A DNA stretch of 64,000 bases from Lobosporangium transversale (taxonomy: Eukaryota > Mortierellomycota > Mortierellomycetes > Mortierellales > Mortierellaceae), in assembly GCF_002105155.1 (NCBI RefSeq), contig NW_019028999.1, forward strand, positions 372,001 to 436,000, in the 5' to 3' direction. This document shows positions 1-64,000 of this stretch, piece after piece; the stretch's first letter is position 1, and each line of letters begins with the position of its first letter. The notes under the pieces are model-generated. The model had not been told where the DNA came from and ran no database searches. It was given only the letters and a program-made list of their open reading frames with translations. The position numbers were made by a program, and so were the translations under genes.

Positions 1-191
1 AGTAGATATATTGTGTTTGTTAAAGTTGAACAAATCTCCATCATTTGTTCCCAATAGTTCTACCTATCCTTGTCAAGATCAATGATGATGGCTTATTGCT
101 GACTTTATACTAGTCAAGAGCATGTGAGCCGATACAGTTGGTTCTTCTTTTTTTGTTCATGCCTAAGTCTTTACGTTCTATTGTTACTTAC

Positions 192-461
192 GGCTGTACC
201 AGCGATTCCTCCTGCAAGCATTGTCCGTGCGACATAATCGAGTGACTTTGTTTCTCTAACAGTTACTCTCGGCTGTTTGTTCTCGGTACGATAAGTAATT
301 CCAGCAGATTCGGCTTCAGGAGACGCCAATGAAGACGTGGAGGAGCTTAATTGATTCCCGTTATGGCTACTAGTAGTGTGCTGGAGTTGGCCGTTGTTCT
401 GCTGGTTGGTTTGAAGTCTACCCAAGGCCGAGTCAGAACCGGCAGAGGAGATCGTAGCCAT
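192..461 (-). CDS. Mitochondrial carrier (Leu5/SLC25A16-42-like), first exon only, runs off left edge
   Basis: This is the 5' exon of a gene on the minus strand. The start ATG is at 461 and the exon ends at 192 before a good donor (GTAAGT, read on the minus strand at 191-186). The 90 residues are a Ser/Gln/Asn-rich leader followed by SLDYVARTMLAGGIAGTA. That resembles the first transmembrane helix of mitochondrial carrier proteins, just before the expected PX[DE]XX[KR] signature. The leader and the Y-V-x-R-x-x-L-A-G-G-I-x-G pattern are most like yeast Leu5 and human SLC25A16/SLC25A42, inner-membrane carriers linked to coenzyme A import. The remaining exons are not in the window: the 191 bases to the edge look like intron. 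The family assignment is fair; the substrate is inferred. Confidence 0.6.
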
Positions 462-464
462 CAA

Positions 465-1582
465 AGAGATGAAGGAGACTGAAAAGGAATAGAATAAAAT
501 AAAGTATAGACTTTAATGGTTAAATGTCAAGCTTTACAGGATCAAGTGGGATCGTTGATTAAAAAGGGGAAGAAAGAAAAGGAAATGGGACTAGATTGGT
601 GCATGTAACGTATGCTGAATGTGGAGTCAAATATTGCGATAAATATGAATAATCATACAAGACAGGCGGAGCCCTAGAGGCTATTTTATCTTTAATGAAG
701 CTCTAATCAGTCAACGATGGGCAAAAGTCGTTGTACAATGCATAAAAAATATAATTATTAAAATGATTGTGAATGGAGAAATAAAAAAGAAACCCGAGCG
801 ACAGATGTCCGTTGTAAAGAAACTTTCACATGCATGCTTCAAACCCTTAAGAAACAACGAATTAACCAAAAGTGACTCTGTCACTCATGTAAAATATAAT
901 TCCGCTTTGCTTTATTGCATCTGCCTTGCGGCTTAAAAAATCGTCGCAAGGCAAATAAATTTGATGGGAATAATTATATATAAAAAGAGCTACTTCTAAT
1001 CAACTCCTGATCCTGATTGCTAGTTCACTCTACTAAAAGTGTGCGTTTCTCACCCAGGTTCCCTTGATGGTCGGCACGGCTTCTATGATTCCTAGACACG
1101 TCTCTGGGGTGGTGGTGGTGGTGGCGCTCCACGACTGATGGTTTGTGTCAACAGGAACATATACAGAAAAAAAAAAAGAAAAAAAAAAGGAGAACAGAAC
1201 GTCGGTTCCCGAAAAAAAAAAAAATCCGTCAATGCTGATTGATCTTCTGCGCAGGTTCTTCTTAATTGGAAATTGCATGAGACGCCTCTGACCAAGGTTT
1301 CATCTCGCGAAGCATTGAATCCCAAGTGCAATTAGGTCAAATACTGCCCTCCCGATCCCGCTCCAGCTCTGTATAGGATAGCCCTCCAATGCATCCCAAA
1401 AGTAGTAAATAAATAAAAGAATATGGACTCTGAAACAACTCAATCCTTAACTATCAAAGGAGTTGTAGTACCCACATGTCGCCGTTTTCATATATCATAT
1501 CTTGAGGTCACAGTGGCAGAAAACGAGCAGGAAGGAAGAGGGGAAGATTTTCTTGCATTCGAATGCTCAAAGAAAAATCAAA
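465..1582. other. Gene-free stretch between carrier and SR-like gene
   Basis: I see no supported gene. The stretch holds the presumed promoter and leader of the carrier gene (minus strand) and the 3' region of the SR-like gene. It contains a short GGT repeat near 1110-1125 and A-runs near 1167-1190 and 1211-1223. Open frames here are short and low in complexity. Confidence 0.6.
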
Positions 1583-2541
1583 TCAATGGAGCCTGATCAG
1601 GAATAGTCAAATGGCTATAATGTAAAGGTAACTTACCCATATGGGCTCGGCGAACGACCCCGTCCGCTATCACGGTAATAAGGCGAGGGAGATCGGCCAC
1701 GATAGCCTCCAGAATGATAAGGGGAGCGAGGGCGATAGCCGTACCCCCGGTCGGGTGATCTCGAATAGCCACGTCCACGATATCCATAGTCATATGGGTC
1801 CCTTCCATACGGTCCTGGAGAGCGCCCTCGGCCGTAGCGAGGAGGCGGGGGAGGCCCTCGGCGATAATCACTGTATGAAGGCCCATATCGCCTAGAGCTA
1901 GGGCCTCGGCAAAAGCGTGCCAAATGGCCGGGTTCGCCACATTTGAAGCACTTCCCGGATTTGACATCCATACCCTTCTCGCTCGCTTCTGGACATTCTC
2001 TCGCCCAGTGTCCAGTTTGATTACATAAGAAGCATCCACTTCCAGGACCGCCAGAGCGTCTTGACCACTCCACTGAAATCCTGTTTCCATCGAGCTCATA
2101 TCCATTCAACTTACCCACAGCATCATCAGCATCACGAGGATCTTCATATTCGACAAAAGCAAAGCCTCCATGCTTTAACTCCACAGACAACACACGGCCG
2201 TATTTTTCAAACTGATGAATAGATATGTGAATAAAATTAGTAAAATTTAATTTATCAAGCAGCCCCAATTCTATAGTCCTTTTTTTAAAATCATACCAGT
2301 TCCTCAACATCTCTACGCTCGGTTCTTGGACTCAGGTGCCCGACATAAACTGTGGTATGTGTACTACTTGGAGGAGCAGCATTATCCACTATAAATGTAG
2401 TAATGAGTAGAGTGAGTCGATTTTCGAAATATTGAATCAGACTTTTATCAATTGAAGCATCCAGGCTAATACAGCCCGCTATAATAAGCTTTTGAATAGT
2501 ATACCTGGTGGAAGAGGAGGGGGAGGAGGGGGAAGTGACAT
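1583..2541 (-). CDS. SR-like RNA-binding protein with RRM and two CCHC zinc knuckles
   Basis: Predicted pre-mRNA splicing or mRNA-processing factor acting in the nucleus. Minus-strand exons are 2505-2541, 2297-2388, 1637-2211 and a tiny last exon 1583-1592. The start ATG at 2541 opens a short Pro-rich N-terminus. An RRM follows with RNP2 (VYVGHL) and RNP1 (GGFAFVEY), split by an intron. Two CCHC knuckles come next ([14 protein letters not shown] and [14 protein letters not shown]), then a Tyr/Gly/Arg/Pro/Ser-rich tail with RSPSPY-type repeats. The order RRM, knuckle, RS-rich tail recalls SRSF7 and plant RSZ proteins, but two knuckles rather than one are present. The last donor sits on a TAA: if that intron is retained, translation stops after PYG (at 1633), giving 235 instead of 237 residues. 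Identification as an SR-type RNA-binding protein is solid; the ortholog is not. Confidence 0.85.
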
Positions 2542-2825
2542 GGCTGCGTGAAATTGCTGATTAATGTGGAGAACGAAAAGAGGTGATGGGCAAAAGGGAA
2601 AAAAAAAAAAAAAAAAAACCTTGGCATCCGTAGATTTGTATCTGAAACTACGTCACATGAGGAAAGGAAATAATGAAGGCAATAGTGATTTGTTATTTCA
2701 TTGGTGGAGTTTACAGGAAATAGCCCTCATGCTAGCCCCAAGCCGCAATTGTCATGGACACTCTTTTGTTTTGACCACCGAGTTAACTTATTGATTTGGA
2801 TTGTGACAGGATCCAACTTTTACAA

Positions 2826-5800
2826 ATGGCTGCACGTCGCAAATCAGGCGGCGCAGATGCCCGTTTCTATGAATCACCAGATACTATTGCTCAGTTTGAG
2901 CGCATCAAGGACGAACTTGTACGAGAGCTAAACAAGAGGCATCCGGGATCGGACGTATTGCTGACTGCGAGGGAATTGTCAAATTTTACTCATGCCCTCC
3001 AGCAATTTCAGGAAGATGTCCTTGGCACCAATAATGCGCACTTATTGCCATCAGCCTCAGCAAGGATTCCTGCAAAAGTTTTTCGATGTGACGTCATCAA
3101 TGGATCTTCAGCAATATACAAGGCATTAAGAGCCGCATACGAGTATCGCTTTGCACAAGGCTGGCGTCGTTGGGATCTCTCTAGCGCAGCCAGAAGAAGT
3201 CAAAATTTGGAGTTAATCGCACATATTCGCCAGGAACTTATTTCTCAAGGCGTCATTAAGAATCCTGTAGTTGCGTTTGATGATTCGATTAGTGAAGAAG
3301 AGCGAGAGAAACTTGAGTCATCGGTTGAGCGATTAGGAGGTATGTACAAGTCTTTTAGCAAGTAATATATTCAAATATGGCACTGGTCAATATCAAACAT
3401 AATCTTACGGACAGCTGCATGGATCAATAGGAACCATAACATCAGATCTTGACCAGGCAACGCATATTATTCATCACTCATCAGAGGAACTGGAAAGTCC
3501 CGAAGGCGAAGAGTGGCTTCGCACGCTAGAAAAGAAGGATGGCAAGGTTCTGGTTCATTACTGGTATTATCCTGACTCATACGACGAATGGTTGCTCGAA
3601 ACATCAAGCGAATTTATGGACCCGGAGCCCGCACCGGAACACACTGGTGCTTGGAACATTTCTGCTAGGTGGATCAGAGACAGTGAAAAGTACAATGAAT
3701 GGATGAATGAAGAGGACTACGAGCCATCTTCAGATCAGGCAAGTGACCAAGAATCAACTGCAAGCTCGCCTGCGCCATCTAATCAACGTTTCGGCAGCAA
3801 ACGCGACAATTCTGATAAAACTGAACCAAACCCCAAGAGGTTGAAACGGAGCTCGTCAGTGACACCTTTGGATCTCCAACCCGATTACCCAGGGCTTCAA
3901 GTTGTCTCCTTGGAAGAGAATGCGCCCCGAGGACGTGGATCAAAAAAGAATGAGTATGAACCTATCATTGGGGGCGATTTAGCTAATATCCCTACAATAG
4001 ATGAGAATATCCTGCCATCTCGCTCAGTTTCCCCAAAGAATGCTGAGGCTGTTGAGACAGTGAGCTTGCAGATGGATTTAGATCAAATGGGGAAAGAGGA
4101 TAAAGGTGAAGCAAATCCTGCTATAGTAGAGGGAGGTGGGGCTACCGAGGATGTTGGGAATGCAAATCAAGTGGATGCGGAGCGTTCGCGACTCGAGGAA
4201 GAAGCTCGTCAATATCTCTCGCCACAATCTCAAGAAGTCATCATTCCTTCCTATGCTGCCTGGTTCTCGCTTTCTAAGATCCATGAGATCGAACAAAAGT
4301 CATTACCGGAGTTCTTCAATTTCAAAAACAGGAGTAAGACACCAACGGTTTATAAGGATTATCGAGATTTCATGGTGAATACGTACCGCTTGAACCCCTC
4401 AGAATACCTGACTGTCACTGCTTGTAGAAGAAATCTGGCTGGTGATGTTTGCGCAATTATCAGAGTACATGCGTTTTTGGAGCAGTGGGGGTTGATCAAT
4501 TACCAGGTATTAACAGCAACTATTACTTTTATCTCAAATGAAAAAAAAGGGGGGCAGCAGGAAGACATATCGTGGCTTACCCATTCTTTTTATCGTCTCT
4601 AGACTGATCCCGATACCCGTCCTTCGACAGTTGGACCTTCCTTCACTGGTCACTTCCGCATCGCTGCCGACACACCAAAAGGCTTACAGCCATTTCAGTC
4701 TAGGGTTATGCCTTCAGAAACAGCAGAAACAGTGGATATTAAATCAAATAATGAACATACAGGGACGACTAAACTGGATCCAAATTTAGCTCTTCGCCGC
4801 AACATTTACACTAGCAGACCGGAGCTAAGCTCAAAAGATAATGATGAAAATGCAGAAAAAAAGCATCGGTTCAACTGCTTCACCTGCGGTGTAGACTGTA
4901 GCAAGAATCGATACCATAGTATCAAAACCAAAAATTTTGAGCTCTGCTCCAACTGTTTCACACAAGGTCGATTTCCTTCCACTATGGCTTCAGGTGACTT
5001 TATCAGATTCCAGTCACAACATCATTCAGCAGATGAGCCATGGACAGATCAGGAAACCTTACTTTTATTAGAAGGCTTGGAGATGTACGGTGAAGATTGG
5101 AACATTATTGCAGACCATGTTGGGACTCGAGGTCGTGAGCAATGTATCTTGCACTTTTTACAGCTGCCTATTGAAGACCCTTATTTGGAGAGTCCTGCGC
5201 AGGATCAGCTGGGATCACGTCGCTCTCAAAAGCTACCGTTCAGCGAATCTGAGAATCCTGTTATGAGTGTGGTTGCCTTCCTCGCAAGTGTCGTTAACCC
5301 TGGAGTAGCTGTAGCAGCAGCACAGAGTGCTTTGAAGACCCTTGCATTAGCAAAGAATGATGTGAAAACTTTGACTGAATATGAAGCTACTCAAGCGATT
5401 CCTGAAAGCTCCATGGACATGGACAAGTCATCAAGAGAGGAGGACACTAATACTGACCGCTCAAAAGAAGACATTGATATGTCGGACACAAATGCTAGTT
5501 TGAAAGAGGCCAAAGCAAACGATATTGAAGGTATACCGCACTCGATACTGGAGAAGGCTGCAGCAGCAGCATTAGGCTCTGCTGCGGCGAAAGCAAAAGC
5601 ACTGGCGGATTACGAAGAACGCGAAATCCAGAGGTTGGTAACTGTTGTAGTTGAGATGCAGCTCAAGAAATTGGAGCTTAAACTTCAGCAGTTTGAAGAG
5701 CTGGAAACAATACTTGACACTGAGAAGAAAGATCTTGAACGCCAACGAGAACAACTGTATCTCAACAGATTGATGATGAAGGAGAGTATTATGTCAATGC

Positions 5801-6003
5801 AAGAGAAAGTGATATTGGCACGGCAGATGGGAGACCCACGCGTGTTTGCCAATGTTACAGTTCCTTTAGGTAACGTTGCCGGTACAGGAACGTTATTTAA
5901 AAATGAAACGATAGTGCGTCAGCAACAGGACCTTGGACAAGTAGCGAAACACCCAAGCCGTGACCAGCAGGACTTACAAGTTGTTATCCAGCCACTTCCA
6001 TAA
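2826..6003 (+). CDS. RSC8/SWI3: SWI3/RSC8 (SMARCC-type) chromatin-remodelling subunit
   Basis: Scaffold subunit of a SWI/SNF or RSC nucleosome-remodelling complex, nuclear. Exons 2826-3339, 3431-4506 and 4603-6003 stay in phase and give about 996 residues. The start is the first ATG (MAARRKSGG). Domains in order: an N-terminal SMARCC-type module containing [20 protein letters not shown] (about 1-270); an acidic/Ser-rich linker with KRLKR; a SWIRM domain (about 441-530, from [10 protein letters not shown] to LINYQ); a ZZ-type zinc finger (about 618-650, [10 protein letters not shown]...ELCSNCF); a SANT domain (about 675-720, [22 protein letters not shown]); and a long C-terminal coiled coil (about 870-930). 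The ZZ finger and the extended N-terminal module suit the RSC8/SMARCC branch. The first intron acceptor was chosen because it keeps phase ([14 protein letters not shown]). It lies on the same strand as the STH1/SNF2 ATPase gene further right. Confidence 0.93.
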
Positions 6004-6157
6004 TTTTAGATTATTCAAAAATGCGATGCTTGTCGGATGGTATCGGAGTTCAAGGAATTCCTTTTTTGGTCAAATGCGTTCTCGAATATCGCGAAAGGGA
6101 CAATTACTTCATCTGATCACAGTTCGGATGGGCGCATTGTATCACTATATCTTTTAC

Positions 6158-6198
<41 letters not shown>

Positions 6199-8133
6199 CA
6201 ATATATTCTTTTTTTTTTTTTTGAAAAATTGATGAACGCAAAAGGTAATACCAAGGAAATCAATTATTTGGCATGTTTGGAGCGTGAGAGCCGCATCGAC
6301 TCACCTAACTCGAGGTTCGAAACCGATGGTTTATGTACGCCTGTTTCTGTCCTGGCTCTTTTTCTTGTTTTTTGCATTGGTCGTACAAATTTGACAGGTG
6401 ACAAAATGGAAGGGCACAGACCCCAATTGGAAAATATTCTAAACGAACACACAATATCGATACACCATTCGCATCATCTTAGTCTGGTCTAGTCTATTGG
6501 TCTGGTCTGCGAATGGGAAAAAAAAAAAGTGGAGTTGCATATTAAATATTATGCAGCGTCCGGCATATTCAAGCATCTACCGTTTGTATGTACCCGCTTG
6601 TGGTGTTGTTACTCCTTTCATCACAAAAGAGAAGCTAACGAAGGGGGATTTCATGACATATGCCAGTGGAAAAATGTGAGAAAAAAAACATATCACAATT
6701 ATGTTTTGCTGCCCTTCGGTTTGGTGCACGACACCAAAAGGGATGTGTTTGAAGACACCCTTTGCGTTGCTTGTGGCCTCCTTTTCTTGCCTGCCTCTTC
6801 CAATTGCCCGGTTTACGATTGCTCTTTCCATCTCTCTTTCTCCTTCATTCCTTCTCTCCTATCCTATCTCCATTCCTCAACATCAGTGATACAGACATTA
6901 AGAAAGTGTGTGCCAAGAGCTTAAATTAACCGGTCGCTCGTATAAATGCAATACCATTCATTGGATTGTGGAAAAAAGAAATATCCTGCCTTGATGTTTT
7001 GATTACTGTTTTCAAATAGCAGCCTTTTTTTATTTCATTTTCTTGAACACTTTGAAGGGTTATTCTTATAGGCTTGCCATCCATGTCTCAAACATATCTG
7101 ACTGTTTAGTGTTAAAAGAAAAGGTTATCTGAATAAGGGGTGTGTGATGGACAAGCCAAGCAATTCATTTTGCTTTTGGCGAAATACAATTTCTACCCCA
7201 CATTTTTGGCAAGTTTTTTTTTTCTCATGTACACACCACACGCGACAACCGAAACATACGACCAAGCAATGCATAAAAAGGCGTCGCCTGGGACACTCTC
7301 ATCTTTCTTTTTTATTCTTCACCTTTTTTCTTCTCTTTTGATAATCTTTAATCCACTCCTCGCCTCTCCTTAGCCCCATCCCCATCTGCACTATTTGCAC
7401 TCTCTTTTCATACTGTCCTACAGTCGTCCGCAAGAAAACTCCTTGATTCCTTGACAGCTTTGTATTCGGCTCTTCAAGTTGGTCTTAACATTTGAGATAC
7501 CCAAGATACTCAAGATACTCGTTTAGGATTGCTTGTCGTCTCCCTTAGTGTTGGTCTTAATCTATCCATCCTACGACAGCTTTTTTTTTTTTTTTTTTTT
7601 TCTCCTTCCTCGAAAAAGTGGCCGCGTTGTTGCCTTTATTGACCCTCCATCTACCTCCATCATCTTTCCAAAGTTTCAAAAATGCTCTGCCAGTGAGTTT
7701 GGAGTTTGTTACAGAATCTCTCCATAAACACAACCAAGTCCTCCCACTAGCTTCTGAACATTCTCCAAACGTAGTCAATTCAAATATTTCACTCTACCTT
7801 TTCTCCGAGTGATTGATACCCTTTCGCCCATTTGTTCTACCTTACCACTTTTACCAAATTTTGAACAAAGCGACAGCCCACAAAAGGCCTCCTCATCCCC
7901 CTTTTTATCGTTTTTTTGGATCTCTATCGGTTTCGTCAGTTTTATTTCGTATTTTTCCTGTTGTGAAATCAAACGAAACATCGCCGACGAATTTGGCTCT
8001 AGCCGATACCAGGTAAAAATGGGTTCGTTCATATTTGTGTAGTGTCACGAGGAACATTCGCCCAAAGAGGCAAGCCTTGCTCGATCCTGCATTAAACTCA
8101 GACGTAATTTTTTTGCATGAAAAAAAACTTAGT
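6004..8133. other. Gene-free stretch; leader/promoter of the F-box gene
   Basis: No gene can be supported. There is a long A-run at about 6163-6197 and a T-run near 6211-6222. The plus strand becomes strongly pyrimidine-rich from about 7300, as in the leaders of other genes here. A donor-like CCAG|GTAAAA at 8013 and an acceptor-like CTTAG at 8128-8132, directly before the ATG at 8134, suggest a 5' UTR intron. Confidence 0.5.
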
Positions 8134-9650
8134 ATGACTTTGATGCAGTCACAAGAGGCAAGTGCTACAAAACGTGCACTTGCTTTGCCCGAAATCGTCT
8201 TCGAGATTCTTGCTTGTCTTGAAGCTCAAGCTGACCTTTGCCCACAGCTGGTCCAATCCACATTGCGTGCCTGTACCTTGGTCAACTGGACATGGTTCTT
8301 TGATGCGAATGTCTTTCTTTATCGTGCTCCTTACATTCGTCATGGCCGAGGATCCGAGGCAAAGATAAATGCATTTGTCCGCACTCTAAGCACCACCAAT
8401 CGTGGTATCTATGTGCGCTCGCTTTCTCGCTGCAAAGTCGAGCTCTGGGACATTTACCCTTCGCTCGATAGGCTGTTTGAATATTGCCCACGTCTTTCCT
8501 CCCTTGCTCTGTGCTTTCGTTCAGGCGAGCAAGGCCATTTGATGGAGCCATTCGAAGCTGAAGCTTTCCGTTCGTTTAACCCGACCATTGCAAAGGGTAT
8601 GTCACATATCCATGAACTTGACCTGACTAGTGTGTCCATCAATTCGACCGATAAGGATGACGCTGCCTATGCAGATGCTGCTTTGAACTGCATCAGCGCA
8701 TGCACCCGCCTCCAGAAGCTAGTCACCACACGCGCTGACTGGACAAATATTAGAACGATCTCGCGACACCTTACAGACCTTAGTATTTCGTTTGTGGCGC
8801 CACCAGACCTCAAGACAAGCGTTATGCTGGCTCCTAACTTGGTCCAACTGACTAGCCTTCATTTGCATCATGCCTTGCACGCCCAGCCCGCTTATGATTT
8901 TACACGGGTTCTGGCCCAGTACTGCTGCTCTTTGATCAACCTCGATATCTGTCCTGAGGTCATCACAACCACCTCCCTTGAGAAGTTGGTCGAACGCAAC
9001 CCAAGGCTTACGTCAATTTACCTTCGCAACTGTCCAGACGAATATACATCGGCAGTTTTGGAGCATCCACCTCAGAATCTTAAATTTTTTGACATGGGTG
9101 TTGTTGACTCGCAGTTAATCCTCAAGGCTCTAGCCCTATGCCCCAAGCTGACATCTACTGGCAAGTCGGCACCCAGAAACAATAACACTGCTGAGTTCTG
9201 GCAGAGCTTTTTGGAACGTGCTCGTCAGATCCAGGAATTGCATGTGGAGCGCTGGACCGACTTCCACAGCAAGGATTTGTTTTTCAATACTGTCCTTCCA
9301 AAGCTCGGACCACAGTTGGTCCGACTCTGGTTTGGCTGGAGAGATCTTTTGGGATGCGACGAGTTGGAACGTGTGCTCACTTCTTGTGACCGTCTTCAAG
9401 TCCTTCGAGCACCTGTGAAGGGCAATGGCCAGGTAAACAGGATGAGCTGAAACCAAGATCTTGATTGTGATCGCGCAATTATCTAATCACTTTTATTTTC
9501 TTATAGAACTTGGTTCGATGCTTTAAGGTCGTCGCTGATCGATCTCGACTACGCGAGGTGCGTCTCTTTGGAGACAACGTCAAGTTCTGCGATGACGACA
9601 AACGACGAATGCAACGTTTCCTTCCGGTACTTTGCAGCTTCACCAACTGA
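8134..9650 (+). CDS. F-box/leucine-rich-repeat-like protein
   Basis: Predicted substrate-recognition subunit of an SCF ubiquitin ligase. Exons 8134-9432 and 9507-9650 join in phase 0 to give about 480 residues. The N-terminus carries an F-box-like stretch (LPEIVFEILACLEAQ, about residues 17-31, then CTLVNWTWFFDANVFLYRAP). The rest is an irregular chain of LRR-like units of the type L..L.L, with segments such as RLFEYCPRLSSLALCF, NLVQLTSLHLHHAL and NPRLTSIYLRNC. Such proteins form very large families in Mortierella-type fungi, so a specific target cannot be given. The frame stays open upstream to about 8041, but no other ATG precedes this one. An AATAAA lies downstream at 9813-9818. Confidence 0.75.
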
Positions 9651-9812
9651 GTCACTGCATTTCTAGGATATAGCCAATGTGGCATACCTTATCAGCACTT
9701 GACTTTGTGTAATCATTCATTTTATCCATCTGTACATATAACCTCAAAAAAAAAAAAGAAAAAAGATATTTGTACTTTTTCAGTGCCATAGCTTGCTTGT
9801 AAATATTTGTGT

Positions 9813-9818
9813 AATAAA
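9813..9818 (+). terminator. Poly(A) signal candidate of the F-box gene
   Basis: AATAAA about 163 bases after the stop codon of the F-box gene, in AT-rich sequence. It lies between this gene and the convergent epsilon-COP gene. Confidence 0.4.
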
Positions 9819-9880
9819 TCATTATGAACTGTCTTCAATGCCATTCTATTGTACGAATATAATCGAATCTAGACTACACT

Positions 9881-11132
9881 TCAAGCGACAGCAAAGCGTT
9901 GGGCAGCACGGTCGAACAGACTTGACTTTAGGTCTAGATCTTGTAGGTAGCTGTGATTAGGTGCTACGCTCTGTAATTGTCTATTTCAAAGCATAAAAAT
10001 AAAAAATAAGCTTATCTAGCCATTGAACTGTATAGTACACATTGAAATTAAATTTTGTGGAACTTACTGGACAAGGCTGTTAATTTCCTCAATGGGCTTG
10101 TTCAGCAGGGTTGAGAGGACGATTTGGTTCACAATTGCATCTGTGTTGGTGGGTTCCTTAGCCAATGCCTCCTGTAAGATCCCTTCAGCCTCTGGATATT
10201 GACCCATTTGAATGTTACAGACCGCTTCACCAACCAATGACTTGACTGTTGGCGATGTGCTTGAAGTAGCGATTTCTTCATAGATATAATATGCATTCTG
10301 GTAACGCTCTCCTCCTCCAACACGAAGCCCGACCCATGCCTCCATCAACTGAGCCAACATAGCATCCTCAGCCCAGGACTTGCAAGCCTCAACTTCCTTT
10401 TTAGCTAGATCCAGACGATTCATCTGGAGATAAATCTGAACAACGACTGCCACGCTAAAAATAATAAGGCATTAGTTTTTTTTTTCTCTTTACTTTTTTT
10501 TTTATTTTTTTATCATATTTATATATTATATAAACTTGATGTTGAACATCACATACCTCTCTAGATGGTTGTTATGCGGCAAGAGAACAGTCAATGCTTC
10601 CTCAACCAGACCCTCGGCACCCAAGACCTGACCTACCACTACTTTAACTTCCAATGCCGTAACTTCTGGCTGTGAATCCTCTGGTGAGTGGATAAGGAGA
10701 AGTTCTCTGAGGTGTGACAGTGCAGCATCACGCCCCGTAGCATCTGCAGACTGCACAGCGTCTAAATATACAGCTTGAGCTTTCAAAGCCTGAAGACCCA
10801 ATGCATGAGACTCAGTGATCTCCTGAGCAACACGGTTATAATCTTTGATGGCGATAAGTGAACGATAGAGGAAAAGGTCCAGTTGATGAATGGTGACTTG
10901 ATTAGCTGAAGCACGCGTCCTTGATGAGGTGGTGTCGGCAATAACCTGGTTATAGTTTCCTAGAATGAAGAAAAAGAGTTCGCAAATGGTGTATTAGGAT
11001 GGAATAACTGGACTAGAAAAAAAAAAAAAAAAGTAACGCGTAGGATGAGCGCATGGTTGTGTTCTTAATGATCCTACAAAGCATACCAGAGTAGAAAAGA
11101 TTGCGAATGGCAAAGAGTGTATTTTCGTCCAT
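9881..11132 (-). CDS. COPE: Coatomer epsilon subunit (epsilon-COP)
   Basis: Subunit of the COPI coat that stabilises alpha-COP and supports retrograde Golgi-to-ER vesicle traffic. Minus-strand exons 11087-11132, 10557-10959, 10068-10454 and 9881-9980 keep phase through all three introns and give about 311 residues, close to the usual 290-310. The N-terminus MDENTLFAIRNLFYSGNYNQ, the TPR-like helices (for example LDLAKKEVEACKSWAEDAML) and the C-terminal LKSSLFDRAAQRFAVA fit the family along its whole length. The third donor contains an in-frame TAA: retention of the last intron would end the protein after SLVQ and remove the final 33 residues, which carry the conserved C-terminal helix. I therefore prefer the four-exon model. 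Confidence 0.93.
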
Positions 11133-11282
11133 GATGTACAAAGTGATGCGTGAATCTGAAGGAATGAAGTGATGTGGAAGTAGAGAGCAAAGATGGAACA
11201 GATGTCAGTCTCTGTCCCACTTTCATGCGTTGACACGTTTCAGAAATATAAGGTGGCTTTTATTACATTCGAAACGGTATCT

Positions 11283-13248
11283 TCATGATATGAGATTGGA
11301 AGCTCTTGGGCCAGCTCTCCTCGCCCAATGCTTAATGGTATGATCATTATCACCATCCTCAAAGGCCGCTTTGATAACATTCAACATCTCCAAGACTGGT
11401 TCGAGTTGCTCCTCGTCTCCCCAACCATATTGACGTAGCTGTTCCTTGGATGTGATCTGGCCTGGGGACGAAGAATTCAAAGAACGAGTTTTAAGCTCCT
11501 TTCGGATACTCCGAACAAGACTGAGCGTGTCACCGTCAACTAAAGCTCCACTACGTTGCATCTGCTTCAAAATCTCAAGACATCCTGCTCCATCATTCCA
11601 CGCATCCCAGCGGGACTTAAGAAGAGCTTTGTATGATTCTGTGCGGACTGTGCGAATAAATACAGGAAGGCCTTGTCTACGGGTATGTTCTACAAGAGCG
11701 CTGCCTAAGAATGGATGCAATGATCTCTGGCCTTCGCTATCTGCCAAGCGTGTGGAAGAGGCCGTTAAAATAGCTCGTGAGAGAAGACTATCCAAGCTAA
11801 CGCTCGAGGGCCTTACAACCTCTGATGATTTTTCTGATGAAGACTCTAAAAATGGCAAGATAAGCTCGTCCACGAATTCCTGAACTTTGATAATATCCCC
11901 ACTTTTATCGTCCAGCTCCTTTTTCATCCTAATTGCAACTTTGTTCTCTTCACGAATGGCATTGAAGATGGTGTTTTCTTGAGCTGAAGTCTGATCTCGA
12001 CTCAGCCAGTCATGGGGACCAACGGTGTTTTGCATAACCTGAAAACTGGATGTGCTTGGCTTTACGTCCAAGTAAATCGGCTCCACTCTCTTCGAAAGAT
12101 TTTCAAATTGACGCTGAAGCACTAACATTGGGTCATTCTTTGCTTTTGTATTCGATACAGTTGAATCTGGCGCCGTTGGAGGATGGCCTGCTGTGCTGTC
12201 GCTAGGGACCGCTGAAGATGTTGATTCACTACCTTGTTGACTATCTGCAATCCCTTCATGACCTGTACGATTGAAGTTGGAGAAGAGTGACTGTACCTTT
12301 CCTCCAACGCTAATTTCTGGTTTCTGTGGCTTCTTTTGTTCAAAGAGCGATGAGAATAACGCCTTGAAGGCGTCCCTTTCTGAGCTTTTCATCTTTGGAT
12401 CCTTCCAGCGATCGGAGAGCGTATGGCGGCTGTCAAAGGTTAAGGCTGACGATGGCTTCGCTGATGAAGCTGCACTTGATGGCGATCGATATTCTGAAAG
12501 TGCAGGGAATAAGGTTGAGGCTCCTGGGATCTTATCCAAAACCTCCTCTCTATCTCCATTACTATCGCCTTCCTTGGCTTTCCTTTCACCCAAGTCATCC
12601 TCATCAAATAAAAATTTCCAAGACTTAGAAATTGAAGCCTTAGTTATTTCAGTTGCGCCAGGATCTGCTTCCGTAGTCAACGGTGTCGTCCTTGCCGGTG
12701 TTGTCATCCTGAAATCTTCACCCATCTGAAGCTTCTCGAACAGTCGATTGATCCTTTCAGTACCTGTGCGTATTTCAGCTTCTCTTGATTTCCTCGCAGC
12801 CTCTTCCTCTGCTTGTTTCCTTTCCCTCTCCAGCTTTCTCGCGCGGATTCCCACCTCAGCAGATGGCTTTAATTTGAACTTCTTGACTAGATCTTCAGTA
12901 GTAATCGGCAAAGGTGTGCTATTATTGGTTGGTGAGGATATATCTCGCTGGTTCTCCAACGTATCGTTGTTCTCTTGATTTTGTGCTTTCATAGCCTTGA
13001 GTGAACTTCCCTCAGTTTCCTGCTTTCCTGCGCCCATGTATGTTGGACTCAATGTGGAGAAAGCAGGAGCCTGGCGTTGAAGACATTGGTGTACTCCTGA
13101 AAGTAAGGATGTTAATAAAACAGAAAGTAAATATCAAAACCAAAGATTGTAATGATATCGAATTTTAGAAGTTAATACTTCCATCCAGTGGTTTACCTTG
13201 TTGTAATGAGATCCTGTAAATCATGCAATGCGTTGAGATCCCTTTCAT
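11283..13248 (-). CDS. Mitochondrial Mtf2/Nam1-like RNA-expression factor (probable)
   Basis: Minus-strand exons 13197-13248 and 11283-13096 give about 621 residues. The joined N-terminus (MKGISTHCMIYRISLQQG then VHQCLQRQAPAFST) is basic, lacks acidic residues and looks like a mitochondrial presequence. The middle is Ser/Lys/Glu-rich and disordered with a charged coil (ARKLERERKQAEEEAARKSR). The C-terminal third is structured: GPHDWLSRDQ, then ESYKALLKSRWDAWNDGAG and LVDGDTLSLVRSIRKEL. That helical end, with its YxxLLxxRW pattern and predicted mitochondrial location, recalls the Mtf2/Nam1 family, which in yeast couples mitochondrial transcription to RNA processing and translation. The family link is from memory of motif style and is only moderately sure; the mitochondrial location is better supported. 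Confidence 0.55.
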
Positions 13249-14108
13249 TGCTTTTTAAAAGTTACAATTATTGTAGTTGGCTAAGATTGCAGGTTTTGTT
13301 TACTGTGGTTTGCATTTATTGGGTGGCTGTTATCTCCACATGGCAAAGTCGGAGTCGGGCTGTGTGATCTGCACACGTGTTGCAAGACACAAAATATATA
13401 CAAGCATAGTTTGTAGTTCCAGCAGCTCTGCCACTTGACACAAGTCTTTATTCATTACCAATGTTTTATGTATTCAACTGTATAACAACAACTATTATAT
13501 TTTATTATTACTGTAATTTCTTACTTTATGACTTTTGCTCCATGTTAATCAGTCGTCTATTCAAGGACAGCACAGCTCGGTCAAGGAAGATCTGCGTTTA
13601 GCCATATGCCTCTGGATAGGTATGGCGAATCTACGGTGTATTGCTTGCTAGCGAAAAGCCCAAAGCCCTGCAGACCCGACGATATTGTTGATTAGCAATA
13701 TTCAAAGATAGTACGCAGACAACCACCACCACCAGTTCCTCCGCCATAGGAGAATTTGATCCTTCGCGTAGGAAAAGTTTGAATGAAGAACTCATGGAAA
13801 AGACAAACGTGTCAGACGTTAGAATGTTATCTTGAAATGACAGAGGACATGCGCAAAGCAATAAGCGATACATGGCTATGGTATCGAGGCCATATTCGGT
13901 TTTTGCGAAGACCGAGAGAACATATGTAAACTGCTGATAATCTTGTGTTTATACCTCGCATATGCCAGAGCTTTATTATTCTTTGGACACAGCCATTGGA
14001 ATATCTGACAGTTGGTTACCATGAGCATTACATTAGCACTAAGTTTCCACGCAATAACAGTAACTCATCTCTTCAGGATACAAACTAGTCTCACTGCTAT
14101 TACACCCA
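13249..14108. other. Gene-free stretch
   Basis: No supported gene. It contains the presumed promoter of the Mtf2-like gene (minus strand) and AT-rich sequence. A small minus-strand frame at 13631-13873 has no recognisable domain and is not called. Confidence 0.5.
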
Positions 14109-14492
14109 CTAGACATATTTCGATTGCGACATCCCTGTACCAGAAACATAGTCCAGGTATGTTTGGCTCAGATCAGTAGAGACGGCTAAGTTCAAATCTT
14201 TAACAGGCTCATAGGGCGCGAAAAAAAAACCCCTTGAAAGGTTGTAAGTTGATTGTATTACCAGTCCTAGTATTGATACTTTCGACGGATCATTGAGAAC
14301 TGAATTATTTATCTGGAAGGCGACTCTATCCTCGGTTTTTTGAGAAGTTGCATCAACTCCCATAACCATGTGCGCAAATTCATGCAGGCAGAAGCAGGAG
14401 AGTGGCTCCGTGTATTTCAACGAAACGGATACTACGAAAAGCTTTCCTCCCCCCTGCATCATTGCTAACCTCTCTTTTGGGCGCAGACCCAT
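14109..14492 (-). pseudogene. Fragment with HEXXH (HEFAH) motif, unknown protein
   Basis: Minus-strand open frame of about 127 residues from an ATG at 14492 (the frame itself stays open a little further upstream). It contains CLHEFAHMVMG, a zinc-metallopeptidase-like HEXXH motif, followed by DATSQKTEDRVAFQ. In many HEXXH families a third zinc ligand lies 10-20 residues further on; no His is seen there. No domain is recognised elsewhere. It is flanked by gene-free DNA and could be an exon or remnant of a larger gene. I cannot assign a function, and whether it is translated is uncertain. Confidence 0.3.
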
Positions 14493-14940
14493 CTGATCAA
14501 AAAAGCTCTTGGTCACTCCTTTTTAACTATTTCCGAATTTGTTGCTCAATGCTCTCCCAAGTCATCAACTCGTTCTCCTTTTTTTTTTTTTTTTTTTTAC
14601 TCGCTTCTTTCTATTACTACAACCAAGTGTTCGTCTTCGATGTCTTCACCTTTTCCTTTTTCATTGCCTTTCCATCATCTTTATTGCTTTCATCTTGTTG
14701 GTATCTGAAAGAAAAAGAAGTAAGCGACTTTGTGCAGAACCAGCTCTTTCCTTCTACGATATTAAAAAACTATCCAGCCAAACTTATCTTCTGGTCGACC
14801 CTCCAACCCCTCATTCGATTTTACTGTTGATCTTATTCTTAGTACTTGATATTTTGACCTAGAACTGTCTTACAACCATTATATTTTCTATTTTTCAAAG
14901 GCAATACTCGCACACAACTGCTTAATAAAATCCAAGGGAT

Positions 14941-17900
14941 ATGACATTGGCTATATCAAATTCTGTTTGGGTCGAGATTACTGACCCCGAGTCTCGCAAT
15001 ACATTCTATGCAAATCTGGTAAATGATCAAGTTGAATCGAATAATGATGAATGCGATGCAACATTGTGTTATGTAACTTGTCCGGTCACTTGGAATAACA
15101 AGTCATCATTGACTGACCAACTAATATTTCTAAACTGATTCCTACTCTCTGGTGACGCTCGTACTATAAATCCTAATACCCATTTACATGTGTCAAAGAC
15201 AAGCGGGGAGTGCGACTGGTCTCTTCCAGAAGGTGCTGTAATGTAAGTAAGATATCCTCCATCGTTCCTCAAAGACCCCTAGGAAGATATTCCAAGCTAT
15301 GAAAAACCAAGTAAGCCGGCGCTCATGTGCCTTTTTCTTTTTTTTAACTTATTTTATTTATATACTTCTAGCCAGCGACAGGACCCCGCAGGCGAATGGT
15401 GGGAGCTCTTTGATGATATTCATAATCTACCTTATTACTACAATACAAAGACAGGCCAAACAGAATGGGAACGTCCGCATGATAGCATTAATGTCATCTC
15501 GTTGACTGCAATTCAGGCAAGCAGCTTTATACACGCTTGTGTTGGATCTACCACCCCTTTTTTAATTACCCCATATGATAATAACAGAAAACAGCTGCCC
15601 AGCCGAAGCCACGACTTATGACTTTTGTGTTGATGGATTTATCTTATTACTGTAGAAATCTATCATCGGACAGCAGCTTTCCCTTCATATCACAGGCGGA
15701 GGTGGACAAGGACCACCGGAAGAAGCAACTAATGCTATCAATGGTGTCGAAGGACACCGAGTATCATCAGTTGTAGGGACCCCAACCATAAATGCATTTC
15801 CAAATATCATGGATTCTGAATCTCAAACTTGTATAGCAGCCAATTCCTTGGGCGTAACCGCTGACAAACCGAAAAACTTCTCGATCATTGCATCATCCCA
15901 GAGCGCAAGAAGCGGCAGTTCGCCAACGCTTTTTCAAAACACACAGACGTTAGAATTGAAGCCAATGCTATCATTATCATCGACGACGGGACCTATTATC
16001 AAAAGTGCTAGTCGAAAAAAATCAAGACCCTATAGCTCACAAGCACAACAGCTGTCTCAAAGCATTTCCACCAATTCAATAATGTCATCGTTCCAAAAAG
16101 CAGCATCCATGACTTTATACAGGAATTCAACGTCATCATATGGGCAGCCAATACCCATTCCGCCTCGTCCGCAGTCTGTTTCGAGCAATGCACCTCCACT
16201 TTCAACATCTCACCCTCTAACATCTACTGAATCCAAGAAATTGAGTGTTTTGGGGATATCCAATGACACACTATTTCAACCAGCACGCAAAAGCCTTCAG
16301 ATTGCAGAGCGTGCCAGAAAAATTGGTATCGGAGCACCAGTGGCAAACGATGAGGCAGCAAGGAAGATGTCACCTATGATCATTGAGCAACAGCAAGAGG
16401 CCCTCCGTAAAATGTCAGGTAGTCCTCCGCCGACTTCCTCTGAATCAGCGTCAAAAGAGGGTAGTCATGTTGTACAAGCTTATTCACAACCGACTGGAGG
16501 CGGTACCTTCCCTCTTGGTACGCACCCTGCACTCCCTGCAGAGCTTCAGTCATCCATTTCTCAATTTCGTATAGCAGGCTTTGCGGAAAAATATTTCTCA
16601 ACACATAAAAAGGGTCTATTCCGGCGAAAAGTGCCTATGGAGAAGATGTTACTTCATCAGAAAAGTCCACTTAGCCAGCCGTTAATGGTACTCAATAAGC
16701 GTGGAGTTCAGAAGGATGCTCTTAGATGCTTCAAAATCATCCAAAAATTGATGGGCGAGCGAAAAGGGAACGGATATGCAGGGCCCACAGGCGTAGAGTT
16801 AGGCGAGACGTGCGTTGACTTGTCAATCCAATCTGAAGAGGACATCAAGTTAGTACTAGAGCTAATCAAGAAGGGTCAAGATCACGGTGAGCTTCGTGAC
16901 GAAATTTATGTTCAACTATGCAAGCAACTGACACAGAATCCAAGCAGGTTAGTTAAATTCTATCTCACATGTTGACGCTATAACTACTACAGGAATTAGT
17001 ACTCATAAGTGTTTTCCATACTGTTTAATTCTAGAGAGGGAAGCATCAAGGGCTGGCATTTGTTCACAATAATCCTTATAACATTCGCTCCATCCAAGGA
17101 TTTACATACCTACCTGGCTTCATTCCTCAACCAGCATGCAACTGTATCTCTGCATCCCATCCCGGTAATGGCTCGACACTGTCTTGATCTACTTCGCCGG
17201 ATCAGTAAACGGGGCTCACGGGCAAAGCAACTTACTGTAGTCGAAATTGCACGAGCCCAAGAGGCTGCATTCAAGCCAAGCGTGTTTGAGGCGACATTAG
17301 AGCGTCTTATGGGCCGCCAAATGGCAGCAGGAGGTGAATGGGCGGCATGGCGCGTCCCTCGACTGATGGTGTTTCTGAAAGAAAGTGTATTAAATTTGGA
17401 TGGCCTGAAGACAGAAGGCATATTTCGTATCTCTGGCGATTTAGGCGCCGTTGCCGAACTGGTATGTCTATTTACAGATTTTTGTCACGCACGAAACCCA
17501 TTGGTCCGTGCCCTGTATGTCTGCGATTATATTTCGTCGTACACAGTGATTTAGCGTGTTTTTTTTTTTTTTTTTTTTTGTCTGTGTGTGTTTATTTTTC
17601 TTGCAAAACAGAAAGCACGGATAGAGCTCGGAAACTATGATCTATCAGGAATTGCAGATCCACATGTACCCTGTTCATTGCTGCGACTCTGGATCCGTGA
17701 CCTACCAGAACCCATCATCCCTTATGATATGTATCAACGATTCATCGATGCAGCACAAGATAAAGATGCGATTGCCAAGCTGATCGATGATCTTCCACTT
17801 TGGCATAAGGAGACACTCATCTATCTCGTGGCGTTCTTAAAGGTAAATATTAATCGTGTTTTGCCATCCCTGTTAATGCCTCTTATTACTTTACATGTGT

Positions 17901-18159
17901 CTTCTCTAACTTGATTGAGTTGTCACCTATCCCTATCGAAAAAAAGACATTCAATCAACCAAAGATTCGAGAAGCTACCAAGATGAGCCTTTCAAATCTA
18001 GCTATGGTTTTTGCACCAACGCTTTTGCAATTTTCTAGTGATGACATCCCTATTCAGATGGGTCGTTTACAGGCAGAGAGAACGTTTGTTTCAACGCTCA
18101 TCGCAGAGGTAGAGCTCTCAGATGAGGACCTATGTATCGTTGGAGAGTCTAGGAGTTGA
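14941..18159 (+). CDS. ARHGAP39: ARHGAP39-like Rho GTPase-activating protein (WW-WW-MyTH4-RhoGAP)
   Basis: GTPase-activating protein for Rho-family GTPases, acting on cytoskeleton and polarity. Eight exons keep phase: 14941-15018, 15199-15242, 15283-15310, 15376-15516, 15656-16947, 17035-17461, 17612-17842, 17947-18159, about 817 residues. A first degenerate WW (WVEITDPESRNTFYANL...) is split by an intron; a second clear WW (EWWELFDDIHNLPYYYN) follows. After a Ser-rich linker comes a MyTH4 domain (about 405-600, GFAEKYFSTHKKGLF..., ELRDEIYVQLCKQLTQNP). The RhoGAP domain (about 620-810) has the arginine finger in TEGIFRISGD and the conserved MSLSNLAMVFAPTL. The order matches animal ARHGAP39/Vilse. 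One intron (15517-15655) begins with GC rather than GT. The last acceptor (GAAAAAAAG) is weak, so the start of exon 8 is the least certain join. Confidence 0.88.
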
Positions 18160-19029
18160 GTTAGAGTAAAAAATTAGTTCACATAAAGACCTCTGGAGAC
18201 GCAAGAGATGTCTTGCCTATTTATTTGCTTTACCTGTGTTATTGGACCATGGAAAGCTCTATGTTGAACTGTAACCATCCAACAGGGCAGGGATGCATTT
18301 GTTCAAATCTTAGTGTATAGTCTAAATAGATTAGGTTATTGACGTACTGGACCTGGTGAGGTTTTCTCTCTCAGCTGTTCTCATTATAATAGTATCTTGT
18401 AGTCAAAGTCGTCGTTTGGATCCACACACCAGCCAGGTGAGTAGTAATTGATCCTTGAGCACACACACATAGAATCACTCTCGCGCGCAATAGCGTATCA
18501 CGATCTTGGATCAAAAGCATGAGACTTGGATGTTGTAATCCGCCACCTCCCTCCACTTGACAGACAGATAAGCAGTGTGGCTTTGGTAAACAAAATTCAC
18601 ACCTTCCTTCCTTGCAAATGTCGCTTTTTCAAACAGCCTTTGATTTTCTCAACTTGCATTGCCTTCTTTTATGCTCACAAATTCTATCCCTCTCTTTCTT
18701 TCTTGTTACCATCGTTATCGCCAATCTCATCCCCTCATTCTTATTACACTCCCCACTCTTCCCACTTTTCGCCTTCTCCACTCTTTAGTTTTAGTATTCA
18801 CTTTGTTCGTGAACCGAATGTCTTGACATCTAGCTCCCTTCTAAAATTCTCTTCACTCCTTCATTTAAACATTCCTGAGTATTCATTCATTTGCATTTCC
18901 TTCTGTTCATTTGTTTCCTATTACTTATATTGCTTCTGTCTTCTCACTCTTTTTTCTTCTCACTTTTTTTTCTTCTCTTGAGTTTTCCAACATCACTACA
19001 CACTTTGCTGCAATAACACGGGTTACTCA
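18160..19029. other. Intergenic; pyrimidine-rich leader of the forkhead-like gene
   Basis: No gene is seen. From about 18600 to the ATG at 19030 the plus strand is strongly C/T-rich, with many CTTT and TCTC blocks. This resembles the leaders upstream of other plus-strand genes in the window and probably contains promoter and 5' UTR. Confidence 0.5.
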
Positions 19030-20883
19030 ATGTCCACACCACCATTGAGCCCTTCTACTAAAACCTCTTCCGGGCCTGTGTCGCCTTCAGTCTCTCGGCG
19101 GAAGCTGTCGCGAACCCAACATTCCAAACCAAATGAGTCTTGGTTCCTTATTCTTGTTAATGCCTTCAAAAGCAACTTTGAACAGACTCTTACCTACCGA
19201 GAGTCAGAACTTTATGCCTGGATCATGCAGGCCTATCCTTATTACCGTCACGATACTCACACAATGCAAACTAGTGTCAAGACGACCTTGTCTTCATATG
19301 AATGCTTTCGACAGAACGGCAGAAGTACATGGACATTCATTCCGCGGCGAGCCCTTGTCCATTTAGAAAGCCTCAAGTCACAGGAAAACCGCAGAGAGAG
19401 CAATATTTCTGGTGAAGAAGACGAGGAGGAGTTCGAGGATGAAGAACAAGAAATTCCAGATCAAGATCATGGCGAAGGCGATACAGAATCTCATTACAAT
19501 TACCGAAGTCTGTATACTGACCATCCTAACCGGCATGAGGCTCACGAAGATGGACCCAGTACTAGGATACGATATGTCGACAAGCACTTGGACCTGATGG
19601 ATGAGGATTCACCAACTTTATCAATCGAAGAGATCCAGCGTTTTAAGCAAGAACACTCTGGAACTCAATCTCGCAAGTTGAAGCGCAAGGCTTCTGGTGA
19701 ACATGGAAGTCGTCCCAGGACACGATCACCACCTGCGGCCCTTCAGGATGAGTGCAGCATGTCCATGAAGGCATGGTATAATTTGCTAGTCCACATGTTT
19801 GAGGCTTCACCTAAGCAAAAAACCATCCGTGAAATTTTTGCGTGGGTCCATGACAATTATCCAATTTATCGGGACGCTCCGGATAATACATGGCAGAAAG
19901 ATTTGACAGCCGCATTGGAATCAAACCCTTTATTCAAGGCAATGGGCCGAGGAAGGTGGCAAATGGTAACGCAAACAGCACAGCCTATCATAGTGGTTAA
20001 CGAAGGCACAGGAACGCCAGGAAGTGGCTCTGCAACTAATCCACCTTCAAAAGTCGGAGATGATGCCACCGATAGTCCTTCTGTGACAGAGGATGAGGAT
20101 TGGAAGGCCATTGGCTCAAAACGGCTACTCAACTTCTCCTTCCGACGTTATTCAATTGCGACAGATACTGTCCCTAAAAATCAATACAAGATCGGGTCTA
20201 CCGTCCCTGCTAATTCGGATGGTCAAACAGCAACAAACGGCAAAGTAAATGTGGCTATTATAGCGTCTCCTGGATCATCTCTGTCCACCACGGCATCTGG
20301 AGGCAATCTTCTACCCCTTGATCATCGAGCGACGGCATACAACACAACGGGAAGACGATTTTCTTCCTATCATCAACCAACTCCAAAAAACTCCCCTCCT
20401 CTTGCAGCTACTACTACTGGACTTTTACCAATCGAAGAAATAGGCAATCATATTAGAGGTGCATTGTCTCAGTCGGCATCGTATGAAGAAGATTCCGCCA
20501 GGAGATATATGGCACCATTACAGAATGCTATCAATTCTGCTGTCCTTGCACTCCAATCGCAACAACCTGATCAGCACCAGAATACTTTGACCACAGTGAT
20601 ACCAGCTACAGCATCTTCGCACATAGGCAACTTCCAGACAAATCGCGATTTACAGAATACATCACAGATAGGTCGTCATGAGGATCAAGGATCTACCCAG
20701 AAACCAACCACAGCCCTCGTTTCCACAGATGACGCCTCACCCACTGTGTCTTCCTCAAGAACGGTATCAAATCCTGAATCTCAAGTAGAGCCTGAGATCC
20801 TAATACCCAATAGCGAGAACCTTGCTTCTGATCAAATGGATGCCATTCATGCTTTGGCTTTATTGTGCGGAGGCGGTGTTTAG
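19030..20883 (+). CDS. Putative DNA-binding protein with two divergent forkhead-like winged-helix domains
   Basis: A single uninterrupted exon encodes 617 residues. Two regions share a forkhead-like skeleton. The first (about 38-108) has WFLILVNAF, then LTYRESELYAWIMQAYPYYR and a C-terminal strand GRSTWTFIP. The second (about 248-315) has WYNLLVHMFEASPKQ, then TIREIFAWVHDNYPIYRD and GRGRWQM. In canonical forkheads these positions read Y.LI..AI, LTL.EIY.WI...FPYYR and GKG.YW.L, and the recognition helix contains W(Q)NSIRHNLS; here it is replaced by TMQTSVKTTLSSYECF and TWQKDLTAALESNPLF. An acidic stretch, a basic segment (RKLKRKASGEHGSRPRTR) and a Ser/Thr/Gln-rich tail complete it. It is probably a lineage-specific transcription factor. 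The fold is inferred; DNA specificity would differ from normal forkheads. AATAAA follows at 20905. Confidence 0.6.
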   Translation: MSTPPLSPSTKTSSGPVSPSVSRRKLSRTQHSKPNESWFLILVNAFKSNFEQTLTYRESELYAWIMQAYPYYRHDTHTMQTSVKTTLSSYECFRQNGRSTWTFIPRRALVHLESLKSQENRRESNISGEEDEEEFEDEEQEIPDQDHGEGDTESHYNYRSLYTDHPNRHEAHEDGPSTRIRYVDKHLDLMDEDSPTLSIEEIQRFKQEHSGTQSRKLKRKASGEHGSRPRTRSPPAALQDECSMSMKAWYNLLVHMFEASPKQKTIREIFAWVHDNYPIYRDAPDNTWQKDLTAALESNPLFKAMGRGRWQMVTQTAQPIIVVNEGTGTPGSGSATNPPSKVGDDATDSPSVTEDEDWKAIGSKRLLNFSFRRYSIATDTVPKNQYKIGSTVPANSDGQTATNGKVNVAIIASPGSSLSTTASGGNLLPLDHRATAYNTTGRRFSSYHQPTPKNSPPLAATTTGLLPIEEIGNHIRGALSQSASYEEDSARRYMAPLQNAINSAVLALQSQQPDQHQNTLTTVIPATASSHIGNFQTNRDLQNTSQIGRHEDQGSTQKPTTALVSTDDASPTVSSSRTVSNPESQVEPEILIPNSENLASDQMDAIHALALLCGGGV

Positions 20884-20904
20884 ACCCCACATGGAATAGA
20901 TTTT

Positions 20905-20910
20905 AATAAA
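20905..20910 (+). terminator. Poly(A) signal candidate of the twin forkhead-like gene
   Basis: AATAAA 22 bases after the stop codon, in AT-rich sequence before the Fanzor element. Confidence 0.35.
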
Positions 20911-21850
20911 AGAGTTTAGACTATCCCTTAAACCGTCAACCTGGCAAATTTGCCATTATAAATGGGCTTAAAATCCAGCAATTCATGGGCATTGTCTTGA
21001 AATTTTATTTCGATGTCGAAATAAATGACCGAAAACTGAGTTGATTCATTCTACCGCACCTTAGAGCTTGCTCGGCAAGACTTGATTTGTCACATCATTT
21101 ACTTGCTCGTCTTCTTGCGTTCCCTTGATGTATCTGGGTTGGTAAACACTGCTAGTAGAGTTTGTTGGGCCTGTTGAAACCAGAGGGAGCCACAGCAACA
21201 TATCATACCCAAGGTGATACAAATATCTCTGTTGGAGTGAGTGGTGAACTGTGTGTGGTTCAGATGTAGTGGACATAAACGGCGAAAGAATGCATCGAAA
21301 GGATGTGAGCGGTTATGAGAGCAAGGAAGAAGGGGTTGATATGCCTGTTCAAGTCCTTGGCAAGAGGGCATGAGTAGCAGTTGTGATCACGAGTTGATTT
21401 CGGTGAGTCCGCATAACAATGGTATAGTTTCTAGACCCTATCTTCCACGTACAGCATTGCATTATTGTTGTTTTCAGACCTGGCACCAATCATGCGAGGT
21501 ATTTCTCTTTCTGAGGGTTCCTTGTGTTAAACAGCCAGACAGAAAGCTTAGAAGAGATACAGACACAACGGTGAAAAAAAAATGTATGCGAGCAAACAGT
21601 TGCTGTGTTTATTTGTTGTCTGCACATGCCTTCTTTCATCGCGGGCTTTTTTTTTATTGTTTCGCAAATCTTGTTTCCTTTTTTGTTCGTCAATCACTGT
21701 GTGCACGAATAAGCAGCTGAAGCATCTCTTTGGTTTCTGTACATGTATAAACACATTTTACATCGTGGCGTCTTTTTTTGTTCAAAACACAAGCGTTTTC
21801 CATTGGTGCTTCCAAACAAACTTTATTTTGGCGGCCACTCCACAATCCAG

Positions 21851-22443
21851 GACAAGGATCAGCTGGCAACAGGCCTTAACTCTGTCTTCGATGTCTGTCT
21901 GTGTGCATATGAAGCGGACCCATGCATAGGGTGCCATAATGAGGAGAATGATAGGATCGTGATGTCCCAAGACTCTGATTTTTTTGCGTACGAATGAGTC
22001 TGCTTCCTAGTGGGACCCCTTCCGCGCCGTAGACGGAAGTTTGGGGTTTACGATGTAGACAACGTTATCCAAGCACTAAGACTGCCATCACACGCGCATC
22101 TGGTGTTATTCTGTGCCATCGCAGGCAATGACTACTCAAGGAACCTCGAGACGTTAGGCCCGGTTAATAATCTTCGATTAATTCGAAACGTTGCGTGGAA
22201 CGAGAACTACAATAAAATGCTTCGGGACTACCTAAGGGAAGCTAGTAAGGTGTTGGGAAGGAACGCAGCCTCTGAAGAAGGCCGTTTCAGAGTAGCTCTC
22301 CGCATTTTTACTTCCGACCATCAAACGTCGGCCCAAGCGCTACCATTGAACAATGAGTTCGATAACTTCAAGCAGCGTCTACTCAATGGAAAGGATCTTC
22401 GTCATAGAATGACTCAGCAAAGGCGAGCGCAGCGTCGCAGAAC
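21851..22443 (+). pseudogene. XPG/FEN1-like (PIN-fold) nuclease domain, N-terminal part of the Fanzor fusion, with in-frame stop
   Basis: The frame encodes the internal (I) region of the XPG/FEN1 nuclease family. CAYEADPCIG matches the catalytic EA[ED]xxC motif, RIVMSQDSDFFAYE matches VVSxDSDLLAF, and LFCAIAGNDYSRNL matches the xLGCDY region; the acidic metal-binding residues E, DSD and GNDY are present. A TGA at 21995-21997 interrupts the frame right after FFAYE, and the same frame continues (FGVYDVDNVIQALRLPSHA) to 22443. No plausible intron removes the stop: the only GT...AG nearby is 13 bases long. The exon probably starts after CCAG at 21850. It ends at a donor (GTAAGG at 22444) that joins in phase to the next Fanzor exon at 22527. 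A complete N-terminal region (MGIKGL-type) is not found, only degenerate traces near 21.26-21.37 kb. Confidence 0.7.
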
Positions 22444-22526
22444 GTAAGGAAGCTCAAGCTATAGTTTTGGCCTTGAAACCATACGTCCCCAATACTAATC
22501 GTTAGTCCCCTTCTTGGATAATGTAG

Positions 22527-24909
22527 AGACACACCATCATTCTATATAGCGAAAGGGTCACATAGGAACCAGTTCCGGCCCATCTTTTCTGACAAGGCGA
22601 GCATATTGAATGGGCGCACAGTTGATATCAGTAACTGCCATCAGCACGATAGGCCGGGCCTTAAGCATCCACCACGTCGGAAAAAGGCAAAAAAGAAGCA
22701 ACAGAAAAAACAAAAGCGGAAGCACAAAGGCAAGAAGCCCCACAGGGCTAAAAAAGAAGGTGCACCAATTAGGGACTTGAAGGATGCTACGAAGGTTGAT
22801 CACAGCTACAGCAGTAAGCACCTTATCAAGGCCTTAACAATTGGGTCCCTTAAGGCCTCCATGGCAAGGAAAGGCGGACTGGACGCAGATGAAAGGGATA
22901 GTATTGCAAGCCAGATCCGAGGGGCAGTTGTTGTCCTCAACCGACTACGCCGCTATGCATACTGGGCGATTGCCTTGGACATTGAGAGGATCATGTGGTT
23001 ACCAGGGGCAGCAAAGTCGAGGAAAAAGGCACTGGACGAGGTCTTGGATAGCAATGATTATTCCTTCCGTCTCGCCACCCTTCTTTTGAGTGGTCAAGGT
23101 GGCCCCAATTCAGCTTACGCGAGGGCAAAAAAACAAGGAAAGGCGGTAGAAACGCCCCATCATCACCTCGCTTATGAACATTTCAAGGCCACCACTGAAC
23201 TTTCCCCAATAAAGGATATAGACATCACATTGGGGGACGTCCAAGGCTTTGATCCCAAAAAGATCTCATTTCCAAGAGCGTCAGACTTACTAATGGGCCA
23301 AGTACAGACATCATTAAGGCAGCACTACAGGAACGCAATGGTATAGCTTGTGTAAGGGTATTTTCATGCATATTCTGCAATCAAATGCTCTTTATTCACA
23401 CCTTTTTTTTTTCTTTTTTTTTTTTTTTCTAGTTTGATGTCGAGAAAACAAATGAAGATATGAGCGACATTGAGTTTTTTCTGCGGGAGAACAAAAAAGT
23501 GAAAAAATACTCAGACTTTCCTACGTCCCCCTGGTCACCCGGGTATGTGTATCTGTCTGAACACGCCCTAGTTGACATCCTCTGGGCGAACGAAGATACC
23601 AAGCAGCTGTTGGAGCGTATTCTGCCTCTCAATAATGCTTCCAAGACTGCAATGTATGAGTGTGTACAGGGAACAAAAGGGGTTTTGATACAGGCTCTCT
23701 TTTGTGACATTGGAGGTGATCGCATGGTTCGTGGATATCAAGACAAAGTATCCCTGCAGTCACAGGACAAAGATCTAACTCGGTTCAAACTCAAAGGAAC
23801 GATTTCTACCAACGGTCTAGTTCTGAATCTACTTGCCTATGACACAACCCAGACGAAGAGACAGCAGCAGTCTGACGTAGATGAAGAAGACCCCAGCCAA
23901 GAACTGGAGCTTTCTCAGGGATTTCTCAACACGACGTGTTCAAAGGCGGCCGGTGAAGACCTGACAGATGAAGACTACGCAGACATAAACTGGAAGAGGA
24001 GCTCCAAACTGCTTGAAAACGTTGAGCTCACATTCAACAAACCAGGGCGATGCCCATCCGCAAACACCACAACTATCGTCGGATGTGATCCTGGTATTGT
24101 TAACGCCCTTACGTTTTCCTCCCTGGATCCTCACAACCCTAACTTGCGGCAAACGGTAAAGGTGAGAAGCAGGTTCTTGTACCTCCCCGTCCTCCGCTTC
24201 AATCACCTGTTGAACAAAAGGAAGCGTGAAAAAGGAATGATTGAGGTTGAGAGCGCCATCCCTGTGTTTGGAAGGGATACGTATAATGAGTACTTTCAAT
24301 GGATGAACGAGGAGTCTCAGACACAGACAGGATCAACGAATTTGGATGTGCTTCAAGAGTTCTACGAGTCCAGATGGCACCTGAAAAAAAATGGGACCTA
24401 CGAAAGGCTCAACGAGCTACGTTCGACTACGCGGTACAGCGAGTGTTGAAGATGCTTGGGGATAAAGGAGTACTTGTCGTCGGCCTAGGGTCCTTTGAAA
24501 GTAGTAAAGGAGTTCCCAGCAAGCACACTGCTATAACGAGACATCTTGTCACACAGGTATGGCTTTTTTTAAAAAAGTAAGCAAAGCTGGAAAGCCATAA
24601 AACCCTTGCTAATAAACGACTGCCATTTGAAACGCTTAGATCAAAGCACGAGGACACTTCGCTGTAGGAGCGCACGAATTTTACACCAGCGCCCGCTGTC
24701 CCCGACCCCTCTGCGATAGCTTTTTAGAGATGCTGTACCCTCGTTCTAAATATTGGAGGACATGTAAGGTATTCTTCGACCGTGACGCAGTAGGGGCGGA
24801 AAACATCGCAAAAATCGGTCTTGCTCAAATTGAGAGGCAAGAGAGACCTGCAAAGTACAGGCTCACGGAAGAGTCGCCTGCTCCGGCTGCAAAGCGCGCA
24901 CGATGCTAG
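22527..24909 (+). pseudogene. Fanzor (eukaryotic TnpB-like RNA-guided nuclease), frameshifted
   Basis: Exons 22527-23340, 23433-24556 and 24640-24909. After a very basic linker (RRKKAKKKQQKKQKRKHKGK) comes a helical region, then the TnpB/Fanzor core: FKLKGTISTNGLVLNLLAYD, RuvC-I GCDPGIVNAL (Asp codon 24087), a helical hairpin, KGVLVVGLGSFESSKG, RuvC-II-like HEFYTSARCP (Glu codon 24676), a partial zinc finger and RuvC-III FDRDAVGAENI (Asp codon 24784). The protein ends with a Lys/Arg tail. One base is missing or two are extra in the A8 run at 24384-24391: the frame changes between ESRWHLKK and WDLRKAQRATFDYAV, so the copy is broken unless this is a sequencing error. Such proteins use a guide RNA to cleave DNA and are carried by transposable elements. 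The Fanzor assignment is firm; activity of this copy is unlikely. Confidence 0.85.
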
Positions 24910-24920
24910 ACACAAGTATT

Positions 24921-24938
24921 TGGGTGCCGGCACACCCA
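24921..24938 (+). other. Hairpin directly after the Fanzor stop codon
   Basis: TGGGTG and CACCCA form a perfect 6-bp stem around CCGGCA, 11 bases after the stop at 24907-24909. Guide RNAs of TnpB and Fanzor systems are commonly transcribed from the 3' end of the gene and the flank, so this is a candidate structural element of such an RNA. It could equally be chance. Confidence 0.3.
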
Positions 24939-25186
24939 CAAAAAATTTGTAAGTTCTGTTTATTTTCGTCTCCTGTATCCTCTCTAATCTTTTGCCCCTG
25001 AATTTCTGGACTAACTTTAAAAACCGTACAGATCAACAGATAACTTTGACTTCGCCGAATTACGTAATTGGAGACGTAAGGGCTCTCGAACGATGTTACA
25101 GACGCTACAATCAGCCATCTGTGTCTGATAAGTTAAGTTTGCCACAGGGCAAATTTACTGTCAATAAATTGATCAAAAAGCTTTAG

Positions 25187-25741
25187 CCATATTCATTTAG
25201 TTTCCCTGCTTGATGAACAGCATCCAAGGGATACAAACTACTCATACAAGACCCATTTGAACTTGGTTTAGGAAAAAGGTCTATTTCCATCAATAAACAT
25301 TAAATCCTATACCTTGTTTACGCTTAGTCCACGTGATCATATACTGATTTTCAAAGAGAAACTTACACATCTCATCAGTTCATTGCGAGAAAATATATTT
25401 CTCATCTTTTTTTGTTGCAGCACCACGGCTCATTTACAGAATTCGCGACTGAGATTGGAGCACACAAACATTGATCTTACATTTATTTCATCCTTTGAAC
25501 GATCACACACCTCTCCTCCCTGTCATTACCACTTGTTTTGAGTTACGCAATATACAAATCACTTAAATCAAGGCATTCCTGACACTGTGGGACCACAAGC
25601 ACAGATTTACACGTTTTACGCTCGTTTTATAGCTCTCTGCAGCGCGCGTCATTTGGGGACGCCTGCTCAGAGTATCAGAGACGTCTTTAATTTCCTATCA
25701 CAGATACATTTGCACGGAAACACATAGACTTGTTTAGCAAA
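25187..25741. other. Intergenic; promoter/leader of STH1
   Basis: No gene is seen. The stretch lies between the element and the ATG of the STH1-like gene and presumably holds its promoter and 5' UTR. Confidence 0.5.
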
Positions 25742-27956
25742 ATGAACCCAACACAGCCACAGCCACAACCTGCTATCACCCCTGAGATGGTTGCCAATCT
25801 GTCACAGGAACACATCACTAGCGTGTTGAATGTAAGTGTGTGTTGTTCATAAAGAAACAACAAAGTGCCTTTCGTTACGATGATTGCCAACAGTGTCTCA
25901 TTCTTGTAGTTTTATACTTACAATATACAATACCCTTTTGTACGATATGTCAACGTATAGGCTGTAAGGAATATGAAAGCCGCTGGCGCAACAGAACAGA
26001 CCAACCAGCAATATGCCCAGCTGATGTCCTTGCTGCGTGCTTATCAGGCTGCCCAGGCTCAAAACCAGCAGCGTGCCCAGGCTGCCCAGGGTCTTACGCC
26101 ATATCAACAACAGCAGCAGCTCCTTCAAATGCAACAACAGCAGCAGTTCCAGCAGCTTCAGCAAGCTCAACAACAACAGCTTCACCAACTACAACAACAA
26201 CAACAAGTAGGCGCTTCTGTCCTACCTCCTACTCAGGGCTCGCCATTCTCTCAGGACCAATTGGTAGATTTACGCCATCAGATCATTGCCTTCAAGCTCA
26301 TCTCTGCTAATATGGCTGTCCCCCCAAATTTGCAGGAGGCCATCTTCACTCCCAAATCAGTTGAACAGGTCTTGAGCGCCAAGGAACCTACGGCTTCGGT
26401 GGCTGGAAGAGTTGTTGATGTCGCTCGTCATCATTTGTCAGAACAAACTCCAACCGCATCAGACTATAACGCATATACATCACCTTTTTCATACCTTCAG
26501 AAGACTTTACCCTCGGCAGTACATGCGTCGCGTCAGCAGCGCTTGTTGATCCCTAGTATCTCGCCAGTTGGTATTGATCCATACGCATTGGCTCAGGAGC
26601 GCGATAATCGTCTGAAGAACCGTGTTAAATATCGTATTGAAGAGCTAGATGGTCTTCCTAGCAATATCGCCAGTGAGGCTCTTGACCCCTCTGGAGGTCT
26701 TCTGGGCCAAGAAAACAAGGCGCCACCATCTGGACCCAAGCTTAGGGCCTTGATTGAGCTCAAGGCGCTAAGGCTTCTGGAGAGGCAAAAGAAGGTATAT
26801 GCTTTGTTATCCTGTCATTATCTTTTACATTTTGGGGAAATTGATTGACTGATCGATATATATATATGCATCACTATCTGCAATACTAGCTTCGTGCGGA
26901 AATTATTAAGGGAATGTCAAAGGCAACTATGCTCGCAACATCTACTGATCGAGCCGCTTATCGTAGAATGAAGAAACAATCCTTACGTGAGGCCCGAATG
27001 ACCGAGAAACTTGAGAGGCAACAGAGACAGGATCGCGAGGGACGCGAGAAGCAGAAGCATCTAGACTACCTTCAAAATATTGTAAATCACGGACGTGATA
27101 TGATTCAATGGCATAGGACACAACAGATGAAACAGAACAAGTTGGGACGTCTCGTTCTTCAATTCCACGCTCATGTGGAGAAGGAGGAAGCCAAACGTAT
27201 TGAACGTATCTCTAAGGAGCGTCTAAAGGCTTTGAAGAACGATGATGAGGAGGCATACATGAAGCTTATTGACCAGGCCAAGGATACTCGTATCACACAT
27301 TTGTTGCAGCAGACCGATTCTTATCTCGCTTCACTCGCTGAAGCTGTGACAGCTCAGCAGAACGACTCTATTCATACAGATGCAACCACTCGTGGTGGCG
27401 TCGAGCTTATGGATGACGAATCGAACTTTGATTACGGTGAAGTACCAGTAAGTCCCATGTTTATTTTAAGACGTCTAAAAACGATTCCCTTCCCTTTTTA
27501 CAGTATTATATACCGGTTAAATTAGGCTGACCATCTATCAATGTCCGTACATTCATTTAGGACGAGAGCAGGCGTAATGACTATTACAATATCGCCCATA
27601 AGATCCAAGAAAGGATTGTTAAGCAACCATCGATTTTGACTGGAGGAACACTAAAAGAATACCAGATGAAGGGTTTGCAGTGGATGGCATCACTTTATAA
27701 CAACCGTTTGAACGGCATTCTGGCAGATGAGATGGGACTGGGTAAAACCATTCAGACTATCTCTTTGGTTACATTCTTAATCGAAGCTAAACAACAAAAT
27801 GGTCCATTTTTGATTCTCGTTCCTCTCTCGTAAGTGAGATGTCGTGGGATTATTTATTTGGATGCATATATTTGAGACATGCTGTTATGGAAGTCTGTAT
27901 GGCCTGACCTAATATTGATTTCTCTCTCTTTCTCTCTTTCTGTCTCTTTCTCTCTC

Positions 27957-28010
<54 letters not shown>

Positions 28011-30600
28011 AAGTACATTGACTAATTGGACTCTGGAATTTGAGAAATGGGCTCCTCAGGTGACCAAAGTCGTTTATAAAGGTGTCCCCTCACAACGCAA
28101 ACACATTCAACAAACAGAGATCCGACATCGTAATTTCCAAGTGCTATTGACGACTTACGAATATGTTATTAAGGATAGGCCAATTCTCAGCAAGATTAAA
28201 TGGGTTTACCTTATCATTGATGAAGGTCATCGTCTAAAGAACGCCAACTCTAAACTGTTTGTGACCTTGACTCAACATTACTCTTCTCGCTACAGACTCA
28301 TCTTGACGGGTACACCCTTACAGAACAACCTTCCTGAGTTATGGGCCCTCCTCAACATGGTTTTGCCCCGTGTCTTCAATTCTGCCCAATCTTTTGACGA
28401 GTGGTTCAACACGCCCTTCGCAAATACGGGTGGTCAAGATAAAATCGAATTGAACGAAGAAGAGGCTCTTTTGATCATTAAACGTCTTCACAAGGTCTTA
28501 CGACCTTTCTTGCTCCGTCGTCTCAAGAAGGACGTAGAAGCGGAATTACCAGACAAGGTAGAGCGCGTCATTCGGTGCAAGATGTCGTCTCTTCAGCTCA
28601 AGCTGTATAACCAGATGAAGAAGCATGGTATGCTTTTCACTCAGGCAGGAGAAAAGGGGTAAGAGTAAACTCTATTACGTAAACTTTAGGTTTTGGATGT
28701 TGAGTTTGCTGGATTTGGCAATGGCATGCTGCAAGGTTTAAAGCAAATATAACAAAAATCTGCACTCAATACCAATCCTGTTTTGATAACTACTTATTAT
28801 CAAAACGAATCACATACAAACTAATACTTATATATCCTGATTGTTTAGGCGTACTGGAATTAAGGGCCTGAATAACACTATCATGCAATTAAGGAAGATT
28901 TGTAACCATCCGTATGTGTTTGAGGAGGTCGAACGTGTTATCAATCCAGCCAAGGTGAACAACGATCAGCTGTACAGGGTTGCAGGAAAGTTCGAACTTT
29001 TGGATCGAATGCTCCCAAAGCTGTACAAAACGGGGCACAGAGTTTTGATTTTCTTCCAGATGACAGCCATCATGAATATCATGGAGGATTTCTTGCATTT
29101 CCGTAACTACCAGTACATGCGTTTAGATGGTTCCACAAAGGTAATTTGATTTTCCCATCAATGGATTGCTTAGCTTCAGCAGATGTTGGTAAATACAGAC
29201 GTCATGGATAGAATGTTGACAATAGTTGTGTGTTTTGTTACTTTTTGTAATGCTAGTCGGATGACCGATCCGCTCTTCTCAAGCAATTCAACGCTCCGGA
29301 CTCGCCATATTTTGTCTTCCTGCTAAGTACAAGGGCAGGAGGTCTTGGTCTGAATTTGCAGACGGCAGACACTGTCATTATTTTCGATTCTGATTGGAAT
29401 CCTCACCAAGACTTGCAGGCACAGGATCGTGCGCATCGTATTGGTCAAACGAAAGAGGTGCGTATCTTCCGATTGGTGACAGAAAAGTCTGTGGAGGAGC
29501 ATATTTTGGCTCGAGCTCAATATAAACTCGAGATTGATGGTAAAGTCATTCAGGCTGGAAAATTCGATAATAAGAGTACAGCTGAAGAGCAAGAGAGATT
29601 CTTACGTTCACTGTTGGAGAGCGACAATAACAAGGAGGAGAACGATGTAGAGGAAGAGGAGATGAATGATGAAGAACTTAACGAAATTGTAGCTCGAACA
29701 GATGAGGAGATGACTATTTTCAGAAAGCTCGATGCTGAACGCAAGCGGATTGAAGACGAAGCATTTGAGCGGGACGGTATCCGGCTTGAGCGTTTAATTC
29801 AAGAATCAGAGTTACCAGAGATTTATCTCCACGATGAGGATCCACACCAGAGTGTGCAGGTTGAGGAGGATCTCGGACGTGGTCAAAGAGTGAGAGCGGA
29901 GACTCGATATGACGATGGATTGACAGAGGAGCAATGGCTCGAGGCGCTTGAGGACGAGGACAAGGATGTGAACGAAGTCATTGCACAAAAGTTGGAGCGA
30001 CGCAGGAAAAGAGAAGAAAAGAGACTCCAGAAAGAGAACGCTCTTGCGGCTGGTGAGGATCTTGATGCAGAACCCAAGAAGGGTCGTGGTAGAGGAAAGA
30101 AGACCTTACGCGATGAGGATGAGGAGGAAGTGGAACCTGCAACCTCCAAGAAGGGTCGTGGCCGCGGTACCAAGTCCTCTACGTCTAATGAGATCACAAA
30201 GCCAACTGCTAAGGGTAAGAGGGGTAGGAAACCCGATGGAGCTTCCGCTAGTCAGGATACACTTGGTGAGAACGAGCGTAAGGCTCTAACAAAGATTATG
30301 GAGCAATGCTATAAAGCGCTTGAAGAATGTACTGTGGTGGAAGAGGAAGGACTCCGACGCCGCTGCGAACTATTCCTTCATTTGCCGAGCAAGAAGGAAT
30401 ATCCTGAGTATTATCAAATCATTACTCGTCCGATTGCCATGGATATCATCAAGAAGCGGATGAGATCAACGCACTACAAGTCTCCTGCTCAGTTTAAAGA
30501 GGATGTCCATTTAATGTTCCAGAATGCACGTACTTTTAACCAGGAAGGCAGTTGGGTGTATGTAGACTCGGAGCGTCTAGAGGTAACAAAATGGCTGTGC

Positions 30601-30638
<38 letters not shown>

Positions 30639-31208
30639 CTTGGTAGATGGAAATTTCTTTTTTTATAACCATTATCACCACCAATATTATTGTTATTTTA
30701 GGAGGCTTTTGATGAAAAGTTTAACGAGTTGTGTCCAGAAGGCAATATTCCAAGGAGCGAATCGAGCAAGGATGTGAATACACTGAAGCGTCCTGCACCT
30801 GTATCAGATGAGGATGAGACTGCATCGCAAGATCGCCGACAGGGTCTTGTCAAAGCTCAAGGCAAGTCCAACGGCCATGCTCGTCAACATAGTCGCAGTT
30901 CTAGTGTGGGATCACGACCGACGTCCCAGCAGAAGAGTGTTCATAAACGGCAGAAGAAGGACGAGCATGATGATGATGATGATGAAGAAGAGGCTGAGGA
31001 AGACGATGATGATGACGATGACGACGACATGGCTGTAGATTCTCTAGGAACAGACGACAGTGATGAGAGTGATGCTGGCCCTATGAGCCGGAACTCGGGG
31101 CCTCAGGCTCACATCAGCAATAACAGCAGGAATGGGGCGTCTAATTTTAAGAAGAGGATTGGAGACAGTGATGAGGAAGATGTAGAGGACGAGGAGGATG
31201 AGGATTGA
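25742..31208 (+). CDS. STH1/SNF2: SWI/SNF-RSC remodelling ATPase (STH1/SNF2, BRG1-type)
   Basis: Catalytic ATPase that slides or ejects nucleosomes, nuclear. Eight exons keep phase: 25742-25831, 25961-26794, 26890-27447, 27561-27829, 28014-28658, 28849-29140, 29257-30582, 30702-31208, about 1506 residues. Domains in order: Gln-rich stretch; QLQ (about 124-160, [19 protein letters not shown]); HSA (about 344-420); SNF2 ATPase from [13 protein letters not shown] with Walker A DEMGLGKT (about 550) and DEGH (about 653); helicase C with [10 protein letters not shown] upstream and [10 protein letters not shown]; SnAC (about 998-1075); AT-hook-like KKGRGRGKK and [10 protein letters not shown]; bromodomain (about 1243-1355, [17 protein letters not shown]); and a Ser/acidic tail. 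A single bromodomain and the QLQ-HSA order define the SNF2/STH1/SMARCA4 class; which paralogue it is cannot be told. Intron 4 ends in a striking T32-A22 tract. Confidence 0.95.
27959..28012 (+). repeat. T32-A22 tract at the 3' end of STH1 intron 4
   Basis: 32 consecutive T followed directly by 22 A, then the acceptor G and exon 5. The two runs are self-complementary, so a hairpin of up to 22 bp could form right at the 3' splice site. A CT-rich stretch (about 27918-27958) lies upstream. Confidence 0.9.
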
Positions 31209-31293
31209 ATACAAAAATAGTTCTTATTTTTCTTTTATATTTTTTACATGGAACGCGTTTTTATTTTAAGAAATGCACAATAGTGGTACATTC

Positions 31294-31299
31294 AATAAA
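31294..31299 (+). terminator. Poly(A) signal candidate of STH1
   Basis: AATAAA 86 bases after the STH1 stop codon. Confidence 0.4.
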
Positions 31300-31338
31300 A
31301 CATTTCTAGTATTTTTTTTTGGTTCTGATTATAACTGG

Positions 31339-31366
31339 CTATGACTATGACTATGACTATGACTAT
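31339..31366 (+). repeat. Hexanucleotide repeat (CTATGA)n
   Basis: Four full copies of CTATGA plus a partial fifth, in the 3' flank of STH1. Confidence 0.85.
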
Positions 31367-31767
31367 AAAATATGTGGAGAGCAAGAGAGACCTTTAGAAG
31401 AAAGCAAAGAGTTGGTGCCTGGCTCTTCTCTCAGCTGAGGCGTAGCTAAAGAAGAATGCAAACGAGAAGGATACCCACGATTGATATTTTGCCAGCAGGT
31501 GGACACATCCAACAATAATAAAAGTTCGATGATGGCTGTTTTAAATTTTACCTGTGACGAACTTGAAAGGAGCAATTTAATTGGCTGCCAATACATTCGA
31601 GGCTATTTAAAAAAAAAAAAAAAAAAAAAAATTATGTGAAACATCTAGACAGCCAAACCCTCTAAACGTAGAATAAAGTCGATGTTCAAAAAGGGAAAAG
31701 GCTAAGGTCAACGATAATTATCGCAAAGGAAAACAAGACTACGGAATATGAAATAGAAAGAAATGCA

Positions 31768-31860
31768 ATTATGTTATATATATATATATATAATAACTGT
31801 CTGTATATATGATATATATATATATTATATATATATATATAATATATAAAATATTTACTA
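31768..31860 (+). repeat. AT-dinucleotide rich block
   Basis: Several TA/AT runs (8-10 dinucleotides each) interrupted by short spacers; self-complementary and likely unstable. Confidence 0.8.
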
Positions 31861-32847
31861 AAGTAAAAACCTATAATACATATAAAATATATAAATATAC
31901 AGATTATAAATACATTGTATTCTATATATTAAGAGGATAATTCATCATTCTTTTTCTGCAAAGAAAAAAAATAGGGTGCGTGAATAAGGTTTCCTACAGC
32001 TTATTGTTTTGCACCAACTTGTTTCTTACTGGCCATGGTTTCGGTAAAGGAAAGAGATGATGCATAATGATAATGATCTATGCTGCTGGGTTTGCTTCTT
32101 TTTCTTTTTTTTTTCTTTTTTTTTTTTTTTTTTTTTTTTTTTTATCTCTTTGTGAGGAATAAGCTATCGGAGTTCCTTGGTTCTTATTGCTACCCTCTGT
32201 CTTTTTCTTTTAAGGAAAATGGAACTAAAGAGAGAGAGGAAAGGGGAAAAGAAACTAGGAAGAAAAGGAGCGCTACTTTGACAATGTTTGTGAATCATGT
32301 CGCAGTTTAATAAGTGATACTTCAATGGTAGAAATATACCTTATTCTATTTTTTATCTTGGGCACAATAGGTTCAATAGGTTCTAGAGGAGGTTGGGTTG
32401 AAGAGATGACATGTATATATATATATATATATATACTAGGTATTGTATGTATATCAAGTATAGAACAACATTATTTATATCAATAAATTTAGGCTTAATT
32501 GACAACAAACAGAAAAGAGTAATGAAGAACCAGAAAGTGGGATTGGAGAAATCATTCGTAAAAAAAAAAAAAAAAAAAAAAAAAAGAGTCGCGTTGTCCC
32601 TTCTTTTTTCCAATGTGTATATTTAGCTTTGGCTCAATAAACTTCGTTCTGTTATGACAACACAACCATCTCTTATCCATATTGGGTCAAGAAAAAAAAA
32701 AAAAAATTCCTCAGAAGTACACGCTCACTCGGAAGATTGAGTTGTGGAAAAATAAAAAAAATAAAAAAAAAAAAAAAAAAAAAGAAGCAGGGTTGTTTTG
32801 TGAGCAGCAGCAACAACAACAAAAGCATCAAACTCTGTTCTCGAACC

Positions 32848-32880
<33 letters not shown>

Positions 32881-33175
32881 GAAGGAATGAGACAAGTGAG
32901 AAAGTACGTGAGTGAGTGATTGAAGAGAAAAAAAGAGCTTAGAGCTTCAATTATTCACATTCGTCGATGTTTTGTCATCAAGAAAATGTAGAGCAAACTA
33001 ATGGCGAGGACATGCGTTAGATTGGGATTTTTTTTTTTTTTTTTTTTGGCAAATGGATATGTGTACAGTACAGGGAGGATAGGGGAGAAGGGGAATGAGG
33101 GCTCATAGCTTGGAGAGAGTTCGGCAGAGTGATAAAGTATATAGAAAGGGTAGGAATCAACTAAAATAAAGTAAG

Positions 33176-33215
33176 GAGGAAGGAAGGAAGGAAGGAAGGA
33201 AAGAAGGAAGGAAGT
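33176..33215 (+). repeat. GGAA tetranucleotide repeat
   Basis: About nine GGAA units with one AGAA interruption, in the gene-poor region. Confidence 0.85.
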
Positions 33216-34900
33216 TGAGCCTTGGATGCTAAAGAAAGAACGCGGCTCTCTTTCTCGGCAGTCAAAAAAAAATAAAAAGTTGAAGGGCTGGAGGCTCTGA
33301 TTTCATGCAACAAACCAACAATAGACGCGTGCATGGCCCATGATCACTTTTTTTCTCTCGCTCTCTCTCTCGCTCTCTCTCTCTCTCTGTCTCTTTCTCT
33401 CTCTGTTGCATTCTTGCATGACAAAAGAAATAAAAGTGATGACATAAAAAAAAATAAAAAAAAAATAAAAAAAAAAAAAAAAAAAAAAAAAAAGCGCGCG
33501 CATGCTAAACACAATCTATGATCTGAACCTGAAATCAGTTTTAAGAAATGAGCAAGTTCCTCTTTTATAAACCCTATTCATTGGAATTATGTGTACATTA
33601 TATTTACATATTACAATATTATATAATATGGTTTTTCAATGCGAAAAACAAGGGCACAAAATTAACAAACATATTCATACTTATCCAGTCAAGTCGTAGA
33701 AAATATACACTAACCATTCACCCACACTCGTGTATTGTATACAGTCCTGTATATTCCTGTATATCCCTCTTTATTTATATGTATTATAAAATACTTTGTG
33801 CGCTGTAACAATACACACATTCCATATGCCTATTACAAATCTGAATCAACCCTTCTCCATTCACTCCTATGTTCTTTATAGTAGTTTTCGAACGGAGGGC
33901 TGCCATCTCGAAAGGCATTGACAGAAAGATATGATTTGTGACATAGTCATGTAAGCAATTGGTGTGTACATGGCAACAAGATTCATACTCAACGGTCGCA
34001 TACATCAAATATCGATATACACATTATATATATATAATATATATATTCATATGTATTACATTTTAATTATGGATCTAGCGCGGAAATAAACTAATAAGGT
34101 GTTTAAACATGACTTGATCCGATTACTACTATCCTTGCAAAGGTACAGTATCCTCCTTGGCCTCCGAGGGAATTTAGATATACAACTTGATAAAAAATAA
34201 AATAAAATAAAATAAAATAAAAAAGATGGACAGGGTCCATCTATAAACTGTAATTGTAGACGGCACAACTGAGGGGATTAAGGAAGATGGGGGCACAGGA
34301 AACAGTTGAACATGTGTGCAGAGCAAGTGAATGACAGCCATCATCAAGACATTATTGCACAGATTTTTTTTTTTTTTTTTTTTTTTTATATACACCCATC
34401 CCATTACCTTTCATCTATGACAACAAAACGGCGATTTTTATAAAAGCACATTCAAAAAAAGAAAAAAAACTTTGTCCCCGTATGTTTGCATCAAGAGTCG
34501 AGCATACAAAGAGCAAGGGGGGTCGCAGCACACATCATTCTTAGTTTATATTCTTTTTCTGTTATTTATTTCTTTCTAAAGCATGATTTATAGCACTCTG
34601 TTGTAAACAAACACTGACTCTGCAGAAAAGCTCTTGATTTTCCCGCCTGTTCCTTTGTCGGCCTGTGTATTTTGTAAAGTCCACATCTCATCCCATATTT
34701 CCCTCTTCTATTCTCTATCTCAGCATTCAAATGGCACCTGATGCTATTATTTAGGGATGCGGGTCCCGAAATCATCAGAAGATAGTTTAAAAAATAAAAA
34801 AATAAAAAAATAAAAAAAACCTCTACTCCTCAGTCAACAAACCGATCAGTTTGCATTTTGGAAGCATGCTCATATTGTTCTTTACTGTTCGCAGATAGGG

Positions 34901-34932
<32 letters not shown>

Positions 34933-34953
34933 CCTCGTTAGTCTCGGGGAATG

Positions 34954-34987
<34 letters not shown>
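34901..34987 (+). repeat. A30 ... T31 inverted homopolymer pair with CCCC/GGGG core
   Basis: 30 A, then CCCC (34931-34934), 11 bases, GGGG (34946-34949), 7 bases, then 31 T. The arms can pair along their whole length. No gene is nearby. Confidence 0.85.
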
Positions 34988-34989
<2 letters not shown>

Positions 34990-35684
34990 GACGCTGAAAG
35001 ATACAAGTGATGAATATTATCCAGGGTCATGTGCTTTCTCCAAAGAAATGAATGGTGACATCTGGATTATCGATCGAGGTCTGGAAAAACATAAAAAGTA
35101 GATCTGAGGGAAGGGAAAAAGACACTAGCAGATTACAGATGTAATGCTATGCTTTTGTATGCCATATCAATGCCTAACTACCCGAAAAGTAAAAAAAAAA
35201 AATCTACAATGCCGCTGTTCTGATTTAAGCAAGATGACAATATAAAGAAAGCCCTGTCCATTAAAACACTTGCTGGAGCCTTAATTTTCTTAGGTACCGA
35301 TTCACTCTTTGACGCCTTTTGGCCATGAGGGTACTGAGAAGAACGTTTTTTATTTCGTTTCGCATTGGTTGATATTAAATTTATTAAATGCGTACGTCTA
35401 GAAAATACTTTAGAAACATTTTGATCTGGAGAAGGAACCTGAGCCTTGAACTGATGAAAGCTTCATTTCATAGCGTGCTCAACGATCGCCTTTTGTTCTC
35501 TGGAAATATTCCGTGGTCATGGATTACATTCCCGTGCCATACTTTTATGTAAGGCTCCTTAAAATCAATCCATATCTTGACTTTAAGAAGCTTTGATCAC
35601 GAAAGAAAAGTAAGAAGAAAAGTGCCGCGTTTTGATTACTGATAATGAAGATGGACTAATCAAGCTGCAAGATGCGAGATGATG

Positions 35685-35724
<40 letters not shown>
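35685..35724 (+). repeat. A40 homopolymer
   Basis: Uninterrupted run of 40 A in intergenic DNA, among the longest in the window. Confidence 0.9.
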
Positions 35725-35728
<4 letters not shown>

Positions 35729-36091
35729 GATTTGATGGTGCATCACCCTCCGTCATTTGGATCTTAAGGAGTCATCTTACTTTTGCCTTAGCTTGTATAT
35801 ATTATACACAATAATAATGGGACAAAGTGTATTGGTTTAAATATAGACTTCAAGGCAGATAGAATAAAGTAATGAATAGAGTAAACTAAGTATTATGACG
35901 GCTCTTGGTAAATATGTTATGTAAGACAAGAGTAAGCGGAAATATTTTCATGGTTGCCTGTCCGGAAGGGACGCTTGTTGTTTGAGCAGTTTCAGTGTGG
36001 AAGTGTGGAAGTGCAGAAATACATCATTACTAGAAAGAGACTGAGCGGATTGTTTGAAGGGGGTATTTAGCATCTCGAAATGAATCTATTA

Positions 36092-36126
<35 letters not shown>

Positions 36127-37403
36127 GGATACTATGCACGTAATCATTTTTAATAAGAAAGACCCCAGTACCTCCTCGAAAAGGAAACCTTTTAGGGATC
36201 CATGAAAAACCAGGATATCAAGAACCACGCTTTTTTGTGACAGAGAAGATAGGCAAAAGGGCTGACAGAATATTGAGTTGAAAGGAGATTCTTTTTTTTT
36301 TTTTTTTTTTTTCCTTTCGATCAAATGGCCACTTTTTGATCCTTACGTTTGGCTCCCGGTATTATCTCCAAGCACCCTGACTCCTCTGTTTACTTCGTAA
36401 CCCTGTTCTCTGTCACCCGCCAGTTTTATTTTATTCTGTTTTATTTTATTTTATTCTATTTATTTATTTTTGTCAGCCCTGCTGCACCAAAACAACACAA
36501 GGTACAACTGACGCATGCACGATGCCACTCGTTAGTATCTGCAGCTTCGCACAACACAACATGACACAGGGTTGTCATCGCGATGCAGTCTCAAGTATCA
36601 CTGGTCTGTTTGTGTCTGTGACAGGTCCCTGTGCCTTGGAGGCAATTCATGTACTACCATGAAGATACAATTGCAGGGATACGTCCCACCGGGTACCTGA
36701 AATGCTTACTCTGTTGAACAAAATACTCTATTTCAATTCTATCTTTTAATATGTTATATATATATTTAATGTTTCTATTCTTTATTTTTTATTTTATTTT
36801 TTTCATATTCCGTTTTTAACAACATCGGATTTTCCTTCGCTCTCGCACGCTCAAACTTTTCCGCTTTGTGGGTGTGAGAGATGGCCTCATCATGTTGAAC
36901 TTGCTCTGCTCTTTTCTTGCCGCCCTTGCTCAAATTAACAACATTTCACACAGCAGGCAGATTTTTTTTTTTTTTTTTGCATTGATTAAAGCTGTAGTTC
37001 TAATAATTTATTTTGAGTATTGAATATAAATGTATAAATGTATACACTTTCAAAAAGTTGTTTACTATTCAATTAATCATATTCAATTTAAATGTTTCGT
37101 GGACCTTATTCAATAAAGTCTAATGCTCAATTGACATTCTGTTTAATGTTAGCTTGTTCTATAACAGCTTCAAGCATGTTGGCTTATTCTTTGACTTCAT
37201 TTTTGCGTTGTCGATAGACTACCAATTACAATATCCAATATTTTATACATTATAGTACAATTGTCCTGACGAAATCTGGGGTGTACCAAAAAGAAAAAAA
37301 AAAAAAAAAAAAAGCTGATGTATTTCCTTCTTCCATGACGAGACCATGTCCTTCTCTGCATGAACGCCCCTGGCATCAGTTAAAACATTTGTGCTTTTGC
37401 TTA

Positions 37404-37436
<33 letters not shown>

Positions 37437-40400
37437 TCTGTGAACCTTCCTATTTGATACTTTATTCAAGAAAACATTCAAAAGTATTAAAAGGTTTTTC
37501 TAGGACAATGCTTGGTTGTTCATTATGCTTTTTAAACATGAGGCCATTGATAATGACGGGTCGGATGATAAGGACGCTAGCAATTAGATTAACCATCCAT
37601 GGAGCAACAGCTGGAAGTGGAGATCAGGCCCTGGATCATTATAGTAATAGCAATTATGGTAACCTAATTCTTATTGATATCATAATAGGCATTACACTAT
37701 TCAAAGTCGATCTTTCACGTCGCTTCTGAATCTGGATTAAACCCGGGACTTCAATGCTGATGATGATAATTGAAAATAAGGCTTTGTTAATTGCCAGGAT
37801 CCCGAATGGCAATGAAGAGCAAGTTTGCATAGATGAGACAGTCAATGATGGAAAAGATGCGAAACGGGAGGAGAAGGTAGACGCGAATGATTAAAAAGCC
37901 GAGGCAGAGAAAGAGAGAGAGAGAGAGAGAGAGAGGAGGATCATGGCCTCTGTATCTGCACAATTACTTATTACTGCACATTCAAACGCTTCGATGGATT
38001 GTCTTTTAAAATCAAAAAAAGGCGGCTTTTCTGAACTGTCTTCTCCCTTTTACTTCTGTCTTTTTTATTTTTACTCTTATTTTTCTCTCTCTCTTTTATT
38101 CCCCTTCTTTTTCCTTCGTTGCTTTGTTCTTTCCTTCCTTTCATTCTTTTCTCCCGCTCTTTTTTTTTATTTTATTTTATATTTTTTTATTTTTCTTTTT
38201 TCTGTTTTCTTTCTATTTTTTCCTTTCCTTTTTTCTCTTCCCTTTCTCCCTTTTCCCCTTTCTATTCTTTTCCTATTGTCTTTCTTTCTTGTCTCCTCTC
38301 ATCTTTTGCTGCCCCCCTTCTCTCTTCCTTTCTCAACGTTTCTTCGTTTCTTTCTCTTTCTCTTTCTCATTCTCTCAGCTTTTCAACAACATCAACATCA
38401 TTGTCACCATCAATAACAATAGCAATAACAATAGCAACAACAGCCCCTGGCCCCTGTGATTCTTTACTTTACTGTCCTCTCTCTCTTCTCCATTGCAATA
38501 ACAACTTCGTCATCTGAAAAAGGTACTCATTCTTCAACCTACGACATATCACATCCAGGCTATAACTTCGCCTTATTCTATCTTGCACACATTGTCAAAC
38601 GTTCCTTCAGTCAGCGTTCCCGGTACAGCAGTCGTTTTTTATTCTCTCTCTATCTCTCTCTATCTCTCTCTGTCTGTCATTCATTCTTTTTTTTTTTTTT
38701 TTTTTTTTTTTCTTTTATTCTTAATTTACTTGATACTTGGATCTGCTGTTTATTACAAAATAATGTAATGCATTTCATTCAATCCAACTATTTTTTTTTA
38801 ACACATTTTCCCCCGCCTTGCTTTGGCTGGCCTTTGCTCTGAAGTATTTTATTGTATTTTATTTTTTTTCCTTCAGTGGCATTTTTCTGCTCATTGTTCT
38901 GTTGTCTTTGGTCTTTTTTTTTTTTTTTTTTTTTTTGTCGCCTACATCCAGTTACTTTGCCGCTCAGATCATCATGGCGTTGGTTGCACCACGCCCATTA
39001 CCCCTCTCAAATAGTCTTCAACGCGCACTCTGCCCTTGATTGAGGAGGTGAAGAGAGAAAAACCCAATAGATTTTTTTTTTTTTTTTTTTTTTTTGGTGT
39101 CTTTGCGCTATTCAGTTCCAACTTTCTTGAGTGGATTTCATATGTGCGTACATTTATTGCTCTCGCTGTTTGACCAGCTATATGATGCATGATGCATGAG
39201 GACAACATGGTGTCATGTCATGAGGTCTGAATTCACACTTTCTACATTCTCATTCCAATCACTCATTCGCAATAAGCGCGTTTGGTGGCGTCTATATAAT
39301 TAAGGAATACGCGGGTGATGGTCGTTGGAGAGACATAATCTATGAAACCCATGATGTCAGTAGTACTTTTATGTGTAAGCCAGGAGAATGCAAACTACCG
39401 CGAACATCTCTAAAAGTTAGGACAAAGGGTTTCATGTTCATCTACAGGGATTCAGAAACATGCTAGTTCACTTTATCCCTGGCCTGGATCACAGCCTGCA
39501 GCTGTTGAATCCTTTACCGATCTCGAATTTTTTTCCTTTTTTTGAAATAACCGTTACGCGTCACTCTTCACGTTCTTTCATTCTGCCTGCTAGTGGTGAT
39601 CGACCTGGGCTACAGTGCCAATGGTCCCACCACTGCGCTCTCTTATGACTAGACCTAACAGTCATATTGGCTCCTTCTTGCACTTTTTTAATTAGCCAGC
39701 TGATACCGGTCCTCTAGATTTTTTCTCTTTGATAGAGAACATTTTATTATAGTGAAAGTGAACCTCAGTCGCAAAGGGCAAGCACAAGTCTTATTAGCGT
39801 GCAGCAGAATAGCAAGGGTTGGAAAGGTAATTGAACAGGAATATGGAGGCATCATTTCTTTTTTTTTTCTTATTATATAATGCATTGTCTTTCCACCGCC
39901 CTTACTATCAGTACTTAACTTCTCTATGTGTGCATGATGAATCCCTCATCCCTTTTACCATCCTGTGTTTTTTTTTTTTTTTTTTCTGAAGTAAGCTTTC
40001 ATTTTCCTTTGCTTCATATTGAATCACCATTTTGATGGTGTTGACTCCTGTTACTATTGTCCCCCAAGACTTTATTTTATTGTTTGCCTCCTTTTTTGTA
40101 CTTGTTTATCTATTGCTTAATGTGCTCTATTATAAACCATTCATTCTATTCAATAATTTTATATTATCCAACGATTATTACTTTATTTTTATTTATTTAT
40201 TTATTTTTTTTGGCGGGATCATCACAAATAAAAGAGGAGATTTCCTCTCTCATTCCATGATCATAGTACAAAAAAAGCATTGCTCTTGCCCTTTTTTTTA
40301 CGTGACAACAACATCTTTTCATCACTGCCTATCATTGTCAACCTCTTCCTAACAGCTTTCTTCTTCTCTCTTCATGTTTTCCCACTCCTCATCTGCTTTT

Positions 40401-40660
40401 CTGTTGTTGTTTGGGTTTAGTCTGGTCAGATCATTCTGTCAATTCATTTCATCCTTTTGTCAGACCATCAGTCAGGTTACTTGTTAGCCATTCAGACCGC
40501 CAAAGTCTTTTCATTCCCATATTCTCTACACCATTGTGTTCCAGGCTTTCACGTTCCTCTTCCAAAGCAACAGGTAAACCCATCATTGCTCTTTCCCTTC
40601 ACTTCCTTTTTACAAACTATGTCATCCCTTGTCCTTCTTTCCTTTTTCCTTGCTCGTTCG

Positions 40661-40692
<32 letters not shown>

Positions 40693-42054
40693 TTTTTTTT
40701 TTTTTTTTTGAGCAGTTGATTGTTGGTCAGTCAATTGGTGATAGTAATCTCTCACTAAAGTTGGGACCATGGTGTGTTAGTCATCTTCCTAAGCACCCAC
40801 AACTCTCTCTGACCTGCATTTATACATGAAGGATGCAAGCGAGGTGCTTGCCGACAAAGCATGCTTTATGCCTCAATGCCTTTTCCGTATGATTCCAGGG
40901 AACTAGAAAATAATTGAAGCGGCATGGTGGTCAATCCTGAGAGTCTTCCCCTTCATTCTAATGATTCATCGCCTCACCCCTTTGACCTTTACTCACACGG
41001 TCTCTCCAAGTCATATGATCTTTTTTTCTATGATTTAACTTCAACAGCATTCCTACTTCTTTACTTGTACTCATTACTTTCAGTTTGCCCTTTTCTTGAA
41101 TCATTCGTTCTTTGATGATTTGGCTTCAGTCATATTTTGTTACAATTGGATGGTGGGTGTTGGTTAACAACTTTATTGATCTCCTGTCATTCAAAGATTT
41201 TAAACCATATACTAGTATTCTCCCACTTTTCATTTCGCGCCAAACTCCATTACAGTGGTGGTAGAAGGAACACATGTGTTGTCACTCAGTCTATTGTCCT
41301 TGCTCCTTTCTTGAACTTTTTTATTTATTTTTATTTTTTTATTGTATCTATTTGTTGTATTTATACCCCGTTGCAGCTTCTGTTTGTCATGTGGATAGGC
41401 TAAACATCCATACACATCAGATTGTTTAAAGAGAAGCAATAACAGAACATTTGTTTTTTGCTGAACAAACAGAAGGTGATGGGCATTTTAAGTTTACTTT
41501 TTATTACGCATTTGCTAAGGCCTGGTCACTGGATCTTCGTTGGCACGTCTAAATCCACGGTTCACTCCTACGACACAGATATTTTGATCTACCGTGCGCA
41601 TGTTGCGCTTGGTTTCTTGCTCATTTGGTTCATTTGATGCCCTTTTTGTGTGTGTTTGTTTTACTGTACTTCTTTTCTCAGACTTTGCGATCTCATATAC
41701 TCGGCCAGTGATTATACATCCTTGTGGAGCCTTTCCACTTTGTGGTTAAGATTAAATAATTTGCGATACAGCTCATTCTCTCTAAAAGGGGATATCCACC
41801 TTCACTTCACATTCCCATCCAACTGTGATTACGAGCCGCGTTCAAGACGATCGAGCCCGCACAGAAATTGCTCTTGATGCCTGCTTGTAGTTCGATCGCG
41901 AAAAGGATCTTTTTCCTTTTGTATCCTGGTCATGCCTTTTGTGATGTGACCTTGAATGCGAGCGTGCGATCCAATGTTTCCATACTCTAAGCATTTACTT
42001 TGGGTTCAAGTCACGAGAACCCGCAATAATATGAACAGTAGAATTAACGTGATA

Positions 42055-42087
<33 letters not shown>

Positions 42088-42226
42088 TTTTTTTTTTTCG
42101 TGTCGACGGATATTTAGTTTTATAGTGTGTTTGTTTAAAGGTACGAATTTAAAGAGAACTGGCGTCGTCACGAGCAAGCAAGGTTTTGTAGTAGACTTGC
42201 CATGCCACTATGTTGCTTTATTTCTC

Positions 42227-42256
<30 letters not shown>

Positions 42257-42298
<42 letters not shown>

Positions 42299-42301
42299 TT
42301 T
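42257..42301 (+). repeat. (ATTT)n repeat before the HSF-type gene
   Basis: About eleven ATTT units directly following a T-run, roughly 50 bases before the start codon at 42349. Confidence 0.9.
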
Positions 42302-42348
42302 GATTGTGCGCGTGTTAGGCGTGCATACGGACCTCGCCTTGGCTTGAT

Positions 42349-45300
42349 ATGGACCATACATCAAGCAGCAGAGGCCATAACACCTTCGCTCAATTGAAAT
42401 CAGAGGCAACCACCGCAGATACTTCCTCTCCCTCCACAACTGTGACCGCTGCTGCTGCCCCAGAATCATCTATCCTGGCGGTCAAATTATCAGAAGACTC
42501 TGAAGGCCAGGCAGAGCCTGGCAATCATGAAGTCGATGATAGTAAGCGCTCGGACTTTGACAGCTCGCGTTCCTCATTGAAGGAAGGCGGCTACCACGGC
42601 TCTCGGGGACAGTCGCCAGTTGTTCGACGAAGCCGATCTGGCCGACTGCTGAGATCTACAGTCCAGTATGACGAACGAAGCAGTCGCGGTAGCAGCCCTG
42701 AAACCTCTGCAGAACCACAAGGCTCCTTCATGCATCGGACGCGGTCATCATACCATGGCCGAATCGGCCAATCAGACAGTGAGGGACATCCTGATCTAGA
42801 TATCAAGGTAGGGCCGATTGCGCTTACCTTACTCTGTTGTTGCCTAAACGCCTCCTTTTTTTTTTATCGACCTCAAACTAAAGTGTCACCTCTCTTTTCG
42901 CACAAAAGGGCGAAAGGCTCTCATCAGGGAATAGCGACAATGCCGTTAATTTGCCTTCTCAGCAAGAACACGACACTCGTCAAAGAGGAGAATACGGCAA
43001 TACTAACCAGGATGAATTGGCAAGCGAGGAAGAGCACGAGGATGATGGCTTTCCAGAAGACGGCGACGATGTGAACAACGAAGGATCTGAGTCTCAGGAC
43101 GCCAGTTCATCCAAGAATGATGATGGATCTGAACCTCTTGTCGTTTCAATGTACGGTTCCCCAAGTTTGGTGAAAGTCAGGAGCATGTTTATCGACAAAC
43201 TGTACAAGTATGAGTCTTAAGGATCATGTTTTGCGTTTTTTTTTTTTTTATTTTTTTTTATTTTTATTTTTTTTTTTTTTTGATGCCAATGTTTTCTCTT
43301 TGAGGCCTAACTTATCCTCATAATTTATGTAGAATGGTGGAAGATCCCTCGATCCAACATCTCATATCTTGGGCCAAGGAGGGCGATATGTTTTACGTTT
43401 ACAACTGTATTGAATTGTCAAGTTCGGTACTGCCAAAGTTTTTCAAGCACAACAACTGGCAGAGTTTTGTCCGACAGCTTAACAGTATGTGATAAATGTG
43501 ATAAATGTGATAGCTGAAGGCTATTAGTGACTTCTACGAGCACTATTGTCTCAATTTTTATTGCTAACATTCCCCGTCCTGGGACGTCCAATATTTTCAT
43601 TATTACCTACTTCTACTGCTTCTAGTGTATGGCTTCCACAAAAGTAAGCATTAAGTCTTTGATGTAAATTAATGAAGATACAAATCAATAAGAGACTTTA
43701 CTGATTTTTTTTTTTTTTTTTTTTTTTTTTTCCTCCCTTCCGTGGACCAGTCTATAGGTATGATAGAGGTAAGTTGCTTGGTGGAGAGCATGAGTCAAAA
43801 ATTTGTTATACGATTTCATTTTTTTACGAAAGCAGAGTCAAAGCGCTTACTCTAAATTCATTCACATCTATAGAAGAATCAACGATGAATCGCAGGAATC
43901 CAGAGACACAACGATGGCAATTCTATCATCCTGCTTTCCAGAGAGACCGGCCTCATCTTCGTAATAATATCAAGAGAAAATCAGCACGCTCAGTCAATAC
44001 TGCGCCAACATATTCTCGGGTTGTATTTGAGCGTGATAAGGGATACTATGTTCAGCAGGAATCATCCACTCGACCTTTTAATGGTCAAGGCAGCCATAAT
44101 CGCTCTAATAACTCAGAGCACTCACAGGAGCAGCACAGGCCCAGCCATTCTCATGGAGCATCACAAGCTGGCTCAATACCTCATCACTACAACCCTCATA
44201 CATCCCAGGTTCACCGCTCACCGCACGAGTCTTTACAGCGCCCTCCTGTTCCCCGGCCAGACTATAGGCCTCATGCTGGCCATCCTGGCGAGCCTATTCA
44301 CCCTCGTGACGAAAAAGATCACATGGTATGTGCCCATATCTACCAAGTCGTAGAACTTTATATATATAAAGCCTCTAACAAAAGCTTCTTGTCCTTAGCC
44401 TTCAAACCACCAAATAGGTTCCCCGCATCAACATATCGCGAGAGTAGATCATGACACCCAGCATCATCAGCAGTATCCAGGGCCGCATTACCATTCACAA
44501 CAGCAGCACCAGCATCAATCTCATCCATATGCGAGCCCTCATCAACATCAGTACTCTTACAATGGACCGCCTTCCCAAGCTCACCATCCCTCCGAACATG
44601 GATACAGCCACAAATCACAAAGCTTCAATTCACATAATCCTCCCCCACCAGAATCCCATCATGCTGGGCCACCCCTTCCACATACCGCAGGAACAGGAAG
44701 GCTTACTCATCAGGGCCATGGGTATCATTCAAGTAGGGAGCCAGGATATCCTGACTATAGTCATGACGTCAAACATGGCACAACCATGGGCGGAGGACAC
44801 TTTCGAAGCCAAAGCGCTCCTGGATCGGATCCACGTAGAGTAGAAAGTTCACGAGGGCCTCATCCATTTAACCAGCAGGAGGTCCCTCGTTCGCCGCCTC
44901 ATACCGGATCTCAACCCTATTACTCGCGCGAGTCTTATCCTCCCCCAATGTCTCCACATCGTCGTCACCAAGGGTCAATCGATGAAAACTCGGGGCCCAG
45001 TCGCCGCTATTCTCCACCACCGGGCACAGGCATGGGGTTGTCTCAACCTGGCCAGCAGCAGCGCCCTCCATCAGGTTTAGGTGCGGTTGAAGAGGCTCAA
45101 TTGGCAGCTCCAAACATGGATCCCGCTTCGAATCCTAGCTCACATGATCTTATACCCCATGGTATAAAGCAAATGGAAAGCCGACTTCATTTCGTTGAGG
45201 ATGCCTACATGTCCTTGAGGCATTTTGCACAGGAGCTCCAAAATATTCAAGTTTCTCAGGAGCAGACCATTGCATGGATGCGTGATCGAATCGAGCAACT

Positions 45301-45836
45301 TACCGAAGTTGGTACTCCAAGAGGTAAAAACTATTTATCATTAAGCTATCAGCGCGTTTGTAACATTCAGGATACCTCTCGAAACTCACATGAGCTCCTA
45401 TTTCGGTATAATATATAATACACAACATCTAGATATGATAACGTCTCCACCTCTTGGTCAAGGAATGGTTCCGTCCAAGAGGAAGGCAGAGTATAGTTCA
45501 GTGGATTCACGCGATTGGCCTAGGCGACCACCAGGGGAGTACCAGTCTGGTTTCTCAAGGCAAGCAAATTCTCCTGGCCTGTCCCCAACCCAGCAAGAAC
45601 GACAGATTGGTGGACCGGACACAATATCTAGTCGTACACAGGGCTCAGGGGCTCGTTACGAATCTTCAGGCTTTCATCCATCGTTTCATCCTGCTCATCA
45701 TCCATCACAACCACAGCAACCTACGCCACCTTCGCAGGCATCCCAGCAACAACAACCAGCCTCATTGCCGTCATCAACATTCCTTCCCCCCAATGAATTC
45801 AAACAACGCCTACTACCACAAGGACTCCATCAGTAG
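42349..45836 (+). CDS. HSF-domain transcription factor
   Basis: Sequence-specific transcription factor of the heat-shock-factor fold. Exons 42349-42807, 42909-43207, 43333-43484, 43626-43643, 43751-43768, 43874-44325, 44399-45323 and 45433-45836 keep phase and give about 908 residues. The DNA-binding domain (about 238-352) is recognisable from LVKVRSMFIDKLYK, through the recognition-helix region FKHNNWQSFVRQLNMYGFHK, to WQFYHPAFQRDRPHLRNNIK; it is spread over five exons, two of only 18 bases. The N-terminus is Ser/acidic. After the domain comes a long His/Gln/Pro-rich, probably disordered region, a predicted coiled coil (about 725-772, MESRLHFVEDAYMSLRHFAQ...) and a Gln/Pro/Ser-rich tail. The coiled coil lies about 370 residues after the DNA-binding domain, unlike classic HSF1, where trimerisation repeats follow closely; no Skn7-type receiver domain is seen. 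HSF fold sure, ortholog not. Confidence 0.88.
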
Positions 45837-46648
45837 CACGTTTCACATTTGGTCACCCATTCACTTATTAATTTACTAGAGTATTTTAATTAACTTAAAC
45901 CCTAATTTTAACTGATAAAAAAATGTACTTCCAACAATCCAGTTGGTAAAGCACAGATTTCCCAATTTAAACACACTGCCACAGCCACAATTGTGTTTGT
46001 CGTACGAAATGTAACCCTCTCCCACATCTATTTGAATAAAATGGAGCTGCTCTGTGCACAAGCATCGCTTTTTAGGTTTGTTTTATGGATAACTTGCAGT
46101 CTCACTCAAAAAGCAAGGTGATATCTACAATGTCGGGTTAAGCTATGTCGACAGACAACATTGCCTATGTCTTAATCTGTAAAGCGTCAAGTTATCTCAA
46201 TACTTCATGGGCAGCTTAGTTATTTCGATAGCCATAGGACAAGAAATATCAATTGGTTTCGCTTACAACTGGTATAAGAAGGATCGTATTCTCCCAATCA
46301 GTGTCGGCCACTGACACCCATCGCTATACGAGTAAGAGACTGCTGATACGATGTACCTGTAATTGTCAGGCTCATTTGGAAGAAAACCTATCTCAAGCGG
46401 ACACAAATGATCTCTTTCGCCCTGACCACCTCGCAGTCAAAATAGATATAGGCAGCTGCAGCAGTATTTCGAGCGTGGAAAATGAAAAGATGGTTTTGAG
46501 AGAGTTCAATGCACGCTGGTAAAAAAAAAAAAAAAAAAAAAAAATAAGAATAAAAAAATAAAAAAATCGTAGGTATCCATTGCCTGATGGTCAAGAGATT
46601 ATATCTTTTCGAACCATTGTCATTGTTAAAATATCAAGCTTTCAACAA

Positions 46649-46686
<38 letters not shown>

Positions 46687-49600
46687 TAAAAAAGTCAACA
46701 TTCATTTATTACTATTTGTTTATATACATCTATAATAAGGTGTAAATAACTAGCTTGTAACGTACGGCGTCCTACAACGAGAATAATTAAAGTATAGCCA
46801 TGCACATGAACGAAGATACAAAGATGACTCTCTCAACATCAAAAAGCATACCTGAGGTGAAGGTTGTAGAGCTAAATATGCCTATGGTTATAAACAGAAA
46901 AACTTGTGCTGACATTTGCTACTAAGGAGCAATGTACTGGCTATAATGCAGTGCTTGTTGTCAAAATTGATCTGATTCAGATGAGATCGACACCGCCACA
47001 GCGCCGAAAAGCATTTCGCTCAATCCCTAGGACCACCACCATCCTGCCATTATCGGCAATTTCTTCTATAGGCCTTACGCGCATTTTCACTGGTTATCAC
47101 AGCTGTGCAAAGAACAGGTTGGTATTGGTGATAGAGTCAATAATCCCATCTATGACTCTAGAGATACTCAGGTAGCCAGCGAGTGCCTTAGCGCATGGCT
47201 AGGCTTTGTATCTCTTATGAAAGTATATACTTCATCTACAAGGTCTGGGACATGCGTGGGGCACAGAGGATTGTGACCGTACCTATTACACAGGGCTGGC
47301 AAGAGTGAACCAAAGAAGCACAATGATGTTAGACCAAAGAGTTCATTTAGCACAAGGATACCTCTATAAAGGTGTATTATAATTACAACTATTCCTTTCT
47401 TTCGAGGCGATCCAAGCATTGTTATAGCTGTGAGACATACATTGGTAGGTTCAGATGCCTGCTGCGATGGCCTCGGAGAGCTGGAGTATAAGTCACAATG
47501 AAATCATCTGAAAGTTCACAGCCTCTGGTATCCTATTGATTTTTGGAATAAATATTAGAGAAATTAATTTTCTTTTTTGGTGTATGTAATCAAAGCATGC
47601 TATGGAAATGTATATTTGGAATATATCTGTGGTATATTAATTCAACTTTCAAATAAAAGTAAAGACGGGAATTCGTCTTGGCTTCTGCCCAATGATTCAA
47701 ATGTTCTGGTCAAAGAGTTGCTAAATATTTTAATTCCACTCTGAACAATGATACTAATGGTGTCTAAGTTACATCAGTTACTACTTGAGTAACCAAGTTC
47801 CGGATGCGATATGAATGAGGACAGAAATACTTTAGGATGCGGTATAAAGACCCATCGCCAGACAACTAGGTAGGCTGATAGACTGGTTCCTGTCCAAGGA
47901 TTAACAAACAGCAACCACATCCATGCTTTATGTTATTGGGGATATGACATCATGCACGACGAGCTACGATGTTGCCAGGCAGGACCGTCGCTGACGCTGT
48001 CTTCTTCTATCCTGTCATTCCCATGAACGTGTTACTCTCTTTCATCCTTTCATTACTGTCTTTATTGTTCTTCTATTGCTTTAGGCGATGTTGTACATTT
48101 GAACATTCCTTTCTGTCGCAGCACGCATACAAGAAATGAGTCATTCTATAGCTCAGTTTTTTGAAGTAAACTATCATTTATGGCCCGATGATGTCTTTCA
48201 TCCATACTTTCCTCTCCTTTTGCGCCGCCCTTTATGTGAATATTGGTATCTATTGTGTACACTTTGTGATCACCTTTGTGTGGCTTCCAATGTTCTAGTA
48301 AAAAGATTCTTTTGAGTAATCGTCAACAGATGCACCATCGATACCATCGGTGGGTACATTTTGCCTCCTAAAAAAGAGGTGTCAATACCGCAGTGATCAG
48401 GTCACTGCTCCTTTGGTTTGATCTATGCCATATACTTACGTGCCGATGTCATCATGTCATCGGATTTGAGTGCCTGAGTGTTCCTCAGCTCTTTTTCTGA
48501 ATGTGTAACAAATATGCCAAGTTATTTTCAGGTCAGCCAAAAGGGAAAATGGGACAATGTGCACAGATCATACCGTGAGAAGTCAACTATTGCCGCGGCT
48601 CTTTTCGTTTCCGATCCTTCCTCTCTGCTTGATGAAGACTGTTGCTCCTTTCCTTCCTTGTATCTCTCTCTGTTTGAAACGAGTATAGAAGAATGACACA
48701 AATGGATATAAAAAATATAAAAATAAATACGATATACTGATAGTCTTGACCCGAGATGATCCAATCGAGTGTCTTTGTGCTTTCCCCTGTGTTTGCCGTG
48801 TCATGCATTGGCATGTTGAACAAAGCATCCCATCCTTGTGAACCATTTTTTCAATAGAACACTCATGCGGACAATACCCCTCCTCTCTCTTGTGTTGTCT
48901 CCTGGTCCTTTCCTTAGTCTTTTCTCCCACTATCAGCATGCAATAACCTGCCAGTCTTGCAGAATAGCACCCCCTCTTTTTTTTTTATTTATTTATTTCT
49001 TTATTTTTTTATTTCTTTATTTATTTTCTTCTTCTTCCTCCTCCTAATCCCCATTCTTGAGCTTGTTCCTATTCAAATCTACCATTCTGTCTCCTTTTTT
49101 TCAAATAATGCATTTGCTTAATGATCTTTTTATCGAAGTAAAAGCATAATCTAATTCGACCCAAGAACATAAACAATATCTCTCTTTCGCTTGTTCTCAC
49201 TCATGGGACGAAATGTTATGTCACTCTCATATCCTTGGCCTAACCACATCCGCTACTAATGACCAGAGCTCTTTGAACTATAGAAGATCTGGTCCAAAAA
49301 AGACAGCCAGATCTGTATCCATATTCAAAACACAGAATACAGAATAAATGTTTACACAGAGAAATATATTCAGACATCCCATTCAGGCAATCCCTCTTTG
49401 CGGGAAATGTTTGTGTATTTTTATATGTTTACAAAGAGGCTGGAAGTTCAAGTTTTTTTTTTTTTTTTTTTTTTCTTCCCTCCCAACCCCTTTTTGTTTC
49501 TGCAGGCAGAAGCTTGTTATTTTATTCTATGAGCACATCTTTCCTTTCGTATTCACGCGCTTTCTATTGCTGGTAACTTTTCATCTCTCGCAGAGCTTTG

Positions 49601-50637
49601 TACGCTGTATCCAACTAAAGTTTTTTTTTTTTTTTTTTTTTTTTTGGTATTTCAATCCTTGACAGTATTCTCTTCTACCTTCAACTGTCCTTGTCTTTCC
49701 TCTCAGTCTTTCTTCTCGCTCTATTTCCATCTCTTTTTTTTTCTCTTCTCACTTCCTTCATTTTCTTTCTCACACTCTCTATCCTCTCCGTCTCGTGCTT
49801 TTCTACAGTTTTTGTGCTTCGAATACCTAGTTAACAACTGCTCCCCTTCTTGTTAATAAATAATAACTATCCTACTTCACAACATTTTATCTCCACATCA
49901 CCGTTTCTGATAAAGAACTTGAAGGTATATCCTTTACATCCTCATAGCAATGGCTGTTAATCTTGGCTGAGCAGAACACGGACCCTTTGTTCGCACGTTC
50001 CTTTTCATGTGTCCTGTACGACTGTACGACATTCAGAGCAAACCCGACATGAACTACTCCACTTGGAACCCAAATGAAGAATTCCTGTATCTGAATGTAA
50101 CATTCCTCCTTATATTACCCATTTCCTTAAACGAGACAATGTCTGGATAATCGTGGAAATAACCTTCCTGCATATTCACTTTTTTTTTTTTTTTTTTTTT
50201 TTTATAAAAAAAAAACTGTCTTGCAGTCTTTTAGTCTATTTATTTATTTCGCTATGTTTCCTTACTTATCCTTGGCACTTATTTGACATACTATCCATGA
50301 CCAATGGTTAAAAAAAAAAAAAATAAAAAAAAAATAAAAAAAAATAAAGAGGAAAAGAATCAATGATGTTAATTTCTTCGTAAACCTTCCACTTCCTAGC
50401 GATACATCTCGAGAAACGGCTCGGCGCTGTCAGTGGCTACAACTCATTAAGGACGGGAGATAATTATCAGCACAGCCAAAGAGTACATCATTTCTACTTT
50501 CTTCTTTCCTTCTCGTCCCAGCTATCCTCTGTGTTTCCAGAAGGTCACTTGGTGTCATTCTGAATTGTCCTGAAAAAGAAGGTGTCCGCATATTCATACT
50601 CTCACTCTTGTTCAGACACTGCACTCAATACGCAACA
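45837..50637. other. 4.8 kb gene-free stretch
   Basis: No gene is supported. Short open frames on both strands between 46.2 and 47.4 kb match no domain. An AAT trinucleotide repeat lies at 46649-46682 and A/T runs occur near 46521-46544, 49455-49474, 49621-49645, 50179-50204 and 50310-50346. From about 48830 to 49850 the plus strand is pyrimidine-rich. It likely serves as the 3' region of the HSF gene and promoter/5' UTR of the cyclin. Confidence 0.5.
46649..46682 (+). repeat. (AAT)n trinucleotide repeat
   Basis: About eleven AAT units in intergenic DNA. Confidence 0.9.
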
Positions 50638-52268
50638 ATGAACAGCATCGTACGGGTCGATTCTTATCAGGGACTGATGATGAACATGAAGAAGAAGCCC
50701 GCCACAGCGCATTCATCACCCTCAAAAGGGCATCATGCTCCTCGAGCCATCCGTCCTACACTCAACAGTACCACAGTTAATGCACAGCCTGTAGTATCAT
50801 CTCTTGTCAGTAAGGCCATGACAAGCACTCTTGGCTGGACTAAAGACGAAACAGATAACCTGCTTGAGTTAGAATACAAGGAAGAGATCTTTCAATATAT
50901 GAAGCAAATGGAGGTATGCATAGAATGACTTGCTATGAAAGCCATCATGAAAATTTACTGCTCTGGTATTGTCTTCCTTCGCTTCTGGTTGGATATTCCC
51001 TGACCCCATATTCTGCATCAATCACTCCAACTATAGAAAGAGACTATGGCCGTCCCGGAACACATGGACCTTCAGCCTGAGCTGACGTGGGATTTGAGAC
51101 CACTTCTTGTTGATTTCTTAATCGAGATTCATAACCACTTTAGTCTCCAGCCCGAGTCATTATATTTAGCCATGAATATGATGGATCGTTATCTCTCGAA
51201 ACGCGTTGTATACAAAAAACACTATCAACTTGTGGGTATGACCTCACTTTGGATAAGCAGCAAATACGAAGATTCGAAGGAGAGATTGCCATCTGTCTCA
51301 CAGCTATGCAAACTCTGTAGCAACACATACGATGAGGCTGCATTTATTACCATGGAAAGGCATATCCTCAAAACACTCGACTATAGCCTTGGACATCCAA
51401 CAGCCGAAGCTTTCTTGAAGAAGGACCTAGAGATGTCCGGAGAGAATGATCAAAGACTGCAACACGTTGCTCAATTCTTGATGGAACTTACAATGTTCCA
51501 GCGATGCTTCCTGTCATTTGGATCTTCCACTATTGCAGCTAGTGCTCTGTTCCTTGCTCGCAGCATCTGCCGTAAGCAGATTGTGGTAAGATTCCAGGCC
51601 TCTTGCTTTTTAGAAAGGTATTAATGTTATAATGAGATAGTTCTGCTCCTTACCAATAATATTAACTTTTTGATAACAGATGCCAACCGATCCCAACGTG
51701 GTTGCATGCATTCAGCACTTGGACAACAGCCTTACGAATGTCTCTAAAACTGTACATGAAAAGTATTCACGCTCAAGGTTCTCTCAGGCAAGCATTATAG
51801 TCAAGGAGTGGGTCGACAATGGTGGAAGGGCGCTCATCCAACCTATCTCGACGGAGTGCTCTAATCCTTTGTGGACCCTCTCCAACATGTTGTGGCAGCC
51901 TCCATCCCCTATCCCAACCACGTTCCCAACAACCCAAGTAGGCGCCGGGTGCCAGGCTGAACCACAGCCAGCATACAGCAATCCCGGATATGCTGCAGCT
52001 GTCCAACAAACGTATCCACAACAATCACAACAACAACCTAAACAGCAACAATCTGGCCGGCACCACAGCCATTCGATCTCATCATGTCATTCGCAGTACA
52101 TGACTGGCCATCAACAACGTATAAATTCTGGATCAGCGCATCATATGTCCTATGCAGCATTACCACAGCAGCCACAGCCAGCGGTTATCAGTCATCAGAC
52201 TACATATGATATTCGACCAGCAGGGTTAGATTGCGGAGCAAGATGGGTGGATATCAATATGGAGGCAT

Positions 52269-52270
<2 letters not shown>
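50638..52270 (+). CDS. G1-type (Cln/Puc1-like) cyclin
   Basis: Regulatory subunit of a cyclin-dependent kinase. Exons 50638-50913, 51037-51585 and 51680-52270, all phase 0, give about 471 residues. The cyclin box begins near YKEEIFQYMKQME and includes LRPLLVDFLIEIHNHF, YLAMNMMDRYLSKR, LVGMTSLWISSKYED and a second fold with FLMELTMFQRCFLSF and IAASALFLARSICRK. The MRAILVDWL element of B-type cyclins reads LRPLLVDFL here. The C-terminal 150 residues are Gln/Pro/His-rich and disordered. No destruction box of RxxLxx[IVL] type is obvious in the N-terminal 90 residues. The overall shape is closest to fungal G1 cyclins, but a B-type origin cannot be excluded. A T-run follows the stop directly. Confidence 0.82.
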
Positions 52271-52299
<29 letters not shown>

Positions 52300-52975
52300 C
52301 TTCAACGGCGAGCACCATTCCATCGCTATAGCTTTTTTCTTTTTCTTTTCTTTTTCTTTTCTTTTGTTCTTTATTTGATAGCCTACAGATTATACTTGTA
52401 CATTATTTTTGTTTGCATTATGCTTTACTATACCCTAATCATTGTATACTTCCAAACTGATCGACTGCAATTCCCCTTTCAACCTTTATCGTTAACCATT
52501 CCTTACCATTCTATGATCAAATACAAGCAGTAGAATCCGAACCTAATATAACAATAGTTAATAAGCGACTGAGAATGAACGTGATGTAGCTTTTTGATCA
52601 AGTTTTGTCCATACAATGCATAGTTGTCCGGCTTTAGTGTTCGGGCTTCCTAGATTTGAGAAAGCTATTTTTTTGAGGCCAAAGCCAGCTTTATGAAGGC
52701 AACTTTAACTGGAATTGAAAATCATGGTCTCTTTTATACATCCCAGCCAAGACAGGGACTTCTTAATTTCAGCAGCTTTCCTCTTTTGTCACTCGCCAAT
52801 ATTTGTCCTATATTCCTAAGATAGGGTACACAGAGCTTGAGAAGGCTCGTAAAGAGATAAAAGGTTTTCCACTCATATCTTGATCTGCTTGGTATTTATG
52901 TGAAAGTATATTTCTACTTTATAAATTCTAAGGATATCATGATGACCATCTATTCTATATAAAGTCTATGTGTTT
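52271..52975. other. Convergent intergenic stretch
   Basis: 3' regions of the cyclin (plus) and the transporter (minus). It opens with T29 directly after the cyclin stop and is otherwise AT-rich without a gene. Confidence 0.6.
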
Positions 52976-54801
52976 TTATGCTTGGTGTGAAGCCTTGTGC
53001 TTTCCTCCAACTTTGCATTTGAGGTAAACGAATACGACGGCTCCTAGTGCCATAATGCCACCAATAAATCCAATGGTCCCTTTATATGCATGCAGATTAA
53101 CAGGTCCCTGTGCAGTACCATCATCACCGGACGATTCACCGCCACCCAAGCTTGCCAAAATGGCAGCTGCAATCGGTGTTCCTGTAAGAGATCCGAACCC
53201 ATTGACTCCAAAGGTGACTCCAACCAAAATGGTTAGGGACCCCGTTCCAAATTGCTCAGCCAAAACTGGTGCAAGCAACGAAATGAACCCACCGCCCATA
53301 AGGCCATATAGGATGACATAGACGAGCAACACAGGGAGGGTTGTTGCAAACATCCAAATGAGCAGCGTTGTCAATGCACTTGTTGCGACGCAAAATAGCG
53401 TCAAGTTGACGAGCCCGAATCTGTCACCAAAGATTCCGCCAGCAAACCGGCCAAAGAATGATGCACCATTCAGGAACGAGTTGATCATAGCGCCCTGACT
53501 TTGTGAGAGATTATGATCTACAGCATAAGCTAAGTAATGATAATTTAAACTCTCAGTGGATTAGAACTATTGAAGAAAAAAAAAAAAAAAAAAGTCCAAC
53601 AGTTGCAACTTACATGGTAAAAGATTGAGGGGAGCAAAGTATCCAAAAGATGTCAAGAGAACACCAGTGATCATGATTAAAAATGCAGGTCGCCTCATGG
53701 TTTCAATATCCTTCATCGATACATTCACTGCTCGCGCTCCCGTTGCAGAAAACTGTCGGATCAATATCCCAGAAATGACCATTGAACACCAGACAATGAT
53801 CGCCAGAACTCGCAGGCACCATCGATAGCCGATTGAAGCATTTAATTTTTGGATCAGTACAGAGAACACTAGCCCGCCGATCCCAGAGCCTGAAATACCA
53901 ATGCCAGAAGCCATTCCACGACGCTTGACAAACCATTGGGAAGGGGCAGCCAAGATACATGGATTTGCCATTGCGGCACCCAGCTGGAGTTAAAAAAATA
54001 TATAAAATGTAAACACGCGATGAAGATTAAATATTCGATTATCCAATGGTTTTGCAGGAATGGCCTTGATCATCCAAAGGAATATTACTTACGCCATACA
54101 GGAAGCCCTGACTCAGATATAAATGCCAAACCTATTCATTTTATTTTACTTTATTTTAATAATCTGCTTCTTCATGGGAGGAAGCACAAGTCTTCGTGCT
54201 TCTGTATGTTACTTTTTTTTTTTTTTTTTTTTTTTTTTACCTCAGTCGCAAATGATGCTCCGACACATCCTCCAGCAACAAGAATAGATCCTATTAAGAT
54301 CATCTTACGATATCCAATCTTAGCTGCAAATAAAGAGAACACACCCCCAATGATGTACATAGATCCAAAAGCCAATGTGCCGATCCATGAGACTGCAGAC
54401 ACTTGACCTGGAAAAACCTCAGTCTTGTATAGTTGTTGAAAAATGCCCCAGGAAAACATGATTCCTAACATTGAAAAATTATTCAAGAAACAGGCACCCA
54501 CCACAACCCATCCATATCCACCATCAGGCGGCTCTATCCGCGTAATTTCTTTTTCTTTCGTGGATTCCGGTACTATGACCGGTCCAACTGGTACAGTAGC
54601 AGCGATCTCCGATCCATTTGTATGAACAGTCGATGATGATGCGGATAATGCTGTTACTGATGGTTTTGATGACAATGAAGATGGGTGTGTCTGCTGGGTC
54701 TCATGCACGAGCCCTTCTAGTTTGCTACCATTCTGGTCCCCCTGGTGTGGAGATTTTTCATCAACTTCTGTTTTATGAAGAGACGAAGTTATTTCTGACA
54801 T
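52976..54801 (-). CDS. Monocarboxylate-transporter-like MFS permease (SLC16/MCH type)
   Basis: Membrane transporter of the major facilitator superfamily. Minus-strand exons 54241-54801, 54093-54131, 53614-53983 and 52976-53529 keep phase and give about 507 residues. A Ser/Thr-rich cytoplasmic N-terminus (about 90 residues) precedes the family signature PPDGGYGWVVVGACFLNNF at the start of the first helix, which is the hallmark of MCT/SLC16 proteins. Further helices include VSWIGTLAFGSMYIIGGVF, ILIGSILVAGGCVGASF and the C-terminal set GRFAGGIFGDRFG...LLAPVLAEQFG...GTIGFIGGIMALGAVVFVY. The tail is short and basic. Fungal relatives (Mch-type) often do not carry monocarboxylates, so the substrate is open. 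Exon 2 is only 39 bases. Intron 1 has 26 A directly after its donor GT. Confidence 0.88.
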
Positions 54802-55312
54802 GAATAGAAAAAGAAGTGGTAGGGATTATGTGATTAAAAAGATCGCAGGTATTTATATTTTATATTCATGAATAAGGAGAAAGAAAAGAAAAAATGAGAG
54901 GAGAGAGTTGGGAGTTGGAGAGAGAAAGAGAAAGAGAAAGAGAAAGAGAAAGAGCGTGAAGAAGTGAGTGAATGAGTAAAGAGCTCAATGGAGGCAAGAA
55001 TGAGTTACGAGATGCAAACTCATTATAAACCCGAGAAAAAGTTTAAGCATAACATATTTCACATATCACATCAATTTGTTTATTTGAGACGGGGCGGATG
55101 CTTGTTTAACCTCTCTTGAATTGAAAAGGATCCATGTCCTGCAGCACAAACCTAAATATCTCATTTGCCATTTGTTAAAAAAATAAAGCGGCCAACTATG
55201 GATAAAATGGATAAATTCATTTACGGATGAGGGAAAAAAAAAAAAAAAAAAAGTGGATCCTTTGTCGCCATGCTATTCATACATATGAGTAAAGTGCATA
55301 CATATCTTGTTC

Positions 55313-55344
<32 letters not shown>

Positions 55345-55628
55345 TGCCAACAAAGCCTGACGAGCAAGATTTGCGGGGAAGCTGCACATCGAAAAAAAAA
55401 AAAAAAAATTCGCCTTAGGGTAACACACGATATTAGTTCAGTTTAAGATATGCAGCAGGATAGGGCAACAAGCATAGCATGAATAATTAAGCTTTGTTTA
55501 TTATCACAAAGATTCACGAGCAAAAAAAAATTCAAAGTAGAAAGACATTAAAGAAACAAACATATAAAAGAGATTGCAATGCCAAATTAGGGGAGAATCA
55601 TGGTACATGTATGTTTTCGAACTGAGAT
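54802..55628. other. Intergenic; promoter of the transporter with GAGAAA repeat
   Basis: 5' region of the transporter (minus strand) and 3' region of the INPP4-type gene. It holds a (GAGAAA)n repeat at about 54920-54955, which reads as a pyrimidine-rich leader on the coding strand, and A-runs near 55231-55251, 55313-55341 and 55393-55408. No gene is seen. Confidence 0.6.
54920..54955 (-). repeat. (TTTCTC)n leader repeat
   Basis: About five GAGAAA units on the plus strand, 120-155 bases upstream of the transporter start codon; TTTCTC in the sense of the gene. Confidence 0.85.
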
Positions 55629-58600
55629 TCAACTTGCGAATAGACTGGATGTCATGCGTCGTGGAGGGCGATATGCATCAGGAAGGAACTTGAGTTGAAC
55701 CTTATTGAACGCAAACTTGCCTCTCTTGTTCATTACCACCACAGTATGTCTATCATTCGATTTACCCTCACTTGATTCCTCTTCTGCTACCAGTCCGGAC
55801 GCCGTTATTGAAGCTGAAGCACTGCCTGAGCTTGGAGGACTTGGCATCTCTGGTGAGCTGCCAAAGTCCACGCTCCCCTGGCTCTGACGACGAGCGCGAA
55901 TATTCTTTGGTAAAGCATGAGAATCCTTTGCTAACGAGAGCGTGGGTCTTCCCATCTTCAGTACCAAGCCTAAGCCTTGCCCAAGAGATAAGAGATTTTT
56001 TGAAAAGCGTGGCGTAATCTGACTTTGGGGCAAGGCTGCTTGCTGCCGGAAATATATGGATTGCTGGGATGACCATGACGGAATAGATCGATATATAACT
56101 GAAGACGTGGAAGGACTCAATGGCGAAGAACTCTGAGCGTTCGTCTGCCGCTGATGTCGATCATCTGATAGAGTATCAGAAGTGAATGGTCGTCCAAGCG
56201 TGTCCAATCCCAAAGATCGTGCAAGACGGGTAGCCAATTGAGGTTCGTCAAATGGGTCAGGGAAGGAGGTATAATGTTCCTCCTCCACTGGTGTCTCCTG
56301 TTCGTAAGAGGACGCGACTGGAATTTCCGTCGATGTGGAGAGGGCTTCATGTGATTGAGAAGTAAGACGTGACCTCCGAAGGTTGTCATCTGCTGAGTTT
56401 AGTTTTGTATCAAAAGTAACAACTGGAGCCAGTGCTGTACCACCCGAAGACTTGACCAATTTTTGTGGAGGAGGATAATCTAACAATGTCGAAGAGACAA
56501 GTTGGATCGGGTTTGATAGATCATCAGACTCTTCCAAATATGTAGGGATATTGGGTTCTACTAGAACGGCGTTTTCTTCGGATGAATCGACCGAATTGGC
56601 AGTTGCTTCGGGATCAGTCATGCTAGCCACAGATTCGACCACGGCCAGACTTCCTGAATCTGACACGTCTGCACCTGAGAGTAGTGTACGGATAAGAGTG
56701 AGAGCATCAGAGGAGAAGGTAGACTCCTGATTCGCTGCAGCGGTGAAATCAAAAATGGGCGTTAATTGCTGAGGCAATGGTGGCTTAACTGCAGGGATCC
56801 ATACCACACCCTGGGCAAATTCTCCCAGTTTAAGGTTTCTCTCCACGTTTTTGATCCGAACTCCAGTCTCGCTTCTCATAGCATCCAAAATAGCCTTCCA
56901 GTCATCTCTTCCCTGTTGCTCAAGAGCAGTCTGTAGGTCATGACATGCTCTCAAAAGATTTGCTTGTGAGAGAGTAACCGACATGGAAGTTCTATCTTTG
57001 GCACTCTTGCATGACACGATGTGACTAGTTACCCAAAGACATGCGAAAGGTAGCTCTTCATCTAATTCATATATCTGTAGAGAGCAATCGCAGCATTCTA
57101 TCTCCTTTGCGGGCAAGCCATCGCCTCGGGTCCTCTCAAATTCACTCTTGTTTGGTAAGGCAGGTGTAGACTGAAGACTAAGAGATACGTTGATTTGACC
57201 CAATGCGCGTGTTAATGCTTCCGCGCTCTCCAAAACGCTGGTATCTTTCGATCCCTTGAAGTTCAAAAGCTTTGTTGTACCGAATTCCATCATGGATCCA
57301 AATATACCTGAGGCAGAGCCGGACACACTCTGCCCTGAAGTAGAGCTTAATGGGGTATAAAGATCACGCTGTGAGATCCTCAGCGTCTGTGCGCCCACCG
57401 CATCCAACGAAGAGTCAGATGATACACCTAATTGAGGTCTCATTTCATCCAAATGACCCAGTACTGCTTTTTCAAGATGATCCGCAAGCTCAGACACCAA
57501 AGATTCGCCACTCCATATCTCCGATCTGGACGATGGTACTATATCCCAATCTGAACTGAGATTCGTCATCAACGATACCGATGATAGATCAACATTGCTC
57601 TGTGGTGTGCTATAAGGTCCATATGAATGATTTCTAGACTTCATGGAACGCATCTCGTTGCGTCTTTTTGCCACTTGGATCTGTGTATACCATGCATGGT
57701 ATCGTGAAAGGTAAATCTGCATCTGACGGAGACTCTCCTCATTAATGGTTCGCTGAACAGGTGATTTTCGTGTCAGGTTGGAGATGGTCTGCATTTCGTT
57801 AATTCCTTGGGTGAACAGGATTGGCAGCACCTGTATCTTCGTCGTGCCAGCTTGAAGCGAGTCAGGAAGGAGCGAGAACTGACGCGGGTCCAGTCCAAAA
57901 GATAGCGTCCATTTACCTCGCCGTCCAGAGATTTGTACAAGGCTATCGCCAAATTCATCTAGATCTATTTCAGCTGAGGCTCTTGCTATTGTTGGAGGAC
58001 TGTGCGCACTAGTGCATAGCGGTAGCGCATGAAAGCTGATGGTGAGGCACTCGCGTGCATCTGCAACCGCCTGTGCGTAATCTAGCAGCATCCCAAGTTC
58101 GTTGCCTTGAGTAGACAAAAGGCTACTAATTTGAGCAAGCCACCCCAGGTTCATTAGTTGGTCCCAGAAGATATCATTTTGAACTTTAGCTCGAGGCGCA
58201 TTCTCTAATGGATGGCGGGATAAAGGCTTTCGTCGGGAGTTAGTCGCATGCTGTTCTTCCAAGGGCGGTCTTTGAGAAGAATTGTTTGGTTTCGTAGGAT
58301 GCAAGGATGGGCATTGATACTCTGTATCCTTGTTTTTATGTTTATCTGATCTATCGTTCTCTCTGCGTATTTTCACCGCGTCCGCCTCTTCGAAAATAGA
58401 ACCTATCCTTCCTAAGGCACTTGTTGCGTTGCCCTCGCTTGAGCCCTCCTCACCAATCGAGCCCATGTTGCGGCTAGTGGAACGCTGGCATTCAGGTCTA
58501 TGCTGTCGCTGTTGATGTCGCCCGGCCACTTCTAGATTCTGAAGGGCAACAGCCATATTTGTCCACCAATCCTCCAGGAGGGCCAGAAATGAGGTAGTCA

Positions 58601-60936
58601 GCGTCGTAATAATTTGCGAAAGGCAGCATTCGCGAGTTCTCTTCACCATCATCCATTCCGGTGTAGCTACTAAAGTTGCATCTGCGATAAGGCACTCGTA
58701 CTGGATTGCAATGACGATAAAACTGTGCAGATCTTGCGCGCAGCTCACAATTTCTCTAATTGAGCGCTTTGAGCACGATAGCCAATCAGGAGATATTTTT
58801 TGCAACGGATCTTGAATTTGATTTTGCACCTCATCCGTAGCAAGGTTAACTTGCTTCAATCTTTCGATGATGCTTCTGATTTCCTCACACACAAAGCGAG
58901 CGCTAACTTCTGTGGACTGAGGCGTCAAGTACTCTATAAGGAGGAATTCACCAAAAGAAGTCATTTCATCCACGAGAAACTGCGCCTCTCGCACCAGCAC
59001 TAGCAGCCGCGCATTATCAATATCCTCGGAAGTCACCATTATAGAGGTGAACTCGGATAAGCAACTATCAAGAACATCTCTTAGAGCCTTGAAGTCACGC
59101 ATTAAATCATTTCCGCGTTCCTGTTTGCTCCAATAGGCGCCAAGTGATGGTGGATTACCGAGTGTTTGCGTATTAGCCCACCGAGTAAATCCAGCACCAT
59201 GGGCTGCCGCCGCTCCCACTGTTGTTGACTGGTAATTTGTTTCTAATACCACATTACACAGAGAGCAAACATCAGATTTTAATCATAAAGCCGGGTCAGC
59301 AGCCATTATCAAGACTAGAAGCTTACGGTATCCGTCGTCATAAACAAGGAATTCTTGAACACAACAATTCAGCGGGATCCATTGAACAGCTTCCTCTTTC
59401 TTCTCAGGACTCCTGCGGAAAGCCCCTTGACCAGACTCTATATTTTCTTTTAGTTTTTGTTCCACCTTTGAAGCCATGTTTTGGTAATAAGCTTCGATAT
59501 TTCGATGAGTGCTAATCTGCTGTCTCAGTAGTTTTTGAAATTGTGAATCTTCCTCAGTCAGTCCAGTTTGCCGAGCCCTTGTCGATTTCAATGCCTGTTC
59601 TCTTATGACAGGGTTTGTACGCGCGGCGCCTCTACGCAATGAGTCCATGAAACTTGCTCCTCGCGTGATTGGATTGGGACGATGGTCCAGAGGTACAGCC
59701 TGAATCATATCAGCTAATGTCACGCTTGGTTCCTTCTCCAGTTCATCAAGGACTCTCCTTTCGTCCTCTGCAAACAACTGTAGCAGTTTCAGGGGAACTG
59801 TGAACGCCACAGGGGATTCATAAAGGTGCTCACGACCATAAACAATCGTCCCGCGTGTTGTGTGCCCGTGATATGTCTGTGAAAAACAAGGTCCGATACG
59901 ATGCTGTTCTGCAGCCACTTTTGAAGCAGGCATAGCTGGTAAAACCTAGATCGATAAATAACAATGCGGGAAAATTAAGATTCATATTCTCTTCGTCATC
60001 CTCTCCCTTTTTCAATGTACTCACCTCCTCAACAACCACATCCAATGTCGCTATTATTTGCTTGCTCTTCCTAGTTCCCACTTCTGGTAGCAACAAAGCC
60101 TCCGCGAGAATTGTTGTAAAGGATGACAATTGAGTAAGGTTACTCCGTTGCTGGCGCCCACAGGTGTACTGGGTACTTAATTCCATAGAAAAATGCTCTA
60201 TCGCAACCGATGTTTCTGCCCAGGGTAATAATCCATCAAGGGTTGGAAATGCTGCTATTAGCTTTGGACTTGTGCTCGACGAAGGTAGTGCTAATAGAGT
60301 GAATCCGATGACCAGGAAATTCTCACGGATTTGGAGTGTAAGAGTCTTGACAAAGTGCCCCTCCAAATGCCCCTACTCAACAAGACCGTTTGTTAGTTTA
60401 TCTTCCTTACCAACATTTTGTTCTTTCCGAACACTAAACGTTGACGCAAGCGAAAAAAAAATAATAATCACCTTCTCTAATGATACGAGCTCCGTCCTAT
60501 CTTGCTCGAACCATGCCTCTCGCCCATCTGGTAATTGCAATAGAGCGGTTAGGACCAGTACTACGTGAGCACTTCCTTTGACAAGTCTTGTGTGCTGCTG
60601 CTCTGGATCAATTGATATGGAAACACGCAATTGGACAGGAGGTCCCAAGATTGGCGCTGGAGTATGGGACGGGTCATAGGAGCTTATCTCAGGGACAGTC
60701 AATGGCTCTATAGGAAGGTTAGGTGGTGACTGCTCGACTGTGGCCTGAGCAGGAGAGCCAATCCCAAAGTTGGGGCCGATACGTGAGCTTGATGCAATTG
60801 AGTCAGCTATGCTCAATGCTGGGTTTCCAGGTGCTGCTTCAAAGCTAACCACAGGCGCCAGAGTAGATGCACCTTTGAATTGGATCTGAGAAGATAGTGG
60901 TCGAGCGTGTGAATAAGTTGCTCGATTACTGTCCAT
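55629..60936 (-). CDS. INPP4-type inositol polyphosphate 4-phosphatase
   Basis: Phosphoinositide phosphatase; INPP4 enzymes hydrolyse PtdIns(3,4)P2 to PtdIns(3)P at endosomal and plasma membranes. Minus-strand exons 60472-60936, 60025-60372, 59327-59945 and 55629-59242 keep phase and give about 1681 residues. The catalytic CX5R signature is CKSAKDRTSM (Cys about 1222, Arg about 1228), identical in form to INPP4A/B. Upstream, TVGAAAAHGAGF corresponds to the conserved TVGAPAAH segment, and near the C-terminus FNKVQLKFLPDAYRPP matches the family's closing motif. The N-terminal 250 residues (LRVSISIDPEQQ..., VKTLTLQIRENFLVIGFTLL) probably form a C2-like lipid-binding domain. Large Ser-rich insertions make it longer than the animal enzymes (about 930-980). 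It is transcribed in the same direction as, and downstream of, the FHA-forkhead gene. Confidence 0.88.
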
Positions 60937-61232
60937 TTTTTTTTTTTTTTTTTTTTTTTGGTGTGTTATAGATTAATAAAAGTGATGAGAAAGAGGACCA
61001 AGCCTATAATGTTATGATCATGAAGTGATCAACCTAAAGTTAGTTAATGTCCAATTTAAGGATGAAAAAGAATGAATAGATTGGTTCAGGCATAAGAAAG
61101 GCGAGATGGGGGTTCATCTTTCTTGGCCACACAACCGAAATAGCCCTTTGTGACAACCCAAACCAATATGCCAAGATTGTCTTCTTTATTAGAAAATAGG
61201 GTGAAGACCACGTTGCTATTAAATGATCGATG
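60937..61232. other. Short intergenic stretch
   Basis: T22 lies directly upstream of the INPP4-type start codon (A22 in the sense of the gene). No gene is seen. Confidence 0.6.
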
Positions 61233-63578
<2,346 letters not shown>

Positions 63579-64000
63579 GACAGTTTGTATTTTCGCCCTT
63601 GTCTTTAATCGAATAGTGACTGTGCAATTAAGTGATATGAATGGTCTTGGTTAGAAAATGTCAAGAGCCAAATACCCTCTGAAAGATATATTGATATCAA
63701 AGCTCTACGAGCTTTCACCAGCATAAAAAAATAATGTAACCACTTCGGCTCCGAATTGAATGCTCAGTCTTTTTCAATCGCATCACTCAATTTCAGCTTC
63801 AGAATTTGAGTTATCCATCCATTTCTCCAAAATGCACTGTCCACGAATGAAAGTTCTTTACCAACTATTTCTAATGAAGAAAGTCAGAATAAGTTCATAC
63901 AGTAAGAAGTGACGATAATCCCAGTCAGTAGGAATATTATGTCGAGTGCCTATGCTATCAAAATGCGCTTTGTGCTAGAGTACGCGAGACTACAGCAAAT
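63579..64000. other. Upstream region of the FHA-forkhead gene
   Basis: Presumed promoter and 5' UTR of the FHA-forkhead gene; nothing else is recognisable up to the window edge. Confidence 0.5.

Follow-up and report, generated by a model that had tools for sequence, protein, structure and literature searches.

A decayed mobile element in Lobosporangium transversale with a predicted fusion of an XPG/FEN1-like nuclease domain and a Fanzor

The window, i.e. the whole stretch of 64,000 nucleotides that was analysed (Lobosporangium transversale, contig NW_019028999.1 of assembly GCF_002105155.1, positions 372,001 to 436,000 of the forward strand), contains one copy of a mobile element, the features of which are collected in Table 1. 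The predicted XPG–Fanzor fusion is the only gene recognised in this element. Exon borders were set at splice sites common to relatives, giving a model of 4 exons and 3 introns. Related loci of the same genome are numbered with the prefix L and homologous database proteins with the prefix P.

Table 1. Features of the element copy in the window (positions of the window; +, forward strand).
Feature	Position	Strand	Remark
Family-1 mobile element, decayed copy	20920..25042	+	4123 bases
Junction of internal deletion of ca. 1.46 kb (N-terminal part of XPG domain and upstream DNA gone)	21846..21847		comparison with L009 and other loci
Exon 1 remnant, XPG/FEN1-like nuclease domain	21847..22443	+	tblastn; relatives resemble FEN1/EXO1/Rad2 in profile and fold searches
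Intron 1, phase 2, between XPG and Fanzor exons	22444..22526	+	GTAAGG...TACTAATC...TGTAG
Exon 2, Lys/Arg-rich linker and Fanzor start	22527..23340	+	splice sites common to relatives
Exon 3, Fanzor middle, RuvC-I (CDPG) to GLGSF strand	23433..24556	+	splice sites common to relatives
Exon 4, alternative catalytic Glu (HEFYTS), zinc-finger region, RuvC-III (FDRDAVG), stop	24640..24909	+	Pfam Cas12f1-like_TNB below cut-off
3′ non-coding end of element, expected place of Fanzor guide RNA	24910..25042	+	identity among matches listed

The window copy is a dead remnant. Through the internal deletion, approximately 146 residues at the beginning of the XPG domain are gone: in alignments to the window, L009 skipped from position 1682 to 3145 opposite the deletion junction and other loci behaved alike, and in tblastn window positions 21842–22405 corresponded to residues 147–334 of the L009 XPG exon. 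The first two of the seven XPG catalytic acids (D33 and D85 in the numbering of P0003) are missing from the copy. What is left of the XPG frame is interrupted by an in-frame TGA at 21995–21997, and a run of eight A at 24384–24391 shifts the frame inside exon 3, where copies with nine A stay in frame. Nine A were present in six of the ten other loci in which the run was found (L003, L004, L007, L008, L013 and L018), eight A also in L009 and L011, and ten A in L015, the tenth locus (L001) being the window copy itself. In addition, one zinc-finger Cys is replaced by Trp (YWRTC vs. YCRTC in L004 and L008). The initial annotation had predicted a single polypeptide from this DNA; such a fusion does recur in relatives, but the window copy itself is unable to encode it because of the deletion, the stop and the frameshift.

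The 42.7-Mb genome was searched in six frames, which gave at least 135 matches for Fanzor exon 2 and at least 84 for the C-terminal 149 residues encoded by the XPG exon. Places were defined as exon matches with a query start of ≤10, picked from the match rows of Fanzor exon 2 and XPG. An XPG match lay directly 5′ on the same strand in 56 of the 60 places in which the Fanzor start was kept, at a distance of 76–128 bases in 50 of these 56; two pairs of places, on C48 and C50, score identically and may be one duplicated stretch. The adjacency of XPG and Fanzor parts is therefore not a matter of chance. Among the four exceptions, L027 was searched by tblastn with the two full-length XPG queries, and no XPG match better than E = 0.09 emerged.

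The copies fall into two element families, family 1, to which the window belongs, and family 2 (L019–L026, L028 and L032). These are ca. 40% identical in exon 2 and 25–27% identical in the part of XPG that was searched, and their DNA could be aligned only over an antisense fragment and an exon stretch of ca. 50 bases; the order XPG–intron–Fanzor is nevertheless common to both. The XPG exon of family 2 is open for 341 codons in 9/10 loci, L028 being interrupted. Fully open loci amounted to one of ten modelled in family 2, the other nine carrying at least one lesion each, and none of the seven family-1 loci modelled was complete. L021, a natural family-2 copy, is open through four exons and yields 1209 aa after splicing in silico; its last ca. 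47 residues are in a frame that differs from that of L024. In family 1, the XPG frame of L008 breaks near residue 125 and the XPG match of L004 begins only at residue 170, both being open thereafter to the end of the locus.

Values of dN/dS were 0.59–0.67 for the XPG exon (L029 vs. L009, L030 or L015) and 0.63–0.67 for Fanzor exon 3 (L029 vs. L009 and L030), and between close copies introns (91–93% identical) had diverged about as far as exons (91–96%). On these grounds close copies look largely neutral, and constraint becomes visible only when families or genera are compared. Very few changes were available in family-1 pairs closer than these (dN/dS 0.23–1.47) and in pairs of family-2 XPG exons (0 to 0.68).

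Re-reading of the sequence gave the same junction as the initial annotation: the last base of the XPG exon is 22443, which leaves two bases of an incomplete codon, the donor GTAAGG starts at 22444, the acceptor TGTAG occupies 22522–22526, and the exon from 22527 continues in the Fanzor frame. The donor GTAAG and the acceptor TAG of intron 1 were kept in all family-1 loci read (18/18; window and L002–L018) as well as in all family-2 loci read (9/9; L019–L026 and L028), with identical place and phase (2) in both families. Inside the family-2 intron, the length of an A-tract differs among loci. L031, in which both parts lie in one frame of 512 aa, was considered as a processed, intronless copy and rejected as proof of splicing, because its parts are joined by a deletion at GGCGAGC, away from the splice sites.

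Three protein searches yielded 17 distinct homologous proteins, and those with a named source came from Lobosporangium, Podila, Benniella, Mortierella and Entomortierella, i.e. from Mortierellomycota, where we take the genus Mortierella to be placed. The search with the XPG part reached Mortierellomycota and two unnamed proteins (source ‘lgn’) only; distant XPG relatives will have been missed, since this protein search requires shared 5-residue words. According to BLASTP performed per half, both halves were present in 10/17 proteins (P0002, P0003, P0004, P0008, P0009, P0011, P0012, P0015, P0016 and P0017), including those from Podila verticillata (P0003, 1260 aa), Benniella sp. (P0002, 1160 aa) and Mortierella antarctica (P0004, 1136 aa). 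Hence the two domains are not always separate in homologues; constant separation was the outcome that the initial annotation had named beforehand as speaking against the fusion. Several of the ten models skip parts, and the Fanzor stretch of P0008, P0009 and P0015 (the last from L. transversale) comprises just 17–35 residues. In P0001 (L. transversale), only the final 17 residues of XPG precede the Fanzor part, the two being spliced at the junction position of the window, and P0005, marked partial, consists of the Fanzor part without its N-terminus. The XPG part alone was found in 5/17 proteins: P0006 (L. transversale, 341 aa, 13 members) is the XPG exon annotated by itself and stops at the donor, P0007 lies on a contig of 1.5 kb and ends at the place corresponding to the donor, and P0010, P0013 and P0014 are short models ending within the XPG domain. 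None of these models is proof that the family includes a stand-alone XPG gene among the close relatives searched.

Two alternatives to a spliced fusion had to be weighed at this point, both of which concern the TAA within GTAAG, at which the XPG frame stops in both families. Firstly, the element might contain two adjacent genes, one for XPG ending at this TAA and one for Fanzor starting downstream, which gene callers merge via a spurious intron; the separate annotation of the XPG exon in P0006 and its 13 members, the termination of P0007 and the stop at the donor in either family would all be accounted for. However, a phase-2 GTAA donor yields TAA automatically, and the stop need not be used, while conservation of donor, acceptor and phase across two distant families and predicted proteins of several genera that cross the junction render separate genes very improbable. 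Secondly, both forms might be made. Retention of intron 1, which is possible, would end translation at the same TAA and release a free XPG nuclease, splicing would give the fusion, and the ratio of the two would regulate activity. That an in-frame stop directly follows the XPG exon in either family is in line with such a switch, but would also follow from the intron phase alone, and we regard the production of both forms as unlikely. Considering the conserved splice sites, the frame and the gene models of several species, intron 1 is very probably spliced, giving one protein.

The XPG part was compared with known nucleases by profile and by fold. With Pfam XPG_I, P0003 scored 13.0 bits, below the cut-off of 24.9, and P0002 gave no match, whereas a profile built from five XPG sequences retrieved Rad2 (E = 4.3e-6) and FEN-1 of M. 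jannaschii (MjFEN1; E = 4.8e-6) from the PDB. An AlphaFold2 model of P0006 (mean pLDDT 87) had 94 PDB matches at E ≤ 0.001, the best 50 of which were all FEN1, EXO1, XPG or Rad2 (best E = 2.6e-10). The domain was thus classified as XPG-like by fold and active-site pattern and as divergent in sequence. With the XPG/Rad2/FEN1/EXO1 family it has in common the fold, the seven catalytic acids and the N-terminal Met-Gly, the latter being present in the complete sequences of the five-sequence alignment; it differs in being part of a mobile-element protein instead of a repair enzyme and in its identity to solved members, which was 12–18% among the matches listed. A fold search of this model against viral proteins returned general FEN/XRN-like nucleases, and the idea of viral relatives was rejected.

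Residues D33, D85, E170, D172, D195, D197 and D247 (P0003 numbering), which presumably correspond to the active-site positions of FEN1, were invariant in all five aligned sequences, the identity to the first of these going down to 30%. When 11 database proteins were aligned, some of them fragments that leave acidic positions uncovered, P0007 departed at D85 (N) and E170 (V), whereas P0011 had a gap at D195/D197; apart from these two, the seven acids were kept in complete or partial proteins. Among single genomic copies, L007 and L013 carry N at D197 and L032 carries G at D33. Some proteins contain XPG-fold domains that are no longer catalytic, and the Fanzor might correspondingly be an ordinary guided nuclease to which the XPG part contributes only DNA binding or bubble recognition, or nothing at all. 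P0007, departing at two of the seven positions, would suit a non-catalytic domain. The invariance of the acids in five sequences of such low identity and their retention in the other aligned proteins, bar P0007 and the gap of P0011, argue against it and make a non-catalytic role quite improbable. We instead consider both nuclease sites of the fusion to be probably active.

Fanzors have been described as carrying DPG, the RuvC-III motif DRD and, ahead of a zinc finger of the C4 type, an alternative Glu (PMC10711439, PMC11423790). RuvC-I was present as GxDPG in 4/4 aligned Fanzor sequences including family 1, the window reading CDPG. P0003 has the alternative Glu in NEFWTS at 1192, ahead of the C4 zinc finger, and RuvC-III as FDRDAVG at 1227; the motif around the Glu reads HEYYTS in family 2 and HEFYTS in family 1. 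P0002 and P0004 end ahead of the alternative Glu and RuvC-III, and P0001 is without the RuvC-III FDRD. With Pfam Cas12f1-like_TNB (cut-off 26.3), scores of 33.2 bits for P0003, 23.4 for the window copy and 13.8 for P0001 were obtained. A profile search against the PDB placed SpuFz, the Spizellomyces Fanzor, first (E = 0.003), and the top four PDB matches of the P0005 model (mean pLDDT 45, confident in the RuvC part only) were all SpuFz (best E = 1.7e-6), which makes SpuFz the nearest match to the predicted fold of the Fanzor part. Viral contigs were scanned with the four-sequence Fanzor alignment, and none of 10 pattern-matching stretches was confirmed as a relative. The initial reading of a flap-type (XPG/FEN1-fold) domain joined by a Lys/Arg-rich linker to a Fanzor was borne out, as was the mobile setting suggested there, while no result spoke for the alternative suggestion of genome defence.

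The element is up to 5.8 kb long (5746 and 5778 bases in L009 and L013, the longest relatives measured) and is present in dozens of copies in the genome. Family-1 copies start with ACTATCCC and end with CAACAGATA (CAAACAGATA in L017), and identical ends with differing flanks were found in 6/7 loci inspected (window, L009, L010, L013, L015 and L017); L011 and others begin about 24–25 bases inside the left end. Each family-1 end sequence has at least ca. 40 matching places in the genome. For family 2, the near-inverted ends TATAGYCCGTYCCATT were found in 6/8 loci inspected, and by that end pattern L023 has neither end and L034 the left one only. No target-site duplication was seen by eye in 12 loci inspected from both families, and family 1 has no recognisable inverted ends. 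The 5′ non-coding 2.0–2.1 kb of L009, L020 and L021 contain no stop-to-stop frame of more than 111 codons, and thus gave no sign of a second large gene. L033 and L034, which have the family-2 left end without a Fanzor match, were considered as autonomous, transposase-bearing partners and rejected: no transposase was recognised in their open frames, which were read by eye, and L034 is an internally deleted element. A frame in L019, which we take to resemble DDE, sits outside the stretch common to family-2 copies. It is conceivable that the XPG–Fanzor protein is itself the mobility enzyme, contributing guide-directed cutting and structure-specific processing while host repair does the copying. 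This reading concerns elements in which neither transposase nor target-site duplication was recognised and, in family 1, no inverted ends either; we rate it as distinctly improbable.

A guide RNA is expected from the 3′ end of the element by analogy with other Fanzors, an expectation that folding and conservation do not support. The 3′ ends of the window copy and L009 folded no better than shuffled sequences (z = 1.06 and 0.64), and that of L021 gave z = −1.53 against shuffles. Positions 24912–25042 were 89–100% identical among the 40 matches listed in the genome; in the comparison of L009 with L029, the 3′ non-coding end was no more conserved than exons.

As the computations showed, a joined gene with a conserved phase-2 intron, both catalytic sites of which are kept in relatives, occurs in many copies and in several genera of Mortierellomycota. 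The explanation we favour, and hold to be likely, is that the window contains the dead copy of a mobile element in which a basic linker connects an XPG/FEN1-fold nuclease with a Fanzor in one fusion, a joint function being proposed for the two. Removal of intron 1 would give a single two-nuclease protein, whose basic linker may serve nuclear import or nucleic-acid binding. RNA from the element 3′ end would, as in other Fanzors, guide its Fanzor part to a target, for instance the donor site left empty, where the RuvC site would cut. The tethered XPG domain could then trim the displaced strand, flap, R-loop or broken end left by this cut, steering repair to copy the element back into the empty site and helping it to persist. 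For this sequence of guide, cut and trimming, we put the chances slightly short of even.

No description of an XPG/FEN1–Fanzor fusion was found in the literature searched (few subscription papers were covered, and absence from print is unproven), and no paper linking Fanzor with Mortierella was found there. Two related cases are already known, one being a Fanzor that has an additional domain, the other an element that encodes a separate nuclease besides its Fanzor. The former, PpFz1 from Parasitella, carries the FRI domain, a small, cyclophilin-binding, non-nuclease insertion in the RuvC region, whereas the extra domain of the fusion has a nuclease fold (PMC11423790). The latter, the Mariner element PGv-1, encodes a Fanzor and a GIY-YIG nuclease; these are separate proteins, of which the nuclease has another fold, with a transposase besides, in contrast to the one chain of the fusion (PMC3627910). 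According to the same paper, Fanzor1s of Mucor, Rhizopus and Spizellomyces sit in transposable elements, and the fusion resembles them in lying in such an element of an early-diverging fungus (PMC3627910).

If the favoured explanation is true, the chain of a naturally occurring RNA-guided nuclease would hold another nuclease active site of unrelated type, and the benefit of Fanzors to transposons could be addressed directly. Its XPG partner would hint that ends, flaps or R-loops have to be processed, and the protein may serve as it stands as an editor with two nucleases and a repair outcome of another kind.

The fusion agrees with Fanzors of the Fanzor1 group (SpuFz1, PpFz1 and GtFz1) in DPG, the alternative Glu before the C4 zinc finger and the RuvC-III Asp, and is unlike known Fanzors in its N-terminal XPG/FEN1-fold domain of ca. 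340 residues and its long basic linker. A further difference may lie in the WED motif, given as TDG for Fanzor1 (PMC10711439): at the corresponding position, judged by eye, TNG was present in 3/4 and CNG in 1/4 of the sequences.

Each of the nine family-2 loci compared (L019–L026, L028) was found to carry, in its 5′ non-coding part, a piece of about 550 bases that reads antisense to family-1 Fanzor exon 3 and shares 85–86% identity with it. The piece was placed in two loci by DNA comparison (table), and in the other family-2 copies it is located at the corresponding part.

Features located in further loci of the L. transversale genome
Feature	Locus	Coordinates	Strand	Remark
Antisense family-1 Fanzor exon 3 piece	L021	~1751-2361 (oriented coordinates)	antisense	DNA comparison
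Antisense family-1 Fanzor exon 3 piece	L020	2439-2985 (oriented coordinates)	antisense	DNA comparison
Family-1 copy, XPG and Fanzor in a single frame	L031	386-1921		
Internally deleted derivative, ~2.1 kb, both family-2 end regions kept	L034	123-2200		
Third Fanzor lineage	L027	4300-5336		~60% to family 2

At L010, sequence resembling the family-2 right end directly adjoins the family-1 left end at ~943 (TTTTTAATGATGG followed by ACTATCC), and family-2-like Fanzor matches were obtained on contig C37 immediately upstream of this left end, as if one element had been joined precisely onto the end of the other.

The XPG-Fanzor frame of L031 comprises 512 aa, is uninterrupted and is devoid of the intron, its parts having been brought together by deletion. 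The L034 derivative may represent a non-autonomous element. The third lineage has the same intron donor and acceptor as the XPG-Fanzor families; a search upstream of its Fanzor returned no XPG match, and its XPG domain has possibly been lost.

In the Entomortierella lignicola gene model P0014, located on a short contig, a DDE_1 fragment (precomputed PF03184 assignment) is joined to the XPG N-terminus, and probably corresponds to a neighbour or a nested insertion. The window element itself is situated between a Forkhead-domain gene (Pfam match, 2.5e-17) and a gene which, by motifs in its reading frames, we take to encode an SNF2/Sth1-like remodeller, the flanking stretches being 18982–20880 and 25742–29149.
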